Shown here in pieces: positions 1 through 64,000 of a stretch of DNA of 64,000 nucleotides. This stretch comes from Neorhizobium sp. JUb45 (GTDB lineage Bacteria > Pseudomonadota > Alphaproteobacteria > Rhizobiales > Rhizobiaceae), in the NCBI RefSeq assembly GCF_004343585.1, contig NZ_SLYW01000001.1:186001-250000 (forward strand). The letters are read 5' to 3'. Under the pieces are notes generated by a model. The model was not told the DNA's origin and ran no database searches. It saw nothing but the letters and a program-made list of their open reading frames with translations. Made by a program: the position numbers and the translations under genes. Positions within the stretch are counted from its first letter, which is position 1. Each line of letters starts with the position of its first letter.

Positions 1-2
1 TG

Positions 3-1643
3 ATCGCCGATCATGAGGATGTCGAGGCGCTGATCATCGATCCCGCCAATCCGGCTCTGCGCGATGCCACCAATCTCTATCTCAAGGACATCAATGCGCT
101 TTTGAAATCCTCGGACATCTATGTGATGACCATGGACGGCGTCACGGTCGCCGCCAGCAATTTCGACAGCGCCACCAGTTTTGTCGGCGAAAATTTCAGT
201 TACCGACCTTATTTTCAGGAGGCGGCAGCCGGGCATCAGTCGCGCTTTTATGCGCTCGGCACCACATCGGCGAAACGCGGCTATTATTTCTCCTCGCCCA
301 TCGAAATCGGCGGCACCATCTATGGCGTCATCGTCTTTAAGGTGGATATCGACGGCATCGAAGCCTCATGGGGTGATGGCGACAGCCGCATCGTCGTGTC
401 GGACCCCGAAGGCATCATCTTCATGACCGGCACGCCGCGCTGGCTGTACAGCAGTGTTCTGCCGCTGACGCCGGAGCGGCTGGCCAATACCAAGGCGTCC
501 CGCCGGTATTCCGATGCGGTGCTGCGGGAACTGCCGGTGCAGCGTGGCTTTGATGGCGAGCATGCCATGCTGTCGATTTCCGAAGAGGGGGCCGACAAGG
601 AGTTTCTGGTTCTGTCGCAGCTTATGCCGGAAGCGGGATGGACTGTTGCGGTGCTGATGGACACGGCGTCGGTCAGGGCGCAGGCGCAGAACTCCACCAT
701 CGTCGCTATCCTGCTCGTCTGCCTCGCCTTTCTCGGCGGCGCCATTCTGGTGCAGCGGCGCATGCGGTTGGCGGAACGCATCAAGCTGCAGGCGGAAGCG
801 CAGGAAAACCTCGAGCGGCGGGTGGAGGAACGCACCGCCGATCTTGCCCGCGTCAACGGGCAGATCAAACAGGAAATCGCCGAACGGCGGCTGACGGAGC
901 GGCGGTTGCGGCGCACGCAGGCGGATCTGATCCAGGCCGGAAAACTGGCGGGGCTAGGCCAGATGTCGGCGGCGCTGAGCCACGAGTTCAACCAGCCGCT
1001 GGCGGCCACCAAAACCTATGCGGATAGCGCGGCACTGCTGATCGAGCGCGGGCGTCCGGGTGAGGCGAGCGACAATCTGCGGCGCATTTCGGCGCTGATC
1101 GATCGCATGGCCTCGATCAGCCGCCACTTACGCAACTTTGCCCGCAAGCCGGAGGAAAAACTGTCGGTGGTTTCCTTTGATGACGTGATGCGCGACACGC
1201 TGGAAATCGTCGATGCACGTCTACGCGCTGCCGATGCGGCACTGACGATCGAGATGGACAGTCCGCCGCCGGTGGTGCTGGCCGGCGCGGTGCGGTTGCA
1301 GCAGGTTCTGGTCAACATCATCACCAATGCCGCCGATGCCATCGAGGGGCTGGAGGACCGGCGTATCATCGTTTCGGCTGCCCGCAGCGATGACGGGCGT
1401 GTCGTGATCTGCGTGCGTGACCACGGTCCGGGCGTACCCGCCGCCATTCGCGAGCGCATCTTCGATCCGTTCTACACCACCAAGGGTGTCGGCAAGGGGC
1501 TGGGGCTTGGCCTGTCGATCTCCTACAATATCGTCAAGGATTTTGGCGGCAGCCTTGTTGCCACCGATCATCCGGACGGCGGCGCGGTGTTTGCCATTGA
1601 GCTGACCTCTGCCGATGCCGCCATCGGGAGGGCCGCCGAATGA
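3..1643 (+). CDS. dctB: DctB-like C4-dicarboxylate-type sensor histidine kinase (5' end outside window)
   Basis: The reading frame is open from base 3, so the start codon lies upstream of the window and the N-terminal membrane segment is missing. The visible part begins in a periplasmic dCache/PAS-like sensor domain of the DctB type. One membrane helix follows at about nt 690-760, then a coiled-coil linker rich in Glu and Arg (nt 790-930). Next come a HisKA domain with the phospho-accepting His in SHEFNQPLAATKTY (about nt 975) and a HATPase_c domain with an N-box (NIITNAADAIE) and G-boxes (DHGPGVP, GKGLGLGLS). In this family the kinase senses a periplasmic carboxylate and phosphorylates DctD. 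The stop codon overlaps the start of the response regulator by 4 nt, so the two are translationally coupled. Since tctCBA lies downstream and no dctA is present, the ligand is probably a tricarboxylate or related acid (inference). Confidence 0.88.
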   Translation: MADHEDVEALIIDPANPALRDATNLYLKDINALLKSSDIYVMTMDGVTVAASNFDSATSFVGENFSYRPYFQEAAAGHQSRFYALGTTSAKRGYYFSSPIEIGGTIYGVIVFKVDIDGIEASWGDGDSRIVVSDPEGIIFMTGTPRWLYSSVLPLTPERLANTKASRRYSDAVLRELPVQRGFDGEHAMLSISEEGADKEFLVLSQLMPEAGWTVAVLMDTASVRAQAQNSTIVAILLVCLAFLGGAILVQRRMRLAERIKLQAEAQENLERRVEERTADLARVNGQIKQEIAERRLTERRLRRTQADLIQAGKLAGLGQMSAALSHEFNQPLAATKTYADSAALLIERGRPGEASDNLRRISALIDRMASISRHLRNFARKPEEKLSVVSFDDVMRDTLEIVDARLRAADAALTIEMDSPPPVVLAGAVRLQQVLVNIITNAADAIEGLEDRRIIVSAARSDDGRVVICVRDHGPGVPAAIRERIFDPFYTTKGVGKGLGLGLSISYNIVKDFGGSLVATDHPDGGAVFAIELTSADAAIGRAAE

Positions 1644-2986
1644 GCGAGCAGCGTGTGCTTCTGATCGACGATGAGGAGGAATTGCGGCGCTCCACCAGCC
1701 AGGCGCTGGAACTGGCGGGCCTGCATGTGCAGACCTTCTCCAATGCCGATCATGTGCTGGAACTGACCGGTTTCAGTTTCGACGGTATCGTGGTGAGCGA
1801 TATCCGCATGCCGGGGCTGGATGGCATGACACTTCTGCACCGCATCCGCGAACTCGATGCGGAAATTCCGGTCATCCTTGTTACCGGCCATGGCGATGTG
1901 CAGCTGGCCGTGAAGGCGATGCGTGAGGGCGCCTATGATTTTCTCGAAAAACCCTTCACCGCCCAACATCTGGCCGGCATCATCCGTCGCGCACTCGACC
2001 GCCGCGCGCTGGTGCTGGAAAATCGTCGGCTGAAGGCTGTGGCCGGCAAACGCGACGATCTCGAAGCCCGGCTGCCGGGCCGGACGCAAGCCATGGTGGA
2101 CCTGCGTTACGCCATCCGCGCCATCGGCGCGACCGATGCCGATACGCTGGTGATCGGCGAGACCGGGGCGGGCAAGGAAGTGGTGGCGCGGGCGCTTCAC
2201 GATGTCAGCCCGCGCGCCAACCGGCCGTTTGTCGCCATCAACTGCGCGGCACTGCCGGAAAACCTGATCGAAAGCGAGCTTTTCGGCCATGAGCCGGGAG
2301 CGTTTCCGGGCGCGCTTCGGTCGCGTTACGGCAAATTCGAGCATGGCCGGGGCGGGACCATCCTGCTCGATGAGATCGGCTCCATGCCCTTCGATCTGCA
2401 GGCAAAATTCCTGCGGGTGCTGCAGGAGCGGGTGATCAACCGGCTCGGCTCCAATGAGACGGTGGAACTCGACGTGCGTTTCATCGCCACCAGCAAGGTC
2501 GATCTTGAGGCCGAGGTGCTGGCCGGGCGTTTTCGTGCCGATCTTCTCTACCGGTTGAATGTCGCGACCGTGCATGTGCCGTCTTTGCGGGAAAGGCGGG
2601 CGGATATTCCGTTGTTGTTCCTGCAATTGGTGCGGGAGGCGGCGGCGCGGTATGGTCGCGAGGATCAGCCGATTTCGCACGAGCTGCTCTCTACTGTCTC
2701 GCAGCGCGACTGGCCGGGCAATGTGCGTGAATTGCGCAATGCCGCTGACCGGCTTGTGCTCGGGCTTGATCTCAATCCAGGTGATATTTCGGGCTCTGCT
2801 AAATCGCCGGATGGACGGCTGGCGGAACGGGTGGCGGCGTTCGAGCGCACCGTGATTGCCGATGCCATCGCCGCGCATGGCGGGGCGCTGCGACCGGTTT
2901 ACGAACAGCTCGGCATTTCCCGCAAGACGCTTTACGAGAAGATGCAGCGGCATGGGCTGGACAAGAAATTGCTGGGTGCGGAGTAG
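1640..2986 (+). CDS. dctD: DctD-like sigma-54-dependent response regulator
   Basis: This 448-residue protein has the NtrC-type three-domain order. The receiver (1-120) has the acidic pair DDEEE, the phospho-Asp in VSDIRMP and the conserved Lys in LEKPF. The AAA+ domain has Walker A GETGAGKE and Walker B GGTILLDEI. A Fis-type helix-turn-helix lies at the C-terminus (GISRKTLYEKM). It would activate sigma-54 RNA polymerase from an upstream site when phosphorylated by the overlapping kinase. The loop that normally reads GAFTGA and contacts sigma-54 reads GAFPGA here (residues 220-225), with Pro replacing the usual Thr. I cannot tell whether this is normal for this subfamily. The likely target is the adjacent tctCBA operon. 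Confidence 0.9.
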   Translation: MSEQRVLLIDDEEELRRSTSQALELAGLHVQTFSNADHVLELTGFSFDGIVVSDIRMPGLDGMTLLHRIRELDAEIPVILVTGHGDVQLAVKAMREGAYDFLEKPFTAQHLAGIIRRALDRRALVLENRRLKAVAGKRDDLEARLPGRTQAMVDLRYAIRAIGATDADTLVIGETGAGKEVVARALHDVSPRANRPFVAINCAALPENLIESELFGHEPGAFPGALRSRYGKFEHGRGGTILLDEIGSMPFDLQAKFLRVLQERVINRLGSNETVELDVRFIATSKVDLEAEVLAGRFRADLLYRLNVATVHVPSLRERRADIPLLFLQLVREAAARYGREDQPISHELLSTVSQRDWPGNVRELRNAADRLVLGLDLNPGDISGSAKSPDGRLAERVAAFERTVIADAIAAHGGALRPVYEQLGISRKTLYEKMQRHGLDKKLLGAE

Positions 2987-3030
2987 GGGGCATACGGTTT
3001 TGCTACATTACCGGGACGGTGCGCCCATCC

Positions 3031-3054
3031 GATCTCCCCCCATGTGGGGGAGAT
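3031..3054. repeat. Short palindrome, half of a larger repeat family
   Basis: A near-perfect hairpin with arms GATCTCCCCC and GGGGGAGAT around a CATGT-like loop. The same GATCTCCCCC...GGGGGAGAT palindrome opens the larger repeat at 57583-57720, so this is probably a solo or degraded copy. It lies 45 nt after the dctD stop and could also act as a weak 3' hairpin. Confidence 0.6.
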
Positions 3055-3135
3055 AGAAGGGAGACCGTGGCGCCGTCCTCGTTCACCCAATTTGTTTTCG
3101 GCAGTCGATCCGCTAATCCCAAATGTGTCGAAATC

Positions 3136-3174
3136 CACCCATGTCATGCGCGCTATGGGTGAAACTCCACCCAT
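3136..3174. promoter_or_regulatory. Candidate activator binding region: three CACCCAT repeats
   Basis: CACCCAT occurs at 3136-3142, inverted as ATGGGTG at 3155-3161, and again direct at 3168-3174. The first pair forms an inverted repeat with half-site centres 19 bp apart, about two helical turns. It lies 140-180 nt upstream of tctC and about 65 nt upstream of the candidate -12 element. This suits an upstream activating sequence for the DctD-like regulator. Binding is inferred, not known. Confidence 0.45.
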
Positions 3175-3200
3175 TACCCCCACTGAACCTCTTGAAAAAC

Positions 3201-3216
3201 CGGCAAGCGCGAAGCG
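3201..3216 (+). promoter_or_regulatory. Candidate sigma-54 (-24/-12) promoter for tctCBA
   Basis: GG at 3202-3203 and GC at 3214-3215 are separated by exactly 10 nt, the invariant geometry of sigma-54 promoters. The -24 half (CGGCAAG) resembles TGGCACG, but the -12 half (AAGCG) is a poor match to TTGCA. The position between the CACCCAT repeats and tctC, next to a sigma-54 activator gene, is what lifts this above background. Confidence 0.35.
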
Positions 3217-3315
3217 GCTGATTGCGCAGGCCGAACAAGCTGCGGACAGATGAACCATTCGGACGAAGCGGGAGGAGCCGTGGCCGTCCGGTTCGGTTTA
3301 TCTGGGAGGGTAACA

Positions 3316-4299
3316 ATGAAAATCCTGAATACGATTTTGGGCGCGACGGTTTTTGCCGCCGCTGGCGTCATCGCGTCTGCTGCCTTTGCGCAGACTTTTC
3401 CGTCACGCTCGATCACCATGGTCGTGCCATTCGCGGCCGGTGGCCCGACCGATACGGTGGCGCGCCTCGTTGCTGAATCCATGTCGAAAGATCTCGGCCA
3501 GCAGATCGTCGTCGAAAATGTCGGCGGTGCCGGTGGCACGCTCGGTGCCGGTCGTGTCGCCAATGCGGATGCCGATGGTTATACCGTGCTGTTGCACCAT
3601 ATCGGCATGGCCACCAGCGCCACGCTTTACCGCAAGCTGCCCTATGACACGTTGAACGCCTTCGAATATGTCGGCCTCGTTACCGACGTGCCGATGACCG
3701 TCGTTGCCCGCAAGGATCTCGACGTCAAGGATTTCAAGGGTCTGGTGGAATATGCCAAGGCCAATAGCGACAAGGTGACGGTGGCCAATGCCGGTATCGG
3801 CGCTGCCTCGCATCTCTGCGGCATGCTGTTCATGTCGGCCATCGAAACGCCGCTCGTCACCGTGCCCTACAAGGGCACCGGCCCGGCCATGACCGACCTT
3901 TTGGGCGGTCAGGTCGATATCATGTGCGACCAGACCACCAACACCACCAAGCAGATCCAGGGTGGCACGATCAAGGCTTACGCCGTCACCTCGCCGGAGC
4001 GTCTGGCCATTTTCAAGGATATCCCGACGGTTGCCGAAGAAGGTGTTCCCGCCATGCAGGTGGGCATCTGGCACGGCATCTACACGCCGAAGGGCACGCC
4101 GAAAGAGGCCAATGATCGCTTGTCCAAGGCGTTGCAGGTGGCTCTGAAGGACCCGAACATCGCGTCGCGTTTCGCCGAACTCGGCACGCTGCCTTCGCCG
4201 GAGGCCGATGGCACGCCGGCTGCGCTGAAGGCAAAGCTGGAAAGCGAAATCGCCCGCTGGGAACCGGTCATCAAGGCGGCTGGTCAGTACGCGGACTGA
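3316..4299 (+). CDS. tctC: Tripartite tricarboxylate transporter substrate-binding protein
   Basis: This 327-residue periplasmic protein belongs to the Bug/TctC family and captures carboxylates for the TctAB membrane complex. A signal peptide with an AFA|Q cleavage site covers about residues 1-25, followed by FPSRSITMVVPFAAGGPTDT, the family's ligand-loop motif. The frame is open upstream to an ATG at 3250. The ATG at 3316 is preferred because it has a GGGAGGG ribosome site 6 nt upstream and starts directly with the signal peptide. A 180-bp palindromic repeat separates it from tctB. The exact substrate cannot be read from sequence. Confidence 0.92.
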   Translation: MKILNTILGATVFAAAGVIASAAFAQTFPSRSITMVVPFAAGGPTDTVARLVAESMSKDLGQQIVVENVGGAGGTLGAGRVANADADGYTVLLHHIGMATSATLYRKLPYDTLNAFEYVGLVTDVPMTVVARKDLDVKDFKGLVEYAKANSDKVTVANAGIGAASHLCGMLFMSAIETPLVTVPYKGTGPAMTDLLGGQVDIMCDQTTNTTKQIQGGTIKAYAVTSPERLAIFKDIPTVAEEGVPAMQVGIWHGIYTPKGTPKEANDRLSKALQVALKDPNIASRFAELGTLPSPEADGTPAALKAKLESEIARWEPVIKAAGQYAD

Positions 4300-4337
4300 G
4301 GGCCGGTTTCGGTCATCTGACCCGTCCAAGTGGCCTA

Positions 4338-4517
4338 GCCCCTCACCAACAAAATCTACGACTTGGCTGCGCCAAGGCCGTGATTTTGTAACCTCTCCCG
4401 CAAGGGGAGAGGGAGGGGTGCCGAACTCGCCGCGCATTACCTCTCCCCTTGTGGGAGAGGAAGCAATTTCAACATCTTGGCCTCAAGGCCAAGTGTTAGA
4501 AATTGCAGGTGAGGGGC
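4338..4517. repeat. RIME-like mosaic palindromic element, copy 1
   Basis: A 180-bp element bounded by 10-bp perfect terminal inverted repeats, GCCCCTCACC at 4338 and GGTGAGGGGC ending at 4517. Inside are four hairpins in order: a CAAAATC/GATTTTG arm with inner CTTGG/CCAAG, CCTCTCCC/GGGGAGAGG, CCTCTCCCC/GGGAGAGG, and a GCAATTTC/GAAATTGC arm with inner CTTGGC/GCCAAG-type pairing. The architecture matches the element at 9318-9496. This is the organisation known for Rhizobium intergenic mosaic elements. It sits between the binding-protein gene and the first membrane gene. Confidence 0.8.
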
Positions 4518-4574
4518 AAGGTCCTTGGTCTGGTGAGATCTGATGTGCAGTCCAATGCATAGTTTGGAGACACC

Positions 4575-5036
4575 ATGAATTCCCTGAAATTCGACAGAAC
4601 CAATCTCATCTGCGGGCTGATCTTCGTCGGCATCGGCATCTTCTTCGCGCTTCAGTCGCTGGATCTGGAACTCGGCACGGCATTCCGCATGGGGCCGGGG
4701 TATTTCCCGTTCATCCTGGCGCTCGCGCTCATCCTGTTCGGCGGCATCATTCTGGTGCAGTCGCTGCGGGTGGAACATGAGCCGATCAGCGGTATCGCCT
4801 GGCGCGGCATGATCTTCATTCTCGCCGCTCCCATCCTGTTCGGCATCACCGTGCGCGGCCTCGGTTTTGGTCCGGCGCTGTTCATTTCCGCCTTCGTCGC
4901 CTGTTTTGCCTCGACGCGGATGAAGCCGCTTCCGGCTTTGGCGCTTTCGGTGGCTGTGACGTTTTTCTCCATCCTGGTTTTTACCTACGGGCTCGGTCTG
5001 CCGTTCCGTCTCGTCGGCCCCTGGCTCGGTTATTAG
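4575..5036 (+). CDS. tctB: Tripartite tricarboxylate transporter small membrane subunit
   Basis: A 153-residue integral membrane protein with four predicted helices, the usual size for TctB. It is the poorly conserved small partner of TctA. The motif RMGPGYFPFILAL after the first helix is typical of the family. It lies 12 nt upstream of tctA in one operon. Energy coupling in these systems is by ion gradient rather than ATP, and no ATPase gene is present here. Confidence 0.9.
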   Translation: MNSLKFDRTNLICGLIFVGIGIFFALQSLDLELGTAFRMGPGYFPFILALALILFGGIILVQSLRVEHEPISGIAWRGMIFILAAPILFGITVRGLGFGPALFISAFVACFASTRMKPLPALALSVAVTFFSILVFTYGLGLPFRLVGPWLGY

Positions 5037-5048
5037 GATCAGCGCGAC

Positions 5049-6554
5049 ATGGAACTTTTTGACAATCTCGCGCTCGGATTTTCGACCGCAACCTCGCTTG
5101 AAAACCTGTTCTTCTGCCTGATCGGCGTGCTGCTCGGCACGCTGATCGGCGTGTTGCCGGGCATCGGCGCCACCGCCACCATCGCCATGCTGTTGCCGAT
5201 CACATTCCAGCTGGAGCCGGTTTCCTCGCTGATTATGCTCGCCGGCATCTATTACGGTGCGCAATATGGCGGCTCCACCACCGCCATCCTCATCAACATG
5301 CCGGGTGAATCCTCATCCGCCGTCACCGCCATCGATGGCTACCAGATGGCCCGCAAGGGCAAGGCCGGTGCGGCACTGGCGATCGCCGCCATCGGTTCGT
5401 TTTTCGCCGGCACCGTCTCCACCTTTCTTGTCGCCATCTTTGCGCCGCCGCTCACCGTGATCGCGCTGAAATTCGGCGCCGCCGAATATTTCTCGCTGAT
5501 GGTGGTCGGCCTCGTCTCCTCCATCGCGCTGGCGCATGGCTCGATCATCAAGGCGCTGGCCATGGTGTCGCTCGGCCTTCTGCTAGGCCTTGTCGGCACC
5601 GACATCTATTCCGGCACGCCGCGCTTCACGCTAGGCATTCGCGAATACTCCGACGGGCTGAACTTTGTCGCCGTCGCCGTCGGTATCTTTGGCGTCGCGG
5701 AAATCCTGCGCAATCTGGAAAACGAAAGCACCCGCACGGTGCTGATGTCGAAGGTGAGCGGACTGATGCCGAGCCGAGAGGATTTTCGCGCGATGATCGC
5801 ACCTGTGCTGCGCGGCACGGCGGTCGGCTCCATCCTTGGTATCCTGCCGGGCGGCGGGGCGATCCTTGCGGCCTTCGCGTCCTACACGATCGAAAAGAAG
5901 GTCTCAAAGCACCCGGAAGAGTTCGGTCATGGCGCGATTGCCGGTGTTGCAGGCCCCGAAAGCGCCAACAATGCCGGTGCGCAGACCTCGTTCATCCCGC
6001 TCCTGACGCTCGGTATTCCGGCCAACCCGGTGATGGCGCTGATGATCGGTGCGATGATCATCCAGGGTATCGTACCCGGCCCGAATGTGGCGTCCGAACA
6101 GCCAGCTCTGTTCTGGGGCATCATCGCCTCGATGTGGATCGGCAACCTGATGCTGGTCATCCTCAATCTGCCGCTGATCGGGCTGTGGGTGAAGCTTCTG
6201 ACCATTCCCTACTACGTGCTCTTCCCCATCATCATGGCGTTCTGCTCGATCGGGGTCTACAGCGTCTCGTCCAATGTCTACGACCTCTATGCCGTCGCCT
6301 TTTTCGGTTTCATAGGTTACGTGCTGGTAAAACTGCGCTGCGAACCGGCACCGCTTCTGCTCGGCTTCGTACTCGGGCCTTTGCTGGAAGAGAACCTGCG
6401 GCGTGCGATGATCCTGTCGCGCGGTGATGCGACGACCTTCATCACCCGGCCGATCAGCGCCGGATTGCTGTTCATCGCTGCGGCTGTTCTGGTCATCGTC
6501 TTCCTGCCAAGCGTCAAGGCAAAGCGCGAAACGGTGTTTCAGGAAGAGGATTGA
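5049..6554 (+). CDS. tctA: Tripartite tricarboxylate transporter large membrane subunit
   Basis: This 501-residue protein has about 11-12 membrane helices. The TctA signature loops are present: GVLPGIGATATIAMLLP, YYGAQYGGSTTAILINMPGE, and the repeated half with ILPGGGAILAAF and GPESANNAGAQTSFIPLLTLGIP. It forms the permease with TctB and takes ligand from TctC. It is the last gene of the operon and is followed by a REP-type palindrome at 6605, between it and the convergent lacI-type gene. Confidence 0.95.
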   Translation: MELFDNLALGFSTATSLENLFFCLIGVLLGTLIGVLPGIGATATIAMLLPITFQLEPVSSLIMLAGIYYGAQYGGSTTAILINMPGESSSAVTAIDGYQMARKGKAGAALAIAAIGSFFAGTVSTFLVAIFAPPLTVIALKFGAAEYFSLMVVGLVSSIALAHGSIIKALAMVSLGLLLGLVGTDIYSGTPRFTLGIREYSDGLNFVAVAVGIFGVAEILRNLENESTRTVLMSKVSGLMPSREDFRAMIAPVLRGTAVGSILGILPGGGAILAAFASYTIEKKVSKHPEEFGHGAIAGVAGPESANNAGAQTSFIPLLTLGIPANPVMALMIGAMIIQGIVPGPNVASEQPALFWGIIASMWIGNLMLVILNLPLIGLWVKLLTIPYYVLFPIIMAFCSIGVYSVSSNVYDLYAVAFFGFIGYVLVKLRCEPAPLLLGFVLGPLLEENLRRAMILSRGDATTFITRPISAGLLFIAAAVLVIVFLPSVKAKRETVFQEED

Positions 6555-6604
6555 GGGTTTGGCTCGGCGCAGGTGGTCGGGAAGGTCGAAAACCTCTCCT
6601 CCGC

Positions 6605-6687
6605 CATCCTCGGCCTTGTGCCGAGGATCTGCGACCGCCTGATATTTTTGGCGTGGTCAGATCCTCGGGACAGGCCCGAGGATGACG
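6605..6687. repeat. REP-type double palindrome (CCTCGG family)
   Basis: Two hairpins, ATCCTCGGCcttgtGCCGAGGAT and GATCCTCGGGacagGCCCGAGGAT followed by GACG, are joined by about 35 nt. Related units occur at 15624, 19979, 36426 and 41144. Here it fills the gap between convergent genes and could act as a bidirectional transcription barrier. Confidence 0.75.
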
Positions 6688-6726
6688 AAAACATGCGAGC
6701 CGGATTGGCCGTCGAGGTCCGATTTT

Positions 6727-7785
6727 TTATTCCTCAGCCAGCCTCTGCAAATGCTGCAGTTCCTCCACCGGCACCGGTCCAGCAATCCGCCGCAACAGCA
6801 TCTGCCCCATCAGCAGCCCTGCCTCGGACAAATCCTCGTAGATCGTTTCCACGCGTGGCCGGATCTGGTCGAACAGACCCGATGTCTGCTTGGCGACAAA
6901 ATCCACCTCGCGGCCGGGCAGAAGCCCGTGGTCGTGGCAGGCTGCCATGATCGCCATGGCCACCACTTCGCCGCCGCAGACAAAGCCATCCGGCGGCGAG
7001 GACTGGTGCAGGCGCTGGTCGAAATAGCGGCGGATATCGTCGGACTTGCTGTCCAGCGAAATGCCGGTGGCGATCTCGTAGCCGACGCCTTCCTCGCGCA
7101 CCGCCGTCATGAAACCGTGGCGCATGTGGTGAGAGAAGGTGAAGGTGTCGGGTGGCAGCACGATCGCCAGTTTTGCGCAGCCCGAGGCGATCAGCTTCTT
7201 GGCCGCCCGGTAGGCGAAATCGTAATTGTCGTAATCGACGAAGGGATGCGGTGTCGCAAGTTCTGTGCGGCCATGACAGATGAACGGAAAATCGTTCTGC
7301 ATCAGCAGTTTGACCCGGTCGTCCATCGGCTGGGTGCGGGTGAAGATGATGCCGTCGGCCAGCCGGTTGCGCAGGATATGTTCCACCGGTTCGATCTGTG
7401 GACTGTCGGAAAAATGCGGTGAGATGACGAGGTGGTAGGGCGTGCCGCGCAGCGCTGCCGTCAGCCCGTTGATCATCGAGGTGGCGTAGCCGAGAATTTC
7501 CTCGTGCGGATCGAGGATCAGGCTGATCACCTGCGTGCGGCCGGTGCGCAGGCGTTGGGCGGCGCGATCCGGCAGATAGCCGATTTCGGCAGCCACGTGC
7601 GCCACGCGCTGGCGCGTTTCCAGCGCGATCTGCGGCGCGCCGGCAAGCGCCCGCGACACGGTGGTAACAGCAAGGCCGGTCAGGTCGGCAATCGTCCGCA
7701 ATGTTGGTTTGGCGGCATCGCTTCCGCGCACAGCGCCTTTTGCGCGACGTACGGGACGGCGCTCCTTAAGATCGTCCAGCGGCAT
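6727..7785 (-). CDS. LacI-family transcriptional regulator
   Basis: A 352-residue repressor with an N-terminal LacI helix-turn-helix (LRTIADLTGLAVTTVSRALAG, about residues 29-49) after a basic leader. A hinge and a periplasmic-binding-protein-like sugar-sensing core follow. The frame extends upstream, but the ATG at 7785 has a GGAGGA ribosome site 9 nt before it. The gene is divergent from the sugar ABC operon starting at 8031, so the operator should lie in 7786-8030. By family knowledge it would repress the operon until a sugar or derivative binds. Confidence 0.88.
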   Translation of the reverse strand: MPLDDLKERRPVRRAKGAVRGSDAAKPTLRTIADLTGLAVTTVSRALAGAPQIALETRQRVAHVAAEIGYLPDRAAQRLRTGRTQVISLILDPHEEILGYATSMINGLTAALRGTPYHLVISPHFSDSPQIEPVEHILRNRLADGIIFTRTQPMDDRVKLLMQNDFPFICHGRTELATPHPFVDYDNYDFAYRAAKKLIASGCAKLAIVLPPDTFTFSHHMRHGFMTAVREEGVGYEIATGISLDSKSDDIRRYFDQRLHQSSPPDGFVCGGEVVAMAIMAACHDHGLLPGREVDFVAKQTSGLFDQIRPRVETIYEDLSEAGLLMGQMLLRRIAGPVPVEELQHLQRLAEE

Positions 7786-7956
7786 CAGGCAGTCCTCCTC
7801 CACGACGCACGGCTGGCTGGAGACCGCACGACATTGTGAAAACGTTGCAAAAGCCAACTGATATTTCAAGTTCTGTTTTCGTCGATCCGTGTATTTCGAT
7901 GAAATTCAGACATTTAGGGGCATTTTTCGGGTTTTTGACAAACTGCAATTGGCGGG

Positions 7957-7987
7957 TTGACAGCGACCATGGTTGTATCGTTATAAA
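7957..7987 (+). promoter_or_regulatory. Candidate sigma-70 promoter for the sugar ABC operon
   Basis: TTGACA at 7957-7962 and TTATAAA at 7981-7987 are 18 nt apart, giving a near-consensus housekeeping promoter about 45 nt upstream of the binding-protein start. A second TTGACA at 7935 has no good -10 partner. No clear LacI palindrome overlaps the site. Confidence 0.5.
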
Positions 7988-8030
7988 TTTGCATATCCGG
8001 AGAGGAGCCCGGATTTGAGGGAGAGAGATC

Positions 8031-9287
8031 ATGAATATGCGTATTATCGCCCAGCTTGCAGCTGGCGCGGCACTCATCGCGTTGGCTGCCGGTAGCGCCA
8101 AGGCTGCTGAAGAGGTCGAAGTTCTGCACTGGTGGACCGCCGGTGGCGAAGCCGCAGCGCTCAACGTGCTGAAGGAAAACCTCGCCAAGGAAGGCGTTTC
8201 CTGGAAGGACATGCCGGTTGCCGGCGGTTCCGGCGTGCAGGCCATGACCGCTTTGCGTGCCCGTGTCACCTCCGGTGATCCGCCGACCGCCGTGCAGATG
8301 CTCGGCTTCGACATTCGCGACTGGGCCGAACAGGGCGTCGTTGGCAATCTCGACGATCTCGCTGAAAAGCAGGGCTGGGGCAAGGTCATCCCGGAAGCGC
8401 TGCAGGCGTTTTCGAAATATGACGGTCACTGGATCGCCGCACCTGTCAACGTGCACTCCACCAATTGGCTGTGGCTGAACAAGGCCGCCTTCGACAAGGC
8501 TGGCGGTAAGGAACCAGCCAACATCGACGAGCTGATCGCGCTGCTCGACAAGTTCAAGGAACAGGGCCTGACGCCGCTCGCTCATGGCGGCCAGCCATGG
8601 CAGGACGGCACATTGTGGGAATCCGTCGTTCTGTCGACCGGCGGCATGGATTTCTACAAGAAAGCCGTCATCGACCTCGATCCGGCCGCTCTTTCGGGCG
8701 ACCAGATGAAGAAGGTCTTCGACACGATGACCAAGCTTCGCACCTATTTCGACCCCAATTTCTCCGGTCGTGACTGGAACCTGTCGACGGCTCTCGTCAT
8801 CGAAGGCAAGGCCGGCGCCCAGCAGATGGGTGACTGGTCGAAGGGCGAATGGCTGCGCGCCAACAAGAAGCCGGGCACCGATTTCGTGTGCATGCGCTTC
8901 CCCGGCACGCAGGGCAATGTTCTGTTCAACGCCGACCAGTTCGTGATGTTCGACGTGGGTGACGCCAAGCGCGATGCACAGATGAAGCTTGCTTCGGCTG
9001 TTGAGGATCCGGCTTTCCAGATCGCTTTCAACACCGTCAAGGGTTCCGTTCCGGCCCGTACCGACGTGCCCGGCGACCAGTTCGACGATTGCGGCAAGAA
9101 GGGCATCAAGGATGTCGCCGATGCTGCAAAGGCGGGCACGCTGGTCGGTTCGCTGGCCCATGGTTACGCCCAGCCCGGCGCCATCAAGGAAGCCGTGTTC
9201 GACGTGATCACCCAGCATCTGAACGGTCAGATCGACACGGCAACGGCATTGAAGCGTCTGCCGGAAGCGGTTGCTGCTGCGAAGTGA
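8031..9287 (+). CDS. Sugar ABC transporter substrate-binding protein (GtsA/glucose-type)
   Basis: This 418-residue family-1 solute-binding protein has a cleavable signal peptide ending near AGSAKA|AEE (residue 25). The mature N-terminus [20 protein letters not shown] and the motifs [15 protein letters not shown] and [12 protein letters not shown] are typical of glucose/mannose-binding GtsA-like proteins. It is first in the operon, with two permeases and a MalK/UgpC-type ATPase downstream. A RIME-like palindrome separates it from the permeases. Glucose or mannose is the best substrate guess, but related proteins bind other sugars. Confidence 0.88.
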
Positions 9288-9317
9288 TTGGCTGTTTGGG
9301 ATCCAGGTGAGGGGGAA

Positions 9318-9496
9318 GCCCCTCACTTGCGATTTCTAGCACTTAGCTGACGCTAAGGTGCTGAAATCGCTTTCTCTCCCGCAAGGGGAGAGATAAGGGC
9401 GCCGCGCCATCAGCGATTTACCTCTCCCCTTGTGGGAGAGGATACAAAATCGGCATCTTAGCTTCAGCTAAGTGCCAGATTTTGTTGGTGAGGGGC
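9318..9496. repeat. RIME-like mosaic palindromic element, copy 2
   Basis: A 179-bp element with the same terminal pair as copy 1 (GCCCCTCAC at 9318, GGTGAGGGGC ending at 9496) and the same four-hairpin order. The outer stems differ from copy 1 but still pair: GCGATTT/AAATCGC with CTTAG/CTAAG on the left, CAAAATC/GATTTTG with CTTAGC/GCTAAG on the right. The two central CCTCTCCC hairpins are conserved. It lies between the binding-protein gene and the first permease. Confidence 0.8.
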
Positions 9497-9543
9497 TCTC
9501 TTCGCGCCCTCCAACATGCAAATTTTCTCTGCCGGAGATCATC

Positions 9544-10458
9544 ATGACCACAATCGAACCGGCAACCGCTTCGCCGCCGCGCCGAAACTTCGCCGACAGC
9601 CTGCGCGGCTGGCTGCCGAAGCTCGTGCTGGCGCCGTCCTTTGCGGTGATCCTGCTGTTCGTCTACGGTTTCATCCTGTGGACCGTCTATCTGTCCTTTA
9701 CCAATTCGCGCATCCTGCCGGTCTACAAGCTGGTTGGTTTCGATGCCTATGTGCGCCTGTGGTCGCAACCGAACTGGTATATGGCGATGAAGAACCTCGC
9801 CATTTTCGGCGTGCTCTATATCGGCATCTGCATTTCCATCGGACTTGGCCTCGCCATCCTGATGGATCAGCGCATCCGCGCCGAAGGGATATTGCGGCCG
9901 ATCTTTCTTTATCCGATGGCGCTGTCCTTCGTGGTGACCGGCACTGCCTGGAAATGGTTTCTGAACCCCGGCCTTGGCATCGAGAACACGATGCACAATC
10001 TCGGCTGGGAGAGTTTCAAATTCGACTGGCTGGTGAACCCGGACATGGCGATCTACACCGTCGTCATCGCCGGTGTCTGGCAGGCATCCGGTTTCGTCAT
10101 GGCGATGTTTCTGGCCGGCCTGCGCGGTATCGATGGCGAGATCATCAAGGCCGCCCAGATCGACGGTGCGCCGCTGACAAAGATCTATCGCCGCATCATC
10201 ATTCCCATGCTGCGCCCGGTTTTTCTCTCGGCCTTCATCGTGCTCGCGCATATGGCGATCAAGTCCTATGACCTTGTGATTGCGCTGACCGGCGGCGGGC
10301 CGGGCAATGCCACCGAACTGCCGTCCACCTTCATGTATTCCTACACGTTCACCCGCAGCCAGATGGCCGTCGGTTCGGCCAGTGCGGTGATGATGCTGAT
10401 GGGGATCACGGCGATCATCGTGCCCTATCTCTATTCCGAACTGCGGGAGAAACGCTGA
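9544..10458 (+). CDS. Sugar ABC transporter permease 1
   Basis: A 304-residue inner-membrane protein with six predicted helices and a MalF/UgpA-like fold. The cytoplasmic EAA loop is recognisable around EIIKAAQIDGAPLTKIYRRI, which docks on the ATPase. The frame is open upstream into the repeat. The ATG at 9544 has a GGAGA site 7 nt before it and begins a hydrophilic leader followed by the first helix. Its stop overlaps the next gene by 1 nt. Confidence 0.9.
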   Translation: MTTIEPATASPPRRNFADSLRGWLPKLVLAPSFAVILLFVYGFILWTVYLSFTNSRILPVYKLVGFDAYVRLWSQPNWYMAMKNLAIFGVLYIGICISIGLGLAILMDQRIRAEGILRPIFLYPMALSFVVTGTAWKWFLNPGLGIENTMHNLGWESFKFDWLVNPDMAIYTVVIAGVWQASGFVMAMFLAGLRGIDGEIIKAAQIDGAPLTKIYRRIIIPMLRPVFLSAFIVLAHMAIKSYDLVIALTGGGPGNATELPSTFMYSYTFTRSQMAVGSASAVMMLMGITAIIVPYLYSELREKR

Positions 10459-11342
10459 TGAGCGGCGCCATCAACGAAACCGTCAGCGGCGGCTCGGCCA
10501 AAACCGCCCGCGTGGTGATTTACGGCCTGCTCATCCTGCTCGCCGCCATCTATCTTCTGCCGCTTTACGTGATGCTGACCACCTCGCTGAAATCACTCGA
10601 CGAGATCCGTGGCGGTGACATGCTGTCCTTGCCAGCATCGCCATCGATCGCGGCCTGGACCAAGGCATGGGGCGAGGCCTGCATCGGCGTCACCTGCACC
10701 GGCATCAAGGGCTATTTCTGGAACTCCATCAAGATGGTGGTTCCGGCGGTGATCATCTCCACACTGCTCGGTGCACTGAACGGTTACGTGCTGACCAAGT
10801 GGCGTTTTCCGGGCCACAAGATCATTTTTGGCATGATGCTGTTTGCCTGCTTCATCCCGTTTCAGGCGGTGCTGATCCCGATGGCGCGCATGCTCGGCAT
10901 GATGGGCATCGCCAACACCACGACCGGCCTCGTTTTCGTCCACGTGATCTACGGTCTCGGTTTCACGACGCTGTTTTTCCGCAACTATTACGAGGCGTTT
11001 CCGGACGAGTTGATCAAGGCGGCGATGATGGATGGTGCCGGGTTCTTCCGCATCTTCTGGCGCATTCTGCTGCCGACCTCGGGGCCGATCATCGTCGTCA
11101 CCGTCATCTACCAGTTCACCAATATCTGGAACGACTTTCTGTTCGGCGTCTCCTTCTCGTCCGGCGGTTCCTCGCCGATGACGGTGGCGCTGAACAACCT
11201 CGTTGCCTCCTCCACTGGCGTGAAAGAGTACAATGTCGACATGGCCGCGGCCGTCTTTGCCGCCCTGCCGACCCTGTTCGTCTACATCGTCGCCGGACGC
11301 TATTTCGTGCGCGGCCTGATGGCCGGCGCAGTCAAGGGATAA
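10458..11342 (+). CDS. Sugar ABC transporter permease 2
   Basis: A 294-residue MalG/UgpE-like permease with six helices. The EAA loop is [24 protein letters not shown]. It starts within the stop codon of permease 1 and ends 4 nt before the ATPase start, so the three genes form a tight operon. It contributes the second half of the translocation channel. Confidence 0.92.
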
Positions 11343-11346
11343 ATCC

Positions 11347-12453
<1,107 letters not shown>

Positions 12454-12479
12454 TCTTTTCTGTATTTGTAGACCGTCAT

Positions 12480-12512
12480 GGGAAGCCGGTTATACTGCGG
12501 CTTCCCTTTTGC
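12480..12512 (+). terminator. Rho-independent terminator after the sugar ABC operon
   Basis: A perfect 9-bp stem, GGGAAGCCG (12480-12488) with CGGCTTCCC (12498-12506), has a 9-nt loop and is followed by TTTT. It lies 27 nt after the ATPase stop codon. Confidence 0.85.
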
Positions 12513-12744
12513 GTTTTGCCCGGCCGTGCAGGGCGAGATCGCTAAAAATCCTTTCAAATTATAGGCTTGTCTCTTCGCTAAATTCAAATTTCATGAGCAT
12601 CGCACACAATCCAACTTGGACTCGTGATCGAATTCGGATAGAAGACGTTAACCTCTTTGGACGGGACGAGGGTCAGGACTATCGGAATGCGAATGGCGGG
12701 GGCCGCGAATCATTCGTCTGGCTTGAAAGAGTTGGGCGCACTGG

Positions 12745-14445
12745 ATGGGTAGGTTTTCACACCTTTTCCCCAAGGCGACCATTGGCGCCTACCTGATCGC
12801 TTTTGCCGCCGTTATTGCTCTGCCACTGCTCGCCTTCGTCGTGTTTTTGATGTTCCAGCTGGAGCAGAACGAGCGCGAAATCCTCAACAGCGAAACCGCG
12901 GAAGATGCGCAGATCATCGGTCGTGCCATCGATCGCGAGCTGCGCGACATGTCCACCACATTGCGCCTGCTCAGCACCTCGCCGGAGATCGAGCGCGGCC
13001 AGTTTGCCGATTTCCATCGTCGCACCCAGTCCAGCCTGCGCGGCAGTTCGCTTTACGCGCTTCTCGTTGCCGAAGATGGCCAGCTTCTTTTGAATACGCG
13101 CGTGCCGTTCGAAACAGCGCTTGGCAAGATGGGCAATATGCCGGCACTCAGCTCGGCTCTGCGTTCTGGCCGCACTGAAGTTTCGGATGTCTTTCGCGGT
13201 GCGACCAGCGGCAACTGGGTTTTCAACGTGACCATGCCGTTTCCCAAGGACACGCGCGGTGACATCGGTGCGCTGATCCTGACGCAGAATGTTTCCGACC
13301 TGAAGAATGTGCTGTCGACCGAAGGCCTGCCAAAGGACTGGTCGGTGGCGGTGCTTGATCAGACCGGCAAGATCGTGGTGGCGGATGGCGCGACGGGTTT
13401 GACGGTCGCAAGCCCGTTCCCTGCCGATACGCTGTCGCTGATGAGGGGGCAGAACGGCACGATCGAGGATGTCGGCGGTTCGCCGCGGCAGATGTATGGC
13501 TTTTACATTCATCCCGAATGGGGATGGCGGGTCATCGTCTGGGGGCCGATTGCGTCGGCGCAGGCGAGCATTCTCAGCACATGGCGATACCTGATCGCCG
13601 GCAGCGGATTGCTGCTGCTGATCGGCTTTGGTTTCGCCTGGCTGGTGGCGCGGCAGCTGCGCGTTCCCATCCGTCAGATTTCCGAGATGGCCGACCGGAT
13701 CGGCAAGGGGGAAATCGTCTCGCCTGTCGAAACCAGGATCATCGAGGCGAACCATGTGGCGATTGCGCTTTCCAACGCCTCGTTCGATCGCAGCCAGGCC
13801 GAGGACCGCATTCACCTGATCCTGCATGAACTGGTGCATCGCACCAAGAACATTCTGACGCTGATCCAGGCGATGATGCGCCAGCTTGCCCGGCAGGATA
13901 CGACGATGGAAGAGTTCCAGAAGGCGATCAGCACACGCCTGCAGGGACTGGGCCGCTCCATCGAAGCGCTTGCGCGCGAGCAATGGGCCGGTGTGCCGAT
14001 GCGCCGCGTCGTCGAAATCCATCTTGCGAATTTTTCCGAAACGCTGGATCGTGTCGACATGCGCGGCGAGGATTTTGTGCTGAAGGCGGAGGCGGTGCAG
14101 AACCTTGGCCTCGTCCTGCACGAACTGACCACCAATTCGATGAAATATGGCGCACTGTCCTCGCAGAACGGCCGTGTCGAAATTTCGTGGTCCGATGTGG
14201 CTTCGGAAAGCGGCGAGCGCACGCTCAAACTCGTATGGGCGGAAAGCGGCGGGCCACCGGTTCGTGCGCCATCATCGACCGGTTTCGGCACCACCATCAT
14301 CAAACGTCATGCCTCTGCCGCCTTTGCCGGAAGGGCGGATGCGGAATATCCGGTGGAGGGTTTCCGATGGACGCTGACGGCACCGCGCAACCAGCTTGAG
14401 CGCACCGCGGAAGATCGTCGCCGGGAAGCGGCCCGGCTGGGATAA
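12745..14445 (+). CDS. HWE-family membrane sensor histidine kinase
   Basis: A 566-residue sensor kinase. An N-terminal helix at about 12-35 and a second at about 280-300 flank a roughly 240-residue periplasmic dCache-like sensor, and a HAMP-like segment follows. The dimerisation domain has the phospho-His in LILHELVHRTKN. The ATPase domain carries an N-box (HELTTNSMKYGAL) and the W-x-E (VWAESGG) that defines HWE kinases. HWE kinases are the class that phosphorylates PhyR-type anti-anti-sigma factors in alphaproteobacteria, and phyR lies at the far end of this window. That link is inference. No cognate regulator is adjacent. The start codon has no strong ribosome site. Confidence 0.88.
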   Translation: MGRFSHLFPKATIGAYLIAFAAVIALPLLAFVVFLMFQLEQNEREILNSETAEDAQIIGRAIDRELRDMSTTLRLLSTSPEIERGQFADFHRRTQSSLRGSSLYALLVAEDGQLLLNTRVPFETALGKMGNMPALSSALRSGRTEVSDVFRGATSGNWVFNVTMPFPKDTRGDIGALILTQNVSDLKNVLSTEGLPKDWSVAVLDQTGKIVVADGATGLTVASPFPADTLSLMRGQNGTIEDVGGSPRQMYGFYIHPEWGWRVIVWGPIASAQASILSTWRYLIAGSGLLLLIGFGFAWLVARQLRVPIRQISEMADRIGKGEIVSPVETRIIEANHVAIALSNASFDRSQAEDRIHLILHELVHRTKNILTLIQAMMRQLARQDTTMEEFQKAISTRLQGLGRSIEALAREQWAGVPMRRVVEIHLANFSETLDRVDMRGEDFVLKAEAVQNLGLVLHELTTNSMKYGALSSQNGRVEISWSDVASESGERTLKLVWAESGGPPVRAPSSTGFGTTIIKRHASAAFAGRADAEYPVEGFRWTLTAPRNQLERTAEDRRREAARLG

Positions 14446-14486
14446 GCAACCGGCCGCGATCGCCAGCCTGCTAACCTGAATGTGAC

Positions 14487-14512
14487 GGAACCAAGCCGGT
14501 GACATCGCCGTT
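14487..14512 (+). promoter_or_regulatory. EcfG-type promoter for topoisomerase IB
   Basis: GGAAC at 14487-14491 and CGTT at 14509-14512 are separated by 17 nt, an exact match to the alphaproteobacterial general-stress promoter. The -10 element ends only 8 nt before the ATG at 14521, so transcription would begin at or next to the start codon. Confidence 0.72.
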
Positions 14513-14520
14513 TGGCGGGA

Positions 14521-15579
14521 ATGGACGCGTATTCATCCACTTCCGTATCTGAGCCCGGTGAGGGCCTCGCCATCCTCTCCACCATCGGCCTGACCTATGT
14601 CAGCGACAGCGAGCCGGGAATCCGGCGTCTGCGGCGCGGCAAGGGTTTTTCCTACAAGCTGCCAGACGGTTCGCTTCTTGCCGAACAGGCGCACAAGCTG
14701 CGCATCGGTTCGCTCGGCCTGCCGCCCGCCTATGAGAATGTGTGGATCTGTCTCGATCCGACAGGCCACCTGCAGGCGACCGGGTTCGATAGCCGCGGGC
14801 GAAAACAGTATCGCTACCATGCCGATTGGCAGTTGTTTCGCAGCGAGCTGAAATACGATCAGATGATCGAGTTCGGCGAGGCCTTGCCGAAAATCCGCAG
14901 GAAAGTTCAACGCGATCTGGCCGAAGGGCTTGATGGTCCGCAGGCGGTGATTGCCGCACTGGTGGCGCTGCTCGATGCCACGCATCTGCGTGTCGGCAAC
15001 CGCGCCTATGCCAAGGAAAACAAGACTTACGGTGCCACCACGCTTCTGAAACGGCACATGAAACTGTCGGATGACAGCATGGTGCTGAAATTCACCGCCA
15101 AGGGCGGCAAGCGCGTCAGCCACACGATCCGTCATCCGCGGCTGCAACGTATTCTCGAAGACATTGCCGACCTGCCGGGCCGTCAGCTGTTTTCCTGGCC
15201 GGACGACGATGGCGTGCCGCGCGGCATCGACAGCGGGCGACTGAATGCCTATCTGGCCGCTGCTTCAGGCCTGCCGATTTCGGCCAAGACTTTTCGCACA
15301 TGGGGCGGCAGCCTTGCCGCGTTCATGGCGGCGTGGAAGGCAGCGTCGGCCAACGAGATCGTGCGGATCAAAATGCTGACGGCGGCGGCATCGGAAGAGC
15401 TGCAGAACACGCCGGCCGTGTGCCGCTCCAGCTATATCCACCCCGGCATTCTGGCGTTGGCCGAGGATGTTTCGCCACTCGAAAAGATCATGGCGACGCC
15501 AAAACTGGTGGAGAAGGAGACCAGCAGCCTCAAGGCGGATGAGCGGCGATTGCTGGCGTTTCTGAAGCTGGTGGGGTGA
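14521..15579 (+). CDS. DNA topoisomerase IB (poxvirus type)
   Basis: This 352-residue type IB topoisomerase relaxes supercoils by nicking one strand through a 3'-phosphotyrosine. The catalytic domain is visible in order: RVGNRAYAKENKTYGATTL, a KGGK segment, HTIRHPRL, KTFRTWGGSLAAF, and the nucleophile Tyr in CRSSYIHPGIL near residue 310. An in-frame TTG at 14512 overlaps the promoter -10 box, so ATG 14521 is the start. No ribosome site precedes it, as expected if the mRNA is leaderless. Such enzymes are common in rhizobia and may help tolerate stress (inference). Confidence 0.9.
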   Translation: MDAYSSTSVSEPGEGLAILSTIGLTYVSDSEPGIRRLRRGKGFSYKLPDGSLLAEQAHKLRIGSLGLPPAYENVWICLDPTGHLQATGFDSRGRKQYRYHADWQLFRSELKYDQMIEFGEALPKIRRKVQRDLAEGLDGPQAVIAALVALLDATHLRVGNRAYAKENKTYGATTLLKRHMKLSDDSMVLKFTAKGGKRVSHTIRHPRLQRILEDIADLPGRQLFSWPDDDGVPRGIDSGRLNAYLAAASGLPISAKTFRTWGGSLAAFMAAWKAASANEIVRIKMLTAAASEELQNTPAVCRSSYIHPGILALAEDVSPLEKIMATPKLVEKETSSLKADERRLLAFLKLVG

Positions 15580-15623
15580 GGGGGGCGAATGGTGAGTAGT
15601 GAGAGCGCACGTCCCGGTCTTTC

Positions 15624-15709
15624 GTCTTCCTGAGGCTTGTCCCGGGGATTTGACCCCGTAACCACACACTCATCGTAGCAGATGCTCGGGACGCTGCCCG
15701 AGCATGACG
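15624..15709. repeat. REP-type double palindrome (GCTCGG family)
   Basis: Two imperfect hairpins, the second GATGCTCGGGacgctGCCCGAGCATGACG. It is related to the units at 6605, 19979, 36426 and 41144. It lies between convergent topIB and the pfpI operon. Confidence 0.7.
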
Positions 15710-15732
15710 GCCGTTTGGGGTGCTCCCGAAAC

Positions 15733-15763
15733 AAAAAAACGCCCGCCATATCACCGGCGAGCG
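15733..15763 (-). terminator. Terminator of the pfpI operon
   Basis: On the minus strand an 8-bp stem (CGCTCGCC with GGCGGGCG, one G-T pair) with an 8-nt loop is followed by seven T residues. It lies 29 nt after the pfpI stop. Confidence 0.82.
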
Positions 15764-15791
15764 CTACATTCATTTCACCTTGGCGGCAGCT

Positions 15792-16349
15792 TCACGCCGC
15801 GCGTCTATGCAAACCTTCCTGCACTTCCTCGACGATCTTGCCGACAAAGGCGGCCAGATCATCCGGGGAGCGAGAGGTGATGATGCCGTTGTCGACCACC
15901 ACTTCCTCGTCCTTCCAGGATGCGCCAGCATTGCGCACATCTGTGCGGATCGACGGGTAGGAGGTCGCCTTGCGACCGCGCAGAGCGTCGGCTTCGATCA
16001 GCAGCCATGGCGCATGGCAGATGGCCGCCACCGGCTTGCCGCTTCTGACGAAATCGCGCACCACCTTCATGGCGCTCGCATCGGCGCGCAGCTTGTCGGG
16101 GTTGATCTGGCCGCCCGGCAGAACCAGCGCGTCGAAATCCGCAGCGTTGACATTGGCGGCCTGAAGATCGACCGTGACGCTGTCACCCCAGTCTGTCTTG
16201 TCCCAGCTCTTGATTTCACCGGTCTTGATCGACGCGATCTTCACCTCAGCGCCTTTGCTCGTCAGTTCTTCGAGTGGCACGCGCAGTTCGGAGCGCTCAT
16301 AGCCGTCGGTCGCGAGAATGAGGATGCGGGCGGAACTGATCTTCGTCAT
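15792..16349 (-). CDS. DJ-1/PfpI-family protein (YhbO-like)
   Basis: A 185-residue single-domain protein with the glutamine-amidotransferase-like fold. The nucleophile Cys lies in the elbow AAICHAPW (about residue 107) with the adjacent His, and the acidic residue in LATDGYERSEL is in place. Members of this subfamily act as stress-induced deglycases or chaperones, and the exact activity is debated. A GGAGAA ribosome site lies 7 nt upstream of the ATG. It follows a 70-codon ORF by 29 nt, and both may be read from the EcfG-like promoter at 16643. Confidence 0.9.
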   Translation of the reverse strand: MTKISSARILILATDGYERSELRVPLEELTSKGAEVKIASIKTGEIKSWDKTDWGDSVTVDLQAANVNAADFDALVLPGGQINPDKLRADASAMKVVRDFVRSGKPVAAICHAPWLLIEADALRGRKATSYPSIRTDVRNAGASWKDEEVVVDNGIITSRSPDDLAAFVGKIVEEVQEGLHRRAA

Positions 16350-16378
16350 GCAATTCTCCTTTTATGTTTTTGCGGCCG

Positions 16379-16591
16379 TCAAAGGCGGCCGGTGGAAAGA
16401 TCGCGTCCGTTGATGGAGGCCGGGACGCTCATTTCTTCCCGAGAGGATCGCGGCAGCGGAAGCTTGACTGCTTCCGGCACGACCACATGAAGCTCACGGT
16501 CCGGCACGGCTTTCAACTGCCGCGGGGTGCGAGCGAAAGTTAAGAGACCTGTTAGTCTCGAAAGGATATGGCTCGAAAAAAGATTGGTCAT
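16379..16591 (-). CDS. Small hypothetical protein (70 aa)
   Basis: The frame is open further upstream, but the ATG at 16591 has a GGGAGAAA ribosome site 4-5 nt before it. The product is basic and lacks a membrane helix or a recognised domain. It has a hydrophobic N-terminal stretch (residues 4-20) and two RxLxx-like segments, and I do not recognise it. It lies 29 nt upstream of pfpI on the same strand and 52 nt downstream of a candidate EcfG promoter, which is the main support for it being a real gene. Confidence 0.5.
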   Translation of the reverse strand: MTNLFSSHILSRLTGLLTFARTPRQLKAVPDRELHVVVPEAVKLPLPRSSREEMSVPASINGRDLSTGRL

Positions 16592-16642
16592 GGTGTTTCT
16601 CCCGTCGCCCGAAAAGGTCTGATGCCTTTTCCATGAAGAGCT

Positions 16643-16667
16643 AACCGTGGGCCGGGAGAAACGTTCC
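16643..16667 (-). promoter_or_regulatory. EcfG-like promoter for the 70-aa ORF and pfpI
   Basis: On the minus strand GGAAC (16667-16663) is followed after 16 nt by GGTT (16646-16643). The -10 differs from CGTT at one base. The same GGTT variant precedes the DUF892 gene at 24018. Confidence 0.55.
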
Positions 16668-16712
16668 ATCGGAACGGCGCGCGATCCATCGAAAGGATCG
16701 CCGGGGCATGTC

Positions 16713-16790
16713 TCAGATCGGCACGACCAGCATGGCGCACATGGCGACTGCGAGGACGACGCTGGCGATTTCAAACCATTCCTTGGTCAT
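16713..16790 (-). CDS. 25-residue single-helix membrane peptide
   Basis: ATG at 16790, stop at 16713; product MTKEWFEIASVVLAVAMCAM followed by LVVPI. After a short charged N-terminus the whole peptide is one hydrophobic helix. A GGGAG ribosome site lies about 9 nt upstream. An exact EcfG-type promoter ends 30 nt before the start, giving a short untranslated leader. The codons are GC-rich at third positions like the neighbours. I do not know a family for it. It resembles small stress-induced membrane peptides known in other bacteria, and the function is unknown. Confidence 0.6.
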   Translation of the reverse strand: MTKEWFEIASVVLAVAMCAMLVVPI

Positions 16791-16819
16791 TGTTCTTACT
16801 CCCTGACTGGTGAGTAAAG

Positions 16820-16844
16820 AACGACGATCTCGCGTTTCTGTTCC
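16820..16844 (-). promoter_or_regulatory. EcfG-type promoter for the 25-residue peptide
   Basis: On the minus strand GGAAC (16844-16840), 16 nt, CGTT (16823-16820): an exact consensus match placed 30 nt upstream of an ATG with a ribosome site. Confidence 0.75.
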
Positions 16845-16853
16845 ACACATTCG

Positions 16854-16884
16854 CCACATATGTGGAGCGCTGCCACATATGTGA
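16854..16884. promoter_or_regulatory. Two tandem CACATATGTG palindromes, operator-like
   Basis: CCACATATGTGG at 16854-16865 and CCACATATGTGA at 16873-16884 have centres 19 bp apart, so both present the same DNA face. They lie just upstream of the -35 of the 16820 promoter and just before the inverted-repeat element at 16893. The cognate regulator is unknown. Confidence 0.5.
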
Positions 16885-16892
16885 ATAATGCC

Positions 16893-17170
16893 TTAGAGCG
16901 GTTCATTGTTAAATGGAAACGGTTCTGCCGGAGCAGGTTTTCGTCGGGGCAGTGGCGATTGGCGAAGTGCATACCACCGGGTACGTGCGAGCCGATCGCC
17001 GCTGATCCCGGCGGAAAGATGTCCGGCCCTTACGGGTTGGCTGAAACGGGCCGGCTGATCGCATGGCCGGCTTGGCCGTATGCTGTGGCTACGACACGCG
17101 CCAGCCATGCGACCATCCAACTCCGTTTGAGCCAACAGAACCGATTCCATTTAACAATGAACCGCTCTAA
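16893..17170. repeat. 278-bp cloverleaf-type inverted-repeat element A
   Basis: Terminal arms 16893-16927 and 17136-17170 are 35 bp with a single mismatch, starting TTAGAGCGGTTCATTG. Inside are weaker inverted pairs: GGCGATTGGC (about 16955) with GCCGATCGCC (about 16991), and a GATCGCATGGCCGGC block (about 17057) with a GCCAGCCATGCGACC block (about 17101). I see no coding capacity. TTAGAGCGGTTCA-type palindromes recur in rhizobial intergenic DNA. The right arm supplies the stop codon of the 17167-17448 gene. Confidence 0.75.
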
Positions 17171-17448
17171 TTACTCGTGTCGAGTTTCTGCTGCGCCTTC
17201 ATGCGGGCGCGCGCCGTTTCCACGATTGAGCGACTTTCCCGTGCCGTCGCGGTTTCGATGGCAAAACCTTCGCCGGGTGCGATGCCGGGATCTTCCTCGT
17301 GATCCTTGAAGGTCGCATCCTCGGTCAGGCGGTGCAGCAGCGCTTTTGTTGTTTCCTCGCCGCCCATCATGGCGGCCAGCCAGGTGATCATCAATTCGCG
17401 GTGGGCGTTGAGCCGGCCTTCCAGTTCTTCGGATGAGAGTGCGGGCAT
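17167..17448 (-). CDS. Small acidic hypothetical protein (93 aa)
   Basis: ATG at 17448 has an AGGAGG ribosome site 6 nt upstream. The product is helical and charged: an N-terminal segment (MPALSSEELEGRLNAHRELM) that could form a coiled helix, a short hydrophobic stretch (ITWLAAMMGG), and an acidic middle. No domain is recognised. The gene is flanked by two inverted-repeat elements, and its TAG stop (17167-17169) lies in the outer end of element A. The C-terminus may therefore have been reset by insertion of that element (inference). Confidence 0.65.
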   Translation of the reverse strand: MPALSSEELEGRLNAHRELMITWLAAMMGGEETTKALLHRLTEDATFKDHEEDPGIAPGEGFAIETATARESRSIVETARARMKAQQKLDTSN

Positions 17449-17587
17449 GGCAGTCCTCCTGTGGCTGTGGTTTGTCACATCGGCACATAGAGGAGAGGGC
17501 GGGCGAGGGAAGCCTCGTCGGCTTTTTGCCGTATTTCGATTTCCGGACGGAACGAAATGCCGCGCTGCATCATTACTGGGCCGAACC

Positions 17588-17857
17588 TTAGGGTCAAAAC
17601 TCAATCAGGATAGCGGTTCTGTTGGCGATGATGGGATTGAATGGAAGCAAACAAGCGCAAGACAAGACCTCTTGGTCTTGTCGAGCATTGTTTGCGATCA
17701 GTCGGCCCATCATCGCCAATCCTTCGGACAAGCCGTATTTTGTGCCTGCGGGCGTCGGAAAGGTTTGAAAATGATGAGCATTTCCTGCACCTCTCCTTCT
17801 ACTCAGGCACAAAATACGGCTTGCATAACCGCTATCCTGATTGAGTTTTGACCCTAA
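17588..17857. repeat. 270-bp cloverleaf-type inverted-repeat element B
   Basis: Terminal arms 17588-17618 and 17827-17857 are a perfect 31-bp inverted repeat. Inside are two further perfect inverted repeats side by side: 14 bp at 17622-17635 with 17706-17719, and 20 bp at 17729-17748 with 17804-17823. The first inner arm contains nested stems of 8 bp (17647/17688) and 9 bp (17661/17674, loop of 4). Folded, one strand gives a closing stem with two long arms. It ends 29 nt before glgX and encodes no protein I can support. Confidence 0.85.
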
Positions 17858-17886
17858 CCCCTCACTTGAACCCAGAGTGGCGCGGC

Positions 17887-19965
17887 ATGGATATGACAGT
17901 GAAAAATTTCGAGATCACAGCAGGATCGTGGACACAGCTTGGCGCCAATTTCGATGGTGAGGGTACCAATTTCGCGATCTTTTCCGCGCATGCCGAACGT
18001 GTCGAACTTTGTCTGTTCGACAATAGCGGCTCCGTCGAGATCGCCCGGCTGACACTGCCGGAATATACCAACGAGATCTTTCACGGTTATATCCCCGGCC
18101 TCAAGCCCGGCCAGCTTTATGCCTACCGCGTGCATGGCAAATTCGAACCGGAAGCCGGCCATCGCTTCAATGCCAACAAGCTGCTGATCGATCCTTACGC
18201 CCGCGAACTGGTGGGCGAGTTCAAGTGGAACGAGGCGCATTTCGCCTATGACCTGCTTGCCGAAGACAAGGATCTGACCTTCAACGAGCTGGACAGCGCG
18301 CCCTACACGCCGAAATGCCGGGTCATCGACCCCTACGGCTTTGATTGGGGCAAGGATGCTTCGCCCAACATCTCATGGCCGGCGACCATCGTCTATGAGA
18401 CGCATGTGAAGGGTTTTACGCAGCTCAACAAGGCGATCCCTGAAAATCTGCGCGGCACATTCGAGGGCATGGGCCACAAGGCGACGGTGGATTACATCAA
18501 GAGCCTCGGCATCACTTCCGTCGAACTGATGCCGATCCACGAATTCCCGCAGGACCAGCATCTGCTGGACAAGGGCCTCAACAATTTCTGGGGTTACAAT
18601 TCGATCGGCTTTTTCGCGCCGGCCTCGCGCTATTATGGGCCGAACGGCATTGCCGGTTTCCGCGACATGGTGCGGTCCTTCCACGATGCCGGCATCGAGG
18701 TCATTCTCGACGTGGTCTATAACCACACGGCCGAAGGCAACGAGCTTGGGCCGACCTTGTCCTTCAAGGGCATCGACAACTTTTCCTATTACCGCACCCT
18801 GCCGGACCAGCATCGCTATTACATCAACGATACCGGCACCGGAAACACGGTGAACACTTCGCATCCGCGCGTGCTGCAGATGGTGATGGATAGTCTTCGT
18901 TACTGGACCGAACACATGCATGTGGACGGTTTCCGCTTCGATCTTGGCACCATTCTCGGCCGCGAGCCGGAAGGCTTTGACGAACGCGGTGGTTTCTTCG
19001 ATGCCGTCACGCAGGACCCGATCCTGTCGAAGACAAAACTGATCGGCGAGCCATGGGATATCGGTCCGGGCGGTTATCAGGTCGGTGGTTTTCCGCCGGG
19101 CTGGGCCGAATGGAACGACAAATATCGCGATACGGTGCGCGAATACTGGAAGGGCGACAACGTGGCGACCGATTTCGCCGCCCGTCTTCTCGGCTCCGGC
19201 GATCTTTACGACCAGCGCGGCCGTCGCCCGTGGTCGAGCGTCAATTTCGTTACCGCCCATGACGGGTTCACCTTGAACGATCTCGTTTCCTACAACGAGA
19301 AGCACAACGAGGCGAATGGCGAAGACAATAACGACGGCCATAACGACAACCGTTCCTATAATTACGGTGAGGAAGGTCCGACCGACGACGAGGGCATCAA
19401 TGCGGTGCGCGAGCGCCAGAAGCGCAATTTTCTCGCCACGCTGCTGTTTTCGCACGGCACGCCGATGCTGCTGGCCGGCGACGAATTCGGCCGCAGCCAG
19501 ATGGGCAATAATAACGGCTATTGCCAGGACAGCGACATTTCATGGGTCCACTGGGAGGACCTGCCGGAGAGCTGCGAGGAGCTGCGCGAGTTTACGCGCC
19601 AGATCATCGCTCTCCGGCAGACTCAGCCATTGCTCAGACGCGAAAACTGGCGCGACGGGCTGGATGTGAAATGGTTCAACGCTGGCGGTGGTTTCCAGAC
19701 CCCGGAACAGTGGGAGGAAGGCTCGACGATTGGCCTTTATCTCGGCCGTGGCGACCTGAAGGAGGAAGAGGGCATCTGGCACGATGTGCTTTTGCTGTTC
19801 AATCCGTTCGAAGGCACGGTGCCGTTCCGCATCCCGCAGTTCGGCGAGGGCGGCTGGGTGCTGGAACTGAGCACGGCGGATCTTTCACTGCATGGTCAGG
19901 TGATCACCAAGGAAAAGGACTTTGAACTGGAAGGCCGCAGCCTGGTTCTGTTCCGCCGGCCTTAA
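17887..19965 (+). CDS. glgX: Glycogen debranching enzyme
   Basis: A 692-residue GH13 isoamylase-type enzyme that removes alpha-1,6 branches during glycogen breakdown. It has an N-terminal CBM48-like domain (about 10-110) and a TIM barrel with the four conserved regions: DVVYNHTAEG, GFRFDLGT (nucleophile Asp), a GEPWDIG segment with the acid/base Glu, and VTAHDGFTLND. The frame is open to a TTG inside the inverted-repeat element. ATG 17887 (or 17893) is a more likely start, though its ribosome site is weak. glgA lies downstream in the opposite orientation, so synthesis and degradation genes are neighbours without glgB, glgC or glgP in view. Confidence 0.93.
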   Translation: MDMTVKNFEITAGSWTQLGANFDGEGTNFAIFSAHAERVELCLFDNSGSVEIARLTLPEYTNEIFHGYIPGLKPGQLYAYRVHGKFEPEAGHRFNANKLLIDPYARELVGEFKWNEAHFAYDLLAEDKDLTFNELDSAPYTPKCRVIDPYGFDWGKDASPNISWPATIVYETHVKGFTQLNKAIPENLRGTFEGMGHKATVDYIKSLGITSVELMPIHEFPQDQHLLDKGLNNFWGYNSIGFFAPASRYYGPNGIAGFRDMVRSFHDAGIEVILDVVYNHTAEGNELGPTLSFKGIDNFSYYRTLPDQHRYYINDTGTGNTVNTSHPRVLQMVMDSLRYWTEHMHVDGFRFDLGTILGREPEGFDERGGFFDAVTQDPILSKTKLIGEPWDIGPGGYQVGGFPPGWAEWNDKYRDTVREYWKGDNVATDFAARLLGSGDLYDQRGRRPWSSVNFVTAHDGFTLNDLVSYNEKHNEANGEDNNDGHNDNRSYNYGEEGPTDDEGINAVRERQKRNFLATLLFSHGTPMLLAGDEFGRSQMGNNNGYCQDSDISWVHWEDLPESCEELREFTRQIIALRQTQPLLRRENWRDGLDVKWFNAGGGFQTPEQWEEGSTIGLYLGRGDLKEEEGIWHDVLLLFNPFEGTVPFRIPQFGEGGWVLELSTADLSLHGQVITKEKDFELEGRSLVLFRRP

Positions 19966-19978
19966 ACCTTTCCGCGAC

Positions 19979-20064
19979 GTCATGCTCGGGCCTGTCCCGA
20001 GCATCTGCTACGTTCAATTCGTGACCGTGTGATCAGATCCTCGGGTGAAGGCCCGAGGATGACG
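19979..20064. repeat. REP-type double palindrome
   Basis: ATGCTCGGGcctgtCCCGAGCAT and GATCCTCGGgtgaaggCCCGAGGATGACG hairpins are separated by about 35 nt. It belongs to the family at 6605, 15624, 36426 and 41144, and lies after the glgX stop. Confidence 0.75.
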
Positions 20065-20168
20065 TTGCGCGTGGGCTTGCCCTGTCCACCTTATTTTGCG
20101 ATCACCTCTCGGTAGGACTTCCGCGAAGGAGACGCGTCATACCGACCGGCAAAGACAAGCAGAAATCC

Positions 20169-20426
20169 GTGTTCTTTCGTTGGGCGTGTCGACCACTGCC
20201 GCTATCTTGGAAAATTACGGCTGCGTTCTGGGTGGCGATTGCCGTGCTGATGCTGTCGGGGATCGTGGCGCAGCAGATGGAATGGTACGGGCTTTCCAGC
20301 CGGCTGTTCGCCTATATGGCGCTGTGTGCGGTGGGTTATGTGATCAGCTGGCTCTGCCTTGCCTATGTCAATATGCGGCACATGGGGCGGCGGCTGAAGG
20401 TGAGCCGGGACCAAGACCAGCCATGA
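20169..20426 (+). CDS. Small two-helix membrane protein (85 aa)
   Basis: Starts at GTG 20169. The product has a basic N-terminus, two membrane helices (about 18-36 and 45-66) and a basic C-terminus (RHMGRRLK). No family is recognised. Its TGA overlaps the ATG of the next gene by 4 nt, which suggests coupled translation of two small membrane proteins. The ribosome site is poor, so the exact start is uncertain. Confidence 0.6.
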   Translation: MFFRWACRPLPLSWKITAAFWVAIAVLMLSGIVAQQMEWYGLSSRLFAYMALCAVGYVISWLCLAYVNMRHMGRRLKVSRDQDQP

Positions 20427-20794
20427 CGCTTTTTCTGCGCAGTTATCTGATTACGCTTGGCCTGATTTTTGCGAGTGGCGGGGTCGGTGCGGTGCTTCTC
20501 GACTGGAGCGAAAAACTGTCGCTCGGATGGTTCGGCGGCATCATCGCCGTCGCTATTGCCGTTCTGGGTTTTGCATTGCTGCTCGTCGGCATGTTTGGCA
20601 GCCCCGTTCGCGTCGATGTGTGGGCCGACCGTGCCTCCATTCATGAGGGCAGCATTCTTGTCGCCGTCATTGCCCTGCCGCTGTTTCTGCTCATGCGGCT
20701 TTTCATTCATGCGAACAACCGTCCATCGCCAAGCCTGCCGATCACCGAAATCCGTGGCAAGCGCGCCGCACGCCGGCAAAAACGCCGTCAGTAG
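20423..20794 (+). CDS. Small membrane protein with three helices (123 aa)
   Basis: ATG at 20423 overlaps the previous stop. Predicted helices lie at about 7-26, 37-60 and 77-95, followed by a very basic tail ending [11 protein letters not shown]. No family is recognised. The last codons lie inside a palindrome shared with the 3' end of the convergent glgA, and the two coding regions overlap by 7 nt. Confidence 0.65.
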
Positions 20795-20805
20795 ACCTGA
20801 CGGCG
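20783..20805. terminator. Bidirectional hairpin embedded in two convergent gene ends
   Basis: A perfect 9-bp stem, CGCCGTCAG (20783-20791) with CTGACGGCG (20797-20805), has a 5-nt loop. A T run (20810-20813) follows on the plus strand and TTTTT after GCCGG on the minus strand. The palindrome encodes Arg-Arg-Gln at the C-terminus of both flanking genes. Confidence 0.65.
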
Positions 20806-22386
20806 GGCGTTTTCGTCCGTGACGGCCGCGCCGCGCACGAGGCTGTTGTAGACGTTGGCATATTGGTCGGCGCTGCGTTCCCACGAAAATTTGGTCTTCA
20901 TGCCCTGGTTCTGCAGGCGCGCCCAGCTGCGCGGATCGGCATAGGCATCGAGCGTGCGGCGCAAGGCAAGACGCAGGCCGTCGGTATTGACCGGGTGGAA
21001 CTGAAAACCGGTGGCGACGCGGGCGGAAATCGCCGCATCATTGGCGTCGATGATGGTTTCCGACAGGCCGCCGGTGCGTGAGACGACAGGCACGCAGCCA
21101 TAACGCAGCGCATAAAGCTGGGTGAGGCCGCAAGGCTCAAAACGCGATGGCTGCACGATGGCATCCGAGCCGGCATGGATGAGATGCGCGGTCGGTTCAC
21201 CATAACCGATATGCACGGCCATGCGGCCGGGGAAGCGGGCGGCGGTTTCCAGCAGTTTCTGCTCGATATCATGGTCGCCCTGACCGAAAACGATGATGCG
21301 GCCACCCTTGAAGATCACTTCGTCGGCGGTGTCGGCAAACATGTCCATGCCCTTTTGCCAGGTCAGACGGCTGACGGCGGAAAAGATCGGGCCATCGCCA
21401 CGGTCGAGACCAAAGTGGTCGAGCAGGGCGTTGCGGTTGGCGCGTTTGCGGCGCAGGCTGGTCGTGTCGTAATTCTGCGGAATATGTTCGTCGGTGGCCG
21501 GGTCCCAGATATCCATGTCGATGCCGTTGACGATACCGCGCAGAACCGTGACGCGTTCATTCAGCACGCCATCGAGACCCATGCCGAAGCGCGGTGTCAG
21601 GATTTCGCGGGCATAGGTGGGGCTGACGGTGATGATGGCATCGGCGGTCTGCAGGCCACCCTTGAGGGTGCTGATATCGCCAAAATATTCGAGGCAATCC
21701 ATCGACATCGTGCTCGCCGGCAGGCCCATCAGGGGCAGCAGGCTCGCGGCATACTGGCCCTGGAAAGCGAGGTTATGGATGGTGAGCACGACCGGTGTCG
21801 TACAGCCTTTTTCACGCATGTAGACGGAGGTCAGTGCGGACTGCCAGTCGTGGGTGTGCACGAGGTCGGGCAGCCAGCCGGGCAATAGGCCATTGGCGAT
21901 TTCGGCGCCGGCCAGCGAAAGGGCGGCAAAGCGTTTCCAGTTGTCCGGGTGGTCGTTGCCGTGCTGATCGACATAGGGGCCGCCGGGGCGGTCATAGAGC
22001 GTGGGGATATCGAGCACGAACAGATCGAGATCGCCGACCTTGCCATGCAGCAGCGAAGCGCGCTCGCCAAGCAGGTCTTCGAACACGAGTAGCGGCACGT
22101 GGCTACCAATTTCACGCATCACAGCCGGATAACCGGGCACAAGCGTCGTGGTCTGGATGCCGGAAGACAGCAATGCCTTGGGCAGCGATCCCGTCACATC
22201 CGCCAACCCGCCCGTCTTGATCAGCGGGAAGACCTCGGATGTCACTGAAAGCACGCGCATGGATTGCATTTCCCCCTGACGAAACAGTTGGCCGCCATCG
22301 CGGCCCATATTCTTGCGCGCAATCACGGCGCTGCGTGTCGGATCACGCATGCCGGTCTGTTCGAAGGTTACAGGTGCATTCATCAT
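20788..22386 (-). CDS. glgA: Glycogen synthase (ADP-glucose type)
   Basis: A GT5 glycosyltransferase that transfers glucose from ADP-glucose to growing glycogen. The canonical N-terminus [22 protein letters not shown] with the KTGGL ADP-glucose motif begins at 22260. Further on are [15 protein letters not shown], and the C-terminal [17 protein letters not shown] active-site region. From 22260 the protein is 490 residues, the family norm. The frame stays open and coding-like to ATG 22386, which has a strong GGGAGG ribosome site 8 nt upstream, adding 42 residues. I give the longer form. The inner ATG has GGGGGAA about 11 nt before it and could also be used. Confidence 0.92.
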
Positions 22387-22599
22387 CGTGCCTGCCTCCC
22401 ATATGCCTGCCGCGGGCACTTCTCGCAGTCTTGCCTGATGCCTGAATGGAGGTCGGCGTCCTCGGTCGCCTCAAATCTCCATGCAAAAGGTAAACGAAAC
22501 CATCGCTTCACAATATAACTCGTCGATTACAGACAAAAGAATGCGTTTGCCGCGGAGATGTCCACGGCAGCGCCAATGCATATGAAAAGCCGAAACGGG

Positions 22600-23010
22600 T
22601 TAATCCGCGGCGAGCTTTTTTGATCTCGTTTTTGCTGCCGGTTTTGCCTCGGCGGCAATCGCCTTGGTCTTGGCAGGTTTGGCAGTTTTTGTCGCTGGCT
22701 TCACCGGTGCCGGCGTGGCGTCAGCTGTTTTTGCGTCTGCCGACTTTGCCGGTGCAGCCTTTGCCGCTTTCGGCTTGGCCGTTTTGGCGACAGCTTCAGG
22801 CTTTTTTGTTGCCGGCTTCTCAGTTGCGGCACCGTTTGCCTTGGGTTTCTTGCCTTTCGGCAGACCCTTGGTCACACCAAGCGGTGCAAACAGCTGGTAT
22901 TCCTGCCGCGCCCTTTCCCAGTGTTCGTTATCCTTGCCTGTCGGATAGCCTTCCTCTTCCCACAACGTGTAGGCACGCTTACTGATCCACTCGTGTTCGG
23001 ATTCCGCCAT
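22600..23010 (-). CDS. DUF2934 protein with alanine/lysine-rich histone-like tail
   Basis: A 136-residue protein. Residues 1-40 (HEWISKRAYTLWEEEGYPTG and onward) form a DUF2934-like module. The rest is a low-complexity Lys/Ala/Pro tail with repeated AKPxKAK-like units like histone H1 or bacterial H1-like proteins, so DNA or polyanion binding is likely (inference). ATG 23010 has a GGAGA site 7 nt upstream, and a GGAAC-N16-TGTT promoter candidate lies 30-54 nt upstream. It is divergent from the 77-aa gene, which has an exact EcfG promoter. Confidence 0.82.
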   Translation of the reverse strand: MAESEHEWISKRAYTLWEEEGYPTGKDNEHWERARQEYQLFAPLGVTKGLPKGKKPKANGAATEKPATKKPEAVAKTAKPKAAKAAPAKSADAKTADATPAPVKPATKTAKPAKTKAIAAEAKPAAKTRSKKLAAD

Positions 23011-23039
23011 GATTACGTCTCCGTTCGCCCGGTTGTCAC

Positions 23040-23064
23040 AACAGATGACACGCGCAAAAGTTCC
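23040..23064 (-). promoter_or_regulatory. EcfG-like promoter for the DUF2934 gene
   Basis: On the minus strand GGAAC (23064-23060), 16 nt, TGTT (23043-23040). One mismatch in the -10 element. Confidence 0.55.
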
Positions 23065-23106
23065 GTTACGCAAGGCAAATTTTTGTGCGGTGCTTCTTTT
23101 TTTGCA

Positions 23107-23131
23107 GGAACCTTTTTGACAGTTCCTCGTT
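23107..23131 (+). promoter_or_regulatory. EcfG-type promoter for the 77-aa gene
   Basis: GGAAC (23107-23111), 16 nt, CGTT (23128-23131): exact consensus, 24 nt upstream of the ATG. Confidence 0.75.
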
Positions 23132-23154
23132 CGGGTGCCGGGAGGAAACAAACC

Positions 23155-23388
23155 ATGCAGAACTACTTCGATATCTTGCCCCACTCGACGGGGTGGATCT
23201 ATGTGATCAACGGCATGCCGTCAGCGTCTTTTCCAAGCTATACTCTGGCCCTGAAAGCCGCACATCTGCATGCCGAACGTGAACGCAACAGCCTGCAAAA
23301 GCCGGTTTTCCGCCGCCAGGAACTGGATGGCGGCATGGCGCCCTGCGATCAAAATGTGACAACGCCTTATCCGCAGATACGCTCCTGA
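23155..23388 (+). CDS. Small DUF2188-like hypothetical protein (77 aa)
   Basis: ATG 23155 has a GGAGG ribosome site 10 nt upstream and an exact EcfG promoter just before it. The product contains STGWIYVINGMPSASFPSYT followed by an Ala/His/Glu helix (ALKAAHLHAERE), which resembles the small DUF2188-type fold; I am not certain of the family. A terminator follows 25 nt after the stop, so it is a single-gene unit. Induction in stress or stationary phase is predicted from the promoter. Confidence 0.75.
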   Translation: MQNYFDILPHSTGWIYVINGMPSASFPSYTLALKAAHLHAERERNSLQKPVFRRQELDGGMAPCDQNVTTPYPQIRS

Positions 23389-23412
23389 AAAGACAGCCGG
23401 ATGATACGGCAA

Positions 23413-23437
23413 GGCCCGCCATTGGCGGGCCTCTTCT
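23413..23437 (+). terminator. Terminator after the 77-aa gene
   Basis: AGGCCCGCC with GGCGGGCCT forms a 9-bp stem and a 3-nt loop (23412-23432), followed by a T-rich tract. The convergent DUF892 gene ends at 23456. Confidence 0.8.
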
Positions 23438-23455
23438 TGTTGCATTGCAACTGGT

Positions 23456-23953
23456 TCACGCTGCCTTTTTTGCAGCGGAATTGACGGCCGTCGTGGCAAG
23501 CGTCGTCAGTGCCTCGTCGGTCTTGCTTTCTTCCGCAAGCGTTTGCTCCAGAAGCGTCACGGCCTCCTTCAAGCCCAGCTGTTTTGCCCAGGCACGCAGC
23601 GTGCCGTAACGGCTGATCTCGTAATGCTCAACGGCCTGTGCCGCGGCAAGAAGCCCTGCATCGAGCGCCGGCGTGCCCTTGAATTCTTCAAGGATTTCTT
23701 CGCCTTCGGAGAGGATGCCTTCGATCGCATCACAGGTCTTGCCCTGCGCGCGCTTGCCGATGATTTCGAAAACCTGCTTCAGGCGATCGATCTGACCTTC
23801 GGTTTCCTCCTTGTGGGTCAGAAATGCCTGCTTGAGTTTCGGGTCCTGCGCCCCACGCGCCATTTTCGGCAGCGCCTTCACGATCTGCCGCTCGGCGTAA
23901 TAGATGTCCTTGAGAGTTTCGTAAAACAGGTCTTCCAGCGTCTTCGTTGCCAT
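23456..23953 (-). CDS. DUF892 ferritin-like stress protein (YciF family)
   Basis: A 165-residue four-helix protein that starts LEDLFYETLKDIYYAERQIVKALPKMA, typical of the YciE/YciF family. Carboxylate and His residues (AERQ, HKEE, EHYEISRY) in the helices suggest a di-metal site. Homologues are induced by osmotic or general stress, and the function is not settled. AGGAGG precedes the ATG, and an EcfG-like promoter lies 65-90 nt upstream. Confidence 0.9.
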   Translation of the reverse strand: MATKTLEDLFYETLKDIYYAERQIVKALPKMARGAQDPKLKQAFLTHKEETEGQIDRLKQVFEIIGKRAQGKTCDAIEGILSEGEEILEEFKGTPALDAGLLAAAQAVEHYEISRYGTLRAWAKQLGLKEAVTLLEQTLAEESKTDEALTTLATTAVNSAAKKAA

Positions 23954-24017
23954 AACGGGCGTCCTCCTGATTTGCGGATGATATTTTGGGATTGTCGCGT
24001 TTCATCGACGAGGAGCT

Positions 24018-24042
24018 AACCGACAATGTGTCGAATTGTTCC
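24018..24042 (-). promoter_or_regulatory. EcfG-like promoter for the DUF892 gene
   Basis: On the minus strand GGAAC (24042-24038), 16 nt, GGTT (24021-24018). One mismatch in the -10, the same variant as at 16643. Confidence 0.6.
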
Positions 24043-24154
24043 CGCATGTCTGCAACTGTAAAATCGGAAAATATCTGGCGCCGACCGCAGGAGGCAGCCG
24101 GATTGGGCAACTGTAAATACTGAAGGAGTAGGTGTTGCCTTAAATGGCGTAAAG

Positions 24155-24331
24155 TCAGGTCTTGTCGGCCAGCTTGTCGTGAAGTGCCTCTTGCAGATCC
24201 TGCGCAAGCTTGAGCAGGCGATCCGGCACTGCTTCCTTCTCGATCTCGCTCAGGAGAATGGCGACTTCCTGCGATACCCGGCTGCCAAGCTTTGTGGGTT
24301 CATCGGGAACAAGCGTGCTGTCTTTCGTCAT
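24155..24331 (-). CDS. Second NepR-like anti-sigma factor (58 aa)
   Basis: ATG 24331, TGA at 24155; AGAGG lies 5 nt upstream of the ATG. The 58-residue product contains EIEKEAVPDRLLKLAQDLQE, which lines up with EEGIPDRFLDLLERLEQAE of the canonical NepR at 63108-63290. The PDR core, the flanking hydrophobic pattern and the overall size agree, with a disordered N-terminus as in NepR. NepR proteins sequester EcfG sigma factors until phosphorylated PhyR removes them. This gene is divergent from an EcfG-like sigma gene at 24609, so the pair looks like a second sigma/anti-sigma set. The N-terminal half is weakly conserved, so orthology is moderate. Confidence 0.72.
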   Translation of the reverse strand: MTKDSTLVPDEPTKLGSRVSQEVAILLSEIEKEAVPDRLLKLAQDLQEALHDKLADKT

Positions 24332-24536
24332 TCTTGCCTCTGCCGCATGGCTTTACTGGACCGCCAACGGTCTCGTTGCCCCCAGCATTCGATTTTATCT
24401 GCCCATGCTTAATTATTCGAAAGCGCATAATGGCGACCCAAGTCAATGCTCGGTGTGTGCATTGCACCCTTGCCACGGTGTCGGTGGACGATTCATCGGA
24501 TGGCTGATGCGCGAATGCGACAGCGCCGGCTTGTTC

Positions 24537-24562
24537 GGAACCAAATGGACAGAGCAGACGTT
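24537..24562 (+). promoter_or_regulatory. EcfG-type promoter for the second sigma factor
   Basis: GGAAC (24537-24541), 17 nt, CGTT (24559-24562): exact consensus with a 17-nt spacer, 47 nt upstream of the GTG start. It predicts autoregulation or a cascade from the EcfG at 62548. Confidence 0.7.
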
Positions 24563-24608
24563 TGCACCCGTCATTACCATCCGCAGATTTTGAAAGAGGT
24601 GCGCCCCG

Positions 24609-25133
24609 GTGTCTGAATCACAGTTGAGTCGTGATCCTGCACGCGCAGATATCGTCCGGCTGATCCCCGCACTCAGGGCCTTTGCCCGCACCTTTTGCCG
24701 CAATTCCAGCGATGCCGACGATCTCGTTCAGGAGACGTTGATGAAGGCACTCGGCAATCTCGACAAATTCGAGCCGGGCACGAAGCTGAAATCATGGCTG
24801 TTCACGATCATGCGCAACACTTTCTACACGCGCGCCAAGGTGTTGGGTCGCGAAGCGCCGGGCATCGAGGAAAATGTTTCGGGTGATACGCCGATCGCCG
24901 CCTCGCAGGAGGTGGCGGCGCGCGCCAAGGAGGTGCAGCGGGCGCTGGCAAAACTGCCGCCGCATTACCGCGAAGTGCTGACGCTGGTGGCGATCCTGGG
25001 CGAAAGCTACGAATCCGCTGCGGAAATCTGCGATTGCGCCGTCGGCACCGTCAAGAGCCGCCTCAACCGGGCGCGGCATCAGATCCTGATCGAGCTTGGC
25101 GAAGGTAACGAAAACGGGACGACACACGTCTGA
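24609..25133 (+). CDS. ECF sigma factor, EcfG-like paralogue
   Basis: A 174-residue ECF sigma factor starting at GTG 24609 (GAGGTG about 9 nt upstream). Region 2 is AFARTFCRNSSDADDLVQET through LKSWLFTIMRNTFY. Region 4 is LPPHYREVLTLVAILGESYE followed by SAAEICDCAVGTVKSRLNRA. Both regions closely resemble the EcfG at 62548-63111, including the EICxCAVGT segment. The divergent NepR-like gene and the exact EcfG promoter place it in the general stress response. sodC begins 35 nt downstream and is probably co-transcribed. Confidence 0.88.
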   Translation: MSESQLSRDPARADIVRLIPALRAFARTFCRNSSDADDLVQETLMKALGNLDKFEPGTKLKSWLFTIMRNTFYTRAKVLGREAPGIEENVSGDTPIAASQEVAARAKEVQRALAKLPPHYREVLTLVAILGESYESAAEICDCAVGTVKSRLNRARHQILIELGEGNENGTTHV

Positions 25134-25168
25134 CGCAGGCATCGTCTGGTAAAACAGGGAGAGACACC

Positions 25169-25696
25169 ATGAAAAGCATCGCCATTTTTGCAGCCGTCGC
25201 GCTGGCCTCGAGTGCGACCTTTGCCGTCGCGGCCGATCAGGTGGCACCCGTGACCGCCACAGGAACGGCGAAGTTCGTCGGCGCAAAAGGTGAGGATGCC
25301 GGCAAGGCTGATCTGAGCACGACGCCAGCGGGCGTTCTGATCAATGTCGAGATCAAGGGGCTGCCGGCCTCGCAATGGGTTGCCTTCCATGTGCATCAGA
25401 CCGGCAGTTGTGATGCCGCCTCCCACCACGAATCCGCCGGTGGTCACTTCAATCCGGATGGCAAGGAACACGGTTATCAGGCCGCCAACGGCCCGCATGC
25501 CGGTGACATGCCCAACCAGTATGTCGGCGCCGGTGGCGTGCTCAGGGCGCAGGTGATCAATGATGCGGTGACGCTCGACAAGGGTGAAACGGGCATCGTC
25601 GGCCGCGCCCTGATGGTTCATGCCAAGCCGGATGATTACAAGACCCAGCCTTCCGGTGCGGCCGGCGATAGGCTGGCCTGCGCCGTCATCGAATAA
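25169..25696 (+). CDS. sodC: Periplasmic Cu,Zn superoxide dismutase
   Basis: A 175-residue secreted enzyme that converts superoxide to oxygen and peroxide in the periplasm. A signal peptide covers about residues 1-21 (AVA|AD). Copper ligands are the His pair in FHVHQTG, the bridging His in SAGGHFNP and the late His in MVHAK. Zinc ligands lie in the HFNPDGKEHG-AANGPHAGD stretch. The disulfide Cys residues are TGSCD and LACAV. A GGGAGAG ribosome site precedes the ATG. It follows the EcfG-like sigma gene by 35 nt, so it may be stress-induced by read-through. Confidence 0.95.
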   Translation: MKSIAIFAAVALASSATFAVAADQVAPVTATGTAKFVGAKGEDAGKADLSTTPAGVLINVEIKGLPASQWVAFHVHQTGSCDAASHHESAGGHFNPDGKEHGYQAANGPHAGDMPNQYVGAGGVLRAQVINDAVTLDKGETGIVGRALMVHAKPDDYKTQPSGAAGDRLACAVIE

Positions 25697-25778
25697 TTTT
25701 CACAGTTCGCCAGCTTGACGGGCGGAGCAAACGCGCAATTTGCAGAACAAGACACCGCTTATCCAGCCGGAGGCCGAC

Positions 25779-28124
25779 ATGGCGATCACCATTACCGCGA
25801 TCCTTTTCACTCTGATCGGGATCGCGCTGGCCGCGGGTGGCGGTCACCTTCTGATGATCGGCGGCAGCGCCTATTATCTGATTACCGGCATCGGTTTCGT
25901 GCTCACCGCCATCCTGCTGTTCATGCGCCGTCCGCTGGCGTTGTCGCTTTATGCGGTGATCGTCATCGGCTCGCTTGTCTGGGCCGTCTGGGAAGTCGGT
26001 CTCGACTGGTGGCAGCTTGGGCCGCGCGGTGGTGTCATCATCGTGCTCGGCATCTGGTTGCTGACGCCGTGGATCCGCCGGCCGCTCGGGTTTTCCAGCC
26101 CGACCACCGGTTTCCGTTACGGCGCCGATGTGCGACCGCTCGCCGTCTCCGTCTGCATTGCGGTTCTGGTGGCGCTGGTATCGATGTTATTCGATCCGCA
26201 TGACCAGTCCGGCGACCTGCCGGAAGAGGTGGTGGCGGCAGCGCCCAACCTCGGCGGCAACGTGCCGCCGGCCGACTGGCATCAATATGGCCGCACGCCC
26301 TATGGCCAGCGTTATTCGCCGCTCGACCAGATCAACAGGGAAAACGTCGCCAAGCTAACCGAAGTCTGGCGTTTCCAGACTGGTGACGTGAAACTGCCGG
26401 ACGATGTCGGCGAGACCACCTATCAGGTGACGCCGCTCAAGGTCGGCAACACGCTGTTTCTCTGCACGCCGCACAATTGGGCGATCGCGCTGGATGCGAC
26501 CACCGGCAAGCAGATCTGGAAATTCGATCCCAATGTCGGCCTCAATCCCGACCGTCAGCACCAGACCTGCCGCGGCGTCAGCTATTATTCCGATACGGCT
26601 GCGGCCGCCGGTACGCCATGCGCTGCCCGCGTCTACCTGCCAACATCCGATGCGCGCCTGATTGCGCTCGATGCCGGTACGGGCCAGATCTGCGAGAGCT
26701 TTGCCGATAAGGGTACGTTGCATCTGGAAGCCGGCATGCCGTTCAACCCGGCCGGTTATTATTACTCGACCTCGCCGCCCGCCATTGCCGGCAACAAGAT
26801 CATCGTCGGCGGGGCGGTGAACGACAATTATTCGACGCAGGAACAGTCCGGCGTCATTCGCGCCTTCGACGTCAATTCCGGGCAGCTGATCTGGAATTGG
26901 GACAGTGGCAACCCGACGCAGACGACGCCGCTGCCGGAAGGGCAGAAATACACGGTGAATTCGCCCAACAGCTGGTCGGTCTTCAGTGTCGATGAGGCAC
27001 TCGGTCTCGTCTATATCCCGCTCGGCAATCAGGTGCCGGACCAGCTTGGCATCGGTCGCAGCGAAAACGTCGAAAAATACTCGTCGTCGATCGTCGCGCT
27101 CGATCTCAACACCGGTGCCGACCGCTGGGTCAAACAGTTCGTGCATCATGACCTTTGGGATATGGACGTGCCGGCCCAGCCGACGCTGATCGATATCAAG
27201 AAACCCGACAACAGCACCGTTCCGGCGTTGGTTGGCCCGACCAAGCAGGGCGATATCTACGTGCTCGACCGCCGCACCGGCGAGCCGATCATTCCGATCA
27301 CGGAAGAACCTGCACCGACAGGCGCGATTGCCGGTGACTTCACCGCGCCGACGCAGCCGACCTCGGGCCTCAGCTTCAAGCCGCCGAAACTGGAAGAGCG
27401 CAACATGTGGGGTGTGACCATCTTCGACCAGATGGTCTGCCGCATCCGTTATCACTCGCTGCGCTACGATGGCCGGTACACGCCGCCGTCACTGGAGGGC
27501 TCGATCGTCTATCCCGGCAATTTTGGCACGTTCAACTGGGGTGGCGTCGCGGTCGATCCTGAACGGCAGGTGATGTTCGGAATGCCGACCTATCTGGCCT
27601 TTACCTCGCAGCTCGTGCCGCGCGACCAGGTGCCGCCGAAGGGACAGGATGAAAAGGGCAGCGAACAGGGCCTCAACCGCAATGACGGCGCGCCTTACGG
27701 CGTCAAGATGGGGCCGTTCCTCGGGCCGCTGCAGGTTCCCTGCCAGGCGCCGCCATGGGGTTATGTCACCGGCGTCGATCTGCGCACCGGCGAAACCGCC
27801 TACAAGCACAAGAACGGCACCGTTTACGACATGACGCCGCTGCCGCTGCCCTTCAAGATCGGCGTGCCCGGCATTGGCGGGCCGATGATCACCAAGGGCG
27901 GTGTCGCTTTCCTCGGTGCAGCTGTCGATGATTACTTGCGCGCCTATGATCTCACCAATGGCCAGCAATTGTGGGAAGCCCGTCTTCCGGCGGGTGGTCA
28001 GGCGACACCGATGAGTTATGCGGTGGAGGATGGCCGTCAGTTCGTGGTGATGGTGGCGGGCGGACATGGGTCTGTCGGCACCAAGCCGGGGGATTATGTG
28101 ATTGCCTATGCGCTGCCGCGGTAA
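25779..28124 (+). CDS. gcd: Membrane-bound PQQ-dependent glucose dehydrogenase
   Basis: A 781-residue quinoprotein that oxidises periplasmic glucose to gluconolactone and passes electrons to ubiquinone. Five membrane helices occupy residues 1-145. An eight-bladed propeller follows, with DWHQYGRTPYGQRYSPL at its start, HHDLWDMDVPAQPTLI in the active-site region and the W-motif repeats (FDVNSGQLIWNWDSGNP, YDLTNGQQLWEARLP). The frame starts at a TTG (25740), but ATG 25779 has CGGAGG 6 nt upstream. No PQQ synthesis genes lie in the window. A terminator follows. Confidence 0.93.
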   Translation: MAITITAILFTLIGIALAAGGGHLLMIGGSAYYLITGIGFVLTAILLFMRRPLALSLYAVIVIGSLVWAVWEVGLDWWQLGPRGGVIIVLGIWLLTPWIRRPLGFSSPTTGFRYGADVRPLAVSVCIAVLVALVSMLFDPHDQSGDLPEEVVAAAPNLGGNVPPADWHQYGRTPYGQRYSPLDQINRENVAKLTEVWRFQTGDVKLPDDVGETTYQVTPLKVGNTLFLCTPHNWAIALDATTGKQIWKFDPNVGLNPDRQHQTCRGVSYYSDTAAAAGTPCAARVYLPTSDARLIALDAGTGQICESFADKGTLHLEAGMPFNPAGYYYSTSPPAIAGNKIIVGGAVNDNYSTQEQSGVIRAFDVNSGQLIWNWDSGNPTQTTPLPEGQKYTVNSPNSWSVFSVDEALGLVYIPLGNQVPDQLGIGRSENVEKYSSSIVALDLNTGADRWVKQFVHHDLWDMDVPAQPTLIDIKKPDNSTVPALVGPTKQGDIYVLDRRTGEPIIPITEEPAPTGAIAGDFTAPTQPTSGLSFKPPKLEERNMWGVTIFDQMVCRIRYHSLRYDGRYTPPSLEGSIVYPGNFGTFNWGGVAVDPERQVMFGMPTYLAFTSQLVPRDQVPPKGQDEKGSEQGLNRNDGAPYGVKMGPFLGPLQVPCQAPPWGYVTGVDLRTGETAYKHKNGTVYDMTPLPLPFKIGVPGIGGPMITKGGVAFLGAAVDDYLRAYDLTNGQQLWEARLPAGGQATPMSYAVEDGRQFVVMVAGGHGSVGTKPGDYVIAYALPR

Positions 28125-28141
28125 GAGGCACACTTGAACGA

Positions 28142-28173
28142 AAAAAGCCGGGACGTTTTCGCCCCGGCTTTTT
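28142..28173. terminator. Terminator after gcd, bidirectional
   Basis: AAAAAGCCGGG with CCCGGCTTTTT forms an 11-bp stem with a 10-nt loop. The A and T runs on either side make it work in both directions, serving gcd (plus) and the BON-domain gene (minus, ends at 28192). Confidence 0.88.
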
Positions 28174-28191
28174 AATGGAAACATTTGTCGA

Positions 28192-28470
28192 TTAATGCAG
28201 AAAACCACCACTGCGGATAAAATTGCGCACCTGACTGACGCCATCCACACAGGCGGCAATCTCGGTGGCGCGGGCAATCTCGCCGTCATCCAGAACCGTG
28301 CCGGTGAGGGTGATTTCCGATCCGTCCGCTACCACGGTCACATCGCTGGCATCGACGCCGAAACTGGTGGCGAGTGCCTCGGCGACGCGGGTTTCAAGTT
28401 CGGCGACGGGCGGATTTTCCACCTCGATCGTCGGTTCCTTGTCGTAAAACATCGGCGGTTTGAACACCAT
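28192..28470 (-). CDS. BON-domain protein (92 aa)
   Basis: A 92-residue protein with one BON domain (about residues 24-85): ALATSFGVDASDVTVVADGS, a GSEITLTGTV strand pair and a final GVSQVRNFI. BON domains bind phospholipids or serve as envelope stress modules. There is no signal peptide, so cytoplasmic or membrane-peripheral location is likely. AGGAGG precedes the ATG. It lies 55 nt after the histidine kinase gene on the same strand, probably one transcript. Confidence 0.82.
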   Translation of the reverse strand: MVFKPPMFYDKEPTIEVENPPVAELETRVAEALATSFGVDASDVTVVADGSEITLTGTVLDDGEIARATEIAACVDGVSQVRNFIRSGGFLH

Positions 28471-28525
28471 GATCGGTCCTCCTTCGGTTGTCCTGCAGGA
28501 TCAACGCGAGGGAGGGCGGTTTGGT

Positions 28526-30070
28526 TCAATGGATGGCCGTGCCGACGATCTCTTTCAGCTGCGCCTGTGTAAACGGTTTTGCCAGACGCGGAAGCTGCTG
28601 ATCGTTGCCGGCCGGCAGTTCGGCGTAGCCGGTCGCCAAGACCACCGGCAGGGTGGGGCGCAGTCTTGCGATTTCCAGCGCCAGCTCTGAGCCGGTCATC
28701 TGCGGCATGGAATGGTCGGTGATGACAAGGTCGATCGCTTCGCCGCTGTTGACGACGGACAGCGCATCGGCGGCGTTATAGGCCTCGATGACGGTGTGGC
28801 CGAGATCTTCCAGCATCAGCGTCGTGTTCATCAGCACAAGCGCATCGTCATCGACCGCGAGGATGGTGAGCGGGCGGGTGTTCTGTTCGGGCAAAAGCAG
28901 CGGGAGTTCCGGCTCGATGATAGCGTCGTCATCTCCGGTAATCGGCAGGTTGAGAAAAATCGTCGTGCCTTTGCCGCGCGCGCTTTCGATACTGAGCGCG
29001 CCGCCGGACTGTTCGATCAGGCCCTGCACCATGGAAAGGCCGAGCCCGGTGCCGCGGCCAACACCCTTGGTGGTGAAAAAGGGCGTCGTTGCGTGCTCCA
29101 ATGTTTCCGCGTCCATGCCTTCGCCATCGTCTTTCACGCTGATGCACAGATAGCGGCCCGGCTTGAGGCGGGCGTCCGTTTCGACGATTTCTCGCGCTGC
29201 CGCTGAGATCGTGATGTTGCCGCCATGCGGCATGGCATCGCGTGCATTGACGATGAGGTTCAAAAGCGCGGTTTCCAGCTGGTTCGGGTCGGTCAAAACC
29301 AATGGCAGATCGTCGGGAAAATCGGTTTCGATGGACAGTGTCTGGCTGAGCGAGCTTTTGAGAAAATCGCGCATGCCGAAGACGAGTTTCGGTACGTCGA
29401 CGGGCAGGACGTTGAGTTCCTGCCGGCGCGAAAAGGCCAGCATGCGCTGTGTCAGTGCCGCGCCGCGTTCGGCGCCACGAATGGCGTTGTCGATCAACGG
29501 CATAAGCGACGGGTCTTCCGGCAAGCGCTTGCGCAGCATTTCCAGGCTGCCCATGATCGCCATCAGCAGATTGTTGAAATCGTGGGCGACACCGCCGGTC
29601 AGCTGGCCGATCGCTTCCATCTTCTGTGCCTGGAACAGTTCCTCGCGGGCTTTGGCCAGAGCCTTCTGCGCTTCCATGCGTTCGCTGTTGTCGCGGGTGA
29701 TCTTTGCAAAGCCGACGACATGGCCGGCATCATCATGAATGGCGTCGATGACGACATGCGCCCAGAAGCGGCTGCCGTTGCTGCGCACCCGCCAGCTTTC
29801 CTTTTCGAAACGCCCTTCGCGGCGGGCGATGGTCAGTGCGCGCTGCGGTTCACCGCGGCCACGCTCCTCCTCGGTATAGAAGAGTGAGAAATGTTGTCCG
29901 ATGATCTCGTCGGCGCCATAACCCTTGATGCGTTCGGCACCGGAATTCCAGGTGGAAACGTGACCATCCGCATCCAGCATGTAGATGGCGTAGTCGGTGA
30001 TGGAATCCAGAAGCGTCTGGTAGAGCCCCTCGCTCGTCAGCATTGGCGGATGGCCTTTGGCCAGGTTCAT
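28526..30070 (-). CDS. PAS hybrid histidine kinase with C-terminal receiver
   Basis: A 514-residue soluble hybrid kinase. Domain order: PAS (about 12-130; WNSGAERIKGYGADEIIGQ), HisKA with phospho-His in GGVAHDFNNLLMAI (about 165), HATPase_c (ALLNLIVNARDAM, DDGEGMD, GRGTGLGLSMVQG), and a receiver (about 395-514; VDDDAL, ITDHSMPQM with phospho-Asp, LAKPF). No membrane segment is present. The family is common in rhizobia, typically with unknown inputs. A weak EcfG-like site (GGAAC-N16-TATT) lies 34-58 nt upstream of the ATG. A BON-domain gene follows. Confidence 0.9.
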   Translation of the reverse strand: MNLAKGHPPMLTSEGLYQTLLDSITDYAIYMLDADGHVSTWNSGAERIKGYGADEIIGQHFSLFYTEEERGRGEPQRALTIARREGRFEKESWRVRSNGSRFWAHVVIDAIHDDAGHVVGFAKITRDNSERMEAQKALAKAREELFQAQKMEAIGQLTGGVAHDFNNLLMAIMGSLEMLRKRLPEDPSLMPLIDNAIRGAERGAALTQRMLAFSRRQELNVLPVDVPKLVFGMRDFLKSSLSQTLSIETDFPDDLPLVLTDPNQLETALLNLIVNARDAMPHGGNITISAAAREIVETDARLKPGRYLCISVKDDGEGMDAETLEHATTPFFTTKGVGRGTGLGLSMVQGLIEQSGGALSIESARGKGTTIFLNLPITGDDDAIIEPELPLLLPEQNTRPLTILAVDDDALVLMNTTLMLEDLGHTVIEAYNAADALSVVNSGEAIDLVITDHSMPQMTGSELALEIARLRPTLPVVLATGYAELPAGNDQQLPRLAKPFTQAQLKEIVGTAIH

Positions 30071-30103
30071 GGTCGTCCCGTCGCTCCCTCAGAGTCTCAC
30101 AAG

Positions 30104-30128
30104 AATACTCTAATACGGAATTGGTTCC
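30104..30128 (-). promoter_or_regulatory. Weak EcfG-like promoter for the hybrid kinase
   Basis: On the minus strand GGAAC (30128-30124), 16 nt, TATT (30107-30104). Two mismatches in the -10, so this is a candidate only. Confidence 0.35.
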
Positions 30129-30164
30129 GAAACCGATAATCCTTCGGAAAGGGTTGCCGAGCGA

Positions 30165-30222
30165 TTGACAAACACCCATTGTCGAATTACGACTGACGAA
30201 AATTAAAATTCGTCAGTCGTAA
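30165..30222 (+). promoter_or_regulatory. TetR promoter with a 14-bp inverted-repeat operator
   Basis: TTGACA at 30165-30170, then after 17 nt TACGAC as a poor -10. The perfect inverted repeat TTACGACTGACGAA (30187-30200) and TTCGTCAGTCGTAA (30209-30222), with an 8-nt spacer, overlaps the -10 and ends 11 nt before the tetR start. This is the classic arrangement for TetR autorepression of an efflux operon. Confidence 0.75.
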
Positions 30223-30232
30223 CGGAGCAGAC

Positions 30233-30859
30233 ATGAGCGACAGCCTTCAGGCCAGTCATGCCGCCGCCAGCGCCCAAGCAGGAGATGTGCGGTCGGAAAA
30301 TATCGCGCGTATTCTGGACACTGCCGAACGCCTGTTCCGGCACTACGGTTACACCAAGACCAATGTGGCCGACATTGCCAAGGAACTCGGCATGTCGCCC
30401 GCAAACATATACCGGTTCTTCGCCTCCAAGGCGGAGATCCATCAGGCATTGGCGCGCCGCATGCTGGCCGCCAGCTATGATCTGGCAGTCGCCAATGCCC
30501 ACAGCGGCAAGACTTTTGCCGACGGTCTGCGTGCCTATGCGCTTGGCCAGCATCGGATGACGCTTGAAACCATGCTGCATGAGAATAAGGTGCACGAAAT
30601 GGTTGTGATTGCCATGGAGCAGCAGTGGCAGGTCATCGAAGAGCATATAGAGCGGATCCGCATTCTTGTCGCGGAACTGATTGATCAGGGCATCAAGGCC
30701 GGCGAGTTCCGCCAGCAGAATGTCGAAATCGCATCGGATTGTTTCATGCAGGCGACGGTGGCGCTGTGCCATCCTCAGATCATTGCAGACTGCCTTGCTG
30801 ACAGCCGGCTGGCAACGCCGGAAGATCTCGTTGAATTCGCTATCAGGGCGCTCCGCTGA
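30233..30859 (+). CDS. TetR-family repressor of the RND pump
   Basis: A 208-residue regulator with a TetR helix-turn-helix at about residues 25-70 (RILDTAERLFRHYGYTKTNV, then ADIAKELGMSPANIYRFFASK) and an all-helical ligand-binding domain. It is first in the operon with the RND membrane-fusion and pump genes, 53 nt upstream of the former. A large palindrome overlaps its promoter. Ligand-induced release of the operator would switch on the pump. Confidence 0.9.
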   Translation: MSDSLQASHAAASAQAGDVRSENIARILDTAERLFRHYGYTKTNVADIAKELGMSPANIYRFFASKAEIHQALARRMLAASYDLAVANAHSGKTFADGLRAYALGQHRMTLETMLHENKVHEMVVIAMEQQWQVIEEHIERIRILVAELIDQGIKAGEFRQQNVEIASDCFMQATVALCHPQIIADCLADSRLATPEDLVEFAIRALR

Positions 30860-30912
30860 TCCCCATAGGGGCAAGCAGGTGCGTCAGGTTTCAATCGCAT
30901 GGGAGTGCGGTC

Positions 30913-32055
30913 ATGTCGTCGTTTTCGAAATTGTCCATCGGCCTTGTTCTGGCCTCCACGCTCACCATTCTCGCCGGTTGTTCGGAAGAGAAAAAGCCGG
31001 AAACGGCCGAGGTCCTGCGACCGGTAAAGGTTGCCGAAATCGGTGCTGCCGATGAAGGACGCGCACTCGTCTATTCCGGCTCCGTCCGGGCACGAAAACA
31101 GATGGATCTGGGTTTTCGCGTCGCTGGAAAAATCACCGAGAGGCTGGTTGATGTCGGCGAGCGGGTAACGCCCGGCACGGTTCTTGCCCGTCTTGATGCC
31201 GTGGATCTGCAACTGGCCGTCCGCCGTGCCGAGGCCGATCTGGCATCCGCCGAAAAGCAGGTGGAAATTTCGACGCTTGCCCGCCGCCGCGCCGAAAACC
31301 TTGCTTCCAAGAACATCGCACCGCAGGCCGAGCTGGAGCAGAGCGTGCTTGCCGCCGATCAGGCGCTGTCGGCCCTTCAGTCGGCCGTCTCTGCGCTGGA
31401 GCAGGCGCGCAACCAGGTTGCCTATGCGCAACTCAAATCCGACGTGAACGGTATCGTTACCGGCGTCAGCGCCGAGGCTGGCCAGGTGGTTGCTGCCGGT
31501 ACGACGGTGATTTCCGTTGCAGTCGATGGCGAGAAGGAAGTCGAGATCGCGGTGCCGGAAAACGACATCGCCCAGTTCCGCCCCGGCAAGACGGTTTCGG
31601 CGACGTTCTGGTCCTATCGCGACCTGACGCTGGAAGGCAAAGTCCGGGAAGTGTCCGGCAGTGCCAACACCCAGTCGCGCACATTCATGGTCCGTGTCAG
31701 CCTGCCGGATGATGAACAGTTGCGGCTCGGCATGACCGGCATGATCACGGCGCGCACCGATGGTGCGGTTGCCGCCTATTCCGTGCCGCTTGCCGCCGTC
31801 ACCCAGAAGGACGGCAAGTCGATCGTCTGGATCGTCGACAAGGCCAAGGGTACCGTGCATGCGAGGCCCGTTACCGTTGCCGGTTTTTCCGATGACGGCG
31901 TGCGGATCGCCGATGGGGTCAAGCCCGGTGAAACGGTCGTCGCCGCGGGAACGCAGTTCATGGCGGAAGACATGAAGGTGCGAGTGCCGGGCGCTGCCAC
32001 GGCAGAAGCGGAAGGCAACACCCAGACGGCGCCCCACAGCGCTGATCGCTCGTAA
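30913..32055 (+). CDS. RND efflux periplasmic adaptor (membrane-fusion lipoprotein)
   Basis: A 380-residue HlyD/AcrA-type adaptor. The N-terminus is a lipoprotein signal with lipobox LAGC (Cys about 23). The lipoyl halves and a short coiled-coil hairpin (about 90-150) follow, then a beta-barrel and a membrane-proximal domain. GGGAG precedes the ATG. It would link the inner-membrane pump to an outer-membrane TolC-like channel, which is not encoded nearby. Confidence 0.92.
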   Translation: MSSFSKLSIGLVLASTLTILAGCSEEKKPETAEVLRPVKVAEIGAADEGRALVYSGSVRARKQMDLGFRVAGKITERLVDVGERVTPGTVLARLDAVDLQLAVRRAEADLASAEKQVEISTLARRRAENLASKNIAPQAELEQSVLAADQALSALQSAVSALEQARNQVAYAQLKSDVNGIVTGVSAEAGQVVAAGTTVISVAVDGEKEVEIAVPENDIAQFRPGKTVSATFWSYRDLTLEGKVREVSGSANTQSRTFMVRVSLPDDEQLRLGMTGMITARTDGAVAAYSVPLAAVTQKDGKSIVWIVDKAKGTVHARPVTVAGFSDDGVRIADGVKPGETVVAAGTQFMAEDMKVRVPGAATAEAEGNTQTAPHSADRS

Positions 32056-32082
32056 CGGCGCCGGATAGAGGGAAAAGAGATC

Positions 32083-35000
32083 ATGTCGTCCTCCGATCAC
32101 ACACCTTCCGGCCCCGAAAAGACGCCGGAAAAGCAACCTTTCAACCTTTCGCGCTGGGCGATTGCCCATCCGAGCATCGGCCGGTTCCTGTTCGGCCTGA
32201 TCATCGTCATCGGTGCGCTCGGCATCATGAACATGGGCCAGAAGGAAGATCCCGATTTCACCTTCCGCGTCATGGTGGTGCAGGCCGTCTGGCCGGGCGC
32301 CTCGCTTCAGGAAATGCAGGATCAGGTCGCCAACAAGATCGAGCGCAAGCTGCAGGAAACCCCGCATCTCGACTGGGTGAAATCCTATTCGCGCGCCGGC
32401 AGCACGATCATCACCCTGCAGATCAAGGGCGATACCAATGCCGCCGAGGTGGCCGATGCCTTCTATCAGGTGCGCAAGAAGGTCGGTGACATTACCGACC
32501 TGCCGAGTGGCCTGCTCGGGCCTTATTTCAACGACGAATTCGGCGATACCTATATCACCCTGCATGCCATCAGCGGTGAAGGCTACAGCTATCCGGAGCT
32601 GAAGAAATACGCCATCCAGGCGCGCGACATGCTGATCGCCACACCCGGCGTCGAAAAGGCCGTCATCCTCGGTGACCAGGCGGAAAAGATCTATATCGAC
32701 ATCTCGTCCAAGGTTCTGGCCGAGCACAATCTAACCTTCACAGACCTCCAGAACGCCCTTGCTGGGCAGAACACCGTCGATCCGGCCGGAAATGTTGAGA
32801 CCTCCAGTCGTTCCGTCCGGATCGCGGTGGAGGGCGGCGTCACGACGCCGGAAGATGTGCGCGAGCTGCGGCTGCGTACCGGCTCGGACGTGATCCGTCT
32901 CGGCGATATCGCTACCGTGTCCTCAGGGCTTGTCGAACCCTATGAGCGCAAGTATCGCTTCAACGGGCATGACGGCGTGCAGGTCGGTGTCGTGATGGCG
33001 CCCGGCTTCAAGGTGACCGATGTCGGCACCTCGGTCGAGGCGACCTATGAGCGCTTCATCGCCTCCATGCCGGTCGGCGTGTCCGTCGATCAGGTTTCCA
33101 ATCAGCCGGAAGTGGTGACCGAAGCTGTCGGCGAGTTCACGCAGGCGCTGATGGAAGCGCTGGTGATCGTGCTGGCCATCTCGCTGATCTCGATCGGCTG
33201 GCGCTCGGGCATCATCATCGCCATCGCCATTCCGCTGGTTCTCGCCGCCACGCTCGGCATCATGTACACGCTCGGCATCGAATTGCAGCGCATCTCGCTC
33301 GGCGCGCTGATCATTGCGCTCGGCCTGCTGGTGGATGATGCGATGATCGTCGTGGAGATGATGGAGCGAAAACTGGAAGAGGGGCTGCCAAAACTCGAGG
33401 CTGCCACCTTCGCCTACTCCTCCACCGCATTCCCGATGCTGACGGGCACGCTGATCACCGTTGCGGGCTTCATTCCGGTCGGTTTCGCGGATTCGACCGC
33501 CGGCGAATATGTGCGCTCGCTGTTTTATGTCGTGGGCATCGCGCTGGTGGTTTCGTGGTTCGTCGCCGTCTATTTCACGCCATGGATTGGCTATATGCTG
33601 CTGAAACAGCGTGCGCATGCGGGCACCCATCACGATGCCTATGACACGCGTTTCTACCGCGGCCTGCGCCACTCGGTCGGCTGGGCGGTCAAGCACCGGG
33701 TGATCGTGCTGCTTCTGACGCTCGGCGTGTTTGCCGGCAGCCTGTGGTCGTTCCAGTTCATTCCGCAAAGCTTCTTCCCGCAATCGTCGCGGCCGGAAAT
33801 TCTGGTCGATATGTGGCTGCCGGAAGGCACCTCGATCGAAGAAACGGAACGTCAGGCCAAGGCGCTGGAAGACCGCATCCTGCCGGATCCCGACAAGAGT
33901 TTTGTCGCCACCTATATCGGCGAGGGCGCGCCACGCTTCTTCCTGCCGCTCGACCAGCAGCTTCGCAACCCCAACTATGCGCAGCTGCTCGTCATGGCCA
34001 AGGATGTGGAATCCCGCGAACGGATGATCGAAAAACTGCGCAAGACGCTGGCGGAAGATTTCCCGACGGTACGCGGCAAGGTCGATCGCCTGTTCCTCGG
34101 CCCTCCGGTCGGCTGGGCAGTGCAGATGCGCGTGCTTGGACCCGATCGTGACGAAGTGCGCCGCATTGCCGATCAGGTGAAGGAACGTTTCCACCAGAAC
34201 CCGGTTCTCGGCGCGGTGCATGACGACTGGCTGGAAAAAGTGCCGGCGATGAAGCTTGTCATCGATCAGGACCGTGCCCGTGCGCTCGGCGTCTCTTCGC
34301 AGCGTGTGCGCCAGATGCTCTATGCCGCCACGACCGGTGCGCCGCTGGGTGATTTCCGCGATGGCGAGGAAACGGTCTCGATCGTTGCCCGCGAACCGGC
34401 GGAAACCCGCAAACTGCTGTCGGCGGTGGAAAGCGTCTATATTCCGACCGATAGCGGCGCCTTCGTGCCGGTGTCGCAGATCGCCCGCGTCGAGCCGGTG
34501 CTGGAAAACGGCATCGAGTGGCGCCGCGACCGCCTGCCGACCATCACCATCAAGGCGACCGTGCCGGATAGCGTGGAGCCGACCGATCTTTCGGCAAAAC
34601 TCTACAATCAGCTGGGTGATATCCGCGCGCAACTGCCGGCCGGCTATAGGCTGGAAATCCAGGGCGGCGCGGAAGATGCGGCCGAAAGCCAGCAGTCGAT
34701 TGCCGCCAAGGCGCCGGTCATGCTGCTTGTGATCGTGGCGCTGCTGATGATCCAGTTGCAGCACTTTGGCAAATCGATGCTGGTGCTTGCCACCGGTCCG
34801 CTCGGCATCATCGGCGCTGCAGCCGCACTTCTGATCAGCGGCGCGCCATTCGGCTTCGTGGCGATCCTCGGGGTCATCGCGCTGCTCGGCATCATCATCC
34901 GCAACTCGATCATCCTGATCGACCAGATCGACCAGGATATCGCGGCGGGGATGCATAAAGCCGAAGCGATCGTCGGGGCCGCCGTGCGGCGTTTCCGGCC

Positions 35001-35238
35001 GATCATGCTGACTGCCATGACCGCCGTGCTGGCGCTGATCCCGATCTCTTGGGGTCTGTTCTGGGGGCCGCTCGCCTATGCGATGATGGGCGGCATTCTG
35101 GTGGCCACGGTGCTGACCATCTTCGTGCTGCCGGCCGGTTATGCGCTGTTCTTCGGTCGCGAGCCGAAAGAGACGGAAAAGCCTTCGGACCAGCAGAACG
35201 AGCCGCAACAGCTCGACCTGCCGATGGCGGCGGAATAA
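32083..35238 (+). CDS. RND multidrug efflux pump (HAE1/AcrB type)
   Basis: A 1051-residue inner-membrane proton antiporter with the 12-helix RND layout: one helix, a large periplasmic loop, a helix bundle, and the repeat. The proton-relay Asp pair is visible in helix 4 (GLLVDDAMIVVEMMERK). Loop sequences such as QAVWPGASLQEMQDQV are close to the branch of RND pumps with a single adaptor. It follows the adaptor by 27 nt, and a long hairpin terminator ends the operon. Substrate range cannot be read from sequence. Confidence 0.95.
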   Translation: MSSSDHTPSGPEKTPEKQPFNLSRWAIAHPSIGRFLFGLIIVIGALGIMNMGQKEDPDFTFRVMVVQAVWPGASLQEMQDQVANKIERKLQETPHLDWVKSYSRAGSTIITLQIKGDTNAAEVADAFYQVRKKVGDITDLPSGLLGPYFNDEFGDTYITLHAISGEGYSYPELKKYAIQARDMLIATPGVEKAVILGDQAEKIYIDISSKVLAEHNLTFTDLQNALAGQNTVDPAGNVETSSRSVRIAVEGGVTTPEDVRELRLRTGSDVIRLGDIATVSSGLVEPYERKYRFNGHDGVQVGVVMAPGFKVTDVGTSVEATYERFIASMPVGVSVDQVSNQPEVVTEAVGEFTQALMEALVIVLAISLISIGWRSGIIIAIAIPLVLAATLGIMYTLGIELQRISLGALIIALGLLVDDAMIVVEMMERKLEEGLPKLEAATFAYSSTAFPMLTGTLITVAGFIPVGFADSTAGEYVRSLFYVVGIALVVSWFVAVYFTPWIGYMLLKQRAHAGTHHDAYDTRFYRGLRHSVGWAVKHRVIVLLLTLGVFAGSLWSFQFIPQSFFPQSSRPEILVDMWLPEGTSIEETERQAKALEDRILPDPDKSFVATYIGEGAPRFFLPLDQQLRNPNYAQLLVMAKDVESRERMIEKLRKTLAEDFPTVRGKVDRLFLGPPVGWAVQMRVLGPDRDEVRRIADQVKERFHQNPVLGAVHDDWLEKVPAMKLVIDQDRARALGVSSQRVRQMLYAATTGAPLGDFRDGEETVSIVAREPAETRKLLSAVESVYIPTDSGAFVPVSQIARVEPVLENGIEWRRDRLPTITIKATVPDSVEPTDLSAKLYNQLGDIRAQLPAGYRLEIQGGAEDAAESQQSIAAKAPVMLLVIVALLMIQLQHFGKSMLVLATGPLGIIGAAAALLISGAPFGFVAILGVIALLGIIIRNSIILIDQIDQDIAAGMHKAEAIVGAAVRRFRPIMLTAMTAVLALIPISWGLFWGPLAYAMMGGILVATVLTIFVLPAGYALFFGREPKETEKPSDQQNEPQQLDLPMAAE

Positions 35239-35244
35239 TCAAAT

Positions 35245-35280
35245 GCGAGGCCCGTTCCGCGATGTTGGAACGGGCCTCGC
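35245..35280. terminator. Long perfect hairpin after the RND operon
   Basis: A 14-bp perfect stem, GCGAGGCCCGTTCC with GGAACGGGCCTCGC, has an 8-nt loop and starts 6 nt after the pump stop codon. It has no strong T tract, so it may act as a 3' stabiliser rather than a classical terminator. Confidence 0.6.
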
Positions 35281-35403
35281 CAATTGGGCTTACCTTTGGT
35301 GGAAAATTCTCCCTCGCCCATGCGCGTGAGTGGTGGATTTCTCGCGCGGCCTCATGTCGCCGCATATGTTTGCGTCAATCGCAAATTCCACCGGAGACTT
35401 TTG

Positions 35404-36387
35404 ATGAAGCGCCTTCTGATCCTCGGCACCGCCCTGGCAGCCCTTTTCGTGCAGCCCGCCTTCGCGCAGGAGCAGAAACTGCTCAACGCCTCCTATGACG
35501 TTGCCCGCGAACTGTTCGTTGCCGTCAACGAGGCCTTTGTGAAGGGCCATCCGGGTGTGACCATCGACCAGTCGCATGCCGGCACGTCGAAGCAGGCGCG
35601 CTCGATCGTTGAGGGTCTGGAAGCCGACGTGGTCACCTTCAACCAGTCGACCGATATCGATTTCCTCGCCAAGAACGGTTTTGTTTCGAAGGAGTGGACC
35701 AAGGCATTCCCGAACGAGGCCTCGCCCTTCTATTCCTTCCCGGCCTTCCTGGTGCGCGCCGGCAATCCGAAAAACATCAAGGGCTGGGCCGATCTGGCGC
35801 GTGACGACGTTCACGCCGTCTTCCCGAACCCGAAGACCTCCGGCAATGCACGCTACACCTATCTCGCCGCCACCGCATGGGCGAAGGAAGAGTACAAGGA
35901 CGACGCCGAGAAGGTCGAAGCCTATATCACCAAGATCTTTGACAACGTTCCGGTGTTCGACACCGGCGGTCGCGCCGCCACCACCACATTCGTCGAGCGT
36001 GGCCAGGGCGACGTGCTGATCACGTTCGAGGCGGAAACCCGCGGCATCGAAAAGCAGTTCGGCAAGGACAAGGTCGAAAGCGTCATCCCGTCCGTCAGCC
36101 TGCTGGCTGAATTCCCGGTCGCCGTGGTCGACAAGGTTGCCAAGAAGCACGGCACCGAAGCGCTGGCAAAAACCTATCTCGACTTCCTCTATACCGAAGA
36201 GGGCCAGAAGATCGCCGCAGAGTTCGGCCACCGCGTCCATAACGAAAAGGTTGCGGCCGAGTTCAAGGATCAGTTCCCGGAAATTCGTCTCGTCAAGGTC
36301 GATGACGTGTTTGGCGGCTGGGAGAAGATCCAGAAGGAACACTTTGCGTCTGGCGGCACGCTCGACAAGCTCTACGGCAGCCGGTAA
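35404..36387 (+). CDS. sbp: Sulfate ABC transporter substrate-binding protein
   Basis: A 327-residue periplasmic protein with a cleaved signal peptide (AFA|QEQ, about residue 21). The mature start LLNASYDVARELFVAVNEAF and the segments SHAGTSKQARSIVEGL, NPKTSGNARYTYLAATAWA and VERGQGDVLITFEAE are diagnostic of Sbp/CysP. ATG 35404 is preferred over the upstream in-frame ATG because the signal peptide starts there and CCGGAGA lies 7-8 nt before it. A REP-type repeat separates it from cysT. Confidence 0.95.
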   Translation: MKRLLILGTALAALFVQPAFAQEQKLLNASYDVARELFVAVNEAFVKGHPGVTIDQSHAGTSKQARSIVEGLEADVVTFNQSTDIDFLAKNGFVSKEWTKAFPNEASPFYSFPAFLVRAGNPKNIKGWADLARDDVHAVFPNPKTSGNARYTYLAATAWAKEEYKDDAEKVEAYITKIFDNVPVFDTGGRAATTTFVERGQGDVLITFEAETRGIEKQFGKDKVESVIPSVSLLAEFPVAVVDKVAKKHGTEALAKTYLDFLYTEEGQKIAAEFGHRVHNEKVAAEFKDQFPEIRLVKVDDVFGGWEKIQKEHFASGGTLDKLYGSR

Positions 36388-36425
36388 CTCTTTCCCAGCA
36401 TTGAGCCTGACCACATACTCTTCCT

Positions 36426-36505
36426 TCATGCTCGGGCCTGTCCCGAGCATCTGCTGAGCCAAATGGAGGCCACGGTAGATCCTCGGCACAAGGCCGAGGA
36501 TGACG
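36426..36505. repeat. REP-type double palindrome in the sbp-cysT gap
   Basis: CATGCTCGGGcctgtCCCGAGCATCTG and GATCCTCGGCacaaGGCCGAGGATGACG hairpins are about 30 nt apart. It belongs to the same family as 6605, 15624, 19979 and 41144, but here lies inside an operon. Confidence 0.75.
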
Positions 36506-36587
36506 GCAAGCAAGAGGCCGGCTCCATCACTCCTCTCACCGGCGGATTTCCCATCCGCCGGCTTTTGCCAATTAAGGAACCGAGTGC

Positions 36588-37412
36588 GTGAGACGTCGCA
36601 ATGTCCTGCCCGGCCTGCCACTATCGCTGGGCGTGACCCTGTTTTATGTCGGCCTGATCGTCGTGCTGCCGCTGGTGGCGCTGGTTTTCAAGGCGGCAAG
36701 CCTCGGGCCTGCGGATTACTGGCAGATCGTCTCGTCGCCGCGCGCCGTGGCGAGCTATCGCGTCACAGTGCTGTCAGCGCTGGGTGCCACCATCTTCAAC
36801 CTGTTTTTCGGGCTGTCGCTCGCCTGGGTGATCACCCGTTACCGTTTTCCCGGCCGGCGTATCGTCGATGCCGTGGTCGATCTGCCATTCGCGCTGCCGA
36901 CGGCGGTGGCCGGTATCGCGCTGACGGCGCTGTTTGCCAATAACGGCTGGTTCGGTTCGGTGCTCGAAAGCTGGGGCATCAAGGTTGCCTATACGCCTTT
37001 GGGCATCATGATCGCCATGTGCTTTACCTCGCTGCCCTTCATCGTGCGCACCGTGCAGCCGGTGCTGGAGGATCTCGATCCGGCGCTGGAAGAGGCGGCG
37101 CAATCGCTCGGCGGTTCCGACTGGACGATCTTTCGAAAAGTCATCCTGCCACTTTTGACCCCGGCACTTCTCGCCGGTGTATCGCTCTCCTTCGCGCGTT
37201 GCCTCGGCGAATTCGGCGCGATCATTTTTATCGCCGGCAACCAGCCGATGTCGACGGAAATCACCGCATTGCTGATCTTCATCCGGCTGGAGGAATATGA
37301 TTATCAGGCGGCGGCCGCGATCGCCTCGGTGCTGCTGCTCACCGCCTTCTTCATGCTCGGCATCACCAACTGGCTGCAGGCGCGGGCGCTGCGTTACACG
37401 GTGAAGGGATAG
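36588..37412 (+). CDS. cysT: Sulfate ABC transporter permease CysT
   Basis: A 274-residue six-helix permease. Starts at GTG 36588. The EAA-type loop LEEAAQSLGGSDWTIFRKVILPLL and the later GEFGAIIFIAGNQPMSTEI are typical of CysT/CysU. It lies 4 nt upstream of cysW in the sulfate/thiosulfate import operon. Confidence 0.93.
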   Translation: MRRRNVLPGLPLSLGVTLFYVGLIVVLPLVALVFKAASLGPADYWQIVSSPRAVASYRVTVLSALGATIFNLFFGLSLAWVITRYRFPGRRIVDAVVDLPFALPTAVAGIALTALFANNGWFGSVLESWGIKVAYTPLGIMIAMCFTSLPFIVRTVQPVLEDLDPALEEAAQSLGGSDWTIFRKVILPLLTPALLAGVSLSFARCLGEFGAIIFIAGNQPMSTEITALLIFIRLEEYDYQAAAAIASVLLLTAFFMLGITNWLQARALRYTVKG

Positions 37413-37415
37413 GTC

Positions 37416-38294
37416 ATGAGCACGCTTCCTACCCGAAAGAAGCCGCCGCGTGTCGGCGACAATCCCATTTTTCGCCGCACGCTGATCGGTATCGTGCTCG
37501 TTCTCGTCGCCTTCGTTATTGTCGCGCCGCTGATCATCATCGGCGTCGAGGCATTTTCGAAAGGGTGGGTGGTTTACCGCGATACGATCATCCATCCCGA
37601 TACGCTGCATGCCATCGGCCTGACGGTGCTGGCGGCGCTGATCGCCGTGCCGGTGAATACTGCCTTCGGCATTGCCGCGGCCTGGGCGATCACAAAGTTC
37701 GATTTCTGGGGCAAACGCTTTCTGCTGGTCGTGATCGAGATCCCGTTCTCGGTGTCGCCCATTGTTGCCGGTGTCGCCTATCTGTTCGTCTACGGGCTGC
37801 AGGGCCTGTTTGGTCCGTTGCTGGATGCGTATGACATCAAGATCCTGTTCGCCGTGCCCGGCATCATCATCGCCTCGATGTTCGTGACTGCACCTTTCGT
37901 GGCGCGCGAACTGATCCCGCTGATGCAGGCGCAGGGGCGTGATCTCGAGGAGGCGGCCACCTCGCTCGGGGCATCCGGTTTCCGCACTTTTCTTTCGGTG
38001 ACGCTGCCCAATGTCAAATGGGCGCTGCTGTACGGCGTCATTCTCTGCAATGCGCGTGTGATGGGCGAGTTCGGGGCGGTTTCGGTCGTTTCCGGCAATA
38101 TTCGGGGCCAGACCAACACGCTGCCTCTGCATATCGAACTGCTCTACCACGATTATCAGGCGGCGGGTGCTTTCGCCTCCGCCTCCATCCTGGCGACCAT
38201 CGCCGTCTTCACCATCATCGCCAAGGTCCTGCTCGAAAGACAGGGCGCCGGCCGCGTCCGCAAAACCGCCAACCCGGCAGAGAAAATCGCATGA
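37416..38294 (+). CDS. cysW: Sulfate ABC transporter permease CysW
   Basis: A 292-residue six-helix permease with the loop LEEAATSLGASGFRTFLSVTLP and the CysW-type GEFGAVSVVSGNIRGQTNTLPL. The stop overlaps the cysA start (ATGA), so translation is coupled. Confidence 0.94.
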   Translation: MSTLPTRKKPPRVGDNPIFRRTLIGIVLVLVAFVIVAPLIIIGVEAFSKGWVVYRDTIIHPDTLHAIGLTVLAALIAVPVNTAFGIAAAWAITKFDFWGKRFLLVVIEIPFSVSPIVAGVAYLFVYGLQGLFGPLLDAYDIKILFAVPGIIIASMFVTAPFVARELIPLMQAQGRDLEEAATSLGASGFRTFLSVTLPNVKWALLYGVILCNARVMGEFGAVSVVSGNIRGQTNTLPLHIELLYHDYQAAGAFASASILATIAVFTIIAKVLLERQGAGRVRKTANPAEKIA

Positions 38295-39310
38295 AGATCC
38301 GCCTGGAAAATGTCGTCAAAACCTTTGAGAACTTTCGCGCCGTGAAGGATGTGTCGCTGGATATCGAGAGTGGCGAACTGGTGGCGCTGCTCGGCCCCTC
38401 CGGCTCGGGCAAGACCACGATCCTGCGCATGGTGGCGGGACTGGAATATGCCGATGGCGGCCATATCCATTTCGGCGATCAGGATGCCACCGACATTCCG
38501 GTGCGCGACCGTGGCGTCGGTTTCGTGTTCCAGCACTACGCGCTGTTTCCGCATATGACGGTGGCCAACAATATCGCTTTCGGCATGAAGGTTTCGAAGG
38601 TGAAGCGCGACAGGGCAGCCATTGAGGCCCGCGTCACCGATCTGCTGCGACTGGTGCGCCTCGAAGGTCTCGGCGATCGTTTTCCGGCACAGATTTCCGG
38701 CGGCCAGCGGCAGCGCGTGGCTCTTGCCCGTGCCCTTGCCGTCGATCCAAAGGTGTTGCTGCTCGATGAACCTTTTGGCGCGCTCGATGCCAATGTGCGC
38801 CGCGACCTGCGCCGCTGGCTGCGCGAAATCCACTCGGAACTGGGGATCACCACGCTGTTCGTTACCCACGATCAGGAAGAGGCGCTCGATCTTGCCGACC
38901 GGGTGGTGATCCTGAAGGATGGCCAGATCGTGCAGCAGGGCACGCCGCAGGAGGTCTGCCGCGATCCGCAATCGGCCTTCGTGATGAAGTTTCTGGGGGA
39001 TGCCAATGTGATTGCGGCAGAGGTGCGCGACGGGCGTGCCCATGTCGGTGATATTTCGGTAGAGGCGCCCGGCGTGGTGGACGGCAAGGCCGAGCTTTAC
39101 GCGCGCCCCGCCGATCTCGACTGGTCGGCTGAGGGGCCGGGTATCGCCGCGACGATTTCGCGCGTGCTCGACCGCCCGGATGGGCGGCGGGTGCTGGCGG
39201 TGACAGCAGCCGGCGAACAGTTGGAATTCAATGTCGAGCCGGAACGGGTGGTGACGGCGGGTGAGGGTGGTTTTGTGACGCTGCGGCGGGCGAAGGTGTT
39301 TGCTGTTTAG
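38291..39310 (+). CDS. cysA: Sulfate ABC transporter ATP-binding protein
   Basis: A 339-residue ATPase: Walker A GPSGSGKTT, signature [15 protein letters not shown], Walker B VLLLDEPFGALDANVRRDL (the CysA-type variant), switch His in VTHDQEEAL, and a C-terminal regulatory (TOBE) domain. The start is the ATG overlapping the cysW stop; the frame is open further upstream without a plausible start. It is the last gene of the operon. Confidence 0.95.
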   Translation: MKIRLENVVKTFENFRAVKDVSLDIESGELVALLGPSGSGKTTILRMVAGLEYADGGHIHFGDQDATDIPVRDRGVGFVFQHYALFPHMTVANNIAFGMKVSKVKRDRAAIEARVTDLLRLVRLEGLGDRFPAQISGGQRQRVALARALAVDPKVLLLDEPFGALDANVRRDLRRWLREIHSELGITTLFVTHDQEEALDLADRVVILKDGQIVQQGTPQEVCRDPQSAFVMKFLGDANVIAAEVRDGRAHVGDISVEAPGVVDGKAELYARPADLDWSAEGPGIAATISRVLDRPDGRRVLAVTAAGEQLEFNVEPERVVTAGEGGFVTLRRAKVFAV

Positions 39311-39344
39311 GAAAGACCGACCCCAATCCCGTTGGCTGATTTCG

Positions 39345-39373
39345 AAGATGGTGGTAATAATTCGCACCATCTT
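39345..39373. promoter_or_regulatory. ParD-type autoregulatory operator
   Basis: Perfect 9-bp inverted repeat AAGATGGTG (39345-39353) and CACCATCTT (39365-39373) with an AT-rich 11-nt spacer (gtaataattcg) that resembles a -10 element. It ends 14 nt before the antitoxin start. Confidence 0.65.
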
Positions 39374-39386
39374 GAGAAGGCAGACG

Positions 39387-39665
39387 ATGTCCAAGGTCGA
39401 GAAAGTCAGCATTTCCATGACTCCGCAACATGCCGAGCTTTTGCGCGATGCGGTGCAAAGCGGCGCCTATGCGAGCGGAAGCGAAGTGGTGCGTGAGGCC
39501 CTGCGCGACTGGTCGGCAAAATGGATCGAAAAGCGCGAGACCACGGCCAGACTGCAGGCCCTGTGGGAAGAAGGCAAGAACAGCGGCCCGGCCGTCGAAC
39601 TTGATCTCGACGCCGCGCTGGATGAAGCTCGTGAGGAACTGGCTGCGGCGATCCATGGCCGTTAA
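39387..39665 (+). CDS. parD: ParD-family antitoxin
   Basis: A 92-residue antitoxin with an N-terminal ribbon-helix-helix (VEKVSISMTPQHAELLRDAV, GSEVVREALRDW) for DNA binding and an extended acidic C-terminus that would wrap the toxin. Start ATG 39387 follows the palindromic operator. The stop overlaps the toxin gene by 11 nt. The family represses its own promoter with the toxin as co-repressor. Confidence 0.88.
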   Translation: MSKVEKVSISMTPQHAELLRDAVQSGAYASGSEVVREALRDWSAKWIEKRETTARLQALWEEGKNSGPAVELDLDAALDEAREELAAAIHGR

Positions 39666-39969
39666 GCTGGTGTGGACCCCGAAGGCTCGGGCCGACGTCA
39701 AGCAGATCTACGTCGATATCGGCAGGCACCAGCCCGATAGCGCTGAACGCTACTTTGCCAATTTGCGGCACAAGGCACAGATGTTGACCGAGCATCCTCG
39801 CCTGGGCACGCGCCAGCCGTCGATTTTTCGAACGGCGCGAATGATTGTCGAAGCGCCTTATATCATTCTCTACGAGACCCGGCCCGATACCGATGATGGT
39901 GATGTCCATACGGTGGAAATCGTGCGGGTCGTGGATGGCCGGCGCGACCTTTCCACCCTGTTCAAGTGA
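39655..39969 (+). CDS. parE: ParE-family toxin
   Basis: A 104-residue RelE/ParE-fold protein (VWTPKARADVKQIYVDIGRH at the start, a LGTRQPSIFRT segment and YIILYETRPD strands). ParE toxins inhibit DNA gyrase. ATG 39655 lies inside the end of the antitoxin gene, the usual coupled arrangement. The product is full length for the family, so the pair looks intact. Confidence 0.87.
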   Translation: MAVKLVWTPKARADVKQIYVDIGRHQPDSAERYFANLRHKAQMLTEHPRLGTRQPSIFRTARMIVEAPYIILYETRPDTDDGDVHTVEIVRVVDGRRDLSTLFK

Positions 39970-39990
39970 TGCTGCCTACAGGTTCTGGAT

Positions 39991-41097
39991 TCACCCCAAA
40001 ATCTCGAACGCCCCTTCCGCCAGTACCTCACCATTGACGATCAGTTCCACCGCATGTCGGCCGGGGTAATGCACGCGCGTGGTGAAATCTCGGATGGCGC
40101 GGCTGATGGAAAGGTCGATACCGGCACCAGCATGCAGCGTGATCTCCTTCCATTTGAACACCTTTTTCGAGGTGCCGCTTGCTTTCTTCACGTAATGCAC
40201 CGCGTAATCGACCACGAGCTTTTGTGATGCCTCCGACGTCGAAACGAGATGTGTGGAAATCTTCACCGCGCCGCCGAGTTTCAGAGATGACGGTGTCACC
40301 GAGAAATTGTCGACCACCACCTCGGCCTTGTGGCCGGCACCCAGAACATGCAGGGCGCGGGCATCTCCCTTCTTGATCAGCGTGCGCAGGGCCTGCCGGA
40401 TGATCCAATTGCTGTGCACATTCGTCTGGTCCCAGCCGGCAATCTTTTGCAGCACCCAATCCGGGTGGTCCTTGGTGATGTCGTTCAGATGGTTGGCGAC
40501 GGATTTGCGGACATAGAGCGCCGGGTCGCTTTTCAGGTTTTCAAGGATGTTTGATACCGGTGCGGGATCGGCGATCAGTTCCTTGAGCTGAAACGACCAT
40601 GGCAGGCGCGGGCGGCAGCCTTCCGAGGCGAGGCGGCGGACATGCTCGTTGTCATCCTTTGACCAGCCTTCCATGACTTTCAGCGTGCGAAAAAAATCCT
40701 TTTGCAGGAAGTGGCGGATGGCGAATTCCGACGAGCCGAACTGCGTGAAGAACGCGAGCGCCTGCATGGAGAGGTCGAAATGATCGTGACCGTAAAGCGC
40801 CACATATTCCGGCGGCGTGATCGAGGCAAAGCCGTGGTTGATGCGTGGCGCCAGTGCCCGCAGGATCTCGATATTCTTTTCGTAAGGGCCGGGCAGGGTG
40901 GCGTGAAAGGACACGGCGATCTGCCGCAGGCGCTGCATAATGCTGAGACCGTCCAGCCCTTCGGATGCCAGCGCCAGAAACCGTTCGCGGTCGAAGCCCG
41001 GATGGATGGCGGCTGTCTCGTTGGCAAAATGCTGCAACCGGTCGCGGTTGAAGATTTCCTTGAGGAGTGGGGCGGGTTCGGGCGAGGTGTCAGTCAT
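39991..41097 (-). CDS. DNA alkylation repair protein (AlkC/AlkD HEAT-like)
   Basis: A 368-residue protein made of HEAT-like helical repeats (about 1-240) that would cradle DNA and excise alkylated bases without base flipping. Segments EGWSKDDNEHVRRLASEGCR and YVRKSVANHLNDITKDHPDW are typical of the family, with a beta-rich C-terminal domain (about 265-368) as in AlkC-type members. ATG 41097 is preceded by a TTG that also keeps the frame. The ribosome site is weak. It converges on parE with a 21-nt gap. Confidence 0.85.
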   Translation of the reverse strand: MTDTSPEPAPLLKEIFNRDRLQHFANETAAIHPGFDRERFLALASEGLDGLSIMQRLRQIAVSFHATLPGPYEKNIEILRALAPRINHGFASITPPEYVALYGHDHFDLSMQALAFFTQFGSSEFAIRHFLQKDFFRTLKVMEGWSKDDNEHVRRLASEGCRPRLPWSFQLKELIADPAPVSNILENLKSDPALYVRKSVANHLNDITKDHPDWVLQKIAGWDQTNVHSNWIIRQALRTLIKKGDARALHVLGAGHKAEVVVDNFSVTPSSLKLGGAVKISTHLVSTSEASQKLVVDYAVHYVKKASGTSKKVFKWKEITLHAGAGIDLSISRAIRDFTTRVHYPGRHAVELIVNGEVLAEGAFEILG

Positions 41098-41143
41098 CAA
41101 GGTGTCCGCAGGTTATGGCAAGGGGCGTTATCCATCTCTCCTC

Positions 41144-41227
41144 CGTCATCCTAGGGCTTGTCCCTAGGATCCAACCACGTCTGACAATGAAGCTCGGCAG
41201 ACCCTCGGGACAGGCCCGAGGGTGACG
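41144..41227. repeat. REP-type double palindrome
   Basis: GTCATCCTAGGGcttgtCCCTAGGATCC and GACCCTCGGGacagGCCCGAGGGTGACG hairpins. It is the most divergent member of the family. The changed stem bases (CTAGG/CCTAG versus CTCGG/CCGAG) remain paired. Confidence 0.7.
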
Positions 41228-41317
41228 TCGAGAGTGAGGAGAGGCTGTTGTCACCAACTCGCCAATGTTCACTCTTTGTTTTCGTATGCCATTCCCCTCA
41301 CGCACACAAGCCCAAAA

Positions 41318-41346
41318 CAAAACGGCCGGAGTTTTCACTCCGGCCG
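41318..41346 (-). terminator. Terminator after the aldehyde dehydrogenase gene
   Basis: On the minus strand CGGCCGGAG with CTCCGGCCG (extendable to 10 bp) has a 6-nt loop and is followed by TTTTGTTTTG. It lies 28 nt after the stop codon. Confidence 0.85.
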
Positions 41347-41373
41347 TCCCGTCATTCACATGAGGCTGGTGGA

Positions 41374-42810
41374 TCAGCTCATCTGGCTGACATACTTGGT
41401 TTCGAGATAGGCCTGAACGGCTTCCGAACCACCTTCCGTGCCATAACCCGAATCCTTGATGCCGCCGAACGGCACTTCCGGCAGGGCAAGGCCGTTGTGG
41501 TTGATGGTCAGCATGCCGGCCTCGACCTGACGGCCGAGTTCGTGCGCGGTCTTGACCGAGCCGGTGAAGGCATAGGATGCGAGGCCGAAGGGCAGGCGGT
41601 TGGCTTCTGCAACGGCATCCTCGAAGGTCGAGAAACGGTTGACGATGGCGACCGGGCCAAACGGCTCGTCGTTCATGATTTTCGCCGAGGTCGGAACATT
41701 GGCGAGAACGGTCGGCTCGAAGAAATTGCCCTTGTTGCCGATGCGCTTGCCGCCGGTCTTCAGCTCGCCGCCGGCAGAGACGGCGTCCTGAATGAGGGCT
41801 TCCATGGCCGGGATGCGGCGCTCGTTGGCGAGTGGTCCCATGACCGTGTCGGCTTCAAGACCGTTGCCGACCTTGATGGCGGCGGCCGCCTTGACAAAAC
41901 CGTCAAGGAACTTGTCGGCGATGCCATCCTGAATGAGGAAGCGGGTCGGCGATACGCAGACCTGACCGGCATTGCGGAATTTCGAAAGCGCCGTGACTTC
42001 GATTGCCTTTTCCAGATCGGCATCGTCAAAAATCATCACCGGTGCATGGCCGCCGAGTTCCATCGTGGCGCGCTTCATGTGCTTGCCGGCAAGCGCTGCG
42101 AGATGCTTGCCGATCGGCGTCGAGCCGGTGAACGAAATTTTGCGGATGACCGGATGCGGGATCAGGTATTCCGACACTTCGGCCGGCACGCCATAAACCA
42201 GACCGATGACACCGGCCGGAACGCCGGCATCGGCGAAGGCGCGGATCAGTTCGGCAGGCGATGCAGGCGTCTCTTCCGGTGCCTTGACGATGATCGAGCA
42301 GCCGGCTGCAAGAGCAGCCGAAAGCTTGCGGACGATCTGGTTGATCGGGAAGTTCCACGGCGTGAATGCGGCAACCGGGCCGACCGGCAGCTTGATCGCC
42401 ATCTGCGAGACGCCGGTGAAACGGGCCGGGATGATCTGGCCATAGGTGCGGCGTGCTTCTTCGGCGAACCAGTCGATCGTGTCGGCGGCGCCGAGCACTT
42501 CCATCTTGGACTGGGCGAGCGGTTTACCCTGTTCGCGGGTCATCATGTAGGCGATCGCATCGGCGCGTTCGCGCAGGTTATCGGCGGCCTTGCGCATGAT
42601 CTTCGAGCGTTCGAAGGCCGACGTGTCACGCCAGATCTTGAAACCCTTGTCGGCAGCTTCCAGCGCCAGATCAAGGTCGGCCTTGCGGGCATGGGCGATC
42701 TTGCCGATCACTTCGTCGGTCGCCGGATCGGTCACTTCGATGGTCTCGCCCGCGACGGCATCGCGCCATTCGCCGGCAATGAAAAGCTTGACGTCGGGAT
42801 AGGTAGTCAT
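41374..42810 (-). CDS. gabD: Succinate-semialdehyde dehydrogenase-type aldehyde dehydrogenase
   Basis: A 478-residue NAD(P)-dependent aldehyde dehydrogenase. The catalytic Glu lies in [12 protein letters not shown] and the nucleophile Cys in [14 protein letters not shown]. The cofactor segment includes [13 protein letters not shown] and [11 protein letters not shown]. Best fit is GabD, which oxidises succinate semialdehyde to succinate in GABA degradation, but related semialdehydes are possible. The frame extends upstream; ATG 42810 begins the conserved N-terminus ([10 protein letters not shown]). The ribosome site is weak. It forms a single-gene unit with a terminator. Confidence 0.88.
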
Positions 42811-43252
42811 GGTGTCCACTTTCGTTCTCAGAAGGGAGGGTCGGCAAGGGCCGGCGCTAGGCCGGCAAATGGAATAGCGGTCTTGAGGTAGGATAGATGG
42901 GACCGACAATCAACAGCTTGATGAAAAGTAATACTAAATGATTTCACCGAGGCGACATCGAACGAATCTGCTGCCATGCCGAACAGAAAGTGCAGTTTTT
43001 GATGCGCCGCACAAAATAATCAGCAATCCAACTAATTTCGTAAGACATTGTTTATCGCTAAGAATCATATCGAGGCTGCGGCCTGCACATCCGATTTTGA
43101 TTCATGACACCGGCCCTTGGTCGTCTCTCGTTCTGTCTCGGTCAAACACGATGCGCCGCTTCCCAATGACTGGGTAAAAACGTGCTCTGCCAAATCTGAA
43201 ACCGATGACCTTCGGCACGGGAAGGGAACGGCTCATCTCTTTTGGATCAAAA
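42811..43252. other. Intergenic region between divergent gabD and chemoreceptor genes
   Basis: The stretch holds a small hairpin near 42853-42870 (GCCGGC...GCCGGC) and an AT-rich part at about 42920-43085, where both promoters probably lie. I see no convincing ORF, repeat or EcfG site. The GGAAC at 43224 has no -10 partner. Confidence 0.5.
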
Positions 43253-45184
43253 ATGACCATTTTGGAAAAGACCGGAATTCGAACGAAGATCCTTGCGATC
43301 ATTCTTCTTCTCTGTGCCGCCGGCCTTGGCGCCGTCGCTTATCTGTCCGCTGAGTTCAAGGCATCCGACGAAGCCTATTTCGACTTCATCAGCCGGGATA
43401 ACCGTGCCACGCTGGAGGTGGCGCGCGCCAACCGCAACCTTATCGGCCTGACGCTGACCGCCTACCAGACCACGTTTTATGACCCGCAGCACCCAATGTA
43501 CAAGTTTGCGGCCGACGACTACGTTTCCACCAAGGAATATGTGCTGACGCAGCTTGGTCGGGCACGCAATCTGCTGCCGCAGCATGCGCAGCAACTGGAT
43601 GGCCTTATCACCAGAATGCGTGCCGTTATCGCGCAGACGGATCAGGCGATCGATTTTGCCGCCCGTTCGCAGGATGCGCAGGCGAAAGTGGCGCTGGAAA
43701 AGGCTGACGCGCTGGTCAATCCGCTCAGCGACGATATCCTCTCCTTCCTGCTGGCGCGGATGAGCGATGTCGAAGACCGCAGCAAGGCGCTGACCGCAAA
43801 CAACAGTTCGCTGATCATATCTACGCTGGTTGCCGTCGTCGCCATGTTCCTGGCTGTCATCGGTGCGGCGCTGTTCGTGACGTCTCGGGGTATCACCACG
43901 CCTATCGTGCGTCTTCGCGAGCGCATGCTGTCCCTCGCGGCCGGTGATACGGCATCCGAGATCGACGGTATGGACCGCAAGGATGAAGTCGGTGAAATGG
44001 CACAGGCCGTGCAGGTCTTCCGCCAGAACGCGGTCGAGCGCGCGCAGTTGGCGCGGGAAACCGAGGCGAACCGTTCGCTCTCTGAAAAGGAACGTATCGA
44101 GCGCGAAAAGCAGAAGGCGCAGGAAGCAGCCGATGTGCAGTTCGCCGTCGACAGCCTGGCCGGCGGGCTTGCAAAGCTTTCCGATGGCGATGTGGCCTAT
44201 CGCATCACCCAGCCCTTCACGCAGAACCTCGACAGCGTCCGTGGCGATTTCAACCAGTCGGCCGAAAAGCTGCAGTCAGCGCTTGTGCAGGTGTCGCAGA
44301 ATGCCCGCGGCATCAATGCCGGCACGAACGAGATCAAGGCTGCAGCCGACGATCTGGCCAAGCGCACCGAACAGCAGGCCGCCGCCGTGGAAGAAACGGC
44401 TGCCGCTCTCGAAGAGATCACCACCACTGTGAAGGATTCGACCAAGCGCGCGCAGGAAGCCGGTGCGCTGGTGTCGCGCACCCGTCAGGAAGCCGAGCAT
44501 TCCGGTGAAGTCGTTCGCCGCGCCGTCATCGCCATGGAAAAGATCGAACAGTCTTCCGGCGAGATCGGCAATATTATCGGCGTGATCGACGACATCGCCT
44601 TCCAGACCAACCTGCTGGCACTGAATGCCGGTGTGGAAGCGGCGCGCGCCGGTGAAGCCGGAAAGGGTTTCGCTGTCGTTGCCCAGGAAGTGCGTGAGCT
44701 TGCCCAGCGTTCGGCCAATGCGGCCAAGGAGATCAAGACGCTGATCACCACCTCGAACGAACAGGTTCAGGAAGGTGTCGACCTGGTCGGTGCGACCGGC
44801 ACCGCGCTGGAAAAGATCGTCGTCGAAGTGCAGGAGATCAACCGCCACGTGGCGGCGATCGTCGAAAGTGCGCAGGAGCAGTCGTCAGGCCTTCAGCAGA
44901 TCAACACCGCCGTCAACCAGATGGATCAGGATACGCAGAAGAATGCGGCCATGGTCGAAGAATCCACGGCAGCAAGCCATGGTCTGGCCCGCGAGGTGGC
45001 GTCGCTCAACCAGTTGCTCGGCCAGTTCAAGCTTGGCTCCGAGATGATTGCATCCGCCCGTCTTGCCCGCCCGGCCGAAAAACCGGTGGCATCACCGGCG
45101 CGCGCACTCGGTCGCAAGATCGCCTCAGCCTTCTCCGGCAATGCCGCGATCGATACAGCCAGGGACGAGTGGCAGGAATTTTGA
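43253..45184 (+). CDS. Methyl-accepting chemotaxis protein
   Basis: A 643-residue chemoreceptor. Membrane helices at about 12-30 and 190-215 flank a helical periplasmic sensor of roughly 160 residues. A HAMP domain and a long coiled-coil signalling domain follow, with the hairpin tip IIGVIDDIAFQTNLLALNAG and onward. Methylation-region Glu/Gln pairs are present (EQQAAAVEETAAALEE). The C-terminus ends EWQEF, resembling the xWxxF tether for CheR/CheB. ATG 43253 is chosen because the membrane helix follows directly. The ligand is unknown. Confidence 0.93.
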   Translation: MTILEKTGIRTKILAIILLLCAAGLGAVAYLSAEFKASDEAYFDFISRDNRATLEVARANRNLIGLTLTAYQTTFYDPQHPMYKFAADDYVSTKEYVLTQLGRARNLLPQHAQQLDGLITRMRAVIAQTDQAIDFAARSQDAQAKVALEKADALVNPLSDDILSFLLARMSDVEDRSKALTANNSSLIISTLVAVVAMFLAVIGAALFVTSRGITTPIVRLRERMLSLAAGDTASEIDGMDRKDEVGEMAQAVQVFRQNAVERAQLARETEANRSLSEKERIEREKQKAQEAADVQFAVDSLAGGLAKLSDGDVAYRITQPFTQNLDSVRGDFNQSAEKLQSALVQVSQNARGINAGTNEIKAAADDLAKRTEQQAAAVEETAAALEEITTTVKDSTKRAQEAGALVSRTRQEAEHSGEVVRRAVIAMEKIEQSSGEIGNIIGVIDDIAFQTNLLALNAGVEAARAGEAGKGFAVVAQEVRELAQRSANAAKEIKTLITTSNEQVQEGVDLVGATGTALEKIVVEVQEINRHVAAIVESAQEQSSGLQQINTAVNQMDQDTQKNAAMVEESTAASHGLAREVASLNQLLGQFKLGSEMIASARLARPAEKPVASPARALGRKIASAFSGNAAIDTARDEWQEF

Positions 45185-45207
45185 CACCTGTCGCATGATC
45201 TGAATGG

Positions 45208-45237
45208 AAAAAAATCCGGGCGCCCATCGCGCCCGGA
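45208..45237. terminator. Terminator between convergent chemoreceptor and gcdH
   Basis: TCCGGGCGC (45215-45223) with GCGCCCGGA (45229-45237) forms a 9-bp stem with a 5-nt loop. A run of seven A (45208-45214) gives a T tract on the minus strand, so it serves gcdH and may stop plus-strand transcription too. Confidence 0.82.
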
Positions 45238-45250
45238 ACTGTTTGCGGGA

Positions 45251-46444
45251 TCAGAAAAACGCCTGAATGCCCGTCTGCGCGCGGCCCAGGATCAGCGCAT
45301 GGACATCATGTGTGCCTTCATACGTGTTCACCGTCTCGAGGTTCTGCGCGTGGCGCATGACATGGTATTCGATCTGGATGCCGTTGCCGCCATGCATGTC
45401 GCGGGCCTGACGGGCGATGTCGAGCGCCTTGCCGCAATTGTTGCGCTTGACGATGGAGATCATTTCCGGCGCCATCTTGTGCGCATCCATCAACTCGCCG
45501 ACGCGCAAGCTCGCCTGCAGGCCAAGGGTGATTTCCGTCTGCATGTCGGCGAGTTTCTTCTGGTAAAGCTGCATGCCGGCCAGCGGCTTGCCGAACTGTT
45601 TTCTGTCGAGCCCGTATTGGCGGGCGCGGAACCAGCAGTCTTCGGCAGCCCCCAGCACACCCCAGGAAATGCCGTAGCGGGCGCGGTTGAGGCAGCCGAA
45701 CGGACCCTTGAGGCCCGAGACATTCGGCAGAAGCGCATCCTCGGTGACTTCCACGCCATCCAGCACGATCTCGCCGGTGATCGAGGCGCGCAGCGAAAGC
45801 TTGCCGCCGATTTTTGGCGCCGACAGGCCCTTCATGCCCTTTTCCAGCACGAAGCCACGGATCTCGTTGTTATGCGCTTCCGACTTGGCCCAGACGACGA
45901 ACACGTCGGCGATCGGTGCGTTGGAAATCCACGTCTTTGAACCGCGCAGGCGGTAACCGCCCTCGATCTTTTCGGCGCGGGTCTTCATGCCGCCGGGGTC
46001 GGAGCCGGCATCCGGCTCGGTCAGGCCAAAACAGCCGATCAGATCGCCGGAGACGAGGCCGGGCAGATATTTCTGTTTCTGCTCATCGGAGCCGTAGGCG
46101 AAGATCGGGTAGATGACGAGAGAGGATTGCACGCTCATCATCGAGCGGTAGCCACTGTCGATGCGTTCGATCTCTCGGGCGACGAGGCCATAGGCAACAT
46201 AGGAGGCGTTGGCGGCGCCAAATTCTTCCGGCAGGGTGACGCCGAGAAGGCCGGTCTGGCCCATCAGCTTGAACAGGCCCTTGTCGGTGGTTTCGTCCAG
46301 ATAGGCTTCCTGCACACGCGGCAGAAGCTCCGATTTCGCGAAGGCTGCGGCAGTGTCGCGGATCATCCGCTCGTCTTCGCTGATCTGCTCGTCAAGCAGA
46401 AACGGGTCTTCCCAGGAAAATGCGGTACGCGTGCTCACGATCAT
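45251..46444 (-). CDS. gcdH: Glutaryl-CoA dehydrogenase
   Basis: A 397-residue FAD acyl-CoA dehydrogenase that oxidises and decarboxylates glutaryl-CoA to crotonyl-CoA in lysine, tryptophan and benzoate breakdown. The catalytic Glu lies in the C-terminal motif [20 protein letters not shown], which distinguishes Gcd[19 protein letters not shown] and [19 protein letters not shown] form the substrate/FAD region. The gene is divergent from a LysR regulator (start at 46539), the common gcdH-gcdR arrangement. Confidence 0.93.
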
Positions 46445-46538
46445 GCCTCCAATATCGTTGTGAGCTTCATTGTCCGCGAGGGTTTGATGATCGGCAAGCG
46501 TTGTTTACTCATTTCGCCATGAGGTATAGGAATGGCGG

Positions 46539-47456
46539 ATGATCACTGCGAGCCGCAGATTGCTGCCTTCCACCGGTGCGCTTGCCGCTTTCGATGCGGT
46601 GGCGCGGCTCGGCAGTTTTTCCGCAGCCGCCGAAGAACTTTCCCTGACGCAAGGGGCTGTCAGCCGCCAGATTTCCGGGCTTGAGGACCAGTTGGGCGTC
46701 ATGCTGTTCGAGCGCAGCAGCCGTGGCGTCGGATTGACGGTGGCGGGTGTGGATTACGCCAAATCGATCGGCAATGCGCTGTCGCTGATCCGTTCGGCCT
46801 CTCTCAAGGCCATGACGAAAACGCATAATGATCAGCTCAATCTCGCCATCCTGCCGACTTTTGGCACGCGCTGGCTGATGCCGCGCATTCCGCGCTTTGT
46901 CGAGCGCCACCCGGAAATCACGCTGAATTTTGCCACCCGTATAGGTGTCTTTGATTTCGAGAAGGATGGGCTGGATATGGCCATCCATATCGGCCTGCCG
47001 GACTGGCCGGGGGCGGAATGCACCTTTCTGATGGACGAAATGGTGGCGCCGGTCGCAAGCCCCGCGTTTCTGGCTGCCCATCCCGTTACGGGGGCGGAAG
47101 ATCTGCGGGCGCTGCCGCTTCTGCACATGGCGTCGCGGCCGGGGGCGTGGAACCACTGGTTCCAGAGCCTCGGGCTTCGGGATGCGCCGTCGCAGGGCAT
47201 GCGGTTTGAACAGTTTTCCAGCGTCGCGCAGGCCTGTATTGCCGGGCTTGGCGTTGCCTTGATGCCGCTGTTCCTGATCTCATCCGAATTGCGCAATGGC
47301 GAGATCACGCAAGCATTTCCGCATCAGGTGCGTAGCCCGAGCGCCTATTATGCGGTAGCACCCGTCGCCAAGACCGATTCCCGTCCTGTCAGCGTTTTTC
47401 GCGAATGGCTGGTCGAGGAGATCGGTCGTTACCGCGACGAACCCTATTTCGCGTGA
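46539..47456 (+). CDS. LysR-family regulator (GcdR-like)
   Basis: A 305-residue LysR regulator. The helix-turn-helix is LAAFDAVARLGSFSAAAEEL, SLTQGAVSRQISGLEDQLG (about residues 13-52). An effector-binding domain of the GcvA-like subgroup follows (RWLMPRIPRFVERHPEITL). Divergence from gcdH with a 94-nt gap indicates control of glutaryl-CoA metabolism. The target and effector (glutarate or its CoA ester) are inferred from context. Confidence 0.88.
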   Translation: MITASRRLLPSTGALAAFDAVARLGSFSAAAEELSLTQGAVSRQISGLEDQLGVMLFERSSRGVGLTVAGVDYAKSIGNALSLIRSASLKAMTKTHNDQLNLAILPTFGTRWLMPRIPRFVERHPEITLNFATRIGVFDFEKDGLDMAIHIGLPDWPGAECTFLMDEMVAPVASPAFLAAHPVTGAEDLRALPLLHMASRPGAWNHWFQSLGLRDAPSQGMRFEQFSSVAQACIAGLGVALMPLFLISSELRNGEITQAFPHQVRSPSAYYAVAPVAKTDSRPVSVFREWLVEEIGRYRDEPYFA

Positions 47457-47484
47457 CCCGTTTTTCCGGTTGATGGAGAGCCGC

Positions 47485-48162
47485 ATGCAGCCGCACGATT
47501 TCTGGCAGGAAGTCTATCCCGCCGACACATTTGACCCGGCAGGCCCGTTCGACACCTTTTATCCGGCGGTGCTGGAGGATGGCCGGCAGATCATGTTGCC
47601 GATCCGGCATCTGTCCAACGGCGAAAATGCGCTGGCCTCGCTGATCATCAACCAGGCGAGTTTTGCCGTCCAGGATGCGCTGGCCGATGCGCTTGCGGCC
47701 AAGCTGAAACCGTTCGATCCGGAGATCATCGTCGGCCTGCCGACCTTGGGATTGACGCTTGCCGCGGCCGTTGCCCGCCGTCTCGGCCATGGCCGTTACG
47801 TGCCGCTCGGGACCTCGCGAAAATTCTGGTACGACGATGCGCTCTCGGTGCCGATGTCGTCGATCACCACGCCGGAATACAGCAAACGGCTCTATGCCGA
47901 TCCGCGCATGCTGCCGCTTTTGCGTGGCAGCCGTATCGCGCTGGTCGATGACGTGATTTCCAGCGGCTCATCCATTCTCGCTGGTCTGTCGCTGATGTCG
48001 GCGATCGGTATCGAGCCGGTCGTCATCGGTGCCGCCATGCTGCAATCGGAGCGCTGGCGCGACACGATCGCCGATATCGATCCCAAATGGCGCGACCATA
48101 TCGTCGGCGTGTTCAAGACGCCGATGCTTAGCCGAACGGATGATGGTCACTGGACCAAATAA
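47485..48162 (+). CDS. Phosphoribosyltransferase-family protein
   Basis: A 225-residue protein with the type I PRTase fold. The PRPP-binding motif is IALVDDVISSGSSILAGL (about residues 151-168), and PEIIVGLPTLGLTLAAAVAR supplies the earlier loop. The purine or pyrimidine partner is unclear; it resembles adenine phosphoribosyltransferase-like proteins often annotated only as PRTase. ATG 47485 has GGAGA 7 nt upstream. It follows the LysR gene by 28 nt and could be co-transcribed with it. Confidence 0.8.
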   Translation: MQPHDFWQEVYPADTFDPAGPFDTFYPAVLEDGRQIMLPIRHLSNGENALASLIINQASFAVQDALADALAAKLKPFDPEIIVGLPTLGLTLAAAVARRLGHGRYVPLGTSRKFWYDDALSVPMSSITTPEYSKRLYADPRMLPLLRGSRIALVDDVISSGSSILAGLSLMSAIGIEPVVIGAAMLQSERWRDTIADIDPKWRDHIVGVFKTPMLSRTDDGHWTK

Positions 48163-48245
48163 GATGATTTTTTCCGGCTTGCCGAGTGTGTGGAGTTCTG
48201 AATAGGATCAGCGCTTCGCATTTGCAGCAGAGATCTGGAAAATTC

Positions 48246-49301
48246 ATGGAACTGGTGTTCGACGGCCATAACGACGTGCTTCTCCGGCTTTGGAGGACCA
48301 TGAAGGGGGGCGGCGATCCGGTCGCCGAGTTTTTCAAGGGAACCTCCCAGGGGCATATCGATGCGCCGCGCTCGAAAATCGGCGGTCTGGCCGGCGGTAT
48401 CTGCGCCATCTACATTCCCTCCGGCGACCTGATCCTCAAGGAACCGGATGCCGACGGCCATTACGAAACGCCGCTGGCGGCCCCGCTCGACCATCTGCCA
48501 TCGCTCAACATCGCCATGGAAAAGGCCTCGATAGCGCTGCGTCTGGAGCGTGCCGGTGCATGGCGTTTGTGCCGCTCGACGGCGGATATCCGCAAGGCGA
48601 TGGAAGACGGCGTGTTTGCCGCCGTGCTGCATATGGAAGGCTGCGAGGCGATCAGCGCCGATCTCGCCGAACTCGACGTGTTCTACGCTAGCGGCCTGCG
48701 TTCGCTCGGCCCCGTCTGGAGCCGTCACAACATTTTCGGGCATGGCGTGCCGTTTGCCTATCCGATGTCGCCGGATACCGGGCCGGGTCTCACCGATCTC
48801 GGTTTCGAACTGGTCCGTGAATGCAACAGGCTCGGCATCCTGATCGATCTCGCCCACATCACCGAAAAGGGTTTCTGGGATGTGGCAAAAACCACCGACC
48901 AGCCACTGATCGCCAGCCATTCCAACGCGCATGCGCTGACGCAGGTTGCCCGCAACCTTACCGACAAGCAGATGGACGCCATCAAGGAGAGCCGCGGTCT
49001 CGCCGGTCTCAACTACGCCGTCACCATGCTGCGGCCGGATGCGCGCGACAATGCCGCCACGCCGCTCTCCGACATGGTGCGCCATATCGATTACATGGTG
49101 GAGCGCATGGGCATCGATTGCGTGGCGCTCGGATCCGACTTTGACGGTGCAACCGTACCGGCCGACATTCACGATGCGGCCGGCAACCAGAAACTGGTTG
49201 CGGCCCTTCGGGACGCGGGCTACGCTCCTGAAGAAATTGCCAAATTGTGCCGGGAGAACTGGTTGCGCGTGCTGGGAGAAGCCTGGCACGAGAAGGCCTG
49301 A
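48246..49301 (+). CDS. Membrane dipeptidase family (M19) metallopeptidase
   Basis: A 351-residue TIM-barrel dipeptidase. Metal ligands are the HxD in FDGHNDVLLR, the bridging Glu in HMEGCEAIS, His residues in ASHSNAH and DLAHIT, and the Asp in GSDFDG. No signal peptide is present, so unlike the mammalian renal enzyme it acts in the cytoplasm. It cleaves dipeptides, in some homologues with D-residues. Position 67 nt upstream of a peptide ABC importer suggests that it hydrolyses the imported dipeptides. Confidence 0.9.
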   Translation: MELVFDGHNDVLLRLWRTMKGGGDPVAEFFKGTSQGHIDAPRSKIGGLAGGICAIYIPSGDLILKEPDADGHYETPLAAPLDHLPSLNIAMEKASIALRLERAGAWRLCRSTADIRKAMEDGVFAAVLHMEGCEAISADLAELDVFYASGLRSLGPVWSRHNIFGHGVPFAYPMSPDTGPGLTDLGFELVRECNRLGILIDLAHITEKGFWDVAKTTDQPLIASHSNAHALTQVARNLTDKQMDAIKESRGLAGLNYAVTMLRPDARDNAATPLSDMVRHIDYMVERMGIDCVALGSDFDGATVPADIHDAAGNQKLVAALRDAGYAPEEIAKLCRENWLRVLGEAWHEKA

Positions 49302-49368
49302 CCAGCCGAGATTTTCGATCCAAAAAAACAAAGACAATAACGGGCAACAAAACAACGGGACGACCATC

Positions 49369-51012
49369 ATGATGAACTCTCTCAACACACGCATGCGCAT
49401 TCTGTCCGCAGGCGCCGCCCTTTCGCTGATCACGCTTCTCGCACCGCAGGCCTTTGCCGCGACGCCGGCCGACACGCTGGTCGAAGGTTTTGCCATCGAC
49501 GACATCATCACGCTCGATCCGGGCGAGGCCTTCGAGCTTTCGACCGCCGAAGTGACCGCCAACAGCTACAGCAAGCTGGTCGGTCTCGATCCGGCAGATA
49601 CGTCCAAGGTCGTCGGTGATCTCGCCGCCAGCTGGACCGTATCCGATGACGGCCTGACCTATACGTTCAAGCTGAAGCCCGACCTGAAATTCGCTTCCGG
49701 CAACCCGGTTACCGCCGAGGATGTGGCTTTCTCGTTCGAACGCGCCGTCAAGCTCGACAAGTCGCCGGCCTTCCTGCTCACCCAGTTCGGCCTGACCGGC
49801 GACAACGTGACCGAAAAGGCCAAGGCCACTGACGCCACGACCTTCACCTTCACCGTCGACAAGGCCTATGCGCCGAGCTTCGTCCTCAACGTGCTGACGG
49901 CAACGGTTGCTTCCGTCCTCGACAAGAAGCTGGTTTCGGAACATGCCAAGCCGGCAACGCCGAGCGCCGAATACAAATACGATACCGATTTCGGCAATGA
50001 ATGGCTGAAGACCGGTTATGCCGGTTCCGGCCCGTTCAAGGTGCTGACATGGCGCGCCAACGAGGCCGTCATTCTGGAAGCCAACCCGAATTATTACGGC
50101 GAAAAGCCAAAGCTGAAGCGCGTCATCTATCGCCACATGAAGGAAAGCTCGGGCCAGCGCCTGGCGCTTGAAAACGGCGATATCGACGTTGCCCGCAACC
50201 TCGAGCCGAACGACCTGAAGGCCATCGAAGGCAAGGACGGCCTGTCGAGCACATCGGCGCCGAAGGGCACGATCTATTATTTCAGCCTCAACCAGAAGAA
50301 CAAGAACCTCGCCAAGCCGGAAGTGGCCGAGGCGATGAAATATCTGGTCGATTACGATGCGATCGGCGCAACGCTGATCAAGGGTATCGGCGAGATCCAC
50401 CAGAACTTTCTGCCCAAGGGCCAGCTCGGTGCCAGCACCGAAAACCCTTACAAGCTCGACGTTGCCAAGGCCAAGGAACTGCTGGCCAAGGCCGGCCTGA
50501 AGGATGGTTTCACCGTCACCATGGACGTACGCAACACGCAGCCGGTGACCGGCATTGCCGAAAGCGTGCAGCAGACGCTGGCGCAGGCCGGCATCAAGCT
50601 GGAAATCATTCCCGGCGACGGCAAGCAGACGCTGACGAAATTCCGCGCCCGCACCCACGACATCTATATCGGCCAGTGGGGTTCGGACTATTTCGACCCG
50701 AACTCGAATGCCGAGACCTTTACCGTCAACCCGGACAATTCCGACGAAGGCAAGAACAAGACGCTGGCCTGGCGTAATGCTTGGGACGTGCCGAAGGAAC
50801 TGTCGGACGCCGGCAAGGGCGCGCTTCTGGAAAAGGACGCCGAAAAACGCGCTGCCATCTATCAGGACCTGCAGAAGAAGGTGGCGGCGGTCAGCCCGTT
50901 CGTGATCGTCTTTCAGCAGACGGAAGTGGCAGGTTTCTCGTCGAAGCTGAAGGGCTACAAGCTTGGCCCGAGCTTTGATACGAACTTTGTGTATACGGTC
51001 TCCAAGGACTGA
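49369..51012 (+). CDS. Peptide/opine-type ABC transporter substrate-binding protein
   Basis: A 547-residue family-5 solute-binding protein (DppA/OppA class) with a signal peptide ending near QAFA|ATP (about residue 31). The segments DLAASWTVSDDGLTYTFKLK, VAFSFERAV and SGPFKVLTWRANEAVILEAN are class signatures. It starts the operon SBP-B-C-D-F, with a palindromic repeat before the permeases. The ligand could be dipeptides, opines or similar amino-acid derivatives. Confidence 0.9.
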   Translation: MMNSLNTRMRILSAGAALSLITLLAPQAFAATPADTLVEGFAIDDIITLDPGEAFELSTAEVTANSYSKLVGLDPADTSKVVGDLAASWTVSDDGLTYTFKLKPDLKFASGNPVTAEDVAFSFERAVKLDKSPAFLLTQFGLTGDNVTEKAKATDATTFTFTVDKAYAPSFVLNVLTATVASVLDKKLVSEHAKPATPSAEYKYDTDFGNEWLKTGYAGSGPFKVLTWRANEAVILEANPNYYGEKPKLKRVIYRHMKESSGQRLALENGDIDVARNLEPNDLKAIEGKDGLSSTSAPKGTIYYFSLNQKNKNLAKPEVAEAMKYLVDYDAIGATLIKGIGEIHQNFLPKGQLGASTENPYKLDVAKAKELLAKAGLKDGFTVTMDVRNTQPVTGIAESVQQTLAQAGIKLEIIPGDGKQTLTKFRARTHDIYIGQWGSDYFDPNSNAETFTVNPDNSDEGKNKTLAWRNAWDVPKELSDAGKGALLEKDAEKRAAIYQDLQKKVAAVSPFVIVFQQTEVAGFSSKLKGYKLGPSFDTNFVYTVSKD

Positions 51013-51050
51013 TTGTAGGGGGATTTTAGCGCGGAAGGCTTGGCGAAGTT

Positions 51051-51183
51051 ATCTTCTCCCCAAGGGGGAGAAGGTGGCCCGAAGGGCCGGATGAGGGGGA
51101 GCGAAGCCACTGATATGTGGTGTCGTGTGGCCCCCTCATCGCCTCGCTGACGCTCCGGCACTTCTCCCCGGTGGGGAGAAGAT
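51051..51183. repeat. CTTCTCCCC-type palindromic repeat in SBP-permease gap
   Basis: Bounded by ATCTTCTCCCC (51051-51061) and GGGGAGAAGAT (51173-51183), a perfect 11-bp terminal inverted repeat. Each end also forms its own hairpin (TTCTCCCCaaGGGGGAGAA and CTTCTCCCCggtGGGGAGAAG), with GGCCCgaaGGGCC and GATGAGGGG/CCCCTCATC pairs inside. It belongs to a different family from the RIME-like and REP elements. Confidence 0.8.
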
Positions 51184-51276
51184 GCTGGCGGCAGTCTTTC
51201 GTGTCCCATCGACCATTCGCCTAACGTTCAGACGACGGGCATTCGGCAGTCCTCGCAATACACTCAGGAGATCTTC

Positions 51277-52344
51277 TTGACTCTCACCGATACGACGGCC
51301 GTGACGCGGCGCAACCGGCGCCGTGCTTCCTCATCGGGAAAGGCGATCTTTCGTTTCCTGGTGACGGTCGTCACGACTTTCTTAGGCCTGCTCGCCGTCA
51401 CCTTTTTCATCGGCCGCGTCATTCCCATCGATCCGGCGCTTGCCATTGTCGGTGACCGGGCGCCCGCCCATGTGGTGGAACGCGTGCGCGAGCAGCTGGG
51501 GCTGAACCTGCCGCTTTACCAGCAGTTCTATTTCTATGTGCGCGATGCGCTGACCGGCAATTTCGGCACGTCCGTTCTCACCACCAATCCTGTGATGGAC
51601 GATATCCGCCGCGTGTTTCCGGCAACCATGGAGCTGGCGACGATCGGCACCATTTTCGGCTCGCTGATCGGCATTCCTCTCGGTGTGCTCGCCGCCGTCA
51701 AGCGCGGCTCGATTGCCGACCAGATCGTCCGCGTTGTCGGGTTGATCGGCTATTCGGTGCCGATCTTCTGGCTCGGGCTTCTGTCGCTGGTGCTGTTTTA
51801 CGCAAAACTGCGCTGGGTGGCCTATCCCGGCCGGCTCGATATCGTCTACGAATTCACGTTTACGCCGATCACCGGTTTCTTCCTGTTCGACAGCGCCATT
51901 CTGGGCCAGTGGGACGTCTTCTGGGATGCGTTCCGCCACATCATCCTGCCCGGCGCGCTGCTCGGCTATTTTTCGCTCGCCTATATCAGCCGCATGACAC
52001 GCTCCTTCATGCTCAACGAGCTGCAACAGGAATATATCGTTGCCGCCCGCGCCAAAGGCCTGTCGGAAACGCGGATCATCTGGTTTCACGCGCTGCGCAA
52101 TGCAGCCGTGCCGCTGATCACCGTGATCGCGCTTTCCTATGCAGGCCTGCTGGAAGGATCGGTGCTGACCGAAACCATCTTCTCATGGCCGGGGCTCGGC
52201 CTTTACATCACCAATTCGCTGCAGAATGCGGACATGAACGCGGTTTTGGGCGGAACGATCATTGTCGGTTCCGTCTTCATCGCCATCAACCTCCTGTCCG
52301 ACCTTCTTTACCGCACGCTTGATCCAAGGACACGCAGCCGATGA
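51277..52344 (+). CDS. Peptide ABC transporter permease (DppB type)
   Basis: A 355-residue permease with six helices. Starts at TTG 51277, supported by AGGAG 7 nt upstream, with no in-frame ATG before the first helix. The motifs LPLYQQFYFYVRDALTGNFGTS and VAARAKGLSETRIIWFHALRNA (EAA loop) are typical of DppB. It overlaps DppC by 4 nt. Confidence 0.9.
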   Translation: MTLTDTTAVTRRNRRRASSSGKAIFRFLVTVVTTFLGLLAVTFFIGRVIPIDPALAIVGDRAPAHVVERVREQLGLNLPLYQQFYFYVRDALTGNFGTSVLTTNPVMDDIRRVFPATMELATIGTIFGSLIGIPLGVLAAVKRGSIADQIVRVVGLIGYSVPIFWLGLLSLVLFYAKLRWVAYPGRLDIVYEFTFTPITGFFLFDSAILGQWDVFWDAFRHIILPGALLGYFSLAYISRMTRSFMLNELQQEYIVAARAKGLSETRIIWFHALRNAAVPLITVIALSYAGLLEGSVLTETIFSWPGLGLYITNSLQNADMNAVLGGTIIVGSVFIAINLLSDLLYRTLDPRTRSR

Positions 52345-53273
52345 GCGCGACGGTCGATACATTGAAACCCTACAGCCGGGAATGGCTGCTTTCCGACCGT
52401 CCCACCTCGCGCCATCAGGCACGGCTTGGCCGCGCCTATGTGATATGGCGGCGGTTTTCCGAGAATCGGCTGGCGCTGCTCGGCCTCGGCATCATCATCC
52501 TGCTGCTGTTCGTCGCCGCCTTTGCCGATGTGCTGGCGCCGTATAATCCGGTGCAGGGCGATCTGATGAACTCCCGGCTGTTAGCCCCGGGATCGCCCGG
52601 TTACTGGCTCGGCACCGACGATCAGGGCCGCGATATTCTCTCGCGCCTGATCCACGGTTCGCGCCTCACATTGATGGTGATCGTGCTCGTTGCTGTCATT
52701 GCAGCGCCGATCGGTCTGATCGTCGGCACCGTTTCCGGTTATGCCGGTGGCTGGGTGGATGCGATCCTGATGCGCATCACCGACATCTTTCTGGCCTTTC
52801 CAAAGCTGGTTCTGGCGCTGGCGCTGGTGGCTGCACTCGGCCCCGGCATCGAGAACGCCATTCTGGCCATCGCCGTCACCTCATGGCCGCCCTATGCGCG
52901 CATTGCCCGCGCCGAAACGCTGACATTCCGCAATTCGGAGTTCATCTCGGCTGTAAAACTGATGGGCGCTTCGCCTTTCCGCATCGTGCTGCGTCATGTC
53001 ATGCCGCTCTGCCTGTCATCGCTGATCGTGCGCGTGACGCTGGACATGGCCGGCATCATTCTGACCGCCGCCGGTCTCGGGTTCCTCGGGCTGGGCGCAC
53101 AGCCGCCGTTGCCGGAATGGGGTGCGATGATCGCCTCCGGTCGCCGCTTCATTCTCGACCAGTGGTGGGTTGCGGCCATGCCGGGTTTTGCCATCCTGAT
53201 CGTCAGCCTCGGTTTCAACCTGTTGGGCGACGGCCTGCGTGATGCGCTCGATCCGAAGGAGGCCGGCCAATGA
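52341..53273 (+). CDS. Peptide ABC transporter permease (DppC type)
   Basis: A 310-residue permease with a cytoplasmic N-terminal extension before the first helix (about residue 45), typical of DppC. It contains LGTDDQGRDILSRLIHGSRL and the EAA loop SAVKLMGASPFRIVLRHVMP. It overlaps both neighbours by 4 nt (ATGA). Confidence 0.92.
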   Translation: MSATVDTLKPYSREWLLSDRPTSRHQARLGRAYVIWRRFSENRLALLGLGIIILLLFVAAFADVLAPYNPVQGDLMNSRLLAPGSPGYWLGTDDQGRDILSRLIHGSRLTLMVIVLVAVIAAPIGLIVGTVSGYAGGWVDAILMRITDIFLAFPKLVLALALVAALGPGIENAILAIAVTSWPPYARIARAETLTFRNSEFISAVKLMGASPFRIVLRHVMPLCLSSLIVRVTLDMAGIILTAAGLGFLGLGAQPPLPEWGAMIASGRRFILDQWWVAAMPGFAILIVSLGFNLLGDGLRDALDPKEAGQ

Positions 53274-54106
53274 CGGCTCCTCTCCTGACGGTTGACGACC
53301 TGCGCGTCACCTTTCCCACCCGCACCGGCGAGATCCAGGCCGTGCGCGGCGTCTCGTTCACGCTCGGCAAGGAACGCCTTGGCATTGTCGGCGAAAGCGG
53401 ATCGGGCAAATCACAGACCGGCCGCGCCATCATGGGCCTGACGCCGGGCCATGCCAGGATCACCGCATCGAAGCTGGAATTCGATGGTATCGACCTGTTG
53501 AAGGTAACGCCGAAACAGCGTCGGGACCTGCGCGGCAAGCGCATCGGCATGATCCTGCAGGACCCGAAATATTCGCTGAACCCGGTGATGACGATCGGCA
53601 AACAGATCATCGAAACGCTGCTGGCGCACGAAAAGATCAGTCGTTCGGAGGCGCGTGATCGTGCGCTAAAAATGCTGGAGCAGGTGCAGATCCGCGATCC
53701 GGAGCGCGTGTTCGGGCTTTATCCGAACGAGGTTTCGGGCGGTATGGGCCAGCGGGTGATGATCGCCATGATGCTGATCTGCGGGCCGGAACTGCTGATC
53801 GCCGACGAGCCGACCTCGGCGCTCGATGTGACGGTGCAGCTCGACGTGCTCTCGATCCTCGACAAGCTGGTGGCCGAGCGCGGCATGGGGCTGGTGTTCA
53901 TCAGCCACGATCTGCGGCTCGTCTCGTCATTCTGTGACCGCGTCATCGTCATGTATGCCGGCCGTATCGTCGAGGAACTGCCGTCCGCCGATCTGGCGCA
54001 GGCGAAACATCCTTATACGCAAGGCCTGCTCAACTGCCTGCCGACCATCGGCACCGATCGGCATCCGCTGCCAGTTCTGGAGCGCAAGGTGGAGTGGTCG
54101 GCGTGA
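53270..54106 (+). CDS. Peptide ABC transporter ATP-binding protein (DppD type)
   Basis: A 278-residue ATPase: Walker A GESGSGKSQT, signature VSGGMGQRVMIAMML, Walker B LLIADEPTSALDVTVQLDVL, switch His in ISHDL. At 278 residues it is shorter than many DppD proteins (about 330), which carry a C-terminal Fe-S or zinc-like extension; that extension appears reduced here. It overlaps the DppF-type gene by 1 nt. Confidence 0.9.
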   Translation: MTAPLLTVDDLRVTFPTRTGEIQAVRGVSFTLGKERLGIVGESGSGKSQTGRAIMGLTPGHARITASKLEFDGIDLLKVTPKQRRDLRGKRIGMILQDPKYSLNPVMTIGKQIIETLLAHEKISRSEARDRALKMLEQVQIRDPERVFGLYPNEVSGGMGQRVMIAMMLICGPELLIADEPTSALDVTVQLDVLSILDKLVAERGMGLVFISHDLRLVSSFCDRVIVMYAGRIVEELPSADLAQAKHPYTQGLLNCLPTIGTDRHPLPVLERKVEWSA

Positions 54107-54873
54107 TGACTGGAATTATGACAGAGAAAACAGCGCTTTCCGTCCGCGACATGATCGTGACGTTTGATGAATATGTGGCGCTCGATCACGTGAGCGTCGA
54201 TGTGGCGACGGGCGAGAGCTTTGGCATCGTCGGTGAATCCGGTTCCGGCAAATCCACGCTTTTGCGCGCCGTGGCCGGTCTCAATCGCTTTGACAGTGGC
54301 GCGCTCGCTGTCGATGGTCGCAGCTATTCGAGCGGGCGTCGCGACAAGGAATTTTACCGCACCGTGCAGATGGTGTTTCAGGATCCTTACGGTTCGCTGC
54401 ATCCGCGCCAGACGGTGGACCGGTTGCTGCTTGAACCGCTGGTGATCCACGGTTTCGACGATATCGATGTGCGCATTGCCCGTGCACTGGATGAGGTGGG
54501 TCTGGGGGCGGGTTTTCGTTTCCGTTATTCGCACCAGCTTTCCGGCGGCCAGCGCCAGCGCATCGCCATTGCCCGCGCGCTGATCCTCGAGCCAAAGATC
54601 CTGCTGCTGGACGAACCGACCTCGGCGCTCGATGCCTCCATCCAGGCGGAAATCCTCAATCTGCTGGAACAGGCGCGCAAGGATCGGAACCTCACCTTCG
54701 TCATGGTCAGCCATGATCTCGGTGTCATCAGCCATATGTGCGAGCGCGTGGCGGTGATGAAAAGCGGGAAGATTGTCGAGACGGTACCGGTCGAGGCACT
54801 GGAAAAGCGCGAATTTTCCGCCGATTATACGCGGCAATTGCTGGTCGCCAGCGAAGGGTTTCGTCGCGGCTGA
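54106..54873 (+). CDS. Peptide ABC transporter ATP-binding protein (DppF type)
   Basis: A 255-residue ATPase: Walker A GESGSGKST, signature [15 protein letters not shown], Walker B ILLLDEPTSALDASIQAEIL, switch His in VSHDLGVIS. It pairs with the DppD-type subunit as the motor of the upstream permease pair, and may also serve the permeases at 57785-59553, which have no ATPase genes of their own. Starts in the TGATG junction; a second ATG lies 12 nt further. Confidence 0.92.
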   Translation: MTGIMTEKTALSVRDMIVTFDEYVALDHVSVDVATGESFGIVGESGSGKSTLLRAVAGLNRFDSGALAVDGRSYSSGRRDKEFYRTVQMVFQDPYGSLHPRQTVDRLLLEPLVIHGFDDIDVRIARALDEVGLGAGFRFRYSHQLSGGQRQRIAIARALILEPKILLLDEPTSALDASIQAEILNLLEQARKDRNLTFVMVSHDLGVISHMCERVAVMKSGKIVETVPVEALEKREFSADYTRQLLVASEGFRRG

Positions 54874-54904
54874 TTTTGGCCGCGACAGATATTGGATTTT
54901 CCGC

Positions 54905-55831
54905 ATGCAGCTTCGCGCCCTGATGTATTTTGACGAGCTGGTGCGCACCAATTCCATGCGTGCGGCGGCGGAAAATATGGGCGTTGCCGCCACCGCCGTC
55001 AGCCGCCAGATCGAGAACCTCGAGCACTATTTCGGCACGCCGCTGGTGGAGCGCAACAATCGCGGCATCCGCCTGACGGCTGCCGGCGAATTGCTGGCGG
55101 CGCGGGCGGGCAAGACGTTGCGTGAGCTGGAACATGTGCACCAGCTGATCGATGATCTGCAGGGCCTGCAGCGCGGCAAGGTGGTGATCTACGCCAATGG
55201 CGCGACGGTGGCGAACCTGCTGGCGCCGGTGCTTGCCGAGTTCAGTCTGAAATATCCAAAGCTTCGGTTCGAGGTGGCGATCACTTCCGCGCGCGAGGCG
55301 GTGGAGGCGCTGGCTGCTGCCGAGGCGGATCTGGTGGTGGCGCTGTTTGCGCCCAAAAATTCCGGCCTAAAAGTGCGTGTGCGCTCCGAACTCACCTATG
55401 ATGTCATCCTGTCTGCCGATCATCCGGCAGCGGGCGCCAAGGAATTCACCCTGCGCGATCTGGTGCAGATGCCACTTGCTCTGCCGGACAAGAGTTTCAG
55501 CGCCCGGCAGGCTTTCGAGGACGTGTTCGGCAAGGCCGGACTGGAGCTTGACCCGGTCTTTGTCACCGGTTCACTGGAAATGTTGAAGGAACTGGTGCTG
55601 CGGCGTTCGGCCGTGACGCTGCTGCCGGCGCTGTCGGTCAAGCGCGAAATCGATGCCGGGCAGTTGGTGGCGGTGCCGGTCGGTGGCGGCAAGGCGGTAA
55701 AAACCTCGATGGAACTCTGCGTTGCGCCGGACCGGCAGCCGTCCTATGCCACGGCAAAGCTGGTCGATTTCATCGAAGGCTTCATGCGTGGTGTCGTGCC
55801 GAAAAAGTCGGTCGCCAAAAAGACGCCCTGA
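54905..55831 (+). CDS. LysR-family transcriptional regulator
   Basis: A 308-residue LysR protein with helix-turn-helix at about residues 4-45 (LMYFDELVRTNSMRAAAENM, GVAATAVSRQIENLEHYF) and a C-terminal effector domain. It begins 31 nt after the DppF-type gene on the same strand and lies 146 nt upstream of the second importer operon, so it may control one or both. The tail is Lys-rich. The effector is unknown. Confidence 0.88.
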   Translation: MQLRALMYFDELVRTNSMRAAAENMGVAATAVSRQIENLEHYFGTPLVERNNRGIRLTAAGELLAARAGKTLRELEHVHQLIDDLQGLQRGKVVIYANGATVANLLAPVLAEFSLKYPKLRFEVAITSAREAVEALAAAEADLVVALFAPKNSGLKVRVRSELTYDVILSADHPAAGAKEFTLRDLVQMPLALPDKSFSARQAFEDVFGKAGLELDPVFVTGSLEMLKELVLRRSAVTLLPALSVKREIDAGQLVAVPVGGGKAVKTSMELCVAPDRQPSYATAKLVDFIEGFMRGVVPKKSVAKKTP

Positions 55832-55977
55832 CAAAATGCCTTGTGTAGCGATTTCGGCTACACAGAGACCACAAAAATCTGCATTGTGTGTGCACTCGCA
55901 ACATGACACTCTTTTCGTCAATTGCAGGCAGCGGCGGACCTGATCTCCCGGATGACCTGCGCAAGGGGGAATGACGC

Positions 55978-57516
55978 ATGCTCAGAACGATTTCGATGAT
56001 CGGCTCCGCATCCGGTGCCATCACCCGCCGAGTGGCGCTCGGCCTGATGGTGACAGCCAGCGTGCTTGCCATGGGGCAAAGCAGGGCCGAGGCGGCAAAG
56101 GATAACGTCACCATCGGCATGGCGATCGAGCCGGCCGGACTGGACCCGACCGTCGCTGCACCCGTCGCCATCGGTCAGGTGACATGGCAGAATGTGTTCG
56201 AAGGCCTGACGACGATCGACAGGCAAGGCAAGGTCGTGCCGCTTCTCGCTGAAAGCTGGACGATTTCCCCCGATGGCCTGACCTATACGTTCAAGCTGCG
56301 CGATGGCGTGACATTCCACGATGGCGAGGCGTTCTCCTCCGCGACTGCAAAATTCACGCTCGACCGGGCGCGCGGCGACCAGTCGGTCAATCCGCAGAAA
56401 CGCTATTTCTCCACCATCGACACGATCGAAACGCCCGACGCCACGACGCTGGTGTTGAAGCTGAAACAGCCGACCGGCAGCCTGCTTTACTGGCTGGGCT
56501 GGCCGTCCGCCGTCATGGTCGCGCCGAAAACGGCGGAAAACAACAAGGTGACGCCTGTCGGCACCGGCCCGTTCAAGTTTGTCAGCTGGGCCAAGGGCTC
56601 GCAGGTGCAGCTGGAAAAGAATGCCGGCTACTGGAACAGCCAGGTTTCGGTAAAACTGGAAAAGGCGTCCTTCCGCTTCATCGGCGATGCGCAGGCGCAG
56701 GCCGCCGCTCTGAAGGCCGGCGATGTCGATGCCTTTCCGGAATTCGGTGCGCCGGAACTGATGGAGAGTTTCAAGGGCGATGCGAAACTGGTGACGGTGA
56801 TCGGCAATACCGAGTTGAAGGTGGTTGCCGGCATGAACAATGCCACCAAGCCTTTTAACGACAAGCGGGTGCGACAGGCGCTGATGATGGCCGTCGACCG
56901 CGCCACCGTCATCGAGGGCGCATGGTCCGGCCTCGGCACTGCGATCGGCAGTCATTACACCCCAAACGATCCCGGTTATATCGATCTGACCGGCACCTAT
57001 GCTTACGACGTGGAAAAGGCCAAGGCGCTGCTGGCGGAAGCCGGTTATCCGAACGGCCTGACCTTTACCATCAAGGCGCCGCAGATGGCTTATGCGCAGC
57101 GCACGTCGCAGGTTCTGCAGGCGCTGTTTTCCGAGATCGGCGTGACGATGAATATCGAAACCACCGAGTTTCCGGCGAAATGGGTGGCGGATGTGCTGAA
57201 GGCCGCCAATTACGAGATGACCATCGTCGCCCATGCCGAGCCGATGGACCTCGATATCTACGCCCGCGATCCCTATTACTTCAACTACAAGAACCCGGCC
57301 TATAACGCTGTGCTGCAGAAGGTGCAGGAGACATCCGACCCGGCGGAACAGGCCAAGCTTTATGGCGAGGCGCAGAAGATTCTCGCTGATGACGTGCCGT
57401 CGCTATTCCTGTTCGTGATGCCGAAGCTGGGTGTCTGGGATGGGAAGCTGAAGGGGCTTTGGGAGAACGAACCGATCCCGTCGAACGTGCTGACGGATGT
57501 GCATTGGGTAGAGTGA
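55978..57516 (+). CDS. Second peptide-type ABC substrate-binding protein
   Basis: A 512-residue family-5 solute-binding protein. A long, twin-Arg-containing N-terminus (AITRRVALGLMV) precedes a hydrophobic signal with cleavage near AEA|AKD (about residue 41). Segments LLAESWTISPDGLTYTFKLR and GTGPFKFVSWAKGSQVQLEK define the class. It is first in an operon with two permeases and an amidase. The adjacent amidase suggests amide-containing ligands (inference). Confidence 0.9.
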   Translation: MLRTISMIGSASGAITRRVALGLMVTASVLAMGQSRAEAAKDNVTIGMAIEPAGLDPTVAAPVAIGQVTWQNVFEGLTTIDRQGKVVPLLAESWTISPDGLTYTFKLRDGVTFHDGEAFSSATAKFTLDRARGDQSVNPQKRYFSTIDTIETPDATTLVLKLKQPTGSLLYWLGWPSAVMVAPKTAENNKVTPVGTGPFKFVSWAKGSQVQLEKNAGYWNSQVSVKLEKASFRFIGDAQAQAAALKAGDVDAFPEFGAPELMESFKGDAKLVTVIGNTELKVVAGMNNATKPFNDKRVRQALMMAVDRATVIEGAWSGLGTAIGSHYTPNDPGYIDLTGTYAYDVEKAKALLAEAGYPNGLTFTIKAPQMAYAQRTSQVLQALFSEIGVTMNIETTEFPAKWVADVLKAANYEMTIVAHAEPMDLDIYARDPYYFNYKNPAYNAVLQKVQETSDPAEQAKLYGEAQKILADDVPSLFLFVMPKLGVWDGKLKGLWENEPIPSNVLTDVHWVE

Positions 57517-57582
57517 GGGTGTTGTTGGGGCAGGCTGTGATGCCGCAGTGTTTGTGGCAGAGGGATGATGGCGCCGCACGCC

Positions 57583-57720
57583 GATCTCCCCCCTTGCGGG
57601 GGAGATGCCCGGCAGGGCAGAGGGGGGTGGATCCTCGGACTCCCTCGTTGCTGGAGCGGCAAAACGGTCGCCACCCCCCTCTGTCGGCTCTGCCGACATC
57701 TCCCCCGCAAGGGGGGAGAC
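57583..57720. repeat. CTCCCCC-type palindromic repeat in the second SBP-permease gap
   Basis: Left hairpin GATCTCCCCCCttgcGGGGGAGAT; right hairpin ATCTCCCCCgcaaGGGGGGAGAC; inside them GCAGAGGGGGGTGG pairs with CCACCCCCCTCTG. The whole 138 bp can also fold end to end. A solo relative lies at 3031-3054. Confidence 0.8.
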
Positions 57721-57784
57721 CAGCCCGCGCCTGCCTCGCTGACATCGCCTACTCGACGAACTCGAAAATTATGGTGCTCCACCC

Positions 57785-58735
57785 ATGATCACCATCCTCA
57801 CCCGCCGCATCCTCAGTCTGATCATCACACTCCTCGCCGTCTCGCTGCTGGTCTTTTCCATCATGAACCTGCTGCCCGGTGATCCGGCGGCGATCATGCT
57901 TGGTACGTCCGCCAGCCCCGACACGCTTGCCGCGCTGCAAAAGCAGATGGGGCTCGATCAACCGCTGCCTCTGCGATACCTCGCCTGGCTTTCCGGCATG
58001 TTGCAGGGTGATCTCGGCACGTCCTATACCTATAGCGTGCCCGTCGCCGGCCTTATCGTCGAGCGTCTCGCCGTCACGCTGCCGCTGGCACTGATGGCAG
58101 TGGTGTTGTCGGTCGCCATTGCCGTGCCGCTCGGCGTCACGGCCGCGCGTTATCGCAATGGGCCGGTGGATCTTATCGTCGGGCTGTTTTCCTATGCGGG
58201 CATCGCCATGCCGGCCTTCTGGGTGGGATTGCTGCTGATTCTGCTGTTTTCCTCAAGCCTCGGCTGGATGCCGGCGGGTGGTTTTCCCGGTTGGGATGCC
58301 GGTATCGGCGCAGGCCTGAAGGCGCTCGTGCTGCCCGCCGTGTCGCTGGCCTTGGCGCAGGCGGGTGTTTTGACGCGAGTTGCGCGCACATCCGTGATCG
58401 AGGTGATGAACGAGGATTTTGTCCGCACGGCGCGCGCCAAGGGACTGGGCGAGGGGGCCGCACTCTGGCGGCATGCGGTGCCGAATGCACTCATCCCGGT
58501 GGTGACCATGCTCGGCCTGCAATTCACCTTTCTGGTCGCCGGCGCGGTTCTGGTCGAAAACGTTTTCAACCTGCCGGGTCTGGGGCGGCTGGCCTATCAG
58601 GCGTTGTCGCAACGCGACATTATCGTCATGCAGAATGTCGTGCTGTTTTTCGCCGGCCTCGTCATCGTCATGAATTTCCTCGTCGATCTCGCCTATCTGG
58701 TGATCGATCCGCGACTGAGGGCGAAGGCGCAATGA
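57785..58735 (+). CDS. Second peptide-type ABC permease B
   Basis: A 316-residue DppB-like permease with six helices. It contains MGLDQPLPLRYLAWLSGMLQ, GDLGTSYTY and the loop VRTARAKGLGEGAALWRHAV. The ATG follows the palindromic repeat by about 65 nt. The stop overlaps permease C. Confidence 0.92.
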   Translation: MITILTRRILSLIITLLAVSLLVFSIMNLLPGDPAAIMLGTSASPDTLAALQKQMGLDQPLPLRYLAWLSGMLQGDLGTSYTYSVPVAGLIVERLAVTLPLALMAVVLSVAIAVPLGVTAARYRNGPVDLIVGLFSYAGIAMPAFWVGLLLILLFSSSLGWMPAGGFPGWDAGIGAGLKALVLPAVSLALAQAGVLTRVARTSVIEVMNEDFVRTARAKGLGEGAALWRHAVPNALIPVVTMLGLQFTFLVAGAVLVENVFNLPGLGRLAYQALSQRDIIVMQNVVLFFAGLVIVMNFLVDLAYLVIDPRLRAKAQ

Positions 58736-59553
58736 TGGCAAGGTTTTTGTATCGCCCGGTTCTCGTCACCGGCCTCGTCATCACGCTAGCTCTGGTTGCG
58801 GTAGCACTTCTGTCGCTGGTCTGGACGCCGGCCGTGCCGTCGAAAATGCAGATCCTGCTGAAGCTGAAACCGCCGCTCTCTGCCGGCCTGTTCGGCACGG
58901 ATCAGTTCGGCCGCGATCTCACCTCCATGCTGATGGTCGGCGCCTGGAATTCGCTGTCGACGGCGCTGGTTGCGGTGGCGCTCGGCGCCAGTATCGGCAC
59001 GGCGGTCGGTGTGTTTCTCGCTGCCCGTCGCGGTTGGGCGGAAGTCATCGGCATGCGCATCTGCGATATCATTTTTGCGCTGCCGCCGATCCTGTCGGCG
59101 ATGATGCTGGGAGCATTTCTCGGGGCAGGGCGGTTCACCGCCATTCTGGCGATCGCAACCTTCATGGTGCCTGTTTTCGCCCGCCTGACATTTGGCGCGG
59201 CGCTGCAGATCTGGACGCGCGATTATGTCTCTGCCGCCATCGGCATGGGTCGTTCGGGGCTTGCCATCACCTTCACCCATATCCTGCCCAATATTTCCAA
59301 CCAGATCATCGTGCAGGTGACCATCCAGCTTGGTCTCGCCATCCTCACCGAAGCGGGCCTGAGCTTTCTCGGTCTCGGCATGCCGCCGCCGGCGCCGACT
59401 TGGGGCCGCATGCTGGCCGATGCGCAGACCTATCTCGGTCAGGCGCCGTGGCTGGCTCTGCTGCCGGGGCTTGCCATCGCGCTTGCGGTGCTCGGCTTCA
59501 ACATGCTGGGCGATGGCCTGCGCGATCTTTTCGACCCCAGAGAACAGAACTGA
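58732..59553 (+). CDS. Second peptide-type ABC permease C
   Basis: A 273-residue DppC-like permease with an early helix at about 10-30. It contains LFGTDQFGRDLTSMLMVGAW and a degenerate EAA loop (SAAIGMGRSGLAITFTHILP). The start overlaps the previous stop. No ATP-binding gene follows; the next gene is an amidase. Confidence 0.92.
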   Translation: MMARFLYRPVLVTGLVITLALVAVALLSLVWTPAVPSKMQILLKLKPPLSAGLFGTDQFGRDLTSMLMVGAWNSLSTALVAVALGASIGTAVGVFLAARRGWAEVIGMRICDIIFALPPILSAMMLGAFLGAGRFTAILAIATFMVPVFARLTFGAALQIWTRDYVSAAIGMGRSGLAITFTHILPNISNQIIVQVTIQLGLAILTEAGLSFLGLGMPPPAPTWGRMLADAQTYLGQAPWLALLPGLAIALAVLGFNMLGDGLRDLFDPREQN

Positions 59554-59592
59554 GCGAACAAAACTGATCCTTTTCACAGCGAAGATATTGCC

Positions 59593-60990
59593 ATGAACGA
59601 TCTTCTGAAACTGAGCATTCGCGAACTCGTCGGGCTTTTCGGCGAGAAAAAACTGTCTCCCTCGGAATACTGGCTCGCTGTCGAAGAGCGCGTCGATGCT
59701 TTTGAACCGCATGTGCAGGCGCTTTATCTCTACGATCCGCAAGGTGCGCGGGCGCAGGCGAAAGCGTCCACGGAGCGCTGGGCAAGGGGAGAGATTTTGG
59801 GCGCTCTCGACGGTGTGCCGGTGACGCTGAAAGAACTGATCGCCACCGAAGGCCAGCCGGTGCCGCTCGGCACGGCGGCGATCGAGTTGACCCCCGCTGC
59901 GGCCGATGCACCGATTGCCGCGCGCATGAAGGAAGACGGCGCCGTCATCTTTGCCAAAACCACATGCCCGGATTACGGCATGTTGTCCTCCGGTCTTTCC
60001 AGCTTTCATCCCTTGAGCCGCAACCCGTGGGACTTGAGCCAGAACCCCGGCGGTTCCAGTGCCGGTGCGGCATCTGCAGGTGCTGCCAGTTTCGGGCCTT
60101 TGCATATCGGCACGGATATCGGCGGTTCGGTGCGTCTGCCGGCCGGCTGGACCGGGCTTTTCGGGTTCAAGCCGAGCCATGGCCGCATTCCCGTCGATCC
60201 CTATTATGTCGGCCGTTGCGCCGGGCCGATGACCCGTACCGTTGAAGATGCCGCTTTCTCGATGGCAACGCTGTCGCGACCGGACTGGCGCGACGGCACC
60301 TCTCTGCCGCCGGAAAACATCGACTGGTTCGATCTCGATATCGACGTGAAGGGCATGAAGATCGGCCTGATGCTGGATGCCGGTGTCGGCCTTGCGGTAG
60401 AGGCGGAGGTGCGCGATGCGGTGATTGCCGTAGCGCGTCGTTTCGAGGAGGCCGGTGCCATCGTCGTTCCGGTCGAACCGGTGATGACGCGGACCATGCT
60501 GGACGGTCTCGACGTCTTTTGGCGGGCACGTTTTTGGGGAGACATCGAGGCATTGTCGGCTGAGCGGCGAGCGAAAATCCTGCCCTATATCCTTGAATGG
60601 GCCGAGGGCGGGGCGGATGTTTCCGGTGTCGATGCCGTGCGCGGCTTCAATCAGACAATCGAGATGCGAAAAGCCTGCGGAAAACTGTTTTCGATGGTCG
60701 ATGCGGTGATTTCGCCGACCAATCCGATCGTTTCCTATCCGGCCGAATGGGCCTCGCCCACCAATGATCCGGCCAAGCCGTTCGAGCATATCGGCTTTAC
60801 CGTGCCGTGGAACATGTCGGAACAACCGGCCGCCTCGATCAATTGCGGTTTTTCATCGTCGGGCATGCCGATCGGCCTGCAAATCGTTGGCCCACGTTTT
60901 GCCGATATGACGGTGCTGCGGCTCTCCAGAGCCTTCGAACGCTGGACCGGCGGCGTGCAGGCATGGCCGGAGCCGCCCGTTTCCATCTGA
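59593..60990 (+). CDS. Amidase (amidase-signature family)
   Basis: A 465-residue hydrolase with the Ser-cisSer-Lys triad: Lys in PVTLKELIATEG, cis-Ser in NPGGSSAGAAS, nucleophile Ser in GTDIGGSVRLPAGW. It cleaves carboxamides. The protein is the size of stand-alone amidases and no gatB/gatC is nearby, so a role in tRNA amidation is unlikely. It is last in the importer operon (39 nt after permease C), suggesting that it processes the imported compound. Confidence 0.9.
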   Translation: MNDLLKLSIRELVGLFGEKKLSPSEYWLAVEERVDAFEPHVQALYLYDPQGARAQAKASTERWARGEILGALDGVPVTLKELIATEGQPVPLGTAAIELTPAAADAPIAARMKEDGAVIFAKTTCPDYGMLSSGLSSFHPLSRNPWDLSQNPGGSSAGAASAGAASFGPLHIGTDIGGSVRLPAGWTGLFGFKPSHGRIPVDPYYVGRCAGPMTRTVEDAAFSMATLSRPDWRDGTSLPPENIDWFDLDIDVKGMKIGLMLDAGVGLAVEAEVRDAVIAVARRFEEAGAIVVPVEPVMTRTMLDGLDVFWRARFWGDIEALSAERRAKILPYILEWAEGGADVSGVDAVRGFNQTIEMRKACGKLFSMVDAVISPTNPIVSYPAEWASPTNDPAKPFEHIGFTVPWNMSEQPAASINCGFSSSGMPIGLQIVGPRFADMTVLRLSRAFERWTGGVQAWPEPPVSI

Positions 60991-61013
60991 TCGGTGCTAT
61001 CGTCTCTGCCGTT

Positions 61014-61038
61014 GGAACAAAATCCGACACGCTGCGTT
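61014..61038 (+). promoter_or_regulatory. EcfG-type promoter for the DUF883-like operon
   Basis: GGAAC (61014-61018), 16 nt, CGTT (61035-61038): exact consensus. It lies 163 nt upstream of the next ATG, which implies a leader of about 155 nt. No other promoter is evident closer to the gene. Confidence 0.65.
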
Positions 61039-61200
61039 GACTGCGCGAACCGAAGACCGGATTGCCGTGCCTCGATACAGGCTGGCAGCAAGGGGTGGTC
61101 GTCGCGGGGGACGTATCGGCGGGTTTTCACCTGTCGGCAAATTTCCTGACATCGCCCTTTTCCGTTTTCGACCACGCGAAGATCGTCAAAGGAGAATGAT

Positions 61201-61542
61201 ATGGCGCCCGTAAATTCAACCAAGGATATTCCAGGCGAAGCCGCATCTGCTGTCTACGCGCAGGAAATCGAATTGCAGCTGGCTCAGCTGCGTGAAGATA
61301 TCGCAGTTCTTGCCCGCACGGTTGCAGCCGCCGGTTCGCAGAAGGCCGAAAATGTCACCCGCCGCGTGAAGCGCGCCACCGACGAAGCCGCCGACGCTTC
61401 GCTCAACATTGTCGAAGCTGCGCGTGAACAAGCTTTGTCGCTGGAAAAGGATCTCGAGCGCCAGATCCGCACCAATCCGCTGCAGTCGGTTGCCATCGCC
61501 GCCGGCGCCGGCTTCCTGTTCGCCCTCCTGGCGCGTCGCTGA
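61201..61542 (+). CDS. DUF883/ElaB-YqjD-like membrane-anchored protein
   Basis: A 113-residue protein with a helical, charged N-terminal 85 residues containing heptad-like ELQLAQLREDIAVLARTVAA, and a C-terminal anchor (NPLQSVAIAAGAGFLFALLARR). That end is the hallmark of the YqjD/ElaB family, which in other bacteria binds ribosomes at the membrane in stationary phase. GGAGA precedes the ATG. The next gene starts 2 nt after its stop. An exact EcfG promoter is upstream. Confidence 0.85.
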   Translation: MAPVNSTKDIPGEAASAVYAQEIELQLAQLREDIAVLARTVAAAGSQKAENVTRRVKRATDEAADASLNIVEAAREQALSLEKDLERQIRTNPLQSVAIAAGAGFLFALLARR

Positions 61543-61544
61543 TC

Positions 61545-61988
61545 ATGGGGGGGCTGGCCCCTATCCTGGCATCGCTGCTTGCGGTTGATATCGGCGCGTT
61601 CACCAAGCGAATGCGCCGCAATGCCGTGCTGTATGCGATTGCGGGATTTTTCATGCTCACGGCCTATGCCGCAGGCGTGACGGCTCTCGGCATCTACCTG
61701 GCAACGATGATGCATCCGGCAGCCGCCGCAGCGGCGGTTGCGTTCGCGGCCTTCATCGTGGCGCTGATCTTTTTCCTGGCGATCATGCTGTCCAACCGGG
61801 CTGAACAGAAACGCCGGCGTCAGGCTGCCGCTGCCAACAGTGGCAAGGCGATGATGCTGACTGCGGCGATGTCTGCCCTGCCGATGGTGATCCGCTCGAA
61901 ACCGCTGGCGGCCGTTGCCATTGCAGGTGGTCTTGCGCTGGTGCTCGGCAAGACGCTGGGTGGTTCAGGTCACTCCGACGAGAGCTGA
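61545..61988 (+). CDS. Membrane protein of the YqjE/phage-holin-like type (147 aa)
   Basis: A 147-residue protein with two long helices (about 28-52 and 57-82) and a third near the C-terminus (about 122-138). Position directly after a YqjD-like gene parallels yqjD-yqjE in enterobacteria, but the sequence match is by eye only. Operonic with the preceding gene and followed by a strong terminator. Function unknown. Confidence 0.7.
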   Translation: MGGLAPILASLLAVDIGAFTKRMRRNAVLYAIAGFFMLTAYAAGVTALGIYLATMMHPAAAAAAVAFAAFIVALIFFLAIMLSNRAEQKRRRQAAAANSGKAMMLTAAMSALPMVIRSKPLAAVAIAGGLALVLGKTLGGSGHSDES

Positions 61989-62011
61989 GACCCATTATAA
62001 TCACTGATCCG

Positions 62012-62047
62012 AAAAGGGACGCGGCATGGTTGCCGCGTCCCTTTTTT
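62012..62047 (+). terminator. Strong terminator after the DUF883 operon
   Basis: GGGACGCGGC (62016-62025) with GCCGCGTCCC (62032-62041) forms a 10-bp perfect stem with a 6-nt loop, followed by TTTTTT and preceded by AAAA. Confidence 0.9.
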
Positions 62048-62164
62048 GTCGCCGTTTGGGGCGCAACATGTGCCCAGTGTGTCATTTTATAAAGACCCGC
62101 CCCGTTAGGGTGATCTAGACCGTGATGTGGCCTTGCCTCAAATCACCATCAGGATACCTGGAAT

Positions 62165-62536
62165 TTGCTCGTTCTCATTGTCGATCCCGAATATCTCGTT
62201 GCTCTCGACGGCGAGCAGGTTCTGTCCGATGCGTTGGAATGCGACGTGCAAATTGCCATGCCGCGCGATTACCACGCAGCACTTGAGACCCATCGTTTCG
62301 ATGTGGTGCTGATCGACGTTCGTGTCGTTCAGGATGATGTGGCCGATGCGGCGCAGCGTATTGCTGCGGCAGGCGCGAATGTGGTTTTGTCCAGCCTGTC
62401 GCATGTGAATGCCAACGGTTTTGCGGCATGGCCGGGAGCGCCGGTCGTTCTGAAACCGTTCGACGACAAAACCCTGATCGAGGCAGTAAAAAACGCCGCG
62501 ACCAATGATCGCGACGTTTCGTCTCCTCCTGCGTAA
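62165..62536 (+). CDS. Single-domain receiver protein
   Basis: A 123-residue stand-alone response regulator starting at TTG 62165 (AGGAT about 9 nt upstream). LVLIVDPEYLVAL gives the acidic pocket, VVLIDVRVV the phospho-Asp, VVLSSLS the Thr/Ser position, and VLKPFDDKTL the conserved Lys. No output domain and no PFxFATG motif of the FAT GUY receivers is present. It converges on ecfG with an 11-nt gap, and its 3' end contains the terminator of the nepR-ecfG operon. Single-domain receivers modulate PhyR phosphorylation in some alphaproteobacteria; a role here is a guess. Confidence 0.78.
   Translation: MLVLIVDPEYLVALDGEQVLSDALECDVQIAMPRDYHAALETHRFDVVLIDVRVVQDDVADAAQRIAAAGANVVLSSLSHVNANGFAAWPGAPVVLKPFDDKTLIEAVKNAATNDRDVSSPPA
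62488..62517 (-). terminator. Terminator of nepR-ecfG inside the receiver gene
   Basis: On the minus strand ACGTCGCGA with TCGCGGCGT forms a 9-bp stem (one G-T pair) with a 7-nt loop, followed by TTTTTT. It lies 31 nt after the ecfG stop, within the coding region of the convergent receiver gene. Confidence 0.7.
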
Positions 62537-62547
62537 CTTTTACCGGC

Positions 62548-63111
62548 TTAGCTTCCGAAAGCGCGCGACGTGATCGCCGCGTCACCCGGATCTGGGCCGA
62601 AATCGCCTTCTCCGGAAACACCCAGCAATTCCTGCAGGCGGGTACGGGCGCGGCTGACGCGGCTCTTGATCGTGCCGACGGCGCAACCGCAGATCTCGGC
62701 GGCTTCTTCATAGGCAAAACCTGCGGCGCCGACGAGAACGATGGCTTCGCGCTGATCGTCCGGCAGCTTGTCGAGGGCTTTTCGGAAATCCTGCAGGTCA
62801 AGGCGACCATACTGTTCCGGGTGCACCGAAAAACGTTCGGAAAACAGGCCATCACTGTCTTGTACTTCACGGCCGCGCTTGCGCATCTGGCTGTAAAATT
62901 CGTTGCGCAGGATGGTGAAAAGCCAGGCCCGCATATTGGTGCCGGGCGTGAAGCTGCCCTGGTTGGCCCAGGCCTTCATGATCGTGTCCTGAACCAGATC
63001 GTCCGCCTTGTCGTGGCGGCCCGTCAGGGATACGGCGAAAGCGCGGAGATTGGGCAGGGAGGCAAGGAGGTCACGCTTGAAAGCGCGGTCGGCGAGTTCC
63101 TGCTCAGTCAT
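62548..63111 (-). CDS. ecfG: General stress response sigma factor EcfG
   Basis: A 187-residue ECF sigma factor (RpoE2/SigT group). Region 2: AFAVSLTGRHDKADDLVQDT and MRAWLFTILRNEFYSQMRKR. Region 4: LPDDQREAIVLVGAAGFAYE and EAAEICGCAVGTIKSRVSRA. It directs transcription from GGAAC-N16-CGTT promoters, of which this window holds several. The ATG overlaps the nepR stop by 4 nt, so sigma and anti-sigma are translated together. Confidence 0.94.
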   Translation of the reverse strand: MTEQELADRAFKRDLLASLPNLRAFAVSLTGRHDKADDLVQDTIMKAWANQGSFTPGTNMRAWLFTILRNEFYSQMRKRGREVQDSDGLFSERFSVHPEQYGRLDLQDFRKALDKLPDDQREAIVLVGAAGFAYEEAAEICGCAVGTIKSRVSRARTRLQELLGVSGEGDFGPDPGDAAITSRAFGS

Positions 63112-63290
63112 TTTACATCCGCCGATTTCGCGTTTTTCTCAGCCTGTTCGAGGCGCTCGAGGAGATCGAGAAAGCGGTCGGGAATGCCTTCTTCCTGCAC
63201 AGCATCATAAAAGTCACGCAGCTTGCGCGAGATTGCCGAGTTCGGAAGCATTGCGCCGGGCTTGAAATCTTTCGCTTGTGCTGTCGTCAT
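63108..63290 (-). CDS. nepR: NepR anti-sigma factor
   Basis: A 60-residue protein with the NepR helix pair: ISRKLRDFYDAVQEEGIPDR and FLDLLERLEQAEKN. It binds EcfG, and is pulled away by phosphorylated PhyR, to which it binds through PhyR's sigma-like domain. Longer in-frame starts exist at 63326 and 63359. The latter lies upstream of the predicted transcription start and is excluded. ATG 63290 gives the family's usual length, although its ribosome site (AAAGAAA) is weak. Confidence 0.9.
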   Translation of the reverse strand: MTTAQAKDFKPGAMLPNSAISRKLRDFYDAVQEEGIPDRFLDLLERLEQAEKNAKSADVK

Positions 63291-63362
63291 TGTTTTTTCT
63301 TTTTTTCTGCTATCTTGTTCACTCATCACTCGGGCAGCCTGTTGCGATATCACTGACAACAG

Positions 63363-63387
63363 AATGCGCGACGACCAAAAAAGTTCC
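63363..63387 (-). promoter_or_regulatory. EcfG-like promoter for nepR-ecfG
   Basis: On the minus strand GGAAC (63387-63383), 16 nt, CATT (63366-63363), one mismatch from CGTT. It implies positive autoregulation, as known for this operon in other alphaproteobacteria. Confidence 0.6.
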
Positions 63388-63396
63388 GTTACCGTC

Positions 63397-63421
63397 GGAA
63401 CTTTTTTTGTCGCCGACCGTT
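63397..63421 (+). promoter_or_regulatory. EcfG-type promoter for phyR
   Basis: GGAAC (63397-63401), 16 nt, CGTT (63418-63421): exact consensus, 46 nt before the phyR start. Its -35 and that of the divergent nepR promoter form GTTCC-N9-GGAAC. Confidence 0.78.
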
Positions 63422-63466
63422 TAAAGCCAGTTAGTTGCCCGCTGGGGCTCAGGGGAGAATTTATTT

Positions 63467-64000
63467 ATGTCACTCACCACGCGCGTCGCGTCTCACCTTC
63501 CATACCTGCGTCGATACGCTCGTGCCGTCACCGGATCGCAGACATCAGGTGACGCCTATGTTGCCGCGGTCTTGGAAGCCTTGATTGCCGATATCTCGAT
63601 TTTTCCCGAGACATCCAAGGATCGCGTTTCGCTGTATAAACTTTTCGTTGCGATCTTTGGTTCCACATCCATCGAAATCCGCCCGATCGAATCGCCTTTC
63701 GCATGGGAACAGCGCGCCGTCGCCAATCTTTCGTCGCTGCCGTCCAAGGCGCGTCACGCATTTCTGCTGATTTCGGTCGAAGGTTTCACCATCGAGGAAA
63801 CCGCTGAAATTCTCGATATCGGTATCGATGAAGCGACCCAGCTTCTCGACGAAGCATCGCGCGAGATTTCCCGTCAGGTCGCCACCGACATCATGATCAT
63901 CGAAGACGAGCCGTTGATCGCGCTCGATATCGAACAGATGGTTCAGGATCTCGGCCACCGGGTTACCGGTGTTGCACGTACCCACAAGGAAGCAGTGTCG
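63467..64000 (+). CDS. phyR: PhyR anti-anti-sigma response regulator (3' end outside window)
   Basis: Reading from ATG 63467 (AGGGGAGA 8-9 nt upstream) the frame is open to the window end, 178 codons. Residues 1-130 are a sigma-factor mimic: a region-2-like helix set (LPYLRRYARAVTGSQTSGDA), then a region-4-like part (LSSLPSKARHAFLLISVEGF, TIEETAEILDIGIDEATQLL). A receiver begins at about 142 (IMIIEDEPLIALDIEQMVQD); its phospho-Asp lies beyond the window. On phosphorylation PhyR binds NepR and frees EcfG. It is divergent from nepR-ecfG, the standard arrangement. Confidence 0.94.
   Translation, partial: MSLTTRVASHLPYLRRYARAVTGSQTSGDAYVAAVLEALIADISIFPETSKDRVSLYKLFVAIFGSTSIEIRPIESPFAWEQRAVANLSSLPSKARHAFLLISVEGFTIEETAEILDIGIDEATQLLDEASREISRQVATDIMIIEDEPLIALDIEQMVQDLGHRVTGVARTHKEAVS

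Follow-up and report, generated by a model that had tools for sequence, protein, structure and literature searches.

Two pairs of genes, each for an EcfG-type sigma factor and a NepR-type protein, lie in the window, the 64,000-nucleotide stretch of Neorhizobium sp. JUb45 DNA that was analysed, as the original prediction had proposed. The canonical pair, used here for comparison, consists of ecfG1 (62548..63111, minus strand) and nepR-1 (63108..63359, minus strand), next to the N-terminal part of phyR (63467..64000, plus strand), which continues past the window end and has an EcfG motif ahead of it at 63397-63421. The nepR-1 ORF is listed from a TTG, but translation more likely begins at an in-frame ATG, at 63326 or 63290. 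The second pair comprises nepR-2 (24155..24331, minus strand), which starts with ATG and encodes 58 amino acids of a putative NepR-like protein of a distinct subfamily, and ecfG2 (24609..25133, plus strand), which starts with GTG and encodes a second EcfG-like sigma factor of 174 amino acids. Both ORFs were thus located where a 58-codon minus-strand frame (24331-24155) divergent from an EcfG-like sigma gene had been described. The two genes are divergent, spaced by 277 bp and do not overlap, so the earlier description of the small gene as lying 'opposite' the sigma gene means divergent rather than antisense.

The exact EcfG promoter attributed to the sigma gene was also found, as a GGAAC-N17-CGTT motif at 24537..24562 (plus strand), 46 bases ahead of the GTG. 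On the other strand, a ribosome-binding region (24332..24346, minus strand) with GCGGCAGAGGCAAGA stands ahead of the nepR-2 ATG, and many relatives have a CAGAGGTCGG(G/A)-type ribosome-binding context. Further upstream of nepR-2, a block at 24404..24449 (minus strand) is shared by 4 sequences, those of the window and of the three relatives closest to it. EcfG2 matches PF04542, PF08281 and PF22029, all above cut-off, corresponding to sigma regions 2 and 4 and a PhyR_sigma2-type match; it is 56% identical to Sinorhizobium meliloti RpoE5, which like RpoE2 is a classified ECF15 member, and 41% identical to EcfG1 of the window (130 bits). A DUF892 gene (23456-23953) adjoins nepR-2 and ecfG2, and genes annotated as ferritin-like adjoin EcfG2-type sigma genes in R. 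etli, Martelella and M. jarvisii.

Conservation of nepR-2

The nepR-2 ORF, whose conservation in relatives the original prediction had left to be checked, was matched in 57/57 genomes of the genus sample, which includes the window's own genome. An ATG start is available in all 57, as found by a script that favours ATG. Nucleotide changes at codon positions 1, 2 and 3 number 470, 292 and 1070, falling mostly on the third position (two of the 57 rows, lacking an anchor, were left out), and pN/pS of the core relative to the window has a median of 0.34 and a maximum of 0.52 across 54 comparisons. Presence throughout the genus, together with purifying selection, shows that nepR-2 is a genuine gene. 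Its nearest named relatives in one genome-collection scan are in Neorhizobium huautlense (86% identity) and Endobacterium cereale (81%). In the matched plasmid records, for which the gene table is incomplete, the site is unlisted, unannotated or called a hypothetical protein, which agrees with the earlier expectation that automatic annotation would easily miss so small a gene.

Distant homology to NepR

Profile comparison indicates that NepR-2 is a distant NepR homologue, in register with canonical NepR over a helix-PDR-helix core. When 16 NepR-2 members were compared by hhalign with 19 canonical NepR sequences (a class-wide sample above the Pfam cut-off, 20 minus one with a stop codon), the probability was 93% and the score 34.2. 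None of 300 column shuffles (best 21.1) and none of 300 shuffles that preserve the hydrophobic pattern (best 33.1, close to the true score) attained this value, and the reversed NepR-2 profile scored 10.9. Against NepR-1 of the window alone, the NepR-2 profile reached a probability of 84.5% and a score of 31.3 in an alignment that is gapless, including over the PDR core. Thus, the NepR-like frame with a PDR core that had been predicted is supported, as a case of distant homology. Masking PDR, VPDRLL or KEAVPDRLL lowered the score to 18.2, 15.0 and 10.9 and the probability to 16%, 4% and 0.7%, respectively, indicating that one short core bears the signal.

This confinement to one core favours a reading by convergence, in which NepR-2 would be a small, conserved, helical protein that does something else and has come to share a similar PDR core with NepR. 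In keeping with that reading, the window protein alone has no NepR match in Pfam even at E 10, and a protein search of its own genome reached NepR-1 only at E 1.07. An AlphaFold2 model of NepR-2 (mean pLDDT 76, pTM 0.38, low-confidence start) predicts helices at residues 13-32 and 37-57 with a break at the PDR turn (VPDRLL), an arrangement that speaks for the NepR reading; Foldseek found no match to this two-helix model in the PDB at E up to 10, and a PDB profile search with NepR-2, which gave 19 matches, reached the solved NepR chains 5uxx_B and 4qic_B only at non-significant E values of 0.27 and 0.40. A PHROGs search of NepR-2 gave no match, and a match to the RelN antitoxin (NCBIfam, E 0.11, 13.2 bits against a cut-off of 70) was judged to be noise. 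However, the family as a whole argues against convergence. Although the Pfam check suggested in the original prediction failed for the window protein, 19 of 29 NepR-2 members scanned singly matched the NepR family PF18557 at E up to 1, all of them below its gathering cut-off of 25.7 bits, and no other Pfam family was matched by more than one of the 29. The best of these matches (locus L123, E 1.2e-5, 25.2 bits) has a flank without a sigma gene, while L164, with a sigma gene in its flank, matched at E 0.00093 and one genus member at E 0.0016. Convergence also fits poorly with the 0/600 shuffles that attained the hhalign score, with the sigma genes that neighbour nepR-2 and with the retrieval of canonical NepR loci by the NepR-2 profile, and we consider it very unlikely.

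At E up to 0.01, that profile matched 117/394 family genomes and 55/297 order genomes. Part of these matches, 88 loci outside the genus, were examined, weak matches without a locus being left unsorted. Nine of the 88 score better as canonical NepR (NepR-2 profile E 4.6e-6 to 2.7e-4), and at all nine EcfG1 lies in tandem with the NepR gene and PhyR is divergent from it.

Divergence from canonical NepR

The aromatic position of the LRxxY motif is Tyr or Phe in 19/19 of the canonical NepR sequences used. In NepR-2 it is Leu in 55/55 genus members scored (2/57 had no anchor and were left out), and it is aromatic in 0/73 members outside the genus (one left out). The missing aromatic residue marks NepR-2 as a separate NepR subfamily. 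According to the relevant passages on S. melonis, alanine at the Leu or the Tyr/Phe of LRxxY weakened NepR and NepR2, whereas a change of the Arg did not (PMC6599016). With these residues paired to NepR-2 by L-R-x-x-Y spacing, the comparison suggests that contact with PhyR is perhaps altered in the NepR-2 subfamily.

Four of four genomes whose genus we take as Sinorhizobium, because NepR-2 in one of them (L097) nearly equals the copy on S. meliloti pSymB, encode two canonical NepR above the cut-off and NepR-2 as a third gene. Thus, NepR-2 very probably corresponds to neither RsiA1 nor RsiA2. This bears on the possibility that NepR-2 serves as an additional brake on EcfG1, not specific to EcfG2, in the way that RsiA2 acts on RpoE2 in S. 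meliloti. A precedent exists in that RsiA1 and RsiA2 each bind RpoE2 and both RsiB proteins, as stated in a passage of PMC4814048. However, the three-gene complement of these four genomes speaks against such a role, as does the position of nepR-2 near EcfG2-type rather than EcfG1-type sigma genes, leaving it highly doubtful.

Association with the second sigma factor

The second sigma gene was present in 57/57 genus genomes, on the same contig as nepR-2. The two are divergent in 56 genomes, their matched stretches lying 254-5873 bp apart, and in tandem, 11 kb apart, in the remaining one. Because the gap is 4.35-5.87 kb in 33/57 genomes, a shared divergent promoter region was ruled out as a general rule. 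In the only long gap that was read (L231, 1748-6294; G009:C1), genes fill the stretch between ecfG2 and nepR-2; we take them to be Ku, LigD and a second Ku.

Outside the genus, an EcfG2-like sigma gene was found within the retrieved flank (mostly 1.5 kb) at 40 of 79 NepR-2-like loci, and 39 flanks were without one. The 79 include two duplicate pairs from two collections (L039/L094 and L040/L117), without which the count is 39/77, and also weak matches (below about 30 bits, such as L196 and L198-L200) that may be false members. The sigma gene is convergent at 21 of the 40 loci, divergent at 11 and in tandem at 8. With all three orientations represented, nearness of nepR-2 to a sigma gene evidently survives rearrangement. 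We estimate that chance nearness would be about 1% if a genome carries around 20 such sigma genes.

In a sigma tree, eight NepR-1-linked sigma factors form one starred clade, and the NepR-2-linked sigma factors all fall outside it. The backbone of this tree is unresolved, and the Ciceribacter and Chelatococcus rows, wrongly extracted and covering 12-13% of columns, were ignored.

Promoters and control

Across the window, GGAAC-N16-17-CGTT occurs 6 times where 0.99 would be expected, and 0/100 shuffles attain this number. Besides the motif of ecfG2, exact EcfG-type motifs occur at 14487, 16820, 23107, 61014 and 63397; that at 61014 lies ahead of an ORF at 61201, and that at 23107 ahead of an in-frame ATG near 23155 in a small ORF.

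Upstream of ecfG2 and on its strand, GGAAC-N15-18-CGTT is found in 54/57 genus genomes (30/30 in one set and 24/27 in another, for which strands were compared by hand). Upstream of nepR-2 the window has no EcfG motif, and among the genus genomes GGAAC-N16-17-CGTT occurs within 250 bp upstream of the gene in 2/57, more than 220 bp away in both. This contrast suggests that ecfG2 is probably under EcfG control and that nepR-2 is unlikely to be. The proposal that the second pair is wired under the first therefore holds for its sigma gene and finds no support for nepR-2 as an EcfG target. A GGAAC at about -175 of nepR-2 in many relatives was set aside as well, having no suitably spaced CGTT box; it is followed by a sequence that, by eye, resembles a hairpin terminator.

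Other conserved elements may serve nepR-2. A CTGTGACNTTTTCGGGAT block is conserved upstream of the gene in 30/57 genus loci (for example L008, L020 and L150) and is often extended by ATCCGAA into an inverted repeat, TTCGG-GATAT-CCGAA; it is possibly a promoter or operator. Neither the window nor its three closest relatives carry this block; their conserved stretch at 24404-24449 may be a promoter or another regulatory region, of a type other than EcfG.

These observations bear on the main rival to a dedicated anti-sigma factor of EcfG2, namely that NepR-2 is a PhyR decoy (an anti-anti-anti-sigma factor) whose competition with NepR-1 for PhyR dampens the response as a whole, and for which proximity to ecfG2 is secondary. 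A decoy role has been put forward for S. melonis NepR2 and M. extorquens META2p0735: both co-precipitate with PhyR, and their overproduction weakens the response; the passages concerned do not show sigma binding for these paralogues (PMC6599016, PMC4814048). The JUb45 genome has one PhyR-grade PF22029 match (93.8 bits, the next being 53.4), which would leave a decoy only one target. However, the LRxxY aromatic whose substitution by alanine weakened S. melonis NepR and NepR2 is absent from NepR-2, nepR-2 mostly lacks the EcfG motif that known feedback paralogues carry, and its stable neighbour is a sigma gene. We thus regard a decoy as unlikely.

Discussion

In sum, nepR-2 is a genuine gene for a NepR-like protein and is linked to a second EcfG sigma factor. 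Reading its sequence and gene neighbourhood together, we favour, with slightly better than even confidence, the interpretation that NepR-2, a diverged member of the NepR superfamily, is an anti-sigma factor dedicated to EcfG2, whose gene lies next to its own; in more general terms, it probably restrains EcfG2.

In this family of regulators, stress causes PhyR to strip NepR from EcfG. A dedicated role for NepR-2 would extend this scheme. Under stress, PhyR would pull NepR-1 away from EcfG1, which would then, as RpoE2 does with rpoE5 in S. meliloti, use the GGAAC-N17-CGTT promoter to transcribe ecfG2. The promoter of nepR-2 has no EcfG motif and presumably gives a constitutive level of NepR-2, which would wrap its two predicted helices around EcfG2 and hold it. 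Release might follow once EcfG2 outnumbers NepR-2, or through PhyR or another antagonist, and NepR-2 would in this way set a threshold on a second tier of the general stress response.

A more far-reaching version, which we advance tentatively and consider rather unlikely in its entirety, is that NepR-2 represents an anti-sigma subfamily of its own which, having lost the aromatic for contact with PhyR, serves as a PhyR-independent, fixed-threshold brake on EcfG2, the second, EcfG1-driven tier, and which has been kept in Rhizobiaceae and their neighbours in three gene orders. Under such a PhyR-independent brake, the genes would have been overlooked because they are small and fall below the Pfam cut-off.

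A gene of this kind is already known from one short passage of Lang et al. 2018, which describes an unannotated ORF on the opposite strand to SMb21687, beside S. meliloti rpoE5, with a product similar to RsiA1 and RsiA2, and calls for further work on it (PMC6180224). By tblastn, a NepR-2 homologue (51% over residues 19-53) lies at 1405887-1405991 (minus strand) of NC_003078, directly after rpoE5 (SMb21484) on pSymB of S. meliloti 1021; from position and strand, we infer that it is the ORF of that passage. The arrangements differ, the S. meliloti ORF being convergent with and downstream of rpoE5, whereas nepR-2 is divergent from and upstream of ecfG2. Transcription of rpoE5 is described as RpoE2-dependent in passages of PMC6180224 and PMC3616915. 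Beyond the Lang et al. 2018 passage, we found no treatment of the NepR-2 subfamily in the mainly open-access literature searched. What is added here is the subfamily itself, together with the findings that it has lost the NepR aromatic and that it is persistently linked to a sigma gene.

Like canonical NepR, RsiA1 and RsiA2, NepR-2 is small, with a helix, a (V/I)P(D/E)R-L turn and a second helix, and is encoded next to an EcfG-type sigma gene; unlike them, it has no LRxxY/F aromatic, falls below the Pfam cut-off and lies outside the phyR-nepR-ecfG locus. S. melonis NepR2 and M. extorquens META2p0735 are likewise NepR-like extras beside a canonical NepR. However, on the evidence of the passages cited, these paralogues are PhyR binders under EcfG control (PMC6599016, PMC4814048), and S. 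melonis NepR2 retains a functional Leu and Phe, whereas NepR-2 lacks the aromatic, and nepR-2 the EcfG motif in 55/57 genus genomes.

About half of alphaproteobacterial genomes encode more than one EcfG sigma factor, according to a passage of PMC3892343. As reported in parts of PMC3892343 and PMC4814048, NepR does not bind the second EcfG in C. crescentus and Sphingomonas, and in M. extorquens it binds only two of six. Thus, a conserved and often unannotated NepR-like gene near many extra EcfG sigma genes is a direct candidate for their control.

Not every second EcfG has such a neighbour. R. etli EcfG2 (PF00052) resembles ecfG2 of the window in being a second EcfG-type sigma beside a ferritin-like gene, yet no NepR-2 was found in the 49 kb scanned around it, and the passage of Jans et al. 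2013 on this gene reports no anti-sigma gene near it (PMC3892343). The JUb45 genome itself has a further EcfG-like sigma gene (G000:C15:52320-52472, locus L050), which groups with plasmid sigma factors of N. galegae and R. tropici; no NepR-type gene was found in its 3-kb locus. On plasmid pMJ700743a of Mesorhizobium jarvisii (L081), nepR-2 and its sigma gene adjoin genes for an HWE histidine kinase and a response regulator, and the L081 group is possibly a plasmid-borne stress module.
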